Shown piece after piece: positions 1-41,936 of a stretch of DNA of 41,936 bases. The translations under genes were made by a program, and so were the position numbers. Under the pieces are notes generated by a model. It had not been told where the DNA came from. It made no database searches and saw nothing but the letters and a program-made list of their open reading frames with translations. Source of the DNA: a virus; the IMG/VR virus record IMGVR_UViG_3300019776_000863, positions 1 through 41,936 of that record; one strand, given 5' to 3'. Each line of letters begins with the position of its first letter. Position 1 is the first letter of the stretch.

Positions 1-99
1 CACCATGACGTGCAGCAGCACCGCGCCGTCTTCCACCCATCGCTCGGTAACCGGAGAGCCGGAGCCGATGCTCATCTGCTCGAAGCTGTCGCCGTAGCA
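1..99. repeat. Terminal direct repeat, left copy (circular contig overlap)
   Basis: Bases 1-99 are identical to 41838-41936. The tail-terminator gene reads through the join in frame, so this looks like the assembly overlap of a circular or circularly permuted molecule. A length of 99 suits an assembler k-mer. The non-redundant genome is about 41,837 bp. Confidence 0.95.
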
Positions 100-228
100 T
101 TCGACGAGCACAAAGGGCGCGGGCTCGGCGCCGGGAACGAAGGTCTCGTTTTCCCAGGCCAGCGGCGTCGCGGTCCAGGCAGCTTCGAGGAAGGTGCGGA
201 CGGCGGCGAAGACGGTTGCGCTGCTCAT
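1..228 (-). CDS. Tail terminator / minor tail protein, N-terminal part (cut by window edge)
   Basis: An ATG at 228 overlaps the stop of the preceding gene (ATGA). It reads MSSATVFAAVRTFLEAA and continues off the left edge. Joined through the 99-bp overlap to the copy at the right end, it stops at 41655, giving about 136 residues. Size and position between the head-tail connectors and the tail tube match the tail terminator (gpU / HK97 gp10-neighbour type) that caps the tail tube. The function rests mainly on synteny. The middle has the hydrophobic strands and mid-protein glycine-rich turn common in this small alpha/beta family, but I see no diagnostic motif. Confidence 0.7.
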   Translation of the reverse strand, partial: MSSATVFAAVRTFLEAAWTATPLAWENETFVPGAEPAPFVLVECYGDSFEQMSIGSGSPVTERWVEDGAVLLHVMV

Positions 229-560
229 CCGCCGCGCACCCATACCTCGATGGCGCACAGGATCGGCCCGTCGAAGCGAAGCCGGGGCGGCGCCTGGACT
301 GCCCAGGTGCGGCCATCGGCCACCACCTGGTCGCCCTTCTGGACAGGGAACAGGTTGGCGGCGACGATGGGGACCGCATCGAGGATGATGCGCGCATCGC
401 CTTGGACGATGCCGCCGACCAGCTGGTCAGGACCATAGCTGGAAAGCACGCCGAGGGTGCTGGCGCTGCTGAAGGTGGTGCCGGTGCCGAGGCGCCGGCG
501 GAGCGTCATGTCTCGACCATACCGCCGCAGCATGGTCCGGGTGGCATGCGCGATGCTCAT
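225..560 (-). CDS. Head closure / head-tail joining protein
   Basis: This encodes 111 residues starting MSIAHATRTMLRRYG. I chose the ATG at 560 because it overlaps the upstream stop as ATGA; an in-frame ATG at 578 would overlap more. It is a small beta-rich protein with a GDQVVADGRTWAV turn near the C-terminus, typical of phage head-closure proteins (SPP1 gp16 / HK97 gp7-like), which seal the portal after packaging. It lies between the gp6-like connector and the tail terminator, the conserved position for this function. The family assignment comes from synteny and size rather than a catalytic motif. Confidence 0.65.
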   Translation of the reverse strand: MSIAHATRTMLRRYGRDMTLRRRLGTGTTFSSASTLGVLSSYGPDQLVGGIVQGDARIILDAVPIVAANLFPVQKGDQVVADGRTWAVQAPPRLRFDGPILCAIEVWVRGG

Positions 561-1153
561 GGTGCCTGCAGCTTCCACGGCGCGAGGTAGCCGGCGGTCT
601 GTGGCGGCATGGCTTCGAGGCCGGCACGCGGGTCATGGTAGCTGACCGAGCCGACATCCTGCGCCGATTGCGAGCGGACCAGGGGGTTATTACCCCGGTT
701 CGCGTAGCAGGCCTTGAGCCATTCGAGCGCGGCGCGTTCGAGGTCGTAAGGCAGGTCGGTCAGGGTCAGGAAGCCGGCGCTGTACGTCACCACGATCTTG
801 CTGCCGGTCCACGACGTGCGGCGATCGGCGAACAGCCGGTAGAGCAGCGAGCCGTCGAGCTCATAGTCTGTGACGGCCAGGGTGGTGCCGTCCTCGATGA
901 CCGAGGTGATGCTGGGCGCCAGATCCCGGGCCAGGATGATGCAATCGAGCGATTTGGCGGGCCGTTCGGTCTGCCGGAGGGTTTCGCGGCCCCAGCCGGT
1001 GCGGCTGCAATGGCGCGCGCAGGCGGCGGAGACCTGAGCGATCAGGCTATCGAGGTAGGCATCATCGGCCGTGCCGGTGACCATGAGCTCGGATTTCAGC
1101 GTATCGAGCACGGTGAGGTCGTGCGTGACGGCCGGGGTGATGACCTCGAGCAT
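557..1153 (-). CDS. Head-tail connector protein (HK97 gp6-like / phage_connect family)
   Basis: The protein has 198 residues. The N-terminal helical part has the pattern of HK97 gp6-type adaptors: a short alpha-helical start (LDTLKSELMVTGTADDAYLDSLI), then a strand-rich middle (VIEDGTTLAVTDYELD, KIVVTYSAGF), then a helix with LPYDLERAALEWLKACYANRGN. The motifs YxLD..LLYRL, VxYxAG and LPxDLxxA are characteristic. Gp6-like proteins form a ring under the portal in the neck. Its start ATG shares one base with the stop of the preceding gene (TGATG), and its own stop overlaps the next start (ATGA), so translation is coupled. Confidence 0.85.
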   Translation of the reverse strand: MLEVITPAVTHDLTVLDTLKSELMVTGTADDAYLDSLIAQVSAACARHCSRTGWGRETLRQTERPAKSLDCIILARDLAPSITSVIEDGTTLAVTDYELDGSLLYRLFADRRTSWTGSKIVVTYSAGFLTLTDLPYDLERAALEWLKACYANRGNNPLVRSQSAQDVGSVSYHDPRAGLEAMPPQTAGYLAPWKLQAP

Positions 1154-1857
1154 CAGTACGTCCTTGGGGTTGCCGGCGTGCGGCCGGACCGCGCGCTGGC
1201 GAGGGTGCGGGGGCCACGAGCGATGGCGGTGGCGCGGATGCCGGCCATGGCCAGGAAAACGAGGTCCAGGCCGGTGACGCCTTCGGAGAGAGCCGCCAGC
1301 GTGAGGAGCTGCACCACCATCGCATCGTCGATTGCAGCTTCTTCCTGGACGCTCGCGCGAGCGGAGAGGAGGATGGCGCTGAGGTCGCTACCCGTGCCGA
1401 CATCGGCCAGCGCCTGCGATGCCGAAAGGATGGCGGCGCTGGCATCGGCCAGGATGGCGGATTCAGTCAGCAGGGACGCGGCGTTCAGCGCGCCGGCGGC
1501 GGTATCGCTGGCCGTGGTTGCTTCCGCCAGGGACGCCGCAGCGGCGGCCAGGGCCGCCAGTGCATCGGAAACCCCGCCGGCCTCGATGATATTGGCGGCC
1601 AGAGCTGCGGCGGCCTGTACCGCGTCTGATGCGAGCACCGCCTCTTGCAGGGCCAGGGCACCAGCGAGGGTGGCGACGATCGAGTCAGTCGAAGTACCTG
1701 CCTCCACCGTATTGATAGTTGCGGCCCGGGTTACGGTGATCAGGTCGCTGCCGGCGACGGTCTCGGCGATGGCTTCAATCCAGGCGTTGCTTGAAACGGC
1801 GAAAGACTGCGCGCGCCCGTAAGAAACTCGCCCGAACGGGGTGCGCCCATAGCTCAT
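1153..1857 (-). CDS. Alanine-rich structural protein with nine 20-residue repeats
   Basis: The protein has 234 residues: a short Gly/Tyr N-terminus (MSYGRTPFGRVSYGRA), then nine registers of exactly 20 residues from about 33 to 212, and a basic 22-residue tail. Each register has Asp at position 6, usually preceded by Ser, Ala or Thr, and most end in Glu (one in Asp). The rest is small hydrophobics, mainly Ala, Leu, Ser and Thr. Such periodic Ala-rich proteins occur in phage fibre or decoration loci, but I recognise no named family. It lies between a DUF4376-like protein and the gp6-like connector with 1-4 nt overlaps on each side, so it is part of the late operon. A fibre shaft is the likeliest role, by inference. 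Confidence 0.7.
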   Translation of the reverse strand: MSYGRTPFGRVSYGRAQSFAVSSNAWIEAIAETVAGSDLITVTRAATINTVEAGTSTDSIVATLAGALALQEAVLASDAVQAAAALAANIIEAGGVSDALAALAAAAASLAEATTASDTAAGALNAASLLTESAILADASAAILSASQALADVGTGSDLSAILLSARASVQEEAAIDDAMVVQLLTLAALSEGVTGLDLVFLAMAGIRATAIARGPRTLASARSGRTPATPRTY

Positions 1858-2351
1858 TGTTCCGGCCAGCCCATAGTAATATCGAGAGCCAGGACTGCGT
1901 CACAATCGTTCATTCGCAGAATCTGTTCAGTCAATTCAGCTTCACGGTCGAAGCAGGCTTGAACATAGTTTGAAACCGCCTCGAACATTGCGTTGATTTC
2001 GGCAATGGTGAGGTTTACGAAGCCGTTCGGGGTTTTCCACCGCACCGGCTCGGCACGAAGCCTTGCGGCTGAAAGCATCATCTTGGACCGGTCGTCCGTT
2101 CTGACCGCGATGCCATTGACGGTCATGCCGGCGTTCTCGCGTTGCCAGCGATAGGCGGCGATCTCTGCCAGCCGGTGCGCTCTGGCAGCCGCCAGGGGGT
2201 TGTGCGTCGCTATAATCTGCCGAGCAGCGGCTGGAGCTGCGCTGCACCACCCTTCACCGCCGATCCAACGGATCGGGATGCCGGCAGCCTCAATGGCCTC
2301 GATCACTCCGAATGGTGGGTTCATCGGCAGTTCGGAAATGACTTCCGTCAT
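1854..2351 (-). CDS. DUF4376-like phage tail-fibre-associated protein
   Basis: The protein has 165 residues. The C-terminal two thirds carry the DUF4376 pattern: RLAEIAAYRWQRE-AGMTVNGIAVRTDDRSK, then a Trp-Lys-Thr-Pro-Asn-Gly-Phe strand, a conserved helix (TIAEINAMFEAV) and a helix with VQACFDREAEL. DUF4376 domains are common at the end of phage tail-fibre or fibre-assembly proteins and have no defined biochemical role. The N-terminal 50 residues resemble tail-fibre-chaperone leaders. Codons are visibly more A/T-ending than in the capsid gene. It overlaps the repeat-protein gene by ATGA and follows a fibre-like gene by 7 nt. Confidence 0.75.
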   Translation of the reverse strand: MTEVISELPMNPPFGVIEAIEAAGIPIRWIGGEGWCSAAPAAARQIIATHNPLAAARAHRLAEIAAYRWQRENAGMTVNGIAVRTDDRSKMMLSAARLRAEPVRWKTPNGFVNLTIAEINAMFEAVSNYVQACFDREAELTEQILRMNDCDAVLALDITMGWPEQ

Positions 2352-2358
2352 TATTTCC

Positions 2359-3324
2359 TCACTTTACGAATACAATGGGGGCATAGTTCGCGCCGGGAAC
2401 AGATATGGGCGTTGTAAACCCGCTCGCCGCCAAAGCAGTTTGACTGCTTGCACCCTGAATGATTGCCGCCGCAGTATTATAAATGCCAAAATAAGTTGGC
2501 ATAAGACTGTCAAGAGTCTGAGTTCCAGCGACGAGATTCAATGAAGTTCCGCCGGCGAGCGTTCCTTGCAGGAACAGCGCCTGAACCCAGTAATTAGCAG
2601 GCTGGGCGACCCATGGTGTTGAAAGCGCGGCTGATGTGCGATTGGCGGCAGAAGTTCCGATTGTGATCGCATTGAACGCGACCACCTGGTTCCCAGGTGT
2701 GCCGTCTGCTGCGATTTCGTGAAACGCCAGCAAAAGCGATCCGTTTCCGCTGGTGAAAGTATTGTTCTGCTTTACAGTCGCTTGAGTAATAAGCCGGGCA
2801 TAACTGAGCCGGAAAAACCAGAAGCTGTGTTGCCCGGCGTTGATACCTTGCGAACCAACATTGGCCCCGACCATATGGGCGCTGGCAATACCGATATTAT
2901 CGCCGCCGCTGATGCTGGGTATCGAATACCCTGGCGGCGTTACATCCATCGCGTCTGGCGCGATCAGCACCCGGATATTCGCCGCCGCCGAGCCGGAGGA
3001 AAAGCTGGTCAGTGCGGATGGCGCCGTGCTGCTGTTTGGGTTCGGGAGGTAGGTTGTGCCATCCCATGTCGATTGAATGACCGTGCGAGCCAACGTGACC
3101 GGAGAGGCCGACAGCGTGGCAAGGCCGATACCGCTTTCGGCACGCACCAGTGTCTGCCGCGTGCTGTCGGTGTATTCGAGGATCTGATAGCGAAGCAGCC
3201 GCGCGCCGCTGGTGCCGAACGCATTGCCAATGCCGGGCGAGCCGGTGACCGCCGCCAGAGAGATCGTCGCCGAGCCTCCAGCCCAGCCAGCGTCGACCGT
3301 ATTCTCGACCCAGTTCGCGCGCAT
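2359..3324 (-). CDS. Fibre-like phage structural protein
   Basis: The protein has 321 residues and is rich in Ser, Thr, Gly, Ala and Asn with alternating beta-prone stretches. The N-terminal part (ISLAAVTGSPGIGNAFG, RLLRYQILEYTD, LVRAESGIGLATLSASP) resembles the head- or tail-attachment domain of phage fibres. The C-terminal half is a beta-sandwich-like region with conserved aromatic positions (SFWFFRLSYARL, NYWVQALFLQG) and ends in APIVFVK. It probably makes a surface fibre or a carbohydrate-contacting protein. Its place in the head module, between capsid and connector, is unusual for a tail fibre and may mean a capsid fibre. The first third coding for the C-terminus is AT-richer than neighbours. 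Confidence 0.55.
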   Translation of the reverse strand: MRANWVENTVDAGWAGGSATISLAAVTGSPGIGNAFGTSGARLLRYQILEYTDSTRQTLVRAESGIGLATLSASPVTLARTVIQSTWDGTTYLPNPNSSTAPSALTSFSSGSAAANIRVLIAPDAMDVTPPGYSIPSISGGDNIGIASAHMVGANVGSQGINAGQHSFWFFRLSYARLITQATVKQNNTFTSGNGSLLLAFHEIAADGTPGNQVVAFNAITIGTSAANRTSAALSTPWVAQPANYWVQALFLQGTLAGGTSLNLVAGTQTLDSLMPTYFGIYNTAAAIIQGASSQTALAASGFTTPISVPGANYAPIVFVK

Positions 3325-3333
3325 CCGATGCCC

Positions 3334-3879
3334 TCAAGAGAAGTTGATGGTCTCGGTGATGGCGATGGTGTCACCGGGGCCGCCGCTGCGGGCATCGGCG
3401 AACGCTCCGGCAGCGTAGAGGATCCCGGCCGTACCGCTGGCGACCGTGCAGATCCCCGCGCCCTGCACCGTGAACGAAGCGTTCATGGTGAAGGTGATGG
3501 CATTGGCGATGATCCGGCCATTGGCGCTGTTCGCCGCCGCCGCATTCCAGGTGATGGCGGGCCGGCTGCCGGCATAGGCGGTGACCTCCGACCACGCCTT
3601 GCTGGCCAGCGTGTCAGCAGCGGCGATGGCGCCGGTGCCGATCAGCAGCATGTACCAGGCCGGCGAGGCCACGCCGGAGCGGAAGTATTTCTCGAGCAGG
3701 TCGACCTTGCCCGCCGTCATCACGGTATTCTCGAACTCTTCGGCCCAGCGGAGCTCGCCATCCGGGCTGCGGCATTCGATCCGATAGGAGGTCCGCGGGG
3801 CGGCAACGGTCTCGATGACGCCGATGCGTGCCGCCACCGCGGCATTCGCCTGGTCGGTTGAGGTGGCAGAATCCTGCAT
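3334..3879 (-). CDS. Conserved phage structural protein (capsid/fibre accessory)
   Basis: The protein has 181 residues. The middle carries a pattern seen in many phage proteins of unknown role: FENTVMTAGKVDLLEKYFRSG followed by PAWYMLLIGTGAIAAADTLASKAW, a region beginning RPAITW, and a C-terminus NAITFTMNASFTVQGAGI with a final Gly-rich turn. The alternating beta pattern suggests a small jelly-roll or decoration fold. It lies 14 bp downstream of the short post-capsid gene and 9 bp upstream of the fibre-like gene, so it belongs to the same transcript. I do not recognise a named function; head decoration or fibre base are possible. Confidence 0.6.
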   Translation of the reverse strand: MQDSATSTDQANAAVAARIGVIETVAAPRTSYRIECRSPDGELRWAEEFENTVMTAGKVDLLEKYFRSGVASPAWYMLLIGTGAIAAADTLASKAWSEVTAYAGSRPAITWNAAAANSANGRIIANAITFTMNASFTVQGAGICTVASGTAGILYAAGAFADARSGGPGDTIAITETINFS

Positions 3880-3893
3880 GGTGGCGGCTCCTT

Positions 3894-4184
3894 CTACTTG
3901 CCAGCCCGGCGCGTGGCGCCGGTTGCGGGCGGTTCGGCCGGTGCATCAGGCGAGGCGGCCGGCGGCGCCTCAGCGGGCTCCGGCGCGGCCTGCGGTACGC
4001 TCTCCGGCGGCAGCTCGGGCACCGCGACGCCGATGGATTCCGCATAGGCCACCGCGTCCGGGTGGGCATCGGCGGCGCCGGAGGCGACCAGGTGCTCGGC
4101 CACGGTGGGATCGAGGTCTGGCACGCAATCGACCGGCAGCAGCACGCCCGCGACCGGCACCGCGGAGAGGATACGAACCTTCAT
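3894..4184 (-). CDS. Small post-capsid protein with Pro/Ala/Glu-rich tail
   Basis: The protein has 96 residues. The ATG at 4184 is preceded by GAAGGAG at good spacing; the longer in-frame reading would run through the hairpins behind the capsid gene. The N-terminal half (MKVRILSAVPVAGVLLPVDC, then DPTVAEHLVASGAAD) resembles the short proteins that follow HK97-type capsid genes and contain a VPxL..G..vxl.exxA..Lv..G pattern. The C-terminal 35 residues are low-complexity Pro, Ala and Glu. It may be a head-fibre or stabilising accessory; function is not established. Two strong hairpins lie just upstream. Confidence 0.65.
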   Translation of the reverse strand: MKVRILSAVPVAGVLLPVDCVPDLDPTVAEHLVASGAADAHPDAVAYAESIGVAVPELPPESVPQAAPEPAEAPPAASPDAPAEPPATGATRRAGK

Positions 4185-4197
4185 GGTGATCTCCTTC

Positions 4198-4261
4198 GGG
4201 GAGCGGGCAGCGAGGCCGAAGCCCCGCTCCCCGATCAGGCGGGCGGGGCCGAAGCCCCGCC
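4198..4261 (-). promoter_or_regulatory. Tandem cUUCGg hairpins between capsid and downstream gene
   Basis: On the transcribed minus strand the capsid stop (4268) is followed by an 8-bp perfect stem at 4242-4261 with a TTCG loop. A second structure at 4198-4232 can form either a 10-bp outer stem (4198-4207 with 4223-4232) or an 8-bp inner TTCG-looped stem (4209-4228, one G-U pair). C(UUCG)G loops are exceptionally stable. There is no U-tract, so a 3'-end protector, processing site or attenuator for capsid mRNA is more likely than a classical terminator. The second hairpin ends 13 nt before the next start codon. Confidence 0.7.
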
Positions 4262-4267
4262 AACCGG

Positions 4268-5521
4268 TCAGGTCGCCGAGTTGGCGTACCACTTGATGGG
4301 CTGGCCGGCGGAGACCAGGCGGCCGTCCGTGCGCTGGAAGGCGACGAAGCCCACCTGGCCGTTTTCGGCGAACCGCTCGTCCAGGCGCTGGATGCGGAGC
4401 GCCATCACGTCGCGCACCATGTAGTTGCGCCACTGGCCGAAGGCGATGCTCTTCGCGTTCGCGGCCATGACGGGGAAGTCCTGGTTGACGACGACCGGAT
4501 AGCCCAGCAGGCGACCCGGGACGCCGCTGACCATGGCGGTGTCTTCCATGTCGACCCAGAGCGGTTCGCCAGTCGTATCCTTCAGCTTCCGCAGGTTGCG
4601 GACGCTCAGGTCGTTCATCATCCAGGCGCAGTCGGGGGTGCGATAGGCCGGGTCGATGGAGTGCACCAGGTCGACCAGGTCGTCATAGATGACGCTCGTC
4701 GTCTGGCCCGTGGTGCCGGTCTTGCCGACCACGCCACCGGTCAGGATGCCTTCCGGCTGGGTGGTGCCGTTGCCCGTGGTGAAATGGGCGTTCTGGCCGC
4801 GCGCAAAGCGCAGGGCCAGGGCGTCGCGGATCAGCGTATCGAAGTCGAAGGCGCTGTCCTGCATCAGCTCGATCGAGATGGTCAGGAAGCCGGAGCGGTA
4901 GGTCCAAGCTTTGAGGGTCTTCGAGCCAAAGGCCAGGTCCGTGCCGGCGGCGCCTGCGGTGTTCTCACCCACGATGGTGGCGACGTTGCTGGTGTCGTCC
5001 ATCGTCGGCCAGGGCAGATCGACGCCGGTCATGGTCGGAATGACGCGGGCGACGGCGCGCATGCCGCCGAAAGCCTTCTGCGCAATCAGCAGCTCGCGCA
5101 TGAAGTCCGGGGCCACGGTGTAGCCGCCGGCCGAGTTGGTACCAACCGAGCCGGAGCCCTGGAAGTTCGGGTCCGCCTTGGTGCGGCGCTGCATTTCGAC
5201 GCGGTCGGCATCGGTCAGCCCCTGGAAGTCGCGGAGCATCCAGGCCTTGAGCAGGCGCTTCTCCCGGTCGGATTCATCGGCCTGCTGCTGCTGGCTCTTG
5301 CCGGTCACGTCGCGCACCAAGTCCCGCTCCTGCGAGAGGTCGCTGGCCACCGCATCGGCCCGTTCGGCCTTTTCGATGACGCCCAGCAGGCGGTCCGCCT
5401 CGGCCATCATCGTGTCGAACTGGCCTTCCTGCTCTGCGGTCAGGTCCGGCAGGGCGATGAGGGCGCGCGCGTCGTTCACCAGCTTCGCGCGCTTGGCGCG
5501 AAGGTCCTTCGCAACACTCAT
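4268..5521 (-). CDS. Major capsid protein, HK97 family
   Basis: The protein has 417 residues. The first ~100 form the charged coiled-coil delta (scaffolding) domain: KDLRAKRAKLVNDARALI, DTMMAEADRLLGVIEKAERAD and later the QQQQADESDREKRL linker. A Gly/Ser-rich junction follows (NFQGSGSVGTNSAGGYTVAP), where the upstream-encoded protease is expected to cut. The HK97 core follows: F..MRAVARVIPTMTGVDLPWPT, an FGSKTLKAWTYRSGFLTISIEL strand, RFARGQNAHFTTGNGTTQPEGIL with GNGTTQPEGI typical of this family, and SIDPAYRTPDCAWMMNDLSV. It lies directly after the portal-protease pair. Strong hairpins lie on both sides of the gene. Confidence 0.96.
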   Translation of the reverse strand: MSVAKDLRAKRAKLVNDARALIALPDLTAEQEGQFDTMMAEADRLLGVIEKAERADAVASDLSQERDLVRDVTGKSQQQQADESDREKRLLKAWMLRDFQGLTDADRVEMQRRTKADPNFQGSGSVGTNSAGGYTVAPDFMRELLIAQKAFGGMRAVARVIPTMTGVDLPWPTMDDTSNVATIVGENTAGAAGTDLAFGSKTLKAWTYRSGFLTISIELMQDSAFDFDTLIRDALALRFARGQNAHFTTGNGTTQPEGILTGGVVGKTGTTGQTTSVIYDDLVDLVHSIDPAYRTPDCAWMMNDLSVRNLRKLKDTTGEPLWVDMEDTAMVSGVPGRLLGYPVVVNQDFPVMAANAKSIAFGQWRNYMVRDVMALRIQRLDERFAENGQVGFVAFQRTDGRLVSAGQPIKWYANSAT

Positions 5522-5530
5522 GGTGGGTAT

Positions 5531-5559
5531 CCTCTGTTTAGAGGCCGCCCGTGGCGGCC
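5531..5559 (-). promoter_or_regulatory. Two adjacent hairpins in the capsid leader
   Basis: Plus-strand bases 5531-5544 form CCTCT-GTTT-AGAGG and 5543-5559 form GGCCGCC-CGT-GGCGGCC. Both are perfect stems that share a border and cannot fully form at once. On the minus strand they precede the capsid start (5521) by 9 nt, with the ribosome binding site in the first stem's 3' arm. This could tune capsid translation. The function is inference. Confidence 0.5.
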
Positions 5560-5593
5560 GGGTTGGCGCGGATTGACCCGCGCGCCACGGGAT

Positions 5594-6292
5594 TCACGCT
5601 GCGGCGGCGAGCCGCAGGCGCATCTGCATCCGCTTCACGCGGTCGGCTTCCGCCTTGGCCTGCGCCAGGGCATGGGCAGCGGCGGCCGGATCGACCTTCG
5701 GCGGCGCCAGGACCGTGTCGATCAGCCCCATGTCGCGGGCTTCGGTGCTGTTGAGCCAGGTCTCGGCCGACATGGCCGCGATCATCTGCTCTTCGGGCTT
5801 CCCGGTCTTGGCGGCGTAGATGCCGGCCATCTGGCCGTCGATCTTTTCCAGCACCGCGGCCTGTGCGGCGTGATCCACCGCGTTGCCGATCGTGAAGCCC
5901 CAGGCGCGGTGAATCATCACCATCGCGCTTTCCTGGATAGCGGTCGTATCGCCGGCAAGCATGATGATGGACGCCATGGAGGCGGCCAGGCCGTCGATCA
6001 CCACCGAGACGCCGCCCCGGCTTCGCACCGCATTGTAGATCGCCAGGCCGTCGAACACGTCGCCGCCCGGGCTGTTGATTCGCAGGGTGATGGGGCCCGC
6101 GCCGGCCTCGGCCAGGGTGCGGGTAAAATCCTTGGCGGTGACGCCCCAGTAGCCGATCTCGTCATAGAGCAGGATCTCGGTGCCGCTGGCGGCGGCCCGG
6201 AGCTCGATGCGGGGCTGCTGGACCTGCTCGAACAGGGCCAGGGCGGTCGGGCGCTGATCGAGGAGGCGAGAGGTGTACCGGCTATGGCGCAT
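5594..6292 (-). CDS. Head maturation protease, ClpP-like serine protease
   Basis: The protein has 232 residues. After a variable N-terminus comes the ClpP fold: EILLYDEIGYWGVTAKDF, the RINSPGGDVFDGLAIYN oxyanion/substrate strand (residues 71-87), the nucleophile region GLAASMAS with Ser105, and MVMIHRAW with His128. The acidic member of the triad is probably Asp152 (KIDGQMA). The C-terminus has the TWLNSTEARDMGLID motif. Phage ClpP-like proteases remove the capsid delta domain during head assembly. The gene overlaps the portal 3' end by 11 nt and is followed by the capsid gene, the standard order. Confidence 0.93.
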   Translation of the reverse strand: MRHSRYTSRLLDQRPTALALFEQVQQPRIELRAAASGTEILLYDEIGYWGVTAKDFTRTLAEAGAGPITLRINSPGGDVFDGLAIYNAVRSRGGVSVVIDGLAASMASIIMLAGDTTAIQESAMVMIHRAWGFTIGNAVDHAAQAAVLEKIDGQMAGIYAAKTGKPEEQMIAAMSAETWLNSTEARDMGLIDTVLAPPKVDPAAAAHALAQAKAEADRVKRMQMRLRLAAAA

Positions 6293-7595
6293 TGCTGGCT
6301 CCCGGGAGCTGAGGCGCGGCGAGCTGCTGCGCGAGCGGGACGTTCGTGCTGTTCACAAGCGGCGTGTCGCCGCCTTCGACCGGCGGGCGATTCTGCATCC
6401 GCCGGTATTCGTTCACGGTCAGGCCGCCGAAGGAGATTTCCTTCTGCGCGACCTCGGCCGACTTCGCCGGGTCCATTTCGAGCAGCGCGCCGCGCTGGAA
6501 CTCGACATAGTAATCAGATCCGTCTAGCAGTTTGTAATTCAACTCAGCCTCGATTCGAGACAAGTCTGCATTTAGTGAGTAGCAAAGCCAAGCGAGGTTC
6601 TGCTCAGCAAGCCCACTCCCCCAGCTGGTAGACTTGTCTGTCTCTTGAAGAAGATGCAGAGGAACACCGAAAACCCGAGCGATCTCAGCGACCTGGTAGC
6701 GTCTGCTTTCGATGGTAGCCAGATCAACAGGAGAAATTTGAATCGGTGTGAATTTGCTGTCACCATCGGCGAAAATGACGCGCCCAGCATTGTCACGTCC
6801 AGCGTAGGACTGACCAAACTGTGCTTTCATGCGGGCCAAGCCATCTTTCGTGATGTTAGAAGGAACCGTCATAACACCAGAAGGGCGAGCAGCGTTCTCG
6901 TGAACGCGCCCAGTTTGCTCCTCGAGAACCTTTGCTAGAGCGATAGGATCGCGTGCAAATCCTTGGATTCGAGAAACACCACGGACTCCGTGTTGATCAA
7001 TGTTTGGTCCAACGATGTGAAGCATATCCTCTTGGTCGACAACCTCGCGGCTGCTATCTTCTCGTGTGCATATGTAGATGCTTCGGCTTGCTCTCCGAAT
7101 AATCTCAACATGCCAAGGAGTGAAAGGATCTAGTGCGATAACGCGTCCGGCATTGTCATATCGGACCGCAGCAAATGCGTTGCCATATAGATCGACTGCC
7201 GTCATCAGCTGCTCGAGCCAGGTGTGTGCAGTCATCGCTCGACCAGGATACGGAGCAACCTTTAACAGCCGCGACAAACGATGCTCTGGCGCCTCGCGCC
7301 GACCTTCTTCTGTGCGCTGGTAAACTTTCAGTGGCAGGCCAGCGACGACCCCAGCACGAAGCGTAACGCTGCGATAGACCGCAGACACAGTCATCGCCGT
7401 TCGCTCGTTGATCGGAGGGCCAAAGTTCTGCCCTAATGCTGATGTAGCCCAATCATATAGCCATGTTCCATCTGAGTTGGACAGGTTCACAGATGGGTTG
7501 TTGAGCGATGCTCTGATTGTGACAGGAACGTCGATCGTAGGTTCGCGGCGCTCGCGAGGCTCTCGGGAGATACCGAGGCGTGACATCAGGCCCAT
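6282..7595 (-). CDS. Portal protein, HK97 family
   Basis: The protein has 437 residues. Recognisable elements are the N-terminal segment NERTAMTVSAVYRSVTLRAGVVAGLPLKVY, the LLKVAPYPGRAMTAHTWLEQLM helix, LYGNAFAAVRYD, the clip/stem region around LHIVGPNIDQHGVRGVS, and FGVPLHLL followed by WGSGLAEQNLAWLCYSLNADLSRIEAELN. Portals form the dodecameric packaging and exit channel at one capsid vertex. The start overlaps the TerL stop. Codon composition changes abruptly near 6520: the part encoding the last ~75 residues is GC-rich like the capsid gene, while the rest is AT-richer like the terminase, suggesting a recombination joint inside the gene. Confidence 0.95.
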   Translation of the reverse strand: MGLMSRLGISREPRERREPTIDVPVTIRASLNNPSVNLSNSDGTWLYDWATSALGQNFGPPINERTAMTVSAVYRSVTLRAGVVAGLPLKVYQRTEEGRREAPEHRLSRLLKVAPYPGRAMTAHTWLEQLMTAVDLYGNAFAAVRYDNAGRVIALDPFTPWHVEIIRRASRSIYICTREDSSREVVDQEDMLHIVGPNIDQHGVRGVSRIQGFARDPIALAKVLEEQTGRVHENAARPSGVMTVPSNITKDGLARMKAQFGQSYAGRDNAGRVIFADGDSKFTPIQISPVDLATIESRRYQVAEIARVFGVPLHLLQETDKSTSWGSGLAEQNLAWLCYSLNADLSRIEAELNYKLLDGSDYYVEFQRGALLEMDPAKSAEVAQKEISFGGLTVNEYRRMQNRPPVEGGDTPLVNSTNVPLAQQLAAPQLPGASNAP

Positions 7596-9448
7596 AGGTC
7601 TTCCCTATCAAAGATGCTTCCTGCTTCCGGAGCACTTCCTGTTGCCGCACCAACAGCCATCGCAAGGGCGATCAATGGGTCGATCCTGTTCACAGCCCGT
7701 CGCTTGCTGAACCAGGCATTGCCGAATGGATCACTCTCTGTCGCAGCACTCATCATCGCTGATATCAGAACCGGGGATCGGCGAAGTCGTATGCGGCGCT
7801 CTAGTATGAGCTGCTCGAGTGCTAGCTTGCTTCCTGGCATCCACAGACCAGAATCTGCACCTTTTTTCTTCCCACCCTGAGGGTGTTCTACGAGTGGCAA
7901 TGTAAGACCAAGGTTATCGAGCTCTGGCTCGAAATGTTTGCGAAAACCGTAGCTGTCGAAGGCAACAGACTTGATCTCGAAAAGACCAACGATCTCGGCT
8001 AGGCGTGCGGCTACGAAATCAAATCGAACCATCCGACCTGGTGAAGCATTTAAGTGGCCTTCACGCACCCAAATGTCATATGGAGCATTGTCTCGGAGTG
8101 CACGCTCTGTGAGGGTATCTGCTGGTGTCCATGCTTCGACCCATGCATCGAAAGTCGGGAGCTCCACCATTCCGCCATCCTCGCGCGGAAGCATAATTGT
8201 CCCAGTTGGTACCACAAAGGCGATCGCTGTTAAGTCTGTCGTTGCAGATAAGTCGACGCCGACATAAACTGGCGCTCCGCTGTGCTCGGACTCTGGTTCG
8301 AAATTGTGAAGACATTCTTCTAGAGTCGGCCTGGCCATCCATGCTGTCTCAGCGTCAGTCCAGACACAGAAATGCAGCCTTAAAATGTTGTTCAGTTTTC
8401 CAGGTATTGCCTTTGCCTGGCGAACTACACTGGATAGGTATTCTCTCTGGACTGTTACACCCAATAGTGGGTTCGCTTTTTCCCAGCAGCTTGGATCTTC
8501 TAAAGGATCGTCTCCAGGGTCAAGGCCGCAGACGAAAGAGAATGCCTCATCATCGATTACTTCTCCAACAAAATTGAATGAATCGTCAGGGTCTTTGGTC
8601 CCTGCTGCGACGCGGACTCCGTGCTGGTGCTCCTGCCAACAGACGGACTGGCGATCGCTCCCACTGTTGGTGGCCATCACAAGTATCGGTTGCTGGCGCC
8701 ACTTGAACCCTCGTTCGAGCAGCTCAATAAGTGTCCCGTTGCGGTGCTCGTGGATCTCATCGCACAAAGCACAAGAAGGTCGAGGTCCGGATTGTCCGTC
8801 TTCGCTCGAGATTGGCCGAAAGAAACTTCCTGTCTTAAGATCTGCAAGGTTCCAGACAGGATTGCCGCCGGATGCAGTCAGCCTTTTAACAAGGCCAGGA
8901 GACTGTTGAAACATCGCAACAGCATCTCGAAATAGGACCATTGCCTGATCCTTCTTAGATGCCGCAGCGTAGACTTCTGCTCGACTCTCACCGTCTGCAA
9001 GAAGACACCACATTCCGATTCCGGCCATCAGCGGAGACTTGCCATTTCCCTTGGCTATCTCGATGTATGCTCGGCGGAATCGTCTGTGAGCAGGCTTTCC
9101 ATCTTGTCCTGTCTTGCGCCAGCCGAATAGGCTGCCGATGATGAACTTCTGTGATGGGTGGAGCTCGAATGGTCTCCCCTCAAACTGACCTCCATTTAGG
9201 CGGAGTACATCAAGGAAGAAATCGATCGCTTTGTTTGCTGATTCCAAAGACCAGAACAGACCTCTGGATTTGCCGTTCTTCAGGTCTGAGATGTGCCTTC
9301 GGCAAGCATTTCTTACATGTGGACCAGCGATGATCTTTCCAGCAACGACATCTTTTGCCCAAAGTGTGCAATGGTCAACTAAAGTATTTTTCAGTGGGGT
9401 CTTCTTGCTGGTTGCCTGGAGGGGTTGCGCTGATCCTGCTGCGGGCAC
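7586..9448 (-). CDS. Terminase large subunit
   Basis: The protein has 620 residues reading from a GTG at 9448, which overlaps the small subunit by 74 nt. A start a little further downstream is possible, as the conserved part begins near residue 20. The ATPase domain has Walker A IAKGNGKSPL (131-140) and Walker B CALCDEIHEH with Asp231-Glu232. The motif III-like MATNSGS is at 259-265. The RNase H-like nuclease domain has VGVDLSATTDLT with Asp400 and VAFDSYGF with Asp499, plus a late NRIDPLIALAMA helix. It packages DNA through the portal. Codons are AT-richer than those of the capsid module. Confidence 0.95.
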   Translation of the reverse strand: MPAAGSAQPLQATSKKTPLKNTLVDHCTLWAKDVVAGKIIAGPHVRNACRRHISDLKNGKSRGLFWSLESANKAIDFFLDVLRLNGGQFEGRPFELHPSQKFIIGSLFGWRKTGQDGKPAHRRFRRAYIEIAKGNGKSPLMAGIGMWCLLADGESRAEVYAAASKKDQAMVLFRDAVAMFQQSPGLVKRLTASGGNPVWNLADLKTGSFFRPISSEDGQSGPRPSCALCDEIHEHRNGTLIELLERGFKWRQQPILVMATNSGSDRQSVCWQEHQHGVRVAAGTKDPDDSFNFVGEVIDDEAFSFVCGLDPGDDPLEDPSCWEKANPLLGVTVQREYLSSVVRQAKAIPGKLNNILRLHFCVWTDAETAWMARPTLEECLHNFEPESEHSGAPVYVGVDLSATTDLTAIAFVVPTGTIMLPREDGGMVELPTFDAWVEAWTPADTLTERALRDNAPYDIWVREGHLNASPGRMVRFDFVAARLAEIVGLFEIKSVAFDSYGFRKHFEPELDNLGLTLPLVEHPQGGKKKGADSGLWMPGSKLALEQLILERRIRLRRSPVLISAMMSAATESDPFGNAWFSKRRAVNRIDPLIALAMAVGAATGSAPEAGSIFDREDLWA

Positions 9449-9863
9449 TTGGGGTCATCCCAAACTCTGCGGCGAACTTCACCATGTCTTGTGCTGCTTT
9501 ATTCGCGACAGCCACAAGAGGATTGTGCATCAGGGTGCCGTTGGCGGCTGTGACTAGAAGTCCACGGTAACGAGGGTCTGCTGCGGCTTCTTCTGCGAGA
9601 GCGAGCTCAGCAGTTTGCCAACGTGAGTACAATTGGCAGTATGCAGCGAGCGTTGCTCGATCGATGGAAGTCAAAAGTCCGCACAAGTATAGTTCATTTG
9701 AGACCCTAGACCATTCTTCCTTTCCGACATCATCCAGCATCGGTGGGGGTGATGGTAGAGCGGCTTTGACCTTTGCCTCGTTCTTAATTAGTGGTCTTCG
9801 GCCTGGGTTTCCGGTGACGAGTTTAAGGTGACTTGGCTTTGGTTTTCGGCCTGCTCCGGCCAT
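9375..9863 (-). CDS. Terminase small subunit, P27 family
   Basis: The protein has 162 residues. It starts at the ATG at 9863 (MAGAGRKPKPSHLKLVTGNP), the usual start of P27-type small terminases with the conserved G-R-K-P..LK...GN.R. The core helices read LDDVGKEEWSRVSNELYLCGLLTSIDRATLAAYCQLYSRW. The C-terminal part has HNPLVAVANKAAQDMVKFAAEFGMTPSARSRI, another family hallmark. The protein recognises the packaging site and loads the large subunit. The longer open frame upstream of 9863 runs through the intergenic region and into the HNH gene and is not supported. Confidence 0.93.
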   Translation of the reverse strand: MAGAGRKPKPSHLKLVTGNPGRRPLIKNEAKVKAALPSPPPMLDDVGKEEWSRVSNELYLCGLLTSIDRATLAAYCQLYSRWQTAELALAEEAAADPRYRGLLVTAANGTLMHNPLVAVANKAAQDMVKFAAEFGMTPSARSRISATPPGNQQEDPTEKYFS

Positions 9864-9964
9864 GACATCACCTTGATGAGTGAGGGATGATTGATTACGC
9901 GCCTCTGTGCGCGAATGCCCCGGACGGTTTTGGACCCCTAAAGCAATTGACTTTTGACCTCCCC
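9864..9964 (-). other. HNH-TerS intergenic region, candidate packaging (cos) region
   Basis: About 100 bp without a gene. On the minus strand it holds a small CGCGC-ACAGAG-GCGCG hairpin (about 9899-9914) and a GC-rich stretch next to T-rich DNA. Phages with a P27 TerS next to an HNH endonuclease are usually cos-packaging, with cos close by, so this gap or 10280-10348 is a reasonable place for the cut. I see no direct proof of the site. Confidence 0.3.
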
Positions 9965-10279
9965 CTAGGTAACCGACAGAGGCCAACCATCGGTGTCGCA
10001 ACCCACCGCCACCATTCGCCCACCCTTGCGCTTGCCGTTGCGGTCCTCCTTGAACCGAGCGTCGCACCTGAGACAAAGGGTCCTGAGGTTGCTAAGTGTG
10101 TCGGCCCCGCCATTCCTGCGGGATACGATGTGGTCAGCGGTCACACCTCGGTTCGGACAGCGTGGGGTGGAGCATCGTGCTTGGTCGCGTTTGATACAGG
10201 AAGCCCGAAGAGCTTTCCAGGAAGGAGTCTGGTAGAATGGATCACCAGCCATTTGGATCTCTTGGCAAAGCTTCGCCAT
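9965..10279 (-). CDS. HNH endonuclease
   Basis: The protein has 104 residues. It carries the classical phage HNH arrangement: PFYQTPSWKALRASCIKRD, a Cys pair around CSTPRCPNRG, then TADHIVSRRNGGADTLSNLRTLCLRCDARF with the catalytic His in ADHI, an Asn in LSNL and the second Cys pair CLRC. The C-terminal H of a typical HNH is replaced by CDARF after the Cys pair. HNH proteins next to terminase genes act with the terminase in specific cos cleavage (HK97 gp74-type, by family knowledge). The start may be the first ATG or the internal MAGDPFYQ. Confidence 0.9.
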   Translation of the reverse strand: MAKLCQEIQMAGDPFYQTPSWKALRASCIKRDQARCSTPRCPNRGVTADHIVSRRNGGADTLSNLRTLCLRCDARFKEDRNGKRKGGRMVAVGCDTDGWPLSVT

Positions 10280-10348
10280 GATGCTGAATCAGCATTCTTT
10301 GAAGAGGGCGGTGAACTTAATCCCGACAACGCTCTTCAGAGGCGCGAA

Positions 10349-10879
10349 TCATGCGCCAAACTTTCGAAGATGGAAACAAGAAAGTATGACCCCAACACCA
10401 TTATCTTTTTCACAAATGGCATGATCTCTCTGAATCCTCCTGACTTTCAATACTTGGCCAGCAAGTATACCTTCATGAACGAGCACCACATCACCATCAG
10501 CGAACATTTGCTGCTTGTCTTCCTCTTTCTTGGCAACTCCGAACAAGGAGAGGCTTAGGGCGTCAACTAATACTCTCTTCCCGTTGAATATCATTTCCCT
10601 GAATTTAATCTGTGAATCAGGTATTGCTTCCGAACCACCAATGAATATCCTCCCAGGCCAAATAGGGACCAGGAAGTGCTCAAGCTTACGTGACCGAGGA
10701 ACTCTCCTGGACTTCTGCTCGAATGGCACATAACAGTTGATTCCTGCTTTATCAATTAACTCAGCGAGCTCCTTAAGCTGGCGTGATTTGCACACCACAA
10801 TATACCACCACTCGACACCTTCTTTCTGGACCGTATAGCTTGCTCCCACCGGGATTGCAGAGGAAAGTTTAACTTTCAC
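10349..10879 (-). CDS. NusG-like transcription elongation/antitermination factor
   Basis: The protein has 176 residues from a GTG at 10879 preceded by GGAGGT; a longer reading upstream runs into a repeat element and is unlikely. The NGN domain is clear: WWYIVVCKSRQLKELAELID, GINCYVPFEQKSRRVPRSRK and HFLVPIWPGRIFI match the W-Y-V-V...E..L...G...Y.P.......R.R......PL.PGY.F pattern of NusG/RfaH/LoaP. The C-terminal ~50 residues fit a KOW domain (ADGDVVLVHEGILAGQVLKV). Such factors bind RNA polymerase and suppress pausing and termination. It lies just upstream of the long late operon, which suggests control of late transcription. Confidence 0.88.
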   Translation of the reverse strand: MKVKLSSAIPVGASYTVQKEGVEWWYIVVCKSRQLKELAELIDKAGINCYVPFEQKSRRVPRSRKLEHFLVPIWPGRIFIGGSEAIPDSQIKFREMIFNGKRVLVDALSLSLFGVAKKEEDKQQMFADGDVVLVHEGILAGQVLKVRRIQRDHAICEKDNGVGVILSCFHLRKFGA

Positions 10880-10904
10880 AATGACCTCCAAGAAATTTTG
10901 TGGG

Positions 10905-11052
10905 TTTGGTTCGATTGCGGTCCAAGTTCCAAGTTCCACTTTCTCCCCTCGTTTTCCCTTTGAGGCAAAAAAAGGTCGAAGGGGAAAGAAATTTTAGAAG
11001 GTTGTGGGAATCCGGTCTAAAATTGGAACTTGGAACTTAAACCGGATTCGAA
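10905..11052. repeat. 148-bp dispersed element, copy 1
   Basis: This aligns end to end without net length change with 21791-21938. The left arm holds two tandem CCAAGTT heptamers (10921-10937) and the right arm (11023-11043) is its inverted complement, with two mismatches near the outer end (AA for GG). The core carries TTTGAGGCAAAAAAAGG, identical in both copies. It lies between the NusG-like gene and the first gene upstream of it, and encodes the last residues of that gene. Possible roles are a regulatory site, a replication origin with iteron-like arms, or a MITE-like insertion. Confidence 0.85.
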
Positions 11053-11242
11053 ACATCCTGCGTTCTTCGTCTGATTCTCCTCCGCATCCAGACCAACGCA
11101 CCGCCAGACGGATCTTCTTCTCTTCGACACAATAGATGTTCAACAGCGTCTTGAAGCTGAATCCACATCCAAGCTTTGGCGACTCTTTGAACATCGCCGC
11201 AGAGATATTCCTCTCTGTTTCCGAAAACTTTGCTTCTTTCAT
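10994..11242 (-). CDS. Small hypothetical protein
   Basis: The protein has 82 residues: MKEAKFSETERNISAAMF..., with a central FSFKTLLNIYCVEEKKIRLAVRW and a charged C-terminus whose last ~18 residues are encoded inside the 148-bp repeat. The ATG at 11242 has only a weak GGTGGG-type ribosome binding site. The longer open frame crosses a tandem repeat and reads as Gly/Val/Trp low complexity. It is not recognised. It lies at the downstream end of the replication operon, after the PD-(D/E)XK nuclease. Confidence 0.5.
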   Translation of the reverse strand: MKEAKFSETERNISAAMFKESPKLGCGFSFKTLLNIYCVEEKKIRLAVRWSGCGGESDEERRMFRIRFKFQVPILDRIPTTF

Positions 11243-11250
11243 CGTCCCAC

Positions 11251-11302
11251 CCCACCCAAACGCCCACAGCGCCCAACCCACCCAAACGCCCACAGCGCCC
11301 AC
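11251..11302. repeat. Two tandem copies of a 26-bp unit
   Basis: 11251-11276 and 11277-11302 are two copies of a 26-bp unit beginning CCCACCCAAACGCCCACAGC that differ only at the last base. They are strongly purine/pyrimidine-skewed (G-rich on the minus strand). They lie just upstream of the start at 11242 in a 118-bp gap. On the transcribed minus strand the G-runs could form stable structure or bind a protein. Confidence 0.9.
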
Positions 11303-11360
11303 CCCACGTGATCCAGGGGCGACCAATAGGCCTCGCCGGTTACACCCCTACAACTCGACC

Positions 11361-11774
11361 TTATGCTCTTCTCTGGATCACGATCGACGCGAAATCGCTA
11401 TTGCACTTAGCTACAACGACGGCACACTGCCTGATCCAAGGAAAGACATCTTCCCCACGGTGCAACCCCATCTTCAAGGCATCCGGCATGGAGGAAGCGA
11501 ACACATCATCCGTATTGACCACTCCGACAATGAGCACGATCAGCGCACCCTCAGCCAGCATCTTCGGCAGCTCGATCTTTTGGGCATCGGTGAATTTGAC
11601 AACTAGCTTTCCGCCAATGAACTTTGCCAGCTTGAGCTCGAACCACAACACTTGAGCATTGGGCCACACAGAAAAGCCATCAGGCAGGCCGAGAGTTGAT
11701 CCTGTGTTTGGTTCGATGTAGCGCATGTTCTTGTAGGGGATGCGCTTGCGGAGGTCGATCTCTTTCTTGATCAT
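11361..11774 (-). CDS. PD-(D/E)XK nuclease (VRR-NUC / Holliday-junction resolvase-like)
   Basis: The protein has 137 residues. Active-site signatures are visible: Glu21 (RYIEPNTG), Pro31-Asp32 in GLPDGF, and Glu46-Leu-Lys48 in LWFELKLAK, followed by Gln65 in FTDAQKIEL. This order (E, PD, ExK, Q in a helix) is that of VRR-NUC and archaeal Hjc-type nucleases, small structure-specific enzymes often encoded in phage replication operons. It starts 3 bp after the primase-helicase stop. It probably resolves branched replication or recombination intermediates. Confidence 0.82.
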   Translation of the reverse strand: MIKKEIDLRKRIPYKNMRYIEPNTGSTLGLPDGFSVWPNAQVLWFELKLAKFIGGKLVVKFTDAQKIELPKMLAEGALIVLIVGVVNTDDVFASSMPDALKMGLHRGEDVFPWIRQCAVVVAKCNSDFASIVIQRRA

Positions 11775-11777
11775 TTG

Positions 11778-13970
11778 TCACATCTCTGAGCTGGATATGT
11801 CTTGGCACCTGACGATTTTGGACCTCAGCATCGCCCCAGCATTTTCTTCCTCCCTGGATGCCGCATCGAACAGCTTCGGGTTGACCATGACATGTTGCAG
11901 ATGACCGTGGATCCTGATCCTCTCGCGCCAAACCAGCAACCCGGCATCCTTCATCGTCTTGCGGAGTTCATACTCCGAGTCGAACATTCGGTTAGGCGAC
12001 TGGCTGCGGCACCATGCGAAAACGTCTTTCATCGCCACGCCGCATGGCCCATCCCTGTCGAGGACCATGGAGGCGATGGCCGCGGCTTCGCCCTGGGCCT
12101 CAGACCTGCTGCCCTCGATCATCTCCCGCTTGCGCTCTGTCATCGGCGCACGGTCCGCCGGCATAACATAGTTGCCGAAGTTGTCTGCCCAATGGCGGAT
12201 GATCGACAGGCCACCTTGCTCGATCCACTCCCGAAACTTTCCGAACTCCGCCTTGGACATCGGCACCTCGGTTACTTCGGGATAGAACCAGCGCCGGTCG
12301 TCTCCTTCCATCTTCAGGGCGCGCATCGAGTTGGAGCAGGCGAGGAAGTGGCACCAATTCTCGGCTGTGTACTGTGGGGTGTACTTCTTGTTGACCTCGA
12401 TCTCCTTGTCAGTGATCAGGCTCTTGAGTGAGTTGTATGCGCGCCAGCTGCTGCCTGAGTAGATCTCGTTGATGATGGCCAGACGCTTGTTGGCCACCCA
12501 GCTGTTGAACGCCGAGCCGATGTCATTCTCTGATGGGTATGCCACATTGTGCTCCCCCACCAGAGGTGCGAGGATGGCGGAGCCAAGTGTGGTCTTGCCG
12601 ATGCCTTGGCTCTCGGAGACCAGCAATAGGCTGTAGCCCATTCGGATTTCTGGACGAGCGATGAGTGTGGCGACCCAACGCTTGACCTCCTTGCATTCCC
12701 TGGCGGAGGGAAACATGTACTTAAGGAATCTCTCCCACGGCGCCACGTCCCCTGGAGCAGCGCGGATTGTTGATGCAACGTGGAGGTTGATGGCTGACGT
12801 CTCCTTGAACGTCACCACAGCCGACGGAAGATCAGGCCTGTAACATAGCTTGGCCACCCGGCCCATGAAGTTCTTGGTGATTAGGCGCGCTGTGTTGTCG
12901 GTGTGGGAGAATGCCGCGGCCATCTTGTTGAGCACGTCCGCACTCCGAACGATCTCCGGCATTGCGGTGCAGACGAACTGGTCTGTCTCCTCTACGTAGG
13001 CCCACAAACCCTTGAACGCTGGCCGCAGGACCGTCAAAGGGCGGCCCTTGCCGTTTGGCATGAGGTCGGTTGCCCACGTAGCTGGGTGTTGGCAGCTTCG
13101 GAAGCTGGGGCCGATGTAGTACTGGCGCTCCGAACCACCGAACATTTTCTCAGGGAAGTCGTCGCCGAGGTCGAAGCCGGGGCCGAACTCCTTGGTGAAC
13201 TGGATGAGGAATGTGGGGATGTTCAGCTCATGGGAGATTGCTGGCGCAGCCTCCAGGCCTGGGGCATCGTTGTCGGCGACTATGTAGGCACGGTCGATGC
13301 CGTTCTTTCGGATTGGGGACCAATCTGTGCGGTGCGGGCTCAGTGCGCCGCCGATCCACCCAACATGGATTGCGCCGACAAGGTGGTCTGCCCACGGATG
13401 CTTGGCCAAGGCCTCACGGTCGGCGCGTGACACACCATCCACCATGCGCTGGATCTTGCGAGCAGCCTTGGCTCCCTCATGAATGAACACAGTGGCGGAG
13501 CCACTGATTCTGTGGCCATTGTAGAGAGGCAGATTGCCCTCCGGCTCGGCGCAGCGCCACTGCCCGTCAGACCAGAATGTCCAAGGGACATAGCGTTTTC
13601 CCTCCGGACCTTCATGCCTTGTTTGGAGCATGATGATGCGGCCATGCTCATCACGGAACTCGAAGATGTTCTCCTCACCAACGTCCTTGACTTGCTGAGG
13701 GGGATCGATGATCTGGTCGACGGAGACGTGCTCAGGCCACTGGAGGTTGGCACACTGAGTCTTGATTGCTGCAGACTCAAGGTCTGTGGGCATGTAGCGC
13801 ACATCCTTGCAGTCCACTGAGCCATCCTTGCCGAAGCGGATGGTGCAGATGTCCTTCCAGTACTTTCCGCTGACCTCCTTGACCACCGCGGTGCGGATGG
13901 AGCGCGACTCAGCACCGATTCGCACAAGGTAAGAACGGATCGAAGGAACATCATTCAGGTCTGAGATCAC
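11778..13970 (-). CDS. Primase-helicase (TOPRIM + superfamily 3 helicase)
   Basis: The protein has 730 residues. The N-terminal half carries a TOPRIM core: Glu165 in VFIHEGAKAA, and Asp233/Asp235 in YIVADNDAPG. No zinc-binding domain is visible in front. The C-terminal half is an SF3/D5-type ATPase: Walker A SESQGIGKTTLG (about 452-463), Walker B LAIINEI (497-503) with Asn-Glu, a sensor region FLACSNSMR (542-550), and an arginine-rich DDRRWF (557-562). It should prime and unwind at the phage replication fork. The start overlaps the polymerase stop (ATGA). Family architecture resembles DUF5906/D5-containing phage primases. Confidence 0.9.
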   Translation of the reverse strand: MISDLNDVPSIRSYLVRIGAESRSIRTAVVKEVSGKYWKDICTIRFGKDGSVDCKDVRYMPTDLESAAIKTQCANLQWPEHVSVDQIIDPPQQVKDVGEENIFEFRDEHGRIIMLQTRHEGPEGKRYVPWTFWSDGQWRCAEPEGNLPLYNGHRISGSATVFIHEGAKAARKIQRMVDGVSRADREALAKHPWADHLVGAIHVGWIGGALSPHRTDWSPIRKNGIDRAYIVADNDAPGLEAAPAISHELNIPTFLIQFTKEFGPGFDLGDDFPEKMFGGSERQYYIGPSFRSCQHPATWATDLMPNGKGRPLTVLRPAFKGLWAYVEETDQFVCTAMPEIVRSADVLNKMAAAFSHTDNTARLITKNFMGRVAKLCYRPDLPSAVVTFKETSAINLHVASTIRAAPGDVAPWERFLKYMFPSARECKEVKRWVATLIARPEIRMGYSLLLVSESQGIGKTTLGSAILAPLVGEHNVAYPSENDIGSAFNSWVANKRLAIINEIYSGSSWRAYNSLKSLITDKEIEVNKKYTPQYTAENWCHFLACSNSMRALKMEGDDRRWFYPEVTEVPMSKAEFGKFREWIEQGGLSIIRHWADNFGNYVMPADRAPMTERKREMIEGSRSEAQGEAAAIASMVLDRDGPCGVAMKDVFAWCRSQSPNRMFDSEYELRKTMKDAGLLVWRERIRIHGHLQHVMVNPKLFDAASREEENAGAMLRSKIVRCQDISSSEM

Positions 13971-16831
13971 TGTTCCATGTCTCCGATATAGCGGATGCTG
14001 TCAACCAGCAGGAATCGTCTCTTTGCCATCATACGACCCTTGACGGCGTAGATTGCGCTGCCTGAGCGCCCACGCTCGACCACTGGCTTGCCGATCTGGT
14101 CATACTTCCACCGGCCGATCTTGCAGTATATGACGCCACTGTCATCCTGCATCTGCAGGTTTAGTGAAGTGGTCTTTCCGTCCTTGATCTTGTAGCCACG
14201 TTTGGCGACGTTGATGACCTCGTTCTCGTCGCGTGGGTTGATCTTGACCGCCACACCAATCACCAGCGCAGTAATCTCCTCGATGTGGTCCTCGGTCAGA
14301 TCGCCGATCTTGGTGATTGGCGAGTGGATGTTGCGCTCTCGTGGGTCCGGCATCAAGTGTCGGATTCGGTCCTCGATTGGGTAGACGCTCTCGATGTCTG
14401 TCTTGGCCTTAGAGAGGACCTTTACATAGCGGTCAGGGATTGGCTCGCCGCGGGACCTGGCCCCGAGAATGCACTCCACTGCCTTGGGGCCGATGCCCTT
14501 GACCATCGACAACGGACCGACGAGCTTCTTGCCATCAGGGGTGTTCTTGGACGTCCACACGCGGCCGGATGTCTCGATGTCGAAGGGGATGTAGTCATAT
14601 CCCTCCTTCTTCATCTCGCGCAGCATCTGGATCTGGCTCTCGGTCGAGTCCTGGTGGGACAGGGTTGCTGCCGCAAACTCGAACGGATGATGAGCCTTGA
14701 GCCACGCGCACCAATAGCTGATCAATCCATATGCGACTGAGTGACTCTTGTTGAACGCCCAAGCACCGTAAGCGCACAAGTCGTCCCACACCTTGTCAAG
14801 GACTGCTCGGTCGATGCCCTTGCGCTCAGCTGCATTCTTCCAGCGGTCGCCGAACTGGTCGAAGTACTCCTTTCCGAGGGACTTGCTCATTGCCTTGCGG
14901 AGAGCAGTGACGTCTTCCCAGGAGAGATCGCCGACGTTGCGACCGATCTCCATGACTTGCTCTTGGTAGATGACGACACCCATGGTGTCCCGCATGTAGG
15001 GCTCGAAGAGGGCATGCGGATATCGGATTGGGGAGTCACCATTCTTCCTCCTCAACCACTCGACCGCGGCCCCAGAGGTCAGCGGACCAGGACGCGCCAG
15101 GGCTGTGACCGCGACGACGTCATTGAACTCTGTGAAATTGAACTGGCGAGCGATGCCCATCACTGCCAGACCACTGAACTGGAAGATGCCGGAGAAGCGC
15201 CGGTCGTTGAAGACCTTGATGGCCTCGGGGTCGTCGAGGGGGATTGATTCAAGGGTCTTGGGGTGCAGGCCGGCGGACTCCAGCGCCTGCTCGAAGACCG
15301 AAAGCTGCGTCAGACCCAGGGCATCGATCTTGAGCAGGTTGTAGGCGTCCTCGGCGTCCTTTTTGTCGCACATAACAACTCCGGTGCGGCTGTCCATGGC
15401 GACGTAATTTGCGATGGACTCCCTGGAGACGACGATTCCGGCCGCGTGCTGGGAATAGTGACGAGGGTGACCCTCCAGCCTGCCGAGATCGGCAGCAGCC
15501 GGGTGCTTCTCAAGCAGGTCACGACCGTGCTCGGTCTCCCGCAGAGTGTCGACGAATGTGAACATGGCGCGCGAGTCGCCGCTGCTGCGCTCGATGATCG
15601 ACTCTGAGACCTTCTCGCACATCCACTTGGGGATATTTAGGGCTGTGCCACCGTCGGTGAGTATGGAGCGTGGCTTGTAGAACGCCACAGTGCCGAGACG
15701 CGCAACACGCTCCCTGCCGTACTTGTTGTTGATGTACTCGAAAACCCTGTGGCGCTGGGTGTCGGAGAAGTCTATGTCGATGTCCGGCATGTCCATGCGG
15801 TTGATGTCGATGAACCGCTCGAAGATCAGGCCGAATGGGATGGGGTTTATGGTCGTGATCTTCATCAAGTAGCACACCAGCGACCCGCAGCTGGATCCGC
15901 GCGCTGGGCCGACCATCATCTGTTCACGCGCCCACGTGCAGATGTCAGACACGATGAAGAAGTAGTCCTCGAAGCCCTTGTCGTGGATCAGGGCGAGCTC
16001 GCGCTCAAGCCTGGAGGAATACAAAGGGTCTTCCAGATTGACACCCAGGTCCTTGGCCCCTTCGACGCAGATCTGCTTAAGTGTCTTGGGTGATTTAAAC
16101 TCCGGCAGGCTTGCTCTCTTCAGGTCGGCGAAGCAGATGCGGAGGAGCTGTTCGTTTAGGGTGATTGCGTCCTTCAATTCCTCAACAGTCAGACCGAGGT
16201 GACTGACACTCTCCATCCACTCATCGTGGTCCTGGATGTGCTGGTCGTGCAGCTGGACCTCGGCACCGCGGCCGGCGACGATCTCGTAAAGGCCGAGCTC
16301 CCCCTTGCGGACGAACCTGTTGTCGCAGGAGGCGACGAGCGCGATGCCCATCTCCTTGGCCTTGCGCAATGCGCCGCGGGATGTGGACGGTCCGACAGGG
16401 AAGTATCCACACGTTTCATCGAGCTTGTGGAACGCTGGGCGATTGCCCATGATCCTGATGACGCCATTGGCGGAGGATGCCTGCTCGACGGTGAGCAGAG
16501 GTTGGTACCTGAACTGGGATGTTGCTTTCTCGACGAGGTCGTTGATGCGCTTGACAGAGTCGATGGCGAGGAATGACCAGTAGTCGACTGCGGGCTTCTT
16601 GGCGTTGATCGAGTCGGTCACTGCCAACTCAACACCGAACACCGGCTTGAGGCCTGCCTTCTTGGCAAGCTTGGCCCATCGCAGGAAGCCGAATGTGCTG
16701 GAGCGGTCGGCGATCGGGGCGTATTCTGCCCCGATCTCCTTCAACCGGCTTATTACGTCCTCGGCGTGGCCGAACGCGGAGCGGAAGCTGTAGCCTGTGC
16801 GGACGGTCAGTGGCTTGAACTTGCTTGTCAA
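13967..16831 (-). CDS. dnaE: DNA polymerase III alpha subunit (C-family, DnaE-type)
   Basis: The protein has 954 residues. The TTG at 16831 is chosen because it overlaps the upstream stop (TTGA) and follows a GGAGG ribosome binding site. The palm has GPARGSSCGSLVCY and the catalytic MDMPDIDIDFSD (Asp350, 352, 354 in this numbering). The finger and thumb regions include HYSQHAAGIVVS, ARPGPLTSGAAVEWLRRK and YQEQVMEIGR, then WAFNKSHSVAYGLISYWCAWLKAHHP. A helix-hairpin-helix follows (MVKGIGPKAVECIL), then an OB-like end. The PHP domain lacks the HLHxHS metal residues (reads TVRTGYSFRSAF), so it is probably catalytically dead. It is the main replicative polymerase. Confidence 0.95.
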   Translation of the reverse strand: MTSKFKPLTVRTGYSFRSAFGHAEDVISRLKEIGAEYAPIADRSSTFGFLRWAKLAKKAGLKPVFGVELAVTDSINAKKPAVDYWSFLAIDSVKRINDLVEKATSQFRYQPLLTVEQASSANGVIRIMGNRPAFHKLDETCGYFPVGPSTSRGALRKAKEMGIALVASCDNRFVRKGELGLYEIVAGRGAEVQLHDQHIQDHDEWMESVSHLGLTVEELKDAITLNEQLLRICFADLKRASLPEFKSPKTLKQICVEGAKDLGVNLEDPLYSSRLERELALIHDKGFEDYFFIVSDICTWAREQMMVGPARGSSCGSLVCYLMKITTINPIPFGLIFERFIDINRMDMPDIDIDFSDTQRHRVFEYINNKYGRERVARLGTVAFYKPRSILTDGGTALNIPKWMCEKVSESIIERSSGDSRAMFTFVDTLRETEHGRDLLEKHPAAADLGRLEGHPRHYSQHAAGIVVSRESIANYVAMDSRTGVVMCDKKDAEDAYNLLKIDALGLTQLSVFEQALESAGLHPKTLESIPLDDPEAIKVFNDRRFSGIFQFSGLAVMGIARQFNFTEFNDVVAVTALARPGPLTSGAAVEWLRRKNGDSPIRYPHALFEPYMRDTMGVVIYQEQVMEIGRNVGDLSWEDVTALRKAMSKSLGKEYFDQFGDRWKNAAERKGIDRAVLDKVWDDLCAYGAWAFNKSHSVAYGLISYWCAWLKAHHPFEFAAATLSHQDSTESQIQMLREMKKEGYDYIPFDIETSGRVWTSKNTPDGKKLVGPLSMVKGIGPKAVECILGARSRGEPIPDRYVKVLSKAKTDIESVYPIEDRIRHLMPDPRERNIHSPITKIGDLTEDHIEEITALVIGVAVKINPRDENEVINVAKRGYKIKDGKTTSLNLQMQDDSGVIYCKIGRWKYDQIGKPVVERGRSGSAIYAVKGRMMAKRRFLLVDSIRYIGDMEQ

Positions 16832-17367
16832 AGGTCGCCCCTCCTCTTCATCTCGACAACGCACTTGACCAGTGCCTCGACGTCGTTCCTTGCGCGGTGG
16901 GCGCCGCTGAAGCTGTCACCGAACAGATGTATGTACAGGTTGGTAAGGGACAATCTGTATCCCATGTACCATTCTGACTCCATGACAGTGCATATCCTGA
17001 TCCTTGGCCACTTGAGACGATCGAATGTTCCACATTTCTCCATTTCTCGAGACACGACTTCGTAATCGTACTTTAGGTTGTGAGCAACCACAGCATCGCA
17101 GCTGTTGATCAAAGACCTGACATGACCCTCGTAGTGCTTGAATGTCTTCTTTCCATCAAGCATGCTGGGGGTGATGCCAGTGATCTTGGTTGTCTCACTA
17201 TTGATCTCGAAGCCTGGGTTGCAAATGAACTCAAGCTCTTCGACGACCCGCCCTGCATCGTCGATCACCATGCCACAAAACTCAATGATCCGAGGACTCT
17301 GGTTGGTGATCAGACTGTTGGGAAGGAGGTCGGTGGTCTCTGTGTCAAACACCAACCACCGACTCAT
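16828..17367 (-). CDS. DnaQ-like 3'-5' exonuclease (DEDDh), proofreading subunit
   Basis: The protein has 179 residues. The DEDDh motifs are in order: Exo I with Asp8 and Glu10 (WLVFDTETTDL), Exo II with Asp101 (VVAHNLKYDYEV), Exo III with His157 and Asp162 (GAHRARNDVEAL). The ATG at 17367 gives the normal N-terminus. It overlaps the polymerase start by TTGA, and the polymerase's PHP domain looks inactive, so it most likely supplies proofreading in trans. It follows the MazG-like gene after 1 bp. Confidence 0.93.
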   Translation of the reverse strand: MSRWLVFDTETTDLLPNSLITNQSPRIIEFCGMVIDDAGRVVEELEFICNPGFEINSETTKITGITPSMLDGKKTFKHYEGHVRSLINSCDAVVAHNLKYDYEVVSREMEKCGTFDRLKWPRIRICTVMESEWYMGYRLSLTNLYIHLFGDSFSGAHRARNDVEALVKCVVEMKRRGDL

Positions 17368-17368
17368 G

Positions 17369-17707
17369 TCATAGCTCCTTGATACTGTTGACCCTGATCT
17401 CCGCGTCGAGCTCGCGGAGCATCGTTGTGTAGACCGCGAGGTCCAGCAACGAGTCATCGTGGCCGCCGAGGCTGAACATGTTGGCGTAGCGGCCGAGCTT
17501 GCTGACGATTTGCACAAAGATTCCGAGCCGATTGTAGTCATTCACAGTGTGGAAAGACATGCCGGCAGGGAACAGTCCGGCCATGACGAGGCCGAAATCC
17601 TTGTAGTTGTTCCCGTAAACCTTGTTGCGTTGCTCGTAGACGTCTGCCCCTTGGCGGAGCATGTCTGGTACGGAAGCAACCGAGTTGTGGCCGAGATCTG
17701 TTGGCAT
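17369..17707 (-). CDS. DUF6378/MazG-like conserved phage protein
   Basis: The protein has 112 residues. The core reads VPDMLRQGADVYEQRNKVYG, NNYKDFGLVMAGLFP, then GIFVQIVSKLGRYANMF and HDDSLLDLAVYTTMLREL. The YG..(Y/F)..FG element and the Asp-Ser-x-x-Asp-x-Ala-x-Tyr helix recall DUF6378 and Nmad1/DUF1599-type proteins, small all-alpha proteins with a MazG-like look found near nucleotide-metabolism genes. A role in nucleotide hydrolysis or base metabolism is inference. It lies between the HAD phosphatase and the exonuclease with 1-bp gaps. Confidence 0.65.
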   Translation of the reverse strand: MPTDLGHNSVASVPDMLRQGADVYEQRNKVYGNNYKDFGLVMAGLFPAGMSFHTVNDYNRLGIFVQIVSKLGRYANMFSLGGHDDSLLDLAVYTTMLRELDAEIRVNSIKEL

Positions 17708-17708
17708 G

Positions 17709-18167
17709 TCAGTATCCTCCCACCTGGACTTGCCAGCAGCGGAAGCCCTTGTTTCGCAGATCCTCGACGACGGAATCACGGTCGTCGAGGATGAAGAGGA
17801 CATTCCTGAGGGCTTCCTCCAGGCCACCGAAGAAGCGGGCCAGCCAGTCAGCCTTCATGTCGCCGTCCGAGCGGTAGTCGTCATTCGAACGCATCAGGAT
17901 CGCAGTGACATAATTCGACAGATTGTTCTTGTCGAGCCAGTCGTTGGTGGCCTTTCGGTACTTTTCCGGGCGGCCAGTGAGGATGATCAGCTTCATTCCG
18001 AAGAAGCTGAAGGACTCCATGGCCTGCCGCACGTCCTCGTTGACGCGGTCCTCATGCAGCAATGAATGGAATTCCTCCCAGTCCTTGTTCTTGGCGAAGT
18101 GCTCCCTGTGCGCGCTGTTGCACAGGGTGCCGTCGAGGTCGATGACCACGAACTCCTTGGTGATCAT
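17709..18167 (-). CDS. HAD-family phosphatase, polynucleotide 3'-phosphatase-like
   Basis: The protein has 152 residues. HAD motif I is VVIDLDGTLCN with Asp10 (nucleophile) and Asp12. Motif II is LIILTGRPEKYRKATNDWL. Then come MRSNDDYRSDGDMKADWL with the motif III Lys, and motif IV ILDDRDSVVEDLRNKGF with the acidic pair. This layout, with TGR...T..WL and DDR..V, matches the phosphatase half of T4-type polynucleotide kinase and related phage phosphatases. There is no kinase domain. The substrate could be DNA or RNA 3'-ends or a nucleotide. The start overlaps the ThyX stop (ATGA). Confidence 0.82.
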   Translation of the reverse strand: MITKEFVVIDLDGTLCNSAHREHFAKNKDWEEFHSLLHEDRVNEDVRQAMESFSFFGMKLIILTGRPEKYRKATNDWLDKNNLSNYVTAILMRSNDDYRSDGDMKADWLARFFGGLEEALRNVLFILDDRDSVVEDLRNKGFRCWQVQVGGY

Positions 18168-18904
18168 GCGAACATCCTCACCTGATCGAGCAACTTGATC
18201 AGTTTTGTCCGATCGTCGATGGAGATGTCCATGGAGACGATATTCTTCTCCATCTCAGCGATGGCGGTGTCCGCCGAGCGATTTAGGAAAATCTCGGCGA
18301 ACGGGTGGACGCGGACGATCTCTGCCCGGACGAGGTCCATGACGTCGCGGTACTCGCCCTGCGTTCGGACCGAAGCGCGCTTGCGCAGCAGATCGCAGAG
18401 GTTGCGGAGATTGGCCTTCATGACGATGTTGGTGAGGATGTTGGTCGGCAGGATGCCGCGTGCATCCTCGACTGCTGCACCGTCTGCGATGAGTTCGCGG
18501 TAGGTCTCGGCGATGGCGTCCATGCCGCGGGCATAGGTCTCGGTGCGGGCTATGCTGGCGCTGATCGTCGGGCCGGTGCCGTAATCCCAGCCATCGACGT
18601 TCAGGATTCGCATGGTCTGCTGCGCGTAGGACGCATTGCGAGAGCGCACCAGCTGATGCGTGAAGGCACGCGTGACGCCGGTGATGAGGAAGGTATAGTC
18701 GCAGAACTCCCAGGAGCTCGGGATGGTCTTGCTCATGTATTCGAGCTCAGCCTGCACCTTGTCGTCGGGCCAGAGGTTTATGCTGTTCATCAGAGCAGGG
18801 GACATCTGCAGACGGGTGCTCTTCGTGAAGATCAGAACCAGAGCAGCGTGGCGGGCAGGGTCCTTGGAGCCTGCGCCGGTGTAGTCGATCATCGTCACAT
18901 TCAT
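18164..18904 (-). CDS. thyX: Flavin-dependent thymidylate synthase ThyX
   Basis: The protein has 246 residues. It has the ThyX core TFLITGVTRAFTHQLVRSRN-ASYAQQTMR. The canonical RHRx7S signature is here Arg87-Ser-Arg89 and ends in Thr97 instead of Ser. The late motif KANLRNLCDLLRKRASVRTQGEYRDVM supplies the conserved Arg residues that bind dUMP and FAD. ThyX makes dTMP from dUMP using methylene-THF and NADPH/FAD. The ATG at 18904 gives the family N-terminus. The His to Ser and Ser to Thr changes could reflect a phage subfamily or altered chemistry. It is followed by the HAD phosphatase. Confidence 0.92.
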   Translation of the reverse strand: MNVTMIDYTGAGSKDPARHAALVLIFTKSTRLQMSPALMNSINLWPDDKVQAELEYMSKTIPSSWEFCDYTFLITGVTRAFTHQLVRSRNASYAQQTMRILNVDGWDYGTGPTISASIARTETYARGMDAIAETYRELIADGAAVEDARGILPTNILTNIVMKANLRNLCDLLRKRASVRTQGEYRDVMDLVRAEIVRVHPFAEIFLNRSADTAIAEMEKNIVSMDISIDDRTKLIKLLDQVRMFA

Positions 18905-18908
18905 GGTG

Positions 18909-19817
18909 TTACACCTTTGTTTTGTGTGAGTAGGACTCACCGTTGTTCGACGCTGCGAGACGCTGGATGACGCGGACATCGTTGACCACATCGTCCAGAA
19001 GCAGCCCTGGTCGCCACGTCGCGAAACGACCAAGGCTGTATACACCATATTTCTCTGTCATGTGCATGATGAACTTCCGCCGCTCATTTTCGTCGATCGG
19101 AAGTATCTTGCCGTACTGCTGCTCCGAGAAGATAGGCTCGCAGACATCTTCTTGGTCGATTCCGCAGATGCTGCACACCTCAGCGATGAGTCGCTCGCAG
19201 ACGAAATCCCCGTAGCCAGGGTCCCTCGCCATCTCGACCATCAGGACGTCTCCTGTCATCGATATGCGGTAGGGTAGGAAGGCAGGGTCAGGGGTGTAGA
19301 TCGACCAGTAGGCATCTGCGCCGCGCACGCGCGCCTTGAAGTAGAAACCGCGCACAGACCTGAACTCAGGCTTCTTCCACCCAACGAGGTCCATCAGCAC
19401 AGGCATCGGGATCGTGCTGATGGCCTTGTGCCCACGAGTGTCGCTGAATCCGTCGATACCGAAGGTGATCTTGCCACACTTGTTCTGGAGCCTGTCGATA
19501 AAGTCTCCAGGGGCGATATACCTCGTGGCAGGCTCATTGCTTGTGTTGAGGATTGATCGAGCGAGGTAGCTGCCGTTGGTCTTCTTGGAATAGGCCATCG
19601 CATCTGCGATGGGGTTCTTCCAAGGAGTGTAGGTCTTGAAGACCTTAACCCGCTTGAACTGGATCCCTGTCACATCAGCGACATCTGTCCGCTGGAAGCG
19701 CAGCAGGGTGGTGTGGTTATTTGGCAGAGAGATCGCCTTCTCGACGATTCCGTAGTGCTCACCACGGAGCATCGTCCCAGCAAGGAGGCCTGCGAGGCCG
19801 GCGCCGACGATGATCAT
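18909..19817 (-). CDS. FAD-dependent oxidoreductase, UDP-galactopyranose-mutase-like fold
   Basis: The protein has 302 residues. The N-terminus is a Rossmann dinucleotide-binding motif (MIIVGAGLAGLLAGTML). Later elements recall UDP-galactopyranose mutases and related flavoproteins: HKAISTIPMPVLMDLVGW, PYRISMTGDVLMVEMARD, and the C-terminal YSLGRFATWRPGLLLDDVVND, where the flavin-proximal loop and the final helix are expected. The true substrate is unknown; a mutase role is not proven. It is coupled to the upstream gene by a 1-bp gap and lies 4 bp before thyX, so a shared role in nucleotide or flavin chemistry is worth testing. Confidence 0.75.
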   Translation of the reverse strand: MIIVGAGLAGLLAGTMLRGEHYGIVEKAISLPNNHTTLLRFQRTDVADVTGIQFKRVKVFKTYTPWKNPIADAMAYSKKTNGSYLARSILNTSNEPATRYIAPGDFIDRLQNKCGKITFGIDGFSDTRGHKAISTIPMPVLMDLVGWKKPEFRSVRGFYFKARVRGADAYWSIYTPDPAFLPYRISMTGDVLMVEMARDPGYGDFVCERLIAEVCSICGIDQEDVCEPIFSEQQYGKILPIDENERRKFIMHMTEKYGVYSLGRFATWRPGLLLDDVVNDVRVIQRLAASNNGESYSHKTKV

Positions 19818-19818
19818 G

Positions 19819-20376
19819 TCAGCCGACCTTCTTGAACTTGACGACTCTTCCGGAGAAGATACCAAGCGTCTCCAGATTGATTGGTTCGCCCTTGCGCACA
19901 GCCTCCCTTGCGAAGGCGATAAGAGTCTGGCTGTGGACGGTCTCGGAGACTTCCACTTCGATCGGCAGATTGCCGATAGCCTTCTTGATCACTGCCTCGA
20001 TCGCGCCGACCTTCTCACGATGGGCTCGTGGGATGCTCAGGGTGATCTTGGTCTTGATCATTCCGCCCTGGTCGTGGAAGTCGAGCCAGGCGATTGCCTT
20101 GGCCAGAGGCTCAGGCTCCTTTGGCAGCGAGCCGCTGAAGAAGTCGCTGAGTTTGATGTTCCAGCCATCCTGCTTCAGCTCTGTAACCCCAGGCAGAGCC
20201 TCAACCATCATGTCCGGGATGACCTTGGTGGAGAGCTTGTGGAGAGCAGCCTTGGCTTGTTTGAGATCCTCCTCCTGCCGCTGGATGAGCTCGTTGAGAG
20301 CCGCAGCTTCCTTGACCTTGGCCAGGAGCGGCCCAGTCGCTTTGACTGGGCCGCCGACGTCGAATTCGCTGTCCAT
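19819..20376 (-). CDS. T7 gp5.5-like conserved phage protein
   Basis: The protein has 185 residues. An N-terminal coiled coil (about 15-55, NELIQRQEEDLKQAKAALHK) is followed by a domain reading LPGVTELKQDGWNIKLSDFF, LAKAIAWLDFHDQGGMIKT and, near the end, ETVHSQTLIAFAREAVRKG plus INLETLGIFSGR. This pattern recurs in phage proteins commonly annotated as gp5.5-like (named after the T7 H-NS inhibitor), although that activity is generally untested for them. It sits next to the first gene of the replication operon. The start shares one base with the upstream stop. Confidence 0.65.
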   Translation of the reverse strand: MDSEFDVGGPVKATGPLLAKVKEAAALNELIQRQEEDLKQAKAALHKLSTKVIPDMMVEALPGVTELKQDGWNIKLSDFFSGSLPKEPEPLAKAIAWLDFHDQGGMIKTKITLSIPRAHREKVGAIEAVIKKAIGNLPIEVEVSETVHSQTLIAFAREAVRKGEPINLETLGIFSGRVVKFKKVG

Positions 20377-21209
20377 CACATCCGACCCTGGTCGTTGGTC
20401 TTGCTCGGGGCCGTCTCCTCCTGCATCGAGGCGACGTCCGCTGTAGCCTTGCCGCTCTTCAGGGACTCGACCAGCGAGAGGATCTGTGGGAAGAACACCT
20501 TCCAGTCGATGGCGTGGACAACGCAGTAGTCCTTGATCGGCACACCACGCTCCACCGTCCAGCCATACCATTCACCCTCGTTGTTGCTCTCCGGCGCGGA
20601 TTGGAGAGTGTAGGTGCGGTAGAACAGCGGAGGAGTGAACTCCGAACCGTCCGGCCGGTTGAGGACCTCGCCGGTGGCCATCGTCAGCCAGCGGCGGGAC
20701 TTGCGCAGTTGTGTGCTGGCGAACGGGATGAAGCTGCGTCGACGCCCAGCCGACATGTTGAAGCCGAAGAACTGCGATGTCTCCATGATGTAGTTGCCGT
20801 TGGGGAGGATCAGACGGCCCTTCTCCCCTTCGACGCAGTCGTCGAGGATCTCGGCGCCATGCACGCCGCAGAGACCCTTGCCGGAGGCGCGCGGTGCCCA
20901 CTCCAGATAGTCCTTGCGGAACAGCACCGGCAGGAAGATGATGCCGTCTGGGAAGAGCTCCCCGGTTCCGACGTCGCAGATGACGCCTTCCTCGGCGCCC
21001 TGAATGAAGGCGGAGTTGTTCCGCTTCAGCTGCGGCGACAGAGCCTGGAGGATGGAGATGCGCGGGATGAGGATGTCGGAAGAGGTGACATTCTCCAGCC
21101 CTGCGCCAGCGTGGGAGCTGAACTCGTCGGTCGTGGTGACCAATGCGCCGCCAGAGGCAGCGTCTTCGACCGCGGGCAGATTCTCGACGGTCCTGGGTGT
21201 CTTGGCCAT
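20376..21209 (-). CDS. Conserved phage replication-locus protein, possibly ssDNA-binding
   Basis: The protein has 277 residues and is the first gene of the minus-strand replication operon. It has a low-complexity N-terminus, then SSDILIPRISILQALSPQLKRNN, GEEG-type turns, LFPDGIIFLPVLFRKDYLEW, and a long mixed region rich in aromatic and basic residues (RRRSFIPFASTQLRKSRRWL, PPLFYRTYTLQSAPESNNEGEWYGW). The I-P-R-(I/L)-x-(I/L)-L-Q signature is widespread in phage replication loci. A single-stranded DNA-binding role is plausible from context and composition but not shown. An AAGGA ribosome binding site and a hairpin 23 nt upstream precede the ATG. Confidence 0.6.
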   Translation of the reverse strand: MAKTPRTVENLPAVEDAASGGALVTTTDEFSSHAGAGLENVTSSDILIPRISILQALSPQLKRNNSAFIQGAEEGVICDVGTGELFPDGIIFLPVLFRKDYLEWAPRASGKGLCGVHGAEILDDCVEGEKGRLILPNGNYIMETSQFFGFNMSAGRRRSFIPFASTQLRKSRRWLTMATGEVLNRPDGSEFTPPLFYRTYTLQSAPESNNEGEWYGWTVERGVPIKDYCVVHAIDWKVFFPQILSLVESLKSGKATADVASMQEETAPSKTNDQGRM

Positions 21210-21403
21210 GGTGTGTCCTTGTCGGTTTGGCAGCCGCTCCGATGCGGCGAGGGTAAGCTTGCCCGATCGGCCAAGAAAAAGAAAGGGTCGAATACCTTTT
21301 CCAGGAAACTTTTTTTGATTCCACGAAACACGTTGTTATCGCTTAATAATTTTCGATCGGCCCTGCAACTTTTTTGTTGCCTTCTGTGCAGATCCAGGAG
21401 AGG
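21210..21403. promoter_or_regulatory. Divergent control region between the two early operons
   Basis: This AT-rich gap separates the minus replication operon (start 21209) from the plus operon. It holds two copies of CGATCGGCC exactly 90 bp apart (21264-21272, 21354-21362), each with a CGATCG palindrome. It also holds an 11-bp direct repeat TTCC(A)(G/C)GAAAC at 21299-21309 and 21319-21329, 20 bp apart, about two helical turns. A 5-bp hairpin at 21233-21248 lies 23 nt before the minus start codon. Both promoters should be here. I see no convincing -35/-10 pair, so the promoters themselves remain unassigned. Confidence 0.55.
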
Positions 21404-21451
21404 ATGATCATGTTTGGAGGGCAAGCCTCTAAGAGAGAAGGAGTCAGGACG
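21366..21451 (+). promoter_or_regulatory. Leader cassette A: T-box and hairpin
   Basis: CAACTTTTTTGTTG (21366-21379) is followed by GATCCAG, a stem TTGGAGG / CCTCTAA (21414-21432, one G-U pair, loop GCAAG) and an AGAAGGAG ribosome binding site. The distance from the box to the start at 21452 is 86 nt, exactly as in the leader at 25463. The two leaders can be aligned without gaps. Confidence 0.7.
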
Positions 21452-21550
21452 ATGAAGAAAGAGAAGCTAAAAGATAACTGCGAGACGGTCCGCGCATTCC
21501 CGATGGGCAAAGGTTCCATTGATTCCTCGCTAACCGGGTTTGGCCGATAG
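21452..21550 (+). CDS. Small basic peptide
   Basis: The peptide has 32 residues: MKKEKLKDNCETVRAFPMGK and a short tail. The ATG at 21452 is preferred because it aligns with the start of the DUF932 gene in the matching leader and follows AGAAGGAGTCAGGACG. An in-frame ATG at 21404 would give 48 residues. It is lysine-rich and unrecognised. It is the first potential gene of the plus operon. Coding potential is moderate at this length. Confidence 0.45.
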   Translation: MKKEKLKDNCETVRAFPMGKGSIDSSLTGFGR

Positions 21551-21576
21551 TCATAAAACACCGAGGAGTCCGACCG

Positions 21577-21732
21577 ATGTCCAACGAACCGATCAAGCCA
21601 ACGCATGTCGTCCTTTGGGTTCTGCTCAGCGCATCCATTTGGGGCGTCGTGGTCTTCCTTGCTGCCAACTACTTGATCCCAGCAGCGACCTTCGTCGTGG
21701 TTGTCTTCGGGGTCATGCTCGGCGCAATCTGA
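21577..21732 (+). CDS. Small two-helix membrane protein
   Basis: The protein has 51 residues from ATG 21577 with a GAGGAG ribosome binding site. Two hydrophobic segments are separated by a short polar turn: about residues 11-31 (VVLWVLLSASIWGVVVFLAA) and 37-51 (TFVVVVFGVMLGAI). The short charged N-terminus (MSNEPIKP) precedes the first. It is probably an inner-membrane hairpin made early. It could be a holin-like, superinfection-exclusion or other membrane-acting peptide; none can be chosen from sequence. It lies between the small basic peptide and the 148-bp repeat. Confidence 0.6.
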   Translation: MSNEPIKPTHVVLWVLLSASIWGVVVFLAANYLIPAATFVVVVFGVMLGAI

Positions 21733-21790
21733 AAGAGTCGATCCGGCTAGGATTTTGGCAAATCCTTTGGCAGGAGGGGGATTGGCTGAG

Positions 21791-21938
21791 TTTGGATCGA
21801 ACCCGGTCCAAGTTCCAAGTTCCATTTCCCCCCCTCGTTTTCCCTTTGAGGCAAAAAAAGGTCGAAGGACGAAGAAAAGTTGGAAGGTTGTGGGAATCCG
21901 TTCGAAAATTGGAACTTGGAACTTGGACCGGAAACGAA
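21791..21938. repeat. 148-bp dispersed element, copy 2
   Basis: This is the partner of 10905-11052 in the same orientation. Its arms are perfect inverted complements over about 21 bp (21803-21823 and 21910-21930), built of tandem CCAAGTT units, with an 86-nt core between them. It lies between the small membrane protein gene and the leader of the putative cysteine peptidase, in DNA that I do not read as coding. A full-length RNA could fold on itself. See the findings for interpretation. Confidence 0.88.
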
Positions 21939-21954
21939 TCTTTCATAGGCAGGA

Positions 21955-22051
21955 GACGATTTCTGTTGCCTTGTTGAAGAGCATTGGCCCAAACTCTCTT
22001 TATCGGGAAAACCCACCGGCCCTCCCGAGCCGAGTGACCAGGAAGACGACA
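21955..22051 (+). promoter_or_regulatory. Leader cassette E: TTTCTGTTGCC box and hairpin
   Basis: The box region (21955-21968) ends in TTTCTGTTG followed by CCTTGTTG. A 6-bp stem TCGGGA / TCCCGA spans 22003-22028 and ends 23 nt before the ATG at 22052. The stretch after the loop (CCTCCCGAGCCGAG, then CAGGA) is nearly the same as in the leader at 22730. Confidence 0.6.
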
Positions 22052-22510
22052 ATGGCCAAGATTTCCCAGACCCAGTCCTCCTCTGAGTACAAAACGGTTC
22101 GCACCACCGGAGAAAAGAACGATTGCGCCGTGGTCTGTGTTGCTTCGGTGTGCGGTGTTTCCTACCAGGTTGCCTATGACAAGCTAAAGCAGCTTGGCCG
22201 CAAGCCTGGCAAGGGGGCCTACACCAGCCAGATCTTCGGCGCCATCAGCGACTTCGGCTTCGGCGCCAGGTTGGTCTTGACCCGGAAGATCATCGACAGC
22301 TTCCCTGGTGTGCACAAGAACCTCAAGAACATCACCACCTACCATCCTCGCCGGTTCCCTGAGTCGTTCGACCGGACCAAGGTCTACATGGCGTTCACCG
22401 TCAACAAACGCCATGTTCTGTCGATCGTCGACGGAAAGACAGTTGATTGGTCCGCCAACAAAGCTCTCCGGATCGGCCTGATTTACGAAGTCTTCAAGAG
22501 GGAGGTCTGA
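22052..22510 (+). CDS. Putative papain-like / C39-like cysteine peptidase
   Basis: The protein has 152 residues. The N-terminal GEKNDCAVVCVASVCGVSYQ places Cys25 at the start of a helix, as in papain-like and C39 peptidases. The C-terminal NKRHVLSIVDGKTVDW supplies His121 and an acidic residue (Asp127 or Asp132) in the expected strand-turn context. The intervening part has GKGAYTSQIFGAISDFG, also typical of this fold. Homologues of this shape are common in phage early regions and are mostly uncharacterised. The target is unknown. Fold and nucleophile are inferred from motifs; activity is not proven. It is preceded by its own hairpin leader. Confidence 0.68.
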   Translation: MAKISQTQSSSEYKTVRTTGEKNDCAVVCVASVCGVSYQVAYDKLKQLGRKPGKGAYTSQIFGAISDFGFGARLVLTRKIIDSFPGVHKNLKNITTYHPRRFPESFDRTKVYMAFTVNKRHVLSIVDGKTVDWSANKALRIGLIYEVFKREV

Positions 22511-22512
22511 GC

Positions 22513-22719
22513 ATGGCACAGATCGACATCAATATCGCATGGACCTTGCACCTGACTACGGATGAGCTCTGACTCATCCTCAAGGCTCTTGGTGGCAGGC
22601 TCGAGCAAGAAGATATCGAGCCTGCCAACGATCTCGGCAATCGCCTGACAGAGCAGCGTGCAATGATCACACAGAACAATATCAAGGAGAACGACAAGCT
22701 CATCGTGAACATCTCGTAG
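22513..22719 (+). pseudogene. Small ORF interrupted by in-frame TGA
   Basis: The ATG at 22513 has a strong GGAGG ribosome binding site at good spacing (overlapping the peptidase stop region). The frame reads MAQIDINIAWTLHLTTDEL, then TGA at 22570-22572, then LILKALGGRLEQEDIEPAND and on to TAG at 22717. Read through, it is a normal-looking 68-codon small helical protein. The TGA could come from a CGA or TGG codon by one change. Other genes use TGA as a true stop, so this is a nonsense mutation or a readthrough site rather than a changed code. Confidence 0.65.
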
Positions 22720-22729
22720 ATCACCACGC

Positions 22730-22823
22730 GATATCGTTTGTTGCCTGGCGTTCCGCCGAAAGGCAAGGTTGTGGCTCGGGTCCAAGATCGGTCCTCCCGA
22801 GCCGAGCAAACAGGAGACATAAC
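22730..22823 (+). promoter_or_regulatory. Leader cassette D: box and 8-bp hairpin
   Basis: The sequence ends the box with CGTTTGTTGCC (22730-22745). A perfect 8-bp stem GGCTCGGG / CCCGAGCC (22773-22780 with 22796-22803) ends 20 nt before an ATG at 22824. AGGAGACATAAC gives the ribosome binding site. Confidence 0.6.
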
Positions 22824-22889
22824 ATGCTTCGCATCCTGAACAACCAGACCCCTGCTGGCGGCGCAGATTGCAGAATCGTCTCGACGGGC
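22824..22889 (+). other. Possible truncated gene fused in frame to the next leader
   Basis: The ATG at 22824, with its own leader and ribosome binding site, reads MLRILNNQTPAGGADCRIVS and then runs without a stop into leader C and the gene at 22978. About 22 codons precede the next box. This looks like a small gene whose 3' part was deleted. Alternatively it is a real 262-residue longer start of the following gene. Confidence 0.4.
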
Positions 22890-22977
22890 CAATTTTTGTG
22901 TTGCCTTGGGACTCTTTCTGGCGCAGTCTTCAATTCAGGAGGGACTCCCCTCCTAACCCAAGCAGGAGAAGAACCCA
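22890..22977 (+). promoter_or_regulatory. Leader cassette C: box and 7-bp hairpin
   Basis: CAATTTTTGTGTTGCCTT begins at 22890. A perfect stem AGGAGGG-ACTC-CCCTCCT (22937-22954) ends 23 nt before the ATG at 22978. GCAGGAGAAG forms the ribosome binding site. The box-to-ATG distance is 88 nt, close to the 86 nt of leaders A and B. Confidence 0.65.
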
Positions 22978-23612
22978 TGACCATCGTCGACATCGTTACT
23001 GAGCTGAGCGGCCCGCAAGTCCGCGCTCTCAGCGAGATCATCTCCGGTTCCGAAATCAAGCGGGCCGAGAACAAGTTCGGGCAGATCGCCCGGATGGTGA
23101 AGATCGTGTCCGAAAAGGGCATCGACGATCCGGCGATGTTCGTCAGCGGCCTGCTGAGCCTCTCCTTCGAGGAGGCGAAAATTAAGGCTGCACAGTCCAT
23201 CAGTCCCAGCAACCCGCAGCTGGCCCGCGAGGCCACGCTCGAGATCAAGGAGAAGGCCATCGTGCCGGACGTCGAGACCAAGACTCTGGAGAAAACCACC
23301 GAAGAGGCGGAGCAGCCGAAGAAGGGCCGCAAGTCCAAGGCGCCGAAGGAGCCCAAGGCGCCGAAGGAGCCCAAGGCTCCGAAGGACCCGACCGACTCCG
23401 CCAACCGCATCGGCAGCAAATCGCTGAAGATCATCAACGCACTGATCGGCAACAACCCGCGGCGCCCCAACAGCCACGGCTTCCGCTCGATGCAGATCAT
23501 CCTCGATGCGCCGCCGAACACCCTTACCGTCAAGAACTTCGTCGATAAGGGTGGCCGGCTGAACGATCTGCGCTGGGACATCGACCACCAGAACGTCAAG
23601 TTGGAGGACTGA
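22978..23612 (+). CDS. Conserved phage protein with KAPKEP linker
   Basis: The protein has 211 residues from ATG 22978. The N-terminal helical domain (1-~110) is followed by a low-complexity linker with KAPKEP repeats (about 120-140), encoded by near-perfect 18-bp tandem units. A C-terminal module follows, starting NRIGSKSLKIINALIGNNPR and ending GRLNDLRWDIDHQNVKLE. The N-P-x-R-P, V..F...GG and DLRWD patterns recur in small phage proteins with a winged-helix-like look. Nucleic-acid binding is plausible. The function is unknown. It lies upstream of the helicase. Confidence 0.6.
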
Positions 23613-23630
23613 TCGTCCTTCCGCCACATC

Positions 23631-23655
23631 CCAGGACGGTGCGAGACCGTCCTGG
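23631..23655 (+). promoter_or_regulatory. 10-bp hairpin before the helicase gene
   Basis: CCAGGACGGT-GCGAG-ACCGTCCTGG is a perfect 10-bp stem with a 5-nt loop, ending 22 nt before the GTG at 23678. There is no T-tract, so it is not an evident terminator. The spacing to the start matches the other plus-strand hairpins. Confidence 0.7.
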
Positions 23656-23677
23656 GAGCAACATGTGAGGTGCCTAA

Positions 23678-25324
23678 GTGAGCCAGATCTTCCTTCAGAT
23701 CAAAGACGATCAAGCGATCCTGCGATGCAAGGTTTCTTCTACACTCCTTGCAGTCCTGCCAGGCATCGAAGGTCGGCGCAGCTGGATCCGCGAAGGAGGT
23801 GAGGCCAAGGGATTGACCTTCGAACCGAGCACACACAATCTTTCTGTCTTGTCTGCTCTTCCAGGCTTCAAGGATGCCCTGCTGCAGATCAACGCTAAGT
23901 CATCTCCGGCAAGGGCTTTTCGGACCAAGGAACGTCCTCCGAAGACCGTCCCGCGCCCCCACCAGACCAAGGCTCTAGAGCGCATCGGCGACAACGCATC
24001 ATTCGCGGTGTTCGCGGACCAGGGCACTGGCAAGACCAAGATCGCCATCGACTGGTCCGTTCAGCTGTACGACGAAGGAGCGATCACTGGCTGCCTCGTC
24101 GTCAGCAAGAAGGGAGTTCACAGGCAGTTTGCCGAAGAACAGCTCGAAGAGCATTGCGCAGCGGACTACTTCGCCACGTTTTGGGGCCAGAAGAAAAGCA
24201 CGATCCGTGCTCCGCGGAAGCCGGTGCTGGAATACGCAACCATCAACTACGACGCCATCAAACATCCTCGTGGCAGGGACTGGGCGACAGAGTTCTGCAA
24301 GAGGCACCGCGGCAAGCTGTTGATCATCGCAGATGAGTCGCAGGAGATCAAGAATGTCAAATCTGGTCGCTGGAATGAGATGGCATCGCTCAAGCTGTAC
24401 TCCTCGCATCGGTTGCTTCTCACCGGAACACCCATCGCCAGGGATCTGACAGACGAGTGGTCGCAGCTGCTGTGGCTGAACGAGAACATCCTCGGAATCC
24501 GTTACATCACGACATTCAGAAGTGAATTCTGTGTCATGGGTGGATTCGACGGCAAACAGGTCATCGGCCACAAGAACCTGCAGAGGTTCCGCGAGATTAC
24601 ATCTCCGCACGTCTTCCGAATCACCAAGGAGGAGCTCGACCTCCCTCCGAAGCAGTACAAGACATGGAAGTTTGACATGTCTGATGCGCAGATCTCCGCG
24701 ATCAACGAGATCCGAGGCTCATCGAAGAAATCCACGAGTCGCGGAGACATCTCTCAGGCTTTGATGCGCGTCCAGCAGGTCAGCAACGGATATCTGTACA
24801 AGACAGATGACGATGAAGAGTTCTCTTTCTTCTCCAACCCGGAGCAAAATCCTCGCATCCAGGCAGCGACAGAGTGGCTGAACTCCTTCGATGGCAAGGC
24901 TCTGATCTGGTGCAGATTCAAGAAGGACATCGCCATTCTGCGCTGCATCCTCGGCAGCAAAGCTGTCTACCACAGCGGTGAGGTGTCGGACTCCGAGCGC
25001 AAGCGCGGCATCGAGAGCTTCATGGACCGCGGCGGAGCACGCATCCTCGTCGCCAATCCGCAGTCAGCTGGCACCGGCTTGAATCTGCAGGGTCTGTGCA
25101 ACAATGTGCTGTACTACAGCAACTCGTTCAACGCCATCGATCGCTGGCAGAGCGAGGATCGTGTTCATCGCATCGGCACTGTCGGCACAGTGCTGTACAC
25201 CGACCTGATCGCAGATGGAGGGGTCGACAGATACATCATCACCAACCTGCGGAAGAAGAAAGGCATCAGCGACTTAGCGATCGGCGACCTCGAAGCCATC
25301 CTCGCCGACGTCGGAAGGCTCTAG
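23678..25324 (+). CDS. SNF2/DEAD-type superfamily 2 helicase
   Basis: The protein has 548 residues from GTG 23678. The N-terminal ~90 residues are phage-specific. The ATPase core follows: PRPHQTKALERI (Q-motif-like), Walker A FADQGTGKTKIAIDW, LLIIADESQEIKN (DESQ instead of DEAH), LLLTGTPIARDL (motif III), and the second RecA domain with ALIWCRFKKDIAIL, VANPQSAGTGLNLQG and the motif VI RWQSEDRVHRIGT typical of SNF2 enzymes. It is likely to remodel nucleoprotein or assist replication or recombination. It has its own hairpin but no box; it may be cotranscribed with the upstream gene. Confidence 0.92.
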   Translation: MSQIFLQIKDDQAILRCKVSSTLLAVLPGIEGRRSWIREGGEAKGLTFEPSTHNLSVLSALPGFKDALLQINAKSSPARAFRTKERPPKTVPRPHQTKALERIGDNASFAVFADQGTGKTKIAIDWSVQLYDEGAITGCLVVSKKGVHRQFAEEQLEEHCAADYFATFWGQKKSTIRAPRKPVLEYATINYDAIKHPRGRDWATEFCKRHRGKLLIIADESQEIKNVKSGRWNEMASLKLYSSHRLLLTGTPIARDLTDEWSQLLWLNENILGIRYITTFRSEFCVMGGFDGKQVIGHKNLQRFREITSPHVFRITKEELDLPPKQYKTWKFDMSDAQISAINEIRGSSKKSTSRGDISQALMRVQQVSNGYLYKTDDDEEFSFFSNPEQNPRIQAATEWLNSFDGKALIWCRFKKDIAILRCILGSKAVYHSGEVSDSERKRGIESFMDRGGARILVANPQSAGTGLNLQGLCNNVLYYSNSFNAIDRWQSEDRVHRIGTVGTVLYTDLIADGGVDRYIITNLRKKKGISDLAIGDLEAILADVGRL

Positions 25325-25462
25325 GTCGGAGTAAACCGGGTGCCCGTGATCGAGGGAAGAGCAATGGGTTCAGGCCTGGAGGGTTGCCTAGTCCGCCCAT
25401 ATGCCTCCCCCTCGACCAAATTCGGAGCCTTCTTCGCAGGTCTGTCTTTTTTTGCGAGGGCA

Positions 25463-25548
25463 CAACTTTTTTGTTGTCTTTGTGGACGATCCAGAGGAAG
25501 ATGACTTTGCGGGTGGGATGGTCCCACCCAGGAAGAAGGATCGAGACG
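25463..25548 (+). promoter_or_regulatory. Leader cassette B: CAACTTTTTTGTTG box and hairpin
   Basis: The same 14-mer as at 21366 occurs at 25463-25476. It is followed by GATCCAG, a perfect 8-bp stem GGGTGGGA-TGG-TCCCACCC (25511-25529) and AGAAGGA before the ATG at 25549. All distances equal those of leader A. The stretch 25325-25462 in front holds no gene I can support. Confidence 0.7.
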
Positions 25549-26508
25549 ATGGCCCACGAGATCGAGAACGAGCAGATCGCTTACCGCGGCGAGACTCCCT
25601 GGCACGGCATCGGTGCCAGCATGGGCGACGACGCCACTCCGGAGGACTTCATGCGCGCGGCGAACCTCGACTGGCAGGTGAACCCGGCCCCTCTCTTCGT
25701 CAAGCACGAGGACGGCACCTTCACCCAGGCCAAGGGCAAGACCGCCTTCGTCCGCTCGTCGGACAAGAAGATCATGACCTACGCCAGCGACCGCTGGAAG
25801 CCGGTCCAGAACATAACGGCCATCGGCTTCATGAAGCGCTACGTCGAGGCTGGGGGCGCCAAGATGGAGACTGTCGGTGCGCTTCGCGACGGGCAGATCA
25901 TCTGGGCTCTGGCCAGGATCAACCGTTCCTTCGAGGTTCGGCCGGGCGACAAGGTGAATGGGTACATGCTCATCACCTCTCCCCACCAGGTCGGCACCTC
26001 GACGCGCATCAGCACAACGACGGTGCGTGTTGTCTGCGCCAACACCATGCGTATGGCGGACAGCGCGAGCACGACCTGGTACTCGCAGAACCACCTGTCC
26101 GATTTCGACGAGTCTTCGGCCAGGTCCGCGGTGGCGCAGGCCAGCGATGCCCTATCCAGCGCCGAAACGCGGGCCAAGACGATGGATGGTCTGAAGCTCT
26201 CCATCGAGGACGCTGTGCGCAAGGTGCTTGTCCCTGTGTTCGCCCCTGATCTGCTCGACGAGCCGATGATCATGGACGAAATCATGAACTTTGGCCTAAT
26301 GCCCAACCGCATCCAGGAGATCGTCATGAGCATTAAGCGTGCTCCTGGCGCCATCGAGGACACCGGCTGGGGCGTGATGAACGGCGTCACCCACTGGTGC
26401 GACCACGTCGGCGGCCGTACCCCAGAGACCCGGATGTTCCGCTCCTGGATCGGCGACTACTCCCGGCTCAAGATCGAGACCGAGAAGAAGATCATGGAGC
26501 TTGTCTGA
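25549..26508 (+). CDS. DUF932 family protein
   Basis: The protein has 319 residues. It starts MAHEIENEQIAYRGETPWHG, the signature N-terminus of DUF932 proteins found on phages and plasmids. Also conserved are FVRSSDKKIMTYASDRWKPV, GYMLITSPHQVGTSTRISTT, TVRVVCANTMRMA and the long helix after SSARSAVAQASDAL, ending in THWCDHVGGRTPETRMFRSW. The biochemical role of DUF932 is not established. An in-frame ATG at 25501 is rejected because the 25549 start matches the family. It lies at the end of the hairpin-leader series; strong expression in early infection is inferred. Confidence 0.9.
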   Translation: MAHEIENEQIAYRGETPWHGIGASMGDDATPEDFMRAANLDWQVNPAPLFVKHEDGTFTQAKGKTAFVRSSDKKIMTYASDRWKPVQNITAIGFMKRYVEAGGAKMETVGALRDGQIIWALARINRSFEVRPGDKVNGYMLITSPHQVGTSTRISTTTVRVVCANTMRMADSASTTWYSQNHLSDFDESSARSAVAQASDALSSAETRAKTMDGLKLSIEDAVRKVLVPVFAPDLLDEPMIMDEIMNFGLMPNRIQEIVMSIKRAPGAIEDTGWGVMNGVTHWCDHVGGRTPETRMFRSWIGDYSRLKIETEKKIMELV

Positions 26509-26517
26509 TCAACCTCC

Positions 26518-26537
26518 GGGGTCCTGCAAAGGACCCC
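26518..26537 (+). promoter_or_regulatory. 7-bp hairpin before the small gene at 26561
   Basis: GGGGTCC-TGCAAA-GGACCCC is a perfect 7-bp stem ending 23 nt before the ATG at 26561. It follows the DUF932 stop by 9 nt. No T-tract is present, so termination is not indicated; it matches the leader hairpin spacing. Confidence 0.65.
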
Positions 26538-26560
26538 CACCCCACCCAGGAGACAAACCG

Positions 26561-26758
26561 ATGAACCTCGAAAAAACCTGCGACGCCATCCGGTCGCTTA
26601 CGTCGCAAGCTCACACGCTGGCCGCCACCGCCTACAGCCGAGGCGCTGATAACCGAGCAGCCGAGGCGCTGGCCGATCTGACGCAAGCCGAGGCGCTCTT
26701 GCGGCAGGCTCTGGCAGGCATCGCGCATGCGAAAGGGCTGCTGAATGAGTGCCCCTGA
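26561..26758 (+). CDS. Small Ala-rich helical protein
   Basis: The protein has 65 residues: MNLEKTCDAIRSLTSQAHTL... It is alanine-rich, with a pattern consistent with one long helix or a helical hairpin (NRAAEALADLTQAEALLRQA). The ribosome binding site is CAGGAGACAAACCG before the ATG. It overlaps the next gene, and its hairpin leader resembles that of the genes upstream. It is not recognised as a named family. Confidence 0.6.
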   Translation: MNLEKTCDAIRSLTSQAHTLAATAYSRGADNRAAEALADLTQAEALLRQALAGIAHAKGLLNECP

Positions 26759-26933
26759 CTTCCGCGCCCTCCTCCGCGCCGCCGGCATCAGCCGCCCTTG
26801 GCTGGCCGCCCAGGTCGGCCGGACGCGCACCGTGATCGACCGCTGGTGCGCGGGCGATGCCGCGCCGCCACCGGCCGTGGTGGAATGGCTGCAGCGGCGC
26901 ATCGCGGACCCGCCGCCGAAGCTGGAGGGGTGA
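26745..26933 (+). CDS. Small helix-turn-helix protein
   Basis: The protein has 62 residues: MSAPDFRALLRAAGISRPWLAAQVGRTRTVIDRWCAGDA, then APPPAVVEWLQRRIADPP. The helix spacing and the (L)AAQVG.....I.RW..G element fit an XRE/Cro-like HTH, though without extra dimerisation elements. It is the last gene on the plus strand and runs toward the lysozyme gene; the two stops are about 24 bp apart with no evident terminator. It may be a regulator of the early-late switch, which is inference. Confidence 0.72.
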   Translation: MSAPDFRALLRAAGISRPWLAAQVGRTRTVIDRWCAGDAAPPPAVVEWLQRRIADPPPKLEG

Positions 26934-26956
26934 ACCATCGAGCGTTGCGGCAGCCG

Positions 26957-27490
26957 CTACGGCAGCCGAGGCCAGCCGTCCGGGCTGTCGATGTCACGCC
27001 AGGCGCGCTCATGGGCATCCTCGGCAGCCATGCCGAGGGCGAAAGCTGCCTCGGCCCATCGGCGCCGACGCAGACCGAGAGACGGCAGGCCGCCGGCATT
27101 GCGATAGACCTTCAGCTGCTCGGCCGCCTGGCGCCAGCGGCCGGCCAGCAACAGCCTGTGGAGCGTGGCGCCCCAGGTGCGCATGTCGCCCATGTTGTTG
27201 CAGGTCAGGATCGCCACCGCGCCCCACCGCGCCGGCAGGCCCATCGGAAAGGCCCGGGCAGCGAGCTCCGCCGCATGCCCCAGGTCGCGCCGGGCCATCG
27301 CGTTCGCCTGCTCCAGCGTGATGGCCGGAGTGGTGCGGCTGACCGGTCCCCCATCCAGCGCACGGGTGGAGCCATAGCCAATGGTCCAGACCCCCGCGCT
27401 GTCGCGGTAGGGCTTGAGACGCAACCCCTCGAAGGCCTTCGATAGCTGCAAGGCCTCCGGGGGGACGCCGCCCGTCCAGAGGCTGCTCAT
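26957..27490 (-). CDS. Endolysin, GH24 lysozyme
   Basis: The protein has 177 residues. The catalytic triad of T4-type lysozymes is visible with exact spacing: Glu21, Asp30, Thr36 in FEGLRLKPYRDSAGVWTIGYG. Later parts match the family: ITLEQANAMARRDLGHAAEL and WGAVAILTCNNMGDM and RWRQAAEQLKVYRNAGG. No signal peptide or membrane anchor is visible, so release through the holin is expected. The ATG at 27490 overlaps the stop of the small gene upstream (ATGA). It is the last gene of the late operon. Confidence 0.93.
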   Translation of the reverse strand: MSSLWTGGVPPEALQLSKAFEGLRLKPYRDSAGVWTIGYGSTRALDGGPVSRTTPAITLEQANAMARRDLGHAAELAARAFPMGLPARWGAVAILTCNNMGDMRTWGATLHRLLLAGRWRQAAEQLKVYRNAGGLPSLGLRRRRWAEAAFALGMAAEDAHERAWRDIDSPDGWPRLP

Positions 27491-27642
27491 TTCTCGGGCA
27501 GCGCGACGGCAATCAGCGAGGTAGCCACGCTGGCATAAAGCGCAGCCTGATCCTGGCTGATCAGACCAGCCGCAACCCCGGCCATCGCCAGGGCGCGCCA
27601 GGTCCCAGCCTCGCGGGCGCGAGACTTGAGGTAATTGAGCAT
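27487..27642 (-). CDS. Small membrane protein in the lysis cassette
   Basis: The protein has 51 residues: MLNYLKSRAREAGTWRALAM, a short hydrophobic segment (residues 17-27), a polar turn ISQDQAALY and a second hydrophobic segment (SVATSLIAVALP) before a charged end. It sits between the holin-like gene and the lysozyme, overlaps the latter by ATGA, and resembles small proteins found next to endolysins in alphaproteobacterial phages. It could be a second holin, pinholin or antiholin; I cannot tell which. Confidence 0.65.
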   Translation of the reverse strand: MLNYLKSRAREAGTWRALAMAGVAAGLISQDQAALYASVATSLIAVALPEK

Positions 27643-27723
27643 CGGGGATCTCCATGATTCGCGCGCATGGTCCCGGGCGCGCGGGCCGGGTTTATCGGTG
27701 GCGATCGACCTGAGTGTGAGACG

Positions 27724-28032
27724 CTACTTCGCCTCTTTTGAGAGCCGTGCCGTCACCATTCGCTTCAGGCTTTCCCAGCCCAGCAGCCCGGCGGCGATGC
27801 CGGCCGCGACCGCGCCGTGCTCCTTCAAGCCGGCGGCGATCGCAGCCTCGGCGGCGGCAAAACCCACCAGCACCATGACGACGCCATCCGCCAGGATTGC
27901 CCGCCAGGGCCGCGGCGGGCCGGAGTAAGTCAGCAGCCGCACCGCTGCGGCGCCGACGCCGATGGCGAGGAAGGGCAGGTGCGCGGCAGCGCCCGCAGCC
28001 TCACGGGCTGCGGCCTCGGTCGGGTCGTTCAT
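27724..28032 (-). CDS. Holin
   Basis: The protein has 102 residues. A polar N-terminus (MNDPTEAAAREAAGAAAH) precedes three hydrophobic segments: about 19-36 (LPFLAIGVGAAAVRLL), 45-70 (ILADGVVMVLVGFAAAEAA) and 74-90 (AVAAGIAAGLLGWESL). It ends in a basic tail KRMVTARLSKEAK. The topology of three membrane segments with a charged C-terminus is that of class I holins, and it lies just upstream of the lysozyme cassette. It follows the fibre gene stop by 2 bp. Holin identity rests on topology and position. Confidence 0.72.
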   Translation of the reverse strand: MNDPTEAAAREAAGAAAHLPFLAIGVGAAAVRLLTYSGPPRPWRAILADGVVMVLVGFAAAEAAIAAGLKEHGAVAAGIAAGLLGWESLKRMVTARLSKEAK

Positions 28033-28034
28033 AC

Positions 28035-30650
28035 CTACAGCCTTTCGATGATGCGGAAAGCCCGCTCGTGGAAGGAGTAGTTCGAGCGGCTGAGCGCCGC
28101 TTCGTCGCCCGGCGAGGCCACAGCACCCCAAAGCGCGCGCTTGGCGAGCTCGGCGGCATCGAGCGAGCCGTCCGGGATCCAGAGCGTATCGCGCGCGGCG
28201 CCGAGCTTCAGGAGCAGCTCTCGATGGCTTCCGACCTCGGTGGATTTCACCGGCAGGGTGAAGGTGGCGGTCCTGGGATTCGCCACGGCAGGCACTGGAA
28301 ATTGCGCGCCCGTGTAGGGGTTCTGATCGCGTTGATCGAGGATGATCCGGCCTTCACGGAGGCCATAGGCCGGCGCGAATGCGGAGCGCCACATGGAGCC
28401 GACCAGGATGTTCCCGATATCGCAGCCGGAGACCGGCGCGCCCAAAACGTCGAGGCGAACATAGCGGGCGGTGACAGTTTGAGGCAGGACCTGGAAGAAA
28501 TTGCCGTTGCTTTCGTCCGAGGCCGACGCGGGCCCTTCTGCATAATAGACCCGAGCAGCGTCATCGAGGGTCGAGACGCCGCCGCCGTAGCTTGTCAGCG
28601 CCACCATCTGCCCATTCGTAAGACGGGAGCCGTAGAACGCCAGCCGGCGAACAAACAGCACAGTGTCGTCGGCCCTGATCGCCACGACCGACATCGGCCG
28701 CATCGGCTGCGAGGATGTCGCAGCCACGGAACCATTGACGACCGCCGCCGCTTCGGTCGGACCGCCCGCTATGGCAACGCGCTGCACCGCACCGGCGGAG
28801 AACGTGCCGCTAAACCCCAGCGCAGCGGGAACCCACTCGATGTTTCGATAGAAGTACCATTTATAGGTGCTGCCGGCGTGCGGATAGGATTGCGCGACGT
28901 GATCAGAGCTGATTCCGTTGTTCACCCAGACATAGGCGGTCGGAGACGCGGGATTGCCGGCGCCGTGGCGGGCCTCGAAAAAGAGCGTGTAGCTGCTGCT
29001 GGATGGTACCGAGCCGTAGATATAGTCCTGCATGCGGCTGGTCGCGCCAGGCGATCCCACGGGAGGCAGGATCGGCATGGTCGGAAACGACCCCTGCTCG
29101 ATCTGGGGGCAGGCGACGCGGACGGTCAGATCGACCGGGCCGTTGGCGAAGATGAACACCAGCTGCCCATTGGTGCGGGCTACGGTCGCTCCGCCGCTCA
29201 GGAGACGCGCTGCGGATGCGCGGCTGGCGGAGAGGCGCGCAACGGGAGATGCCAGAACGAACCCCGTATCGGTTTCCACGCCGACAAGAACACCCGCAGC
29301 CGTTGTTTCAGTGGTTCGCACATAGGTTGCGCCACCGGGCAAAGCACCTGCCACCCGTTTTACATAGAAACTGCTGCACCAAGTCTGCCCCGATGCGGCG
29401 ACGATTGCGGTGAAAGGCTCTACCAGCACGTTCATCGCACCCGCACCGCCCGCTGCCGTGCCGAACGCGCGCAGGTCGACATACGGCATGCCCGATTCGA
29501 TGCCGGTGCCCACGAGCTCGACCTCGACGCCGCCGAAGCCATTGGCGCCCCAGTTGGTCGGAGCAGTTCCCTTGTTGCCGGCAACCGCTCCGCCGCCAGA
29601 GGCATTTCGAATCTGGTTCCGCGTGCCCGCGGCTCCTGTGGTGTTTTCATAGGCCGTGACGCTGGCGGCCTGTTCCAATTGCGGGCCGCCGAGCCGGATC
29701 ACCGCGCTGATCGTGGCGTTGGTAGGAAAGAAAAGATAGACGGGCGATAGTGCCAGCTGTGTAGCGGCATTGGTAAATGTGCGCGTTGTGCTGGTACGCC
29801 GTAGCGTGCTGTCTGGCGCGAAAAACTCATAAGAAATATTGCTTAGCCAATTTCCAGAGCTATCAGCTTCAATAAGTCTTTGTGAGCAAGTTATGCCGTA
29901 TAGCGATCCTGATATTAGTTTGTAATAAGTTGATGCTGTCCAAATTTGGCCCTGGCTTGCGTTTACTGAAATTTCTGCATAGCAATAAAAAGCAGCGGGT
30001 TGTTCGTTAGTTGTGCCGTAAATCTGAATATCGACGTACGGAATGCCGACGTCGGTTCCTGTGCCAAGGATTTTCCAATCCACTGTATCGACGCTCGATC
30101 CCAAATACCAATTGGTCGGCGCGTCGCCTCTCAGCTTTACGACAGCACCTTCCGCGCGTGGGTTGCGGACGCTGTTCGTCCGCGCGGGCTCGGCGAGGAT
30201 GCCCTCGCACGCCAGCGTTGTAGGATCATAGGTCTCCCGGATCGCGTTCGGCGCCGCGGCAACAAGCGATCCGGTCACGTCCCAGATGGTGGCGTTGCCA
30301 GACCCGGTTTCGCCGGTCCGGCCGCTTGTCAGCCCCGGTGGCAGCGCGCCAGGACCGTCGATAGGGTGAAACACCATCGCAGCGACCGGCTCGATCACCG
30401 CTTCCTTGGCGCCGACCCGCCACGCAACCGTCTCGTTGCGCAAGGTCGAGGACAGCACGCCGAGCACGTCGATCGCGCGGGGCTGCCCGAGGTCCAGAAT
30501 GAGCGCGCCATACGACGCCGGCAGACGGGTGCGCACACGCGGCTGCGGGTCCAGCAGGTTCGACAGCGGCATGCCGTTCGGTGGCGTCGGAATGCTGTTT
30601 ATCGTCGCGCCCTGGCGCACCCATTCGTCGATCAGGAAGCCGCCCGGCAT
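28035..30650 (-). CDS. Large fibre/tail-tip protein with duplicated carbohydrate-binding-like domain
   Basis: The protein has 871 residues from ATG 30650, which shares one base with the upstream stop. The N-terminal 150 residues form an attachment region (VDVLGVLSSTLRNETVAW). Two homologous modules follow at about 161-335 and 348-526: both start R-N-x-(R/S)-x-x-G-A-V and share APTNW, VGTG/LGTG, PYVD and C-terminal G-(G/C)-PQ(L/I)EQ. A concanavalin-like domain follows (about 540-700), then a C-terminal RYVRLDVLGAP...RRLAFYGS region. The DNA of module 1 (29750-30120) is much more A/T-rich in codon choice than that of module 2. It is probably a host-recognition fibre. Confidence 0.72.
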   Translation of the reverse strand: MPGGFLIDEWVRQGATINSIPTPPNGMPLSNLLDPQPRVRTRLPASYGALILDLGQPRAIDVLGVLSSTLRNETVAWRVGAKEAVIEPVAAMVFHPIDGPGALPPGLTSGRTGETGSGNATIWDVTGSLVAAAPNAIRETYDPTTLACEGILAEPARTNSVRNPRAEGAVVKLRGDAPTNWYLGSSVDTVDWKILGTGTDVGIPYVDIQIYGTTNEQPAAFYCYAEISVNASQGQIWTASTYYKLISGSLYGITCSQRLIEADSSGNWLSNISYEFFAPDSTLRRTSTTRTFTNAATQLALSPVYLFFPTNATISAVIRLGGPQLEQAASVTAYENTTGAAGTRNQIRNASGGGAVAGNKGTAPTNWGANGFGGVEVELVGTGIESGMPYVDLRAFGTAAGGAGAMNVLVEPFTAIVAASGQTWCSSFYVKRVAGALPGGATYVRTTETTAAGVLVGVETDTGFVLASPVARLSASRASAARLLSGGATVARTNGQLVFIFANGPVDLTVRVACPQIEQGSFPTMPILPPVGSPGATSRMQDYIYGSVPSSSSYTLFFEARHGAGNPASPTAYVWVNNGISSDHVAQSYPHAGSTYKWYFYRNIEWVPAALGFSGTFSAGAVQRVAIAGGPTEAAAVVNGSVAATSSQPMRPMSVVAIRADDTVLFVRRLAFYGSRLTNGQMVALTSYGGGVSTLDDAARVYYAEGPASASDESNGNFFQVLPQTVTARYVRLDVLGAPVSGCDIGNILVGSMWRSAFAPAYGLREGRIILDQRDQNPYTGAQFPVPAVANPRTATFTLPVKSTEVGSHRELLLKLGAARDTLWIPDGSLDAAELAKRALWGAVASPGDEAALSRSNYSFHERAFRIIERL

Positions 30651-32212
30651 CAGGTCCACCCCACCAGCGTGATTTCGATGCGGCGCTTGTTCAGCGTCTC
30701 GCGCCAGCCGGCGACGAAGCCGAAAAGCCCGTTTTCCAGGCCATAGGCCGGGTATGTCACCCGCCCGAGCATGCCGACCTCTACCTGCCCGAGCAGGCGA
30801 TCGGTGACGAAGGTGACGACCTGCGGCCCGCGCTGCAGCCAGTCCCGCCACCGCTCTGCCCGGGCAAGCGCATCCGCCTCGGCGGCATAGAGACCCTGGA
30901 AACTCAGGGTGCGCTGCAAAGCGACGCGGGTGGTGATGGTGGAGCTGGTCGCCGCGGCGACGGAGGCGCCGCCAGCCAGCAATTGCCGGTCGGCCGTGGT
31001 GACGGACCCGGCGAGGTTCGATAGCGGGAACCAGTTGCGGCGCCATTGCACCTCGATGGCGCGCGGGGTCGGGTTGAGCGTTGCCGGCAGGACGCCCGGG
31101 GCCAGGTCCAGGATCACGGCCGCCGGGATCTCGAACTGCGGCGCGGTATCCAGCGGAATGGGATCGCAGAGGCGCAGCCGGCCCTGGCGATCACCGCTGA
31201 GAATCGCACCGCAGCTGGCCAGCATGGCCTCAGCGGCAGCTTGCACGCTTGTCGGGGTGGCGTCCTGGTAGAAGCCGATGGCGCCGGGCAGATCGGCATC
31301 AGCAATCGACCAGGCGGAGGCGTCGAACTCCGCCGAGAGGAAGCCGCCGCCGAGCGTTTCGAGCATCCGCCGCAAGACGGTCGCGGTCGAGGAAACATAG
31401 CCGCCGACATTGTCGCCTTGGACATCGGCGGTCACATCGCCGTCTGGCGATGCGCCGAGCTGGAAGCAGCCGGAGCCTGGGAAGTCTCGGGCCTGCCCCA
31501 CGCCGGGCGCGCCGGTCACCAGGGTCTGCGCCACGCCGCGGATGCGAATCGCGGTATGCGCCTGGATTGCCCGCCAGTGGGTGGCATAAGTGGGCAGCGA
31601 TCCGGCGCCGAGGTTATGCAGGCCGAGATAGACCGGTTGCACGTTGAACAGCGCGCCCAGCGCCACCGGCTTCGGCCGGCCTTTCAGATCGCTCTGCCCT
31701 TCCAGCCCGCCGGTACCGGCAAAGAGGTTCGGCTGCAGGAGCGTATTCAGCCGATCGGTGGCGTCCGAGACCGCGATCCGCGCGCGCATCTTGGGCGCGC
31801 GCTCGATCGCCGTGACGGTGCCGGCGAAAACCTTGCTGGTGCCAGAATGAGCGGTGCCGACATCGGTCGCCCGGGGATCAAGCACCTCGGCGGTTCGGAT
31901 GGTGATGGCGCGGCCATTGGCCAGATCATACCGGGCGAGGTCGGCCGAAAAGCCGTCCGCGTCAGCCAGGTCGATGGCGGCGACGGTCAGGGCGGTGCGG
32001 CCACCCAGCCCCAGCGCGTCGATTGCGGACTGGGAGAGCTCCACATCACCCAGGATGCGCGGCGACCAGGTGGCCACGTCTGCGCTGCCCACCGGCACGC
32101 TGGAATAGCCGGCCGAGGCCAGCCGCAGCAGCGCGATATTCTGCGGCGCGCGCAGCGCCGGCGGGAGGACTGCCGGCGCCTGGGTCGCAAGCGCGGCAAA
32201 GGCACCATTCAT
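30650..32212 (-). CDS. Minor tail protein / tail hub
   Basis: The protein has 520 residues. The core pattern LGDVELSQSAIDALGLGGRTALTVAAIDL, then RAITIRTAEV, KVFAGTVTAIE, ISDATDRLNTLLQPNLFAGT and KGRPKPVALGALFNV, is that of tail-tip hub proteins of alphaproteobacterial phages and gene transfer agents. A central Gly/Ser-rich section and a C-terminal WLQRGPQVVTFVTDR and LGRVTYPAYGL are present. It is placed after the collar/fibre genes and before the big fibre gene in the late operon. The family is inferred from the pattern and synteny; enzymatic activity is not visible. Confidence 0.65.
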   Translation of the reverse strand: MNGAFAALATQAPAVLPPALRAPQNIALLRLASAGYSSVPVGSADVATWSPRILGDVELSQSAIDALGLGGRTALTVAAIDLADADGFSADLARYDLANGRAITIRTAEVLDPRATDVGTAHSGTSKVFAGTVTAIERAPKMRARIAVSDATDRLNTLLQPNLFAGTGGLEGQSDLKGRPKPVALGALFNVQPVYLGLHNLGAGSLPTYATHWRAIQAHTAIRIRGVAQTLVTGAPGVGQARDFPGSGCFQLGASPDGDVTADVQGDNVGGYVSSTATVLRRMLETLGGGFLSAEFDASAWSIADADLPGAIGFYQDATPTSVQAAAEAMLASCGAILSGDRQGRLRLCDPIPLDTAPQFEIPAAVILDLAPGVLPATLNPTPRAIEVQWRRNWFPLSNLAGSVTTADRQLLAGGASVAAATSSTITTRVALQRTLSFQGLYAAEADALARAERWRDWLQRGPQVVTFVTDRLLGQVEVGMLGRVTYPAYGLENGLFGFVAGWRETLNKRRIEITLVGWT

Positions 32213-32214
32213 GC

Positions 32215-32298
32215 TCAGCCTCCGAGAGACCGGACTTCGAGCTCAATCAGAATGACGACCGCGCGCGGCTCGCTGCCGAGGGTCAGGGTCGGCCTCAC
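32215..32298 (-). CDS. Short coupled ORF
   Basis: The ORF encodes 27 residues (MRPTLTLGSEPRAVVILIEL, then EVRSLGG) from a GTG at 32298 that overlaps the stop of the upstream gene (GTGA). It ends 2 nt before the ATG of the next gene. Coupling on both sides supports translation. It is hydrophobic in the middle. I do not recognise it; it could be a real small tail-associated peptide or just a coupling device. Confidence 0.4.
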   Translation of the reverse strand: MRPTLTLGSEPRAVVILIELEVRSLGG

Positions 32299-32849
32299 GC
32301 CAGGACCTCATCCGGCGGCAGCCCGAGGCCGGCCAGGAACGCGCGCACTGTTTCATCGGTGACCGCAATCTCCTGGGCTGCCAGCCAGCGTTCGCGGAGG
32401 ACCAGCTCCGCATCGGACAGGCTCTCGACCGGCTCGCCGATCTTGAGCGCAGCCATCGCCGCCCGGAGTTTGCCGGCGACCGTCAGGCGGTCGACCAGCA
32501 GGAGCTTGGATATCGTGCGAGGACCGGCGGGCTCCGGCGATGGTGGTGGTACCCCCTCAACCGGCTCCGGCGCCGCTGGCGGCTCGATGATGACGAAGGC
32601 GCCGCCGTTCCGCGCCACCACCTCGATCAGCGGGTCTTCGACCGGGGCCGGGATGCCGGTTGTGCGGGAAAACGCATCGAGGGTCGCAATGAAGCTGGCC
32701 ACGCGGGCCTCGAACTCTCCCTCGAAGGTCTCGTAGACCCGCCGCAGTATCGGGAAGGGCGGCCCGGGCGGGGGCGGCGGCTGGGCGATGATCTGCTCAG
32801 GCGGCGGCAGCGTTGGCGCGGGCCCGAGAAAGGGGGCGGTCTGGGTCAT
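32295..32849 (-). CDS. Proline-rich tail-associated protein
   Basis: The protein has 184 residues. A Pro-rich N-terminus (LGPAPTLPPPEQIIAQPPPP) precedes a helical region (ILRRVYETFEGEFEARVASF) and a second Pro-rich linker (APEPVEGVPPPSPEPAG). A C-terminal helical domain follows (LLLVDRLTVAGKLRAAMAAL, ELVLRERWLAAQEIAVTDET). The C-terminal part resembles a fibre-associated or chaperone-like domain, but no family is certain. It lies between the collar-domain protein and the short coupled ORF with 1-4 nt gaps or overlaps. Confidence 0.55.
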   Translation of the reverse strand: MTQTAPFLGPAPTLPPPEQIIAQPPPPPGPPFPILRRVYETFEGEFEARVASFIATLDAFSRTTGIPAPVEDPLIEVVARNGGAFVIIEPPAAPEPVEGVPPPSPEPAGPRTISKLLLVDRLTVAGKLRAAMAALKIGEPVESLSDAELVLRERWLAAQEIAVTDETVRAFLAGLGLPPDEVLA

Positions 32850-32850
32850 A

Positions 32851-34071
32851 TCAGGCTCCCGCGAAGAGGGCGGCGTTCATCACGATGCCGGGCGGCACGT
32901 TGCCGCTGCCGCCGGCGAAGGCGTTCTGGATCGACACATTGGCGCCGCTGCCATAGAGGCTGATGTTCGAGCCGGACGGATAGATGCCGATTCCGGTGCC
33001 GCTGCCTCCGGTGCCGCCGGAACCGTACTCGGCGACAATAGGCTCAAGTCCGCCATGCCCCTGGCCGCCGCCGCTCAGTGGAAGCGAGTGCGAGTGGCCA
33101 GGGTCCGAGACTCCGTGGCCGTGGCCCGGGTCGTTGACGCCATGGTTATGGCCGGCATCGTTCACGCCATGATTGTGCACCTGGGGCCGCTGATCACCGC
33201 CAGCGGCGCCCAGCACCGCGCCGTCGATCCCGCTTACAGCCGAGGTCAGACGCGCCGCAGCGGTAACGCCGCCCAGGTTGTCGAGGAAAAAGATCGCTCG
33301 GCCACGGCAGTCCGGGACCGCGAATGTGCTGGTGCCGTCACCGGCGCCATAGGTTGTGCCGATGGCGGTGAAGAGGGCCGAGTAGGCCGCGCGCCCGACC
33401 AGCTGACCGTTTGGCACCAAGCAGAGAGGCGGCAGGGTCGGGGTGGCGAGGGCGAAGATTTCGCCGATGTTCCGCCCGAAGCTCGCCGGCGCCGATACAA
33501 GGGCCGTCCAGCCCGTGGGCAGGGCAAAGATTTCAGCCGAGAAGCCGGCATTGATCGCCAGAGTTCCGACGCCATTGATCGTCTCGCTGCCGCTCGGGTC
33601 CAGCACCAGTGTCGCCGTGCCGGAGTTCCTGAAGAGCAGCGAGGCGCCAGGCACAACCGCCGAAATGCTGGGGAGGTTGAAGGTGGCCAGGGCCGAGCCG
33701 GTGAAGACCACCAGGTTGCCCATATCGGCCGAGGTGGCGCTGGCGGTGGCGTTGATCGCCATCACCTCGCGGCCGGACGGCTCGATCCAGGAAAATACGT
33801 CCTTGGTTCCCGCCGGCAGCGTTACCAGGGCGCCGCCGTTGCTGCTGGCATAGACCGTGTTGCGGGCCAGGGTGCCAGGCGAGCCACCATCGAAGGTGCC
33901 GAGAAACATCTCGAACCCCGTTGCCCAGGACAGGCAAAACAGACCCGTGCGGGCCGTGGTGCCGTAGGCATCCCGGAATGAGCGAGCCCAGGCCGGGGCC
34001 GCATTCAATACCAGAGTGCCGACGCCGGCCGTTTCCGTCGTCTGCGCCGCGCGCCAGGGGGCAAAGGGCAT
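32851..34071 (-). CDS. Tail fibre with phage collar domain and HxH repeats
   Basis: The protein has 406 residues. The N-terminus (MPFAPWRAAQTTETAGVGTL) is a shared attachment start. The middle is beta-rich. The C-terminal half carries the tail-collar signature PPLCLVPNGQLVGRAAYSAL, followed by GGDQRPQVHNHGVNDAGHNH and similar units. Four His-x-His motifs occur at about 10-residue spacing, like the metal-binding sites of trimeric phage fibres. The C-terminus is Gly/Ser-rich and ends in a glycine-rich tip, as in receptor-binding fibres. It lies directly after the tape measure gene. Confidence 0.8.
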   Translation of the reverse strand: MPFAPWRAAQTTETAGVGTLVLNAAPAWARSFRDAYGTTARTGLFCLSWATGFEMFLGTFDGGSPGTLARNTVYASSNGGALVTLPAGTKDVFSWIEPSGREVMAINATASATSADMGNLVVFTGSALATFNLPSISAVVPGASLLFRNSGTATLVLDPSGSETINGVGTLAINAGFSAEIFALPTGWTALVSAPASFGRNIGEIFALATPTLPPLCLVPNGQLVGRAAYSALFTAIGTTYGAGDGTSTFAVPDCRGRAIFFLDNLGGVTAAARLTSAVSGIDGAVLGAAGGDQRPQVHNHGVNDAGHNHGVNDPGHGHGVSDPGHSHSLPLSGGGQGHGGLEPIVAEYGSGGTGGSGTGIGIYPSGSNISLYGSGANVSIQNAFAGGSGNVPPGIVMNAALFAGA

Positions 34072-34081
34072 GCTGGGTCCT

Positions 34082-37000
34082 CTAAACGACGCGACGGAGC
34101 AGGGCTTCGTTCTGCGCCGTCAGCTTGCGGAGCTCGTTCACCACGGCTTGCAGGGACATGGCGTTCGCATTGCCGGTCGCCAGGATGGCGGTCTCGATCC
34201 GATCCGTGCCGTTCGCCTGCGATTCGAGCAGCGCGCCCAGATTGGCCGGGTCAGACCCCGGGGCGACGGTGCGGAGCGTGCTCGCCACATCCGCGACGAT
34301 GCTGGCATAGCGTTCGGATGTGCCGAGGTAGTCCCGGGCCACCGGAAGCACGCTCTGCGACAGCCGGACGAAGTCCGACAGGTTTTCCTGATTCGGATCG
34401 CCGAGCACGGCCTGGCGCGCGGCATTGAGGGCGGAGACCCCGGAGAAGTAGCGCGTCTCAGGCGCCAGCCCGCCCAGGCCACCGATTGTCAGATCCTCGA
34501 ACAGCCCCCGGGCCGTTTGCAGCCGCTGCTTTTCGGCCGCGGCTTGCTGGGCGAGCAGCTGCGCCCGCTGATCGGCCGCTGCCTTTTCGGCCGCCGTGGC
34601 CTGATCGGCGAAGTCCTTCACGATCTTCAGCCGCTCCGCCGCCAGGGTCTGTTCGAGCGTGGCAAGCCGATCGGCGGCATCCTTCGTGCCCTCGAGGCCA
34701 AGGTCGAAGAACTGCTGGACGAGCGAGCGCCGCTCCTCGGCCGCCGTGGCGTCGAAGGCGATCAGGGTCGCGCCCTGATCATTGCCCGCGGCGCGAGCCT
34801 GTCGGGCGGCAAGGTTGCTGTCGATGGAGGACAGGCGGGCATTCCGCTCATCCATCAGCCGCGCCAGCCGGGCATCGCGTTGCGTCACCAGGTCCGCCTC
34901 GCTGACGCCCAGCTCGCGCGCCTTGGCGATGGCCTGATCGTAGGTCCCGTTGAGGTCGTCGATGCTCTTCTTGAAGCTGCTGACACGGTCCGTCTGCGTC
35001 AGCTTCTCGAAGACCGAGCGGACCCAGTCCACCGCGTCGAAGGCGGCCTGCGGCCCGCGCCCGGCCGCGCCGGCCACCGCCTGCTGGATGGCTGCGGAGC
35101 CGCCGGGCGCCGAGACCGAAATTCCGGCGAGGTTGATCTCGCTCGGGTTCGAGCTGGCGGCGCCGAAGCCGACGACGCCGCCGGCCGTATTGAGCAGCAA
35201 GCCCCGCTGCGCGGCGCCGGCATTGATGGCATCGAGCTGGCCCTGGACAGCGGCGATGCTGCCCGCGGCATCCCAGCGGTTGCCACCGGAGCCGGTGATG
35301 ATGAGCTGCCCATTCGGCCCGATGCCGTAGCCCACGTCGCCGCCGGATCGGGACGCCATGCCCTTCTTGGTCGGCCCGAACATGGCACCGCCGGCGCCGC
35401 CAAGCGCCCCGCCGATGGCGCCGCCGATGAGCATGCCCACCGGCCCGCCGATTGCACCGATGGCCGTACCGATCAGAGCACCGGCGCCCGCACCAATGGT
35501 GCCGCCGGGGCCCACCGTGCCGCGCGAGCGGCCGACCAGGGAGGAGGTGAGCATGCCGGCGCCAAAGCCGACGCCGACGCCACCCAGGGCGCCGCCGACC
35601 GTGCCGAGGGAGAAGAGGCCGGTGCCAGCCGAAGCCGCCGTAGGCATGGCGGGCAGCGACGCCATGGCCGCTTCCGTGCTCAGGCCCGCAATGCTCGGCG
35701 CTGCCGTGCCGCTGGACAGGATGCCCAGGCTTTGCAGCAGCCCGCCGGTGCCGGTGATGCTGCTGCCGATGCCGCCCAGCCCCAGCGCCTCGCCAGCGGA
35801 GCCCAGCAGGCCGAAGCGCGAAGACATGCCGCCGGCAAGGGTCGCTACACTCGTCAGCGCGCCCATGGGCGATGCCCCTGCGGCAGGCTGCGGCGTGATT
35901 GCGGGCAGCGGAATAGGGGCAATCGGTGTCTCGGTCACCGCTGGCTGCGGGCGCCCGCCAATGGCCGAGATGAAGGCATTATTGATCGTCGTCTGCTTGG
36001 CGTAATAGTCGGGATCGGCGGGATCAAGCGCCCGCACCGCCGCCGCCGCGAGCCGCTGCGCTTGGACTGCGCTGGCCCCGGGCGGAATATCCACCAGGTT
36101 CATCGTCGAGTAGTCGATGCTGACATTACCGGCCGGCTCGGCCGCCGCAGGAGCAGCAATGGCTGCGGCGGCGGTCATGGCGGCCGTACCGGTAGCGCCG
36201 CTGCCGCCCCCAAACAGATCGGCCACGGTGCCCTGATTGCTGCCCGTCAACCAGTTTCCAAGCGGCCGGACCACGGCGATCCGCAGGACGTAGGCAAGCA
36301 CCTGAGAGAGGATGCCCTTCGCCACGTTGCCGAAATTCACGGCCGCGCCCTTGCCTTCGACGAAGGCTTGCGTGATGGCCTGGCCAATGCGGTCGAAGAC
36401 CTGCTCTGCCATGCTGGACAGCTCCTGCATGACGCTTTTCTGCCGCTGCAGCGCGGCCGTCTCGTCCGCAATCGCGCCGGCATTGGCGATGCGCCGGGCC
36501 GCCGTATCGGTCAGCAGGGCGGCTTCATCGCCCTTCGCCTCAGCGACGATCTTCTGACGTTCGCGGAGCATGGCGAGCTCCCGCGTGCGAGCCTGTTCCC
36601 CCTGGCTGACCAGAGAGGCTTCGGCGCGCAGCAGGTCCAACTGCTCCTTTTGCCCCCGTTCCGCCGCCCGGGACGCCGCCGCCTGGGTGGCCTGCGCCAA
36701 TTCGAGGTAGCGATCGGTGAGCTGCTTGACGACGCCTTCATAGGTGGCGTCGTCGCGGGTCACGAGCTTCAGCGCATCGCTGCGCGCCCGCGCTTCTGCG
36801 GTGGCGCGGGCCACGGCATCGCCGCCAAGGTCATAGGCCGCGGCAAGGCGGCGCTGCGCTTCGATATCGTCCTGGTTCTGCTGGTGCAGCTGCTTGGCCT
36901 CGCCGATCAGCTTCTGGGTCACCAGCCGGCGGGCTTCCGCCTGCTCCGCCGCGCTGGCATGGACCTTTTCCAGCGCCATTTCGGCCTGGGCATAGTCCCG

Positions 37001-38542
37001 GGCCGCGCCGCCGGCGACATTGGCCAGCCGCGCCTGCTCTGACAGGCCTAGCAGGTATTCGCCGACCGGCCCGCGCAGGCCGTCATAGCGTTCCTGCAGT
37101 TCCCGCAGCGCGCCGCCGATCAGCCGCGCTTCCTCGGCCGAGGCGCCCGGCAGGCCGGCCCGGAGCCCGGCCATCTGGTCCTGTACGTCCTGCCGTTCAC
37201 GGTAGCGCCCGCCGATCTGGCGAGCCCGTTCGAGCGCGAGCTCGGTGGCGCTGCGCTGCGAGGCGGCGGTGCTATCCGGGATCTGGAAGCCCAGCAGCTC
37301 GCGCACCTTGTTCGCCATGGTGGCAAGGCCGTCGATCAGCGCCGAGACCTTGGTCACCACCCAGGCCAGCGCATTGGCCAGCTTGTCGCCGACCCATTCG
37401 ACCAGTGGCTGAATCTGCTGCCAGAGCCGCGTAACCGACTGCGAGAGGCTATCGAAGGCCTCCTGCAACGGCGATTTGGCGACATGCTCGGCGGTCTGGC
37501 GATAGGCATCGAGCGTCAGCCGGGCGGCCTCTGACACCTTGCCCTGGTTTTCCAGCCGCTCGATCGAGCGGAGGAGCGATTCGTTCATGCCCCGCAGGCC
37601 GGCATCGGCCATTTCCTGCGCCGCCTTGGTCGGGCGGGACAGGGCTTCCGCCAGCTTGCTCGCGGCGCCGGCCGCATCGGTGCCCATGACGGTCGCCAGG
37701 CGGTCCGAGAGCTCGATCAGGGACCGCAGCTGCGAGGTGCTGCCGGCGAAATCACGGCTGCCGGCAATGACCGCGCCGGCCGCGCGCGCATCACCGGTCG
37801 AGAGGGAGGTGGTCGCCGCTGCCGCTCGGGCGGCATCGTTCACCGAGCGGGCCAGCGAATCGTAGTCGCCGCGCGTGGCCTGGAGCCGATTGGACAGGGC
37901 GGCCAGGGCGCGGTCCTGTTGCTCAGCAACAATAAGGGAACCAGCGATGGCTGCAGAAAATGCTCCAACTGCTATTCTTGCAGGTGTCAAAATTTGACCA
38001 AGCAAAGATATTGCTCTTCCAAATCCACCAACAGCATCAACTGCTTGAGGACCTTGTTGGATCAATGGAAGGAATATGCCTTGTCCACCTGCCATCTGAA
38101 CAGAAAAATCAATCAGCTGGGGGCTGAGAGCCTGGATTTCACGCCGCGTGAGGCCGACGCCTTCGGCGGCGGAGGCGCCAGCGTTGTTGAGGGCCCGCAG
38201 GCGGGTCTCGGCCCGCTCGGCATCCTCTCGCAGCTTGGTCAGGGCGCGGGCCGACTGCTCGGCGCTGATTTCACCCTTGGCCAGGTCGTCATTCAGCGCG
38301 CGTTCGGCATTGGCGAGGTCGCGCTTGGCCTTTTCGGCCCGGCGGGCGGCTTGCGTCACCTCATCGGCCGAGTTCACCCACTGGCGGCCGGAACGGGCCG
38401 AGCGAGTAACCTTCTCGTCGGTCTCGGCGACCTCCACGCCCAGTTTTTCGACGCTCTTCCGCGCGGCTTCGGCGCCAGCGGTGATCTGGTCGTCGAAACG
38501 GGCGCGGTAGACGGCCTCGGTGATCTGGCTGACGGTCGCCAT
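34082..38542 (-). CDS. Tail tape measure protein
   Basis: The protein has 1,486 residues, the longest in the window, which sets tail length. The N-terminal ~120 residues are coiled coil (RRAEKAKRDLANAERALNDD). A conserved tape measure segment follows (QMAGGQGIFLPLIQQGPQAV, then LTPARIAVGAFS), then long helical stretches, and a Gly/Ala-rich hydrophobic region (GAGAGALIGTAIGAIGGPVG) near residue ~1025-1070 that could insert in the membrane. A second coiled coil near the C-terminus reads QDRALAALSNRLQATRGDYD-like repeats earlier and EKAAADQRAQLLAQQAAAEK later. The part encoding residues ~143-209 has sharply different codon choice. Confidence 0.93.
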   Translation of the reverse strand: MATVSQITEAVYRARFDDQITAGAEAARKSVEKLGVEVAETDEKVTRSARSGRQWVNSADEVTQAARRAEKAKRDLANAERALNDDLAKGEISAEQSARALTKLREDAERAETRLRALNNAGASAAEGVGLTRREIQALSPQLIDFSVQMAGGQGIFLPLIQQGPQAVDAVGGFGRAISLLGQILTPARIAVGAFSAAIAGSLIVAEQQDRALAALSNRLQATRGDYDSLARSVNDAARAAAATTSLSTGDARAAGAVIAGSRDFAGSTSQLRSLIELSDRLATVMGTDAAGAASKLAEALSRPTKAAQEMADAGLRGMNESLLRSIERLENQGKVSEAARLTLDAYRQTAEHVAKSPLQEAFDSLSQSVTRLWQQIQPLVEWVGDKLANALAWVVTKVSALIDGLATMANKVRELLGFQIPDSTAASQRSATELALERARQIGGRYRERQDVQDQMAGLRAGLPGASAEEARLIGGALRELQERYDGLRGPVGEYLLGLSEQARLANVAGGAARDYAQAEMALEKVHASAAEQAEARRLVTQKLIGEAKQLHQQNQDDIEAQRRLAAAYDLGGDAVARATAEARARSDALKLVTRDDATYEGVVKQLTDRYLELAQATQAAASRAAERGQKEQLDLLRAEASLVSQGEQARTRELAMLRERQKIVAEAKGDEAALLTDTAARRIANAGAIADETAALQRQKSVMQELSSMAEQVFDRIGQAITQAFVEGKGAAVNFGNVAKGILSQVLAYVLRIAVVRPLGNWLTGSNQGTVADLFGGGSGATGTAAMTAAAAIAAPAAAEPAGNVSIDYSTMNLVDIPPGASAVQAQRLAAAAVRALDPADPDYYAKQTTINNAFISAIGGRPQPAVTETPIAPIPLPAITPQPAAGASPMGALTSVATLAGGMSSRFGLLGSAGEALGLGGIGSSITGTGGLLQSLGILSSGTAAPSIAGLSTEAAMASLPAMPTAASAGTGLFSLGTVGGALGGVGVGFGAGMLTSSLVGRSRGTVGPGGTIGAGAGALIGTAIGAIGGPVGMLIGGAIGGALGGAGGAMFGPTKKGMASRSGGDVGYGIGPNGQLIITGSGGNRWDAAGSIAAVQGQLDAINAGAAQRGLLLNTAGGVVGFGAASSNPSEINLAGISVSAPGGSAAIQQAVAGAAGRGPQAAFDAVDWVRSVFEKLTQTDRVSSFKKSIDDLNGTYDQAIAKARELGVSEADLVTQRDARLARLMDERNARLSSIDSNLAARQARAAGNDQGATLIAFDATAAEERRSLVQQFFDLGLEGTKDAADRLATLEQTLAAERLKIVKDFADQATAAEKAAADQRAQLLAQQAAAEKQRLQTARGLFEDLTIGGLGGLAPETRYFSGVSALNAARQAVLGDPNQENLSDFVRLSQSVLPVARDYLGTSERYASIVADVASTLRTVAPGSDPANLGALLESQANGTDRIETAILATGNANAMSLQAVVNELRKLTAQNEALLRRVV
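37915..38113 (-). other. Low-GC codon island inside the tape measure gene
   Basis: About 65 consecutive codons (residues ~143-209) end mostly in A or T (e.g. GGT GGA CAA GGC ATA), while codons on both sides end mostly in G or C. The reading frame is unbroken and the protein is a conserved, uninterrupted stretch. The borders are sharp. It looks like an in-frame replacement by recombination with a distant AT-richer relative. Confidence 0.7.
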
Positions 38543-38548
38543 GGCGTC

Positions 38549-39178
38549 CTACCGATTGGTGATGACGAGCGCCGGGTATTCGAGCCGGCGACCGGCACGC
38601 TTGCCGCTCTTGGCCCGTTCCATGCCCGAGAAGTTGACCGTGTAGAGCCGGCGTGCATCCACGGTCGGGAACCGCCGCCGCACGGCCTTGGCGGCGTCAT
38701 CGAAGATCCCCGGGGGGACGATGACCCGCAGGCGCCGGCCACCGATCAGCTGCACATCCAGCTTGCGGCTGTAGGGTTCCCGGTTGTAGACCATGACCTC
38801 GCTGGCATCGGGCGAGAGCCGTTGCGTGTCGAAGGAGCTGCGGGACACTGGCCGGCCGTCCACGGCGAACCAGAAGCCCCGCCGGTAGCGGCCGGACCGC
38901 TCCGGGGAGCGTTCCAGCAGGAAGGCCATGGCAAAGGCCGCGGCTTCCCCCAGCACGCCGAACCGGTAGACGATGACACCATCGGGGCGAACGGTGTTTT
39001 CGTCGGCACCCTTCTGGCCATCGACGAAGGTCTCGTAAGCCGGCGAGGCCCGGCCGCTGCTGACCAGATCGGCGACGCCAGCGCGCGCCACCCGCGCCAG
39101 CGCGGCCGAAATCTCCCGTGGGGCAAGGCCCCGATCGAGGAAGACTTCGGTGCTGCGTCTGAAGGCTGACCCGCTCAT
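38549..39178 (-). CDS. Tail completion / neck-like protein (tentative)
   Basis: The protein has 209 residues from ATG 39178, overlapping the stop of the frameshift product (ATGA). Features: MSGSAFRRSTEVFLDRGLAP, a helical region (REISAALARVARAGVADLV), a beta-rich centre (RRGFWFAVDGRPVSRSSF, VMVYNREPYSRKLDV) and LRVIVPPGIFDDAAKAVRRR. The pattern of N...PY...L followed by PP and a terminal helix recalls HK97 gp10-type tail proteins, but its place next to the tape measure gene is not typical. Function is not certain. Confidence 0.5.
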   Translation of the reverse strand: MSGSAFRRSTEVFLDRGLAPREISAALARVARAGVADLVSSGRASPAYETFVDGQKGADENTVRPDGVIVYRFGVLGEAAAFAMAFLLERSPERSGRYRRGFWFAVDGRPVSRSSFDTQRLSPDASEVMVYNREPYSRKLDVQLIGGRRLRVIVPPGIFDDAAKAVRRRFPTVDARRLYTVNFSGMERAKSGKRAGRRLEYPALVITNR

Positions 39179-39947
39179 GTCGCCTGCCGCTGCCTTTCGA
39201 GCCACCAGTCGATAAAGACCTCGTCCATTGCGGCCATACAGGCCGCCAGGAAATCGAGGTCATCCGGCGAGCGCCGGTGATGACGGCACCAGGCGAGCAT
39301 CGCGGTCCAGGGGATGCGGCCCGGGATGGATGGCGCCATACCGCCACCGATCCATCGCCGTTCGTGGTCGAGCTGCTGCCAGGCGCGCCACACCCAGCGC
39401 ACGGCCGGGTCAAGCTCCGGCGCGCTTTCGGCGGAGCTATGCGCTACCGCCGCGGCGTCCGGGTCCTCATCCGCGACCTGCGCTAGCCAGGCTGCCGTGT
39501 CGGCGCCGCCGGCGAGGCGATGCCGGAGGCAGCTGCGGAGTTTCCCACCGCGTCCTCGAGGTCCGCCTGACGCCGCTGCCCGACCTTGCCGGCGGCGGAG
39601 AAGCAGGCGACCACGAGCTCGGAGTAGTCCGGGTCGCGCAGCAGGGCATGGAACTGCTCCGCGGTGACCGGCTGGCCCTTGTCGTCTTCCAGGTTCCGCA
39701 CATCGAGGACGACATGCTGGATCAGGCAGTCGATATTGATCTGCCGGCGGAGGGCGCTAGGCAGCTTGCTCACATCGCCGCCGAGGCTGACCGCCGCGCG
39801 GCGCTGGCGGGCTGCCTGGGCATCGAAATAGGCATCCGTGAAGCCCCGCGTGCGGATCTCGAGGTCTTCGTATTCGTCACCGACCACGATCCACTCGCCT
39901 TCTTGGATGGCGCGGGAATCGGTGCGGAATTTCGAGAGCTTGGCCAT
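39175..39947 (-). CDS. Tail assembly chaperone, -1 frameshift product (G-T fusion)
   Basis: The zero frame from 39947 shifts by -1 at 39540-39546 and continues in an open frame to 39175, giving 257 residues: the first 136 residues of the chaperone plus 121 residues starting with LRSCLRHRLAGGADTAAWLA. The C-terminal part ends DDLDFLAACMAAMDEVFIDW and a basic tail. This matches the lambda gpG/gpGT pattern, where a minor frameshift product binds the tape measure and the tail tube. The T frame has no start of its own near the shift; a GTG at 39402 lacks a good ribosome binding site. Confidence 0.82.
39483..39947 (-). CDS. Tail assembly chaperone (gpG-like)
   Basis: The protein has 154 residues and terminates at 39483. 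Its N-terminus MAKLSKFRTDSRAIQEGEWI is followed by a beta-strand (EDLEIRTRGFTDAYFDAQAA) and helices ending in VACFSAAGKVGQRRQADLED. This is the shape of tail assembly chaperones, which bind the tape measure during tail building. The last ~20 residues after the slippery site are Ala/Pro/Ser-rich, as expected for the unshifted product. It follows a strong terminator. Confidence 0.85.
   Translation of the reverse strand: MAKLSKFRTDSRAIQEGEWIVVGDEYEDLEIRTRGFTDAYFDAQAARQRRAAVSLGGDVSKLPSALRRQINIDCLIQHVVLDVRNLEDDKGQPVTAEQFHALLRDPDYSELVVACFSAAGKVGQRRQADLEDAVGNSAAASGIASPAAPTRQPG
39540..39546 (-). promoter_or_regulatory. Programmed -1 ribosomal frameshift site GGGAAAC
   Basis: On the minus strand the zero-frame codons are GTG GGA AAC, giving the heptamer G-GGA-AAC of type X XXY YYZ (lambda uses GGGAAAG). 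It lies 57 nt before the zero-frame stop. The -1 frame is open past that stop to 39175. Position and heptamer are those of the tail chaperone shift. Confidence 0.88.
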
Positions 39948-39983
39948 GATGTTCCTCTGCGGGCAGGAGCGCGGGTCTGCGGG

Positions 39984-40020
39984 AAAAAGGGGAGAGGCCG
40001 ACCCGCATCAGCCCCTCCCC
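39984..40020 (-). terminator. Rho-independent terminator inside the late operon
   Basis: On the minus strand a 10-bp stem (40011-40020 with 39989-39998, one G-U pair) closes a 12-nt loop, followed directly by five T residues (39984-39988). It lies in the 174-bp gap between the tail tube and the chaperone gene, with further GC-rich hairpins upstream. Leaky termination or antitermination here would set the ratio of tail tube to downstream proteins. Confidence 0.78.
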
Positions 40021-40121
40021 CGGCGGCCACCGCCCGGCCTTGCGGCCAGGAGTGTTGCGCCCGGACTACCTGGCGCGGTGCCAGGAGCCCGGGCGGCATA
40101 AGCCGCGCGGCGAGTGCCGCG

Positions 40122-41603
40122 TCAGTTGAAGTATTCGAAGCGGTCGAAGATGATTTCCGCGTTCGTCACCGGGTCGATGGAAGTGACGAAGGACAGCGGC
40201 AGCGTGACATCCTGGTTCTTGCCCTGGGCGTTCGGATCGCCTCCGGTCAGGGTGACACGCGGGAGGCCGACGATCATCGCCTGATTATTGGCCTGTGCCC
40301 GGGCATTGATATTCGTGACCGTCTGCCCCAGCAGTTTCGTCAGCAGGGTATTATCGCTGAAGTAGGTTTCCAGCGTGCCGCTGACGGTGACTTCGCCGAC
40401 GCCGAGCTCATAGGCGCCGATCTTGCCGACGCCTTCGATCCGGCGGATGTTGTTCGCCAGCGTGAGGTTGAGCGAGCGGACCCAGTTGGCGGTGCTGATG
40501 GCGACGCCGTTTTCGGCGATGCGGCCGACCGAGGCATTCGCCGTCAGCTTCGCCGAGCTGGGCGCCGGGTTGTAGACCGCGCCGGAAATGGCCGAAGTGC
40601 CCTGGGCATAGTCGGTGCCCATGAAGCTGGCCGAGGCCAGGATCGCCTGACCGGTCTGGAACGAGAGGCCGAGTTGGTCGACCGCCATGCCGCGATACTG
40701 AATCCGGGTCGGGGTTGCCTGGGAGAGGAAGGTCTTCTCGATCGCCAGCGAGGTCCGGGTGGTGCCGTTGCGGATGGTGTCGCCGAAGAAAACCCGGATC
40801 GTCTGGCCGGCGCCGGCATCCGCCGCCCAGCCGGTGGGCAGGTTGTCGAGCGGGATGGCATTGGCGGTGATCGGGCCCGAGATGCGAGCCCACCCGTTAT
40901 TGGCGGCCGTCCCGGTGAAGCCGAAAGCCGCGGCGGAGGCGTCGCCGATCTTCAGCCACTGGCCGACCTGGAGGCCGAGGGTGGTGAAGTTCAGCGAGGT
41001 GGACGCCAGGCCGGTGGCGGTGGCGGTGATATCGCCCGCAATGCCCTGGAATCCGACGACCTTCATGCGCGCGGTCGACGGCGGCGAGGCTTCGACCGTA
41101 CCCCCGGCGATGGTGCAAGATGCGGCGACGGAGGCGCTGATCCGATAGATCGTATTGTTGTTCGCCTGGCCGAAACCGGTCAGACGGACGATCATGCCCG
41201 CCGCCAGCGAAGTGCCGGAAAACCCGTTCGGCAAAGCCGCGCTATCGGTGAACGCGATGCCGGTCGCCGTCACGCCGGTGATGGACCCGAAAGTGGGGTC
41301 GCTGTTGTCCCAGCACGGGCCGCGCGACCAGCTGGAGAAAAAGGCGGAGCGGAATACCTCGGAGTTGAAGGAGGCGTCCGGGATGAAGGCGAGCTCGAAG
41401 TTCTCGTTGCCGCCGATCATCAGGTTGATCAGCGACGGATCGGCACTCATCCGATCGGCGCGAATCTCGTTCGGGACGAAGAATTGCGGGGCGATCGACA
41501 GGCCTTCTGCCGTGATCCCGGCCGTCCGCAGCAGCGGATTGGCCGGCATGACGCCAAGGGTGGTCTCGCGGATACCCGCCACGCGAACGCGGTTGCTGTC
41601 CAT
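40122..41603 (-). CDS. Major tail tube protein
   Basis: The protein has 493 residues. Its N-terminal part begins RVAGIRETTLGVMPANPLLR and includes AFFSSWSRGPCWDN; the C-terminal domain carries FDRFEYFN at the end. It belongs to the Phage_tube_2-like family of long tail tube proteins. A large insert in the middle (about 105-290) reads as beta-rich, Gly/Thr/Ala-rich Ig-like domains that may decorate the tail surface. It lies between the tail terminator and the tail chaperone, as expected. It is longer than a minimal tail tube protein. Confidence 0.82.
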   Translation of the reverse strand: MDSNRVRVAGIRETTLGVMPANPLLRTAGITAEGLSIAPQFFVPNEIRADRMSADPSLINLMIGGNENFELAFIPDASFNSEVFRSAFFSSWSRGPCWDNSDPTFGSITGVTATGIAFTDSAALPNGFSGTSLAAGMIVRLTGFGQANNNTIYRISASVAASCTIAGGTVEASPPSTARMKVVGFQGIAGDITATATGLASTSLNFTTLGLQVGQWLKIGDASAAAFGFTGTAANNGWARISGPITANAIPLDNLPTGWAADAGAGQTIRVFFGDTIRNGTTRTSLAIEKTFLSQATPTRIQYRGMAVDQLGLSFQTGQAILASASFMGTDYAQGTSAISGAVYNPAPSSAKLTANASVGRIAENGVAISTANWVRSLNLTLANNIRRIEGVGKIGAYELGVGEVTVSGTLETYFSDNTLLTKLLGQTVTNINARAQANNQAMIVGLPRVTLTGGDPNAQGKNQDVTLPLSFVTSIDPVTNAEIIFDRFEYFN

Positions 41604-41654
41604 TGTTGATCCTCTCGGGCTGCTGCCCCTGGGCGGGGCGGATACCGGGCCTGG

Positions 41655-41936
41655 TCAGCCCCGGGTCCAGTCGGCGCGAAGCGAAATGCGCCAGTAGGTG
41701 CCGTCTTCGGTCCCGACATCGCCGAGGCCGATCGACATATTCCGAAAGCGGAGGTTGCCGGGCAGTTCCAGGCCGCGCAGCAGGGCGGCCAGAGCTTCGG
41801 CATAGGTGCGGGCCTGCATGCTGCCGGTGCCGGCCGGCACCATGACGTGCAGCAGCACCGCGCCGTCTTCCACCCATCGCTCGGTAACCGGAGAGCCGGA
41901 GCCGATGCTCATCTGCTCGAAGCTGTCGCCGTAGCA
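41655..41936 (-). CDS. Tail terminator, C-terminal part (cut by window edge)
   Basis: This is the continuation of the gene that starts at 228. It reads MSIGSGSPVTERWVEDGAVL inside the 99-bp overlap and ends DGTYWRISLRADWTRG. It stops 51 bp before the tail tube start. See the entry at 1-228 for function. Confidence 0.7.
   Translation of the reverse strand, partial: CYGDSFEQMSIGSGSPVTERWVEDGAVLLHVMVPAGTGSMQARTYAEALAALLRGLELPGNLRFRNMSIGLGDVGTEDGTYWRISLRADWTRG
41838..41936. repeat. Terminal direct repeat, right copy
   Basis: This is identical to 1-99. It marks the closing overlap of the circular contig. Confidence 0.95.

Follow-up and report, generated by a model that had tools for sequence, protein, structure and literature searches.

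The window analysed here, which is the whole of IMG/VR virus record IMGVR_UViG_3300019776_000863 (41,936 bases), carries most of its genes on the minus strand; these include terminase, portal, head protein, tape measure and tail genes and, further, genes for a DNA polymerase III-type polymerase, a thymidylate synthase and a Pam3 gp34-like protein. The leaders that form the subject of this study serve a divergent operon on the plus strand (21452–26758, running to about 26933), which comprises small ORFs, a weakly C39-like protein (22052), an ORF at 22977, a SNF2-type helicase, a DUF932 gene, an ORF at 26561 and an HTH ORF at 26745. No match to the window was found at the DNA level among sequenced phages, and the highest identity of its polymerase to that of any known phage is about 36%. 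Used as a query, the polymerase retrieved 55 viral contigs at 45–61% identity (contigs are referred to below by L numbers), many of which share the divergent layout beside a gp34-like gene. The gp34-like protein, when used as the query against viral contigs, gave no match.

Before nearly every gene of the divergent operon there is a small hairpin at a fixed spot, just upstream of the ribosome site. Seven such stems were found on the plus strand, each ending 19–23 nt before a start codon. The first, TTGGAGG-GCAAG-CCTCTAA (21414–21432; 7 bp), ends 19 nt before a 32-aa ORF at 21452, and the second, TCGGGA-N14-TCCCGA (22003–22028; 6 bp, with a loop of 14), ends 23 nt before the C39-like gene at 22052. 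These are followed by GGCTCGGG-N15-CCCGAGCC (22773–22803; 8 bp), which ends 20 nt before an ATG at 22824 whose status as a start is uncertain, and by AGGAGGG-ACTC-CCCTCCT (22937–22954; 7 bp), 22 nt before the ATG at 22977. The longest, an intercistronic stem of 12 bp at 23629–23657, lies 20 nt before the GTG start of the SNF2 helicase at 23678. The DUF932 gene at 25549 is preceded at 19 nt by GGGTGGGA-TGG-TCCCACCC (25511–25529; 8 bp), and the ATG at 26561 at 23 nt by a second intercistronic hairpin, GGGGTCCT-GCAA-AGGACCCC (26518–26537; 8 bp). Measured from its first base, each hairpin begins 38–51 nt before the start codon. The stems (6–12 bp) are all different in sequence, except that the leaders of 22052 and 22824 are partly duplicated, sharing the 3′ strand of the stem (85% over 27 nt); the 5′ strand at 22824 differs, yet it still pairs. 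Near the starts, the leaders share only ordinary Shine-Dalgarno motifs of the type AGGA or GGAG. A 51-aa ORF at 21577, which like the HTH ORF at 26745 was not listed in the preliminary description, lacks a comparable stem at this distance in its leader.

In order to compare these leaders with background, the best uninterrupted stem ending 17–25 nt before the start was scored for each, and again for 1000 dinucleotide shuffles of the same leader. The summed score was 134.5, against 43.5 ± 11.9 for the shuffles (a difference of 7.6 SD), and no shuffle approached the observed value. The hairpins proposed earlier for the plus-strand starts are confirmed as real. Taken singly, in genome order, the seven leaders gave p values of 0.032, 0.067, 0.005, 0.013, 0.001, 0.002 and 0.002; five are strong by themselves (p from 0.013 to 0.001), while those at 21452 and 22052 are weak alone and lie near the shuffled background. 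Minimum free energies of the leaders correspond to z-scores of −0.5 to −5.1, the last of these being that of the stem before the helicase gene. When the score was averaged by stem-end position it peaked at 18.5 for ends 20–23 nt before the start, as against 3–7 in most other bins, and the minus-strand genes of the same genome gave a mean of only 7.6 compared with 19.2 (Mann-Whitney p = 1.6e-4). The hairpin that had also been claimed for the divergent gp34-like gene (start at 21209) is present on the minus strand, 23 nt upstream (GCCGC-ATCGGA-GCGGC, 21233–21248), but with 5 bp and p = 0.03 it is weak when taken alone. A like layout occurs outside the early operon, also on the minus strand, where GGCCGCC-ACG-GGCGGCC (5543–5559; 7 bp) ends 21 nt before the start of the major head protein at 5521.

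A further feature, which the preliminary description had missed, is a T-rich, promoter-like element upstream of the hairpin, found as CAACTTTTTTGTTGCCTT or a close copy in four of the seven leaders. The copies lie on the plus strand at 21366–21383 (this one containing TTGCCT), 21955–21972, 22890–22907 and 25463–25480, and counting from the element the hairpin starts at +48, +48, +47 and +48 respectively, with the start codons at +86 to +97. The four score 24–31 bits, the next best site on either strand of the window reaching 13.9; the remaining three leaders lack a convincing copy, that of 22824 scoring 9.3 bits. This upstream element accounts for the fixed position of the hairpin. The hairpins, their fixed position and the fixed spacing from the promoter-like element are all well supported. 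The TTGCCT or TTGTCT of the element lies 35–36 nt upstream of the hairpin, and if a sigma-70 geometry is assumed (6 + 17 + 6 + about 7), the predicted +1 falls on the first bases of the hairpin in all four leaders. No consensus sigma-70 promoter was found in the window: TTGCCT or TTGTCT is present at −35, but the −10 regions are poor, and use of these sites may depend on a phage factor. A sigma-54 promoter, weighed on visual inspection, was discarded, as the element does not fit the GG/GC spacing.

The third of these elements also bears on gene starts. The start that had been placed at 22978 is in fact at 22977, and it lies within the ORF that opens at 22824 and in the same frame, the longer ORF reading without a frame change across both the promoter-like element and the hairpin into the 22977 start. 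Since the two form one ORF they are probably not two genes, and 22977 is the likelier start because the homologue in L132 begins at the promoter-proximal ATG.

A matrix built from the four window sites alone picked out, in relatives, 12 sites scoring 18 bits or more, every one of which lies in a leader and on the correct strand; at a looser cut of 14, this matrix would hit by chance about 0.5 times in 100 kb of each strand. These sites come from L132, L115, L119, L123, L124, L005 and L173 (L115 and L173 being one contig), or about seven phages, whose DNA polymerases are about 50–60% identical to that of the window, and a broader matrix adds L116 and L135. A scan of viral contigs with the bare 17-nt motif gave 87 matches, mostly unrelated, with one true relative among them (L048, which is the contig of L132), and a scan of genome contigs gave one phage in an Alphaproteobacteria MAG (L169), which is without a clear T-rich element. 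In the relatives the hairpins, unrelated in sequence, begin at +43 to +48 from the element, mostly +46 to +48, and at hairpin-bearing sites the start codon falls mostly at +80 to +85. When 20 element sites are taken together, the stem score lies 9.8 SD above shuffles, with 9.1 for the relatives alone and 4.4 for the window alone; in this test the window leaders of 21452, 22052, 22977 and 25549 gave p values of 0.017, 0.072, 0.007 and 0.005. About 6–8 nt before the hairpins of many relatives there is a clear −10 (TTTAAT, CATAAT, GATAAA), as seen in L119, L123, L115, L124 and L135. L005 has two copies of the element, both lacking the hairpin and followed by a shorter leader (start codons at +69 and +71), which implies that the hairpin is not strictly required.

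The preliminary description had suggested a structural constraint with the stem sequence left free. This is supported by the shuffles and by the relatives, whose stems differ while their position, set by the promoter-like element, is kept. Further support comes from the compensatory changes for which it had looked to related phages; these are found in matched leaders of the relatives themselves, the nearest relatives found for the window being too diverged to align with it in the leaders. Between the DUF932 leaders of L156 and L129, which have the hairpin in the same place without a T-rich element, the stems read CACCTGGC/GCCAGGTG and CGCCTGAC/GTCAGGCG, with two double changes and no break in 8 pairs. 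L119 and L123 have CCGGC/GCCGG and CCAGC/GCTGG (C-G to U-A and G-C to A-U), and paralogous leaders of L116 have TGGCTTC/GAAGCCA and TGGTCGT/ACGACCA. One broken pair was seen, in the first leader of L123. The SNF2 gene of L132 is directly preceded by a 13-bp stem, matching the 12 bp in the window and different in sequence, and both stems lie just after the preceding ORF and without the promoter element. In two relatives (L115 1725- and L116 531-) the hairpin loop reads AAGGA, which is Shine-Dalgarno-like and might serve as a ribosome standby site.

Taken together, the leaders suggest a full module consisting of the T-rich promoter-like element, a hairpin at the predicted transcription start, a Shine-Dalgarno sequence and the start codon, in which structure rather than sequence would keep the hairpin in place. 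The reading we consider probable, with some reserve, is that the hairpins are 5′-terminal structures, provided gene by gene, which protect and standardise the front end of each mRNA. The hairpin would most likely form the extreme 5′ end of the message, shielding it from pyrophosphohydrolase and from decay of the RNase E type, and, as it would lie just beyond the ribosome footprint, it could also leave the Shine-Dalgarno sequence open whatever lies upstream. The two hairpins that lack a promoter element (23629–23657 and 26518–26537) may play the same role on RNA that is internally processed or arises by read-through. What is selected may be a stable RNA, an insulated ribosome site, or the two together. 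In E. coli, a 5′ stem-loop that leaves no more than 2–4 single-stranded nt stabilises RNAI and ompA RNA (PMC2948425, citing Emory et al. and Bouvet and Belasco). The phage leaders resemble the ompA leader and the engineered RNAI stabilisers in having a short stem-loop at, or a few nt from, the predicted 5′ end and upstream of the Shine-Dalgarno sequence, with the sequence free and the structure what counts; they differ in recurring gene by gene and across a phage group, in being tied to a promoter-like element, and in being known here from sequence.

One might instead suppose that the hairpins belong to the ends of the upstream messages, as intercistronic terminators or 3′ stabilisers, and that the tight packing of the genome simply brings them near the next start. 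A stop codon does lie 9–16 nt before the stems at 23629 and 26518, and stems with a T tail are seen at comparable positions in some other phages. However, none of the seven window stems is followed by a T tract, which means that they are not a row of intrinsic terminators; a terminator scan of the plus strand called no leader stem (its sole overlap being a weak minus-strand call at 22033–22016), and four of the seven stems stand at a fixed spacing downstream of the promoter-like element, away from upstream stops. We therefore regard this explanation as unlikely. Leader hairpins were also seen in the more distant annotated phages Erebus, Pluto, Carpasina and VA-RY-3, but several are followed by short T runs and look like terminators, and for this reason these phages were left out as support. 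Erebus (L179), a cultured Aminobacter phage with a DUF932 homologue, has hairpins of 9–15 bp before many genes, and could become a laboratory model if its leaders prove comparable.

It is also rather improbable that the stems are protein sites that switch the operon, whether as DNA palindromes (operators) or as RNA hairpins. A fixed spacing to the promoter-like element would suit an operator well enough, but the stem sequences are unrelated, whether leaders of a single phage or of different phages are compared, and a sequence-specific operator would not tolerate this. L119 and L123 keep a common loop, CGATTC, which other phages do not have.

The idea that the leaders are themselves diverged or unrecognised self-cleaving ribozymes draws its support from relatives that have true hammerheads or, in L156 and L129, another repeated structured element in the same slot. 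Type II hammerheads (RF02276; core GAAA / stem III / UH / stem I / CUGANGA) score above the Rfam cut-off in L117 (five) and L160 (two), and when the complete core was searched for, a further four came to light in L126 and seven in L136, along with three in L144, one in L142 and a third in L160. In five relatives the ribozymes form arrays, with as many as seven copies, and most copies stand directly before a gene start; in L117 they occupy the leader slot of five genes, while the ribozymes of L136, L142 and L144 lie downstream of the polymerase gene, outside the divergent operon. In the window, on the other hand, Rfam found no ribozyme in 20900–27000 even at an E of 10, nor did the core search find a hammerhead, and there is no conserved unpaired core common to the leaders, all of which makes this explanation very improbable. 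A different repeated element, TCGGCTCCGGTGTC-hairpin-GCATCCCGAACCGAT, stands before several successive genes in the divergent operon of L156 and L129; it has no Rfam match, occurs in no other IMG/VR contig, and is a candidate for a new structured RNA or ribozyme. Separately, an inverted repeat of about 130 nt with arms of GGAACTTGGAACTTGGA occurs in the window at 21803–21931 (plus strand) and at about 10948–11060 (minus strand), and in the form GGTTCCAAGTTCC...GGAACTTGGAACC in L115, L117, L132, L170, L172, L173 and L174, in many cases immediately before the SNF2 gene; it may be an origin, a pair of operators or a structured RNA. Lastly, chance self-complementarity of GC-rich leaders would account for the two stems near the shuffled background but hardly for the summed z values (window 7.6, relatives 9.1) or for the lack of signal at minus-strand genes, and it can practically be discounted.

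Returning to hairpin-first messages, the hammerheads of the sister phages suggest how these might arise by a second route. Cleavage by a type II hammerhead is predicted to yield an RNA that begins with stem I, here 6–9 bp, and the distance from the predicted cleaved 5′ end to the start codon is mostly 44–62 nt, with one at 37, as compared with 38–51 nt for the window hairpins. The simplest feature that the two routes would have in common is an mRNA that starts with a hairpin and continues into an open Shine-Dalgarno sequence; one set of phages would obtain it mainly by initiation at each gene's own hairpin, another by ribozyme cutting of a long transcript. It is possible, and we put it forward tentatively, that within one phage group the promoter-coupled 5′ hairpin and the type II hammerhead are interchangeable ways of giving each gene of an operon such a message. 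For clustered type II hammerheads of phages and prophages, upstream of single genes, it has been proposed that they divide a long phage transcript into gene-length mRNAs (Perreault et al. 2011, PMC3088659), their purpose being left open in that paper. The window elements share with the clusters described there an arrangement in which structured RNAs recur immediately before individual genes, and hammerheads stand at the same locus in sister phages; what they lack is a ribozyme core.

The start-associated sequences of cluster K mycobacteriophages (SAS/ESAS), to which the leaders had been likened, likewise recur in the leaders of non-structural genes close to the start, in some cases with inverted repeats, but the resemblance is superficial and does not reflect kinship. 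In cluster K there is a conserved 13-bp sequence together with conserved 17-bp inverted repeats, for which the formation of mRNA hairpins had little support in the analysis of its authors (PMC3203893). In the window leaders the 13-bp GGGATAGGAGCCC-type sequence is absent at the starts, where nothing is conserved beyond the Shine-Dalgarno motif, and conserved 17-bp inverted repeats are absent too, the stems (6–12 bp) varying in sequence and nonetheless pairing.

In synthetic biology, insulators of the RiboJ type place a hammerhead and a hairpin before the ribosome site. By analogy, the phage leaders would be a natural counterpart, repeated along an operon, in which a ribozyme or a hairpin sets a standard 5′ end before the gene. 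The ingredients are each known singly; a partial literature search gave no matching description of a promoter-coupled leader hairpin in phages, of the coupling of a hairpin to a promoter-like element gene by gene, or of a swap of hairpin for hammerhead among related phages.

For this poorly annotated phage group the combination of T-rich element, hairpin at +47 and start at about +80 to +87 offers a signature for promoters and true gene starts. As to the hammerheads, the plain hairpins linked to a promoter-like element that related phages have in the hammerhead slot provide a direct and testable answer to the question of purpose, namely that both devices would fix a hairpin-first 5′ end some tens of nucleotides before the start codon. 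If the two are truly interchangeable, this would explain the clustered hammerheads of phages as natural 5′-end insulators.
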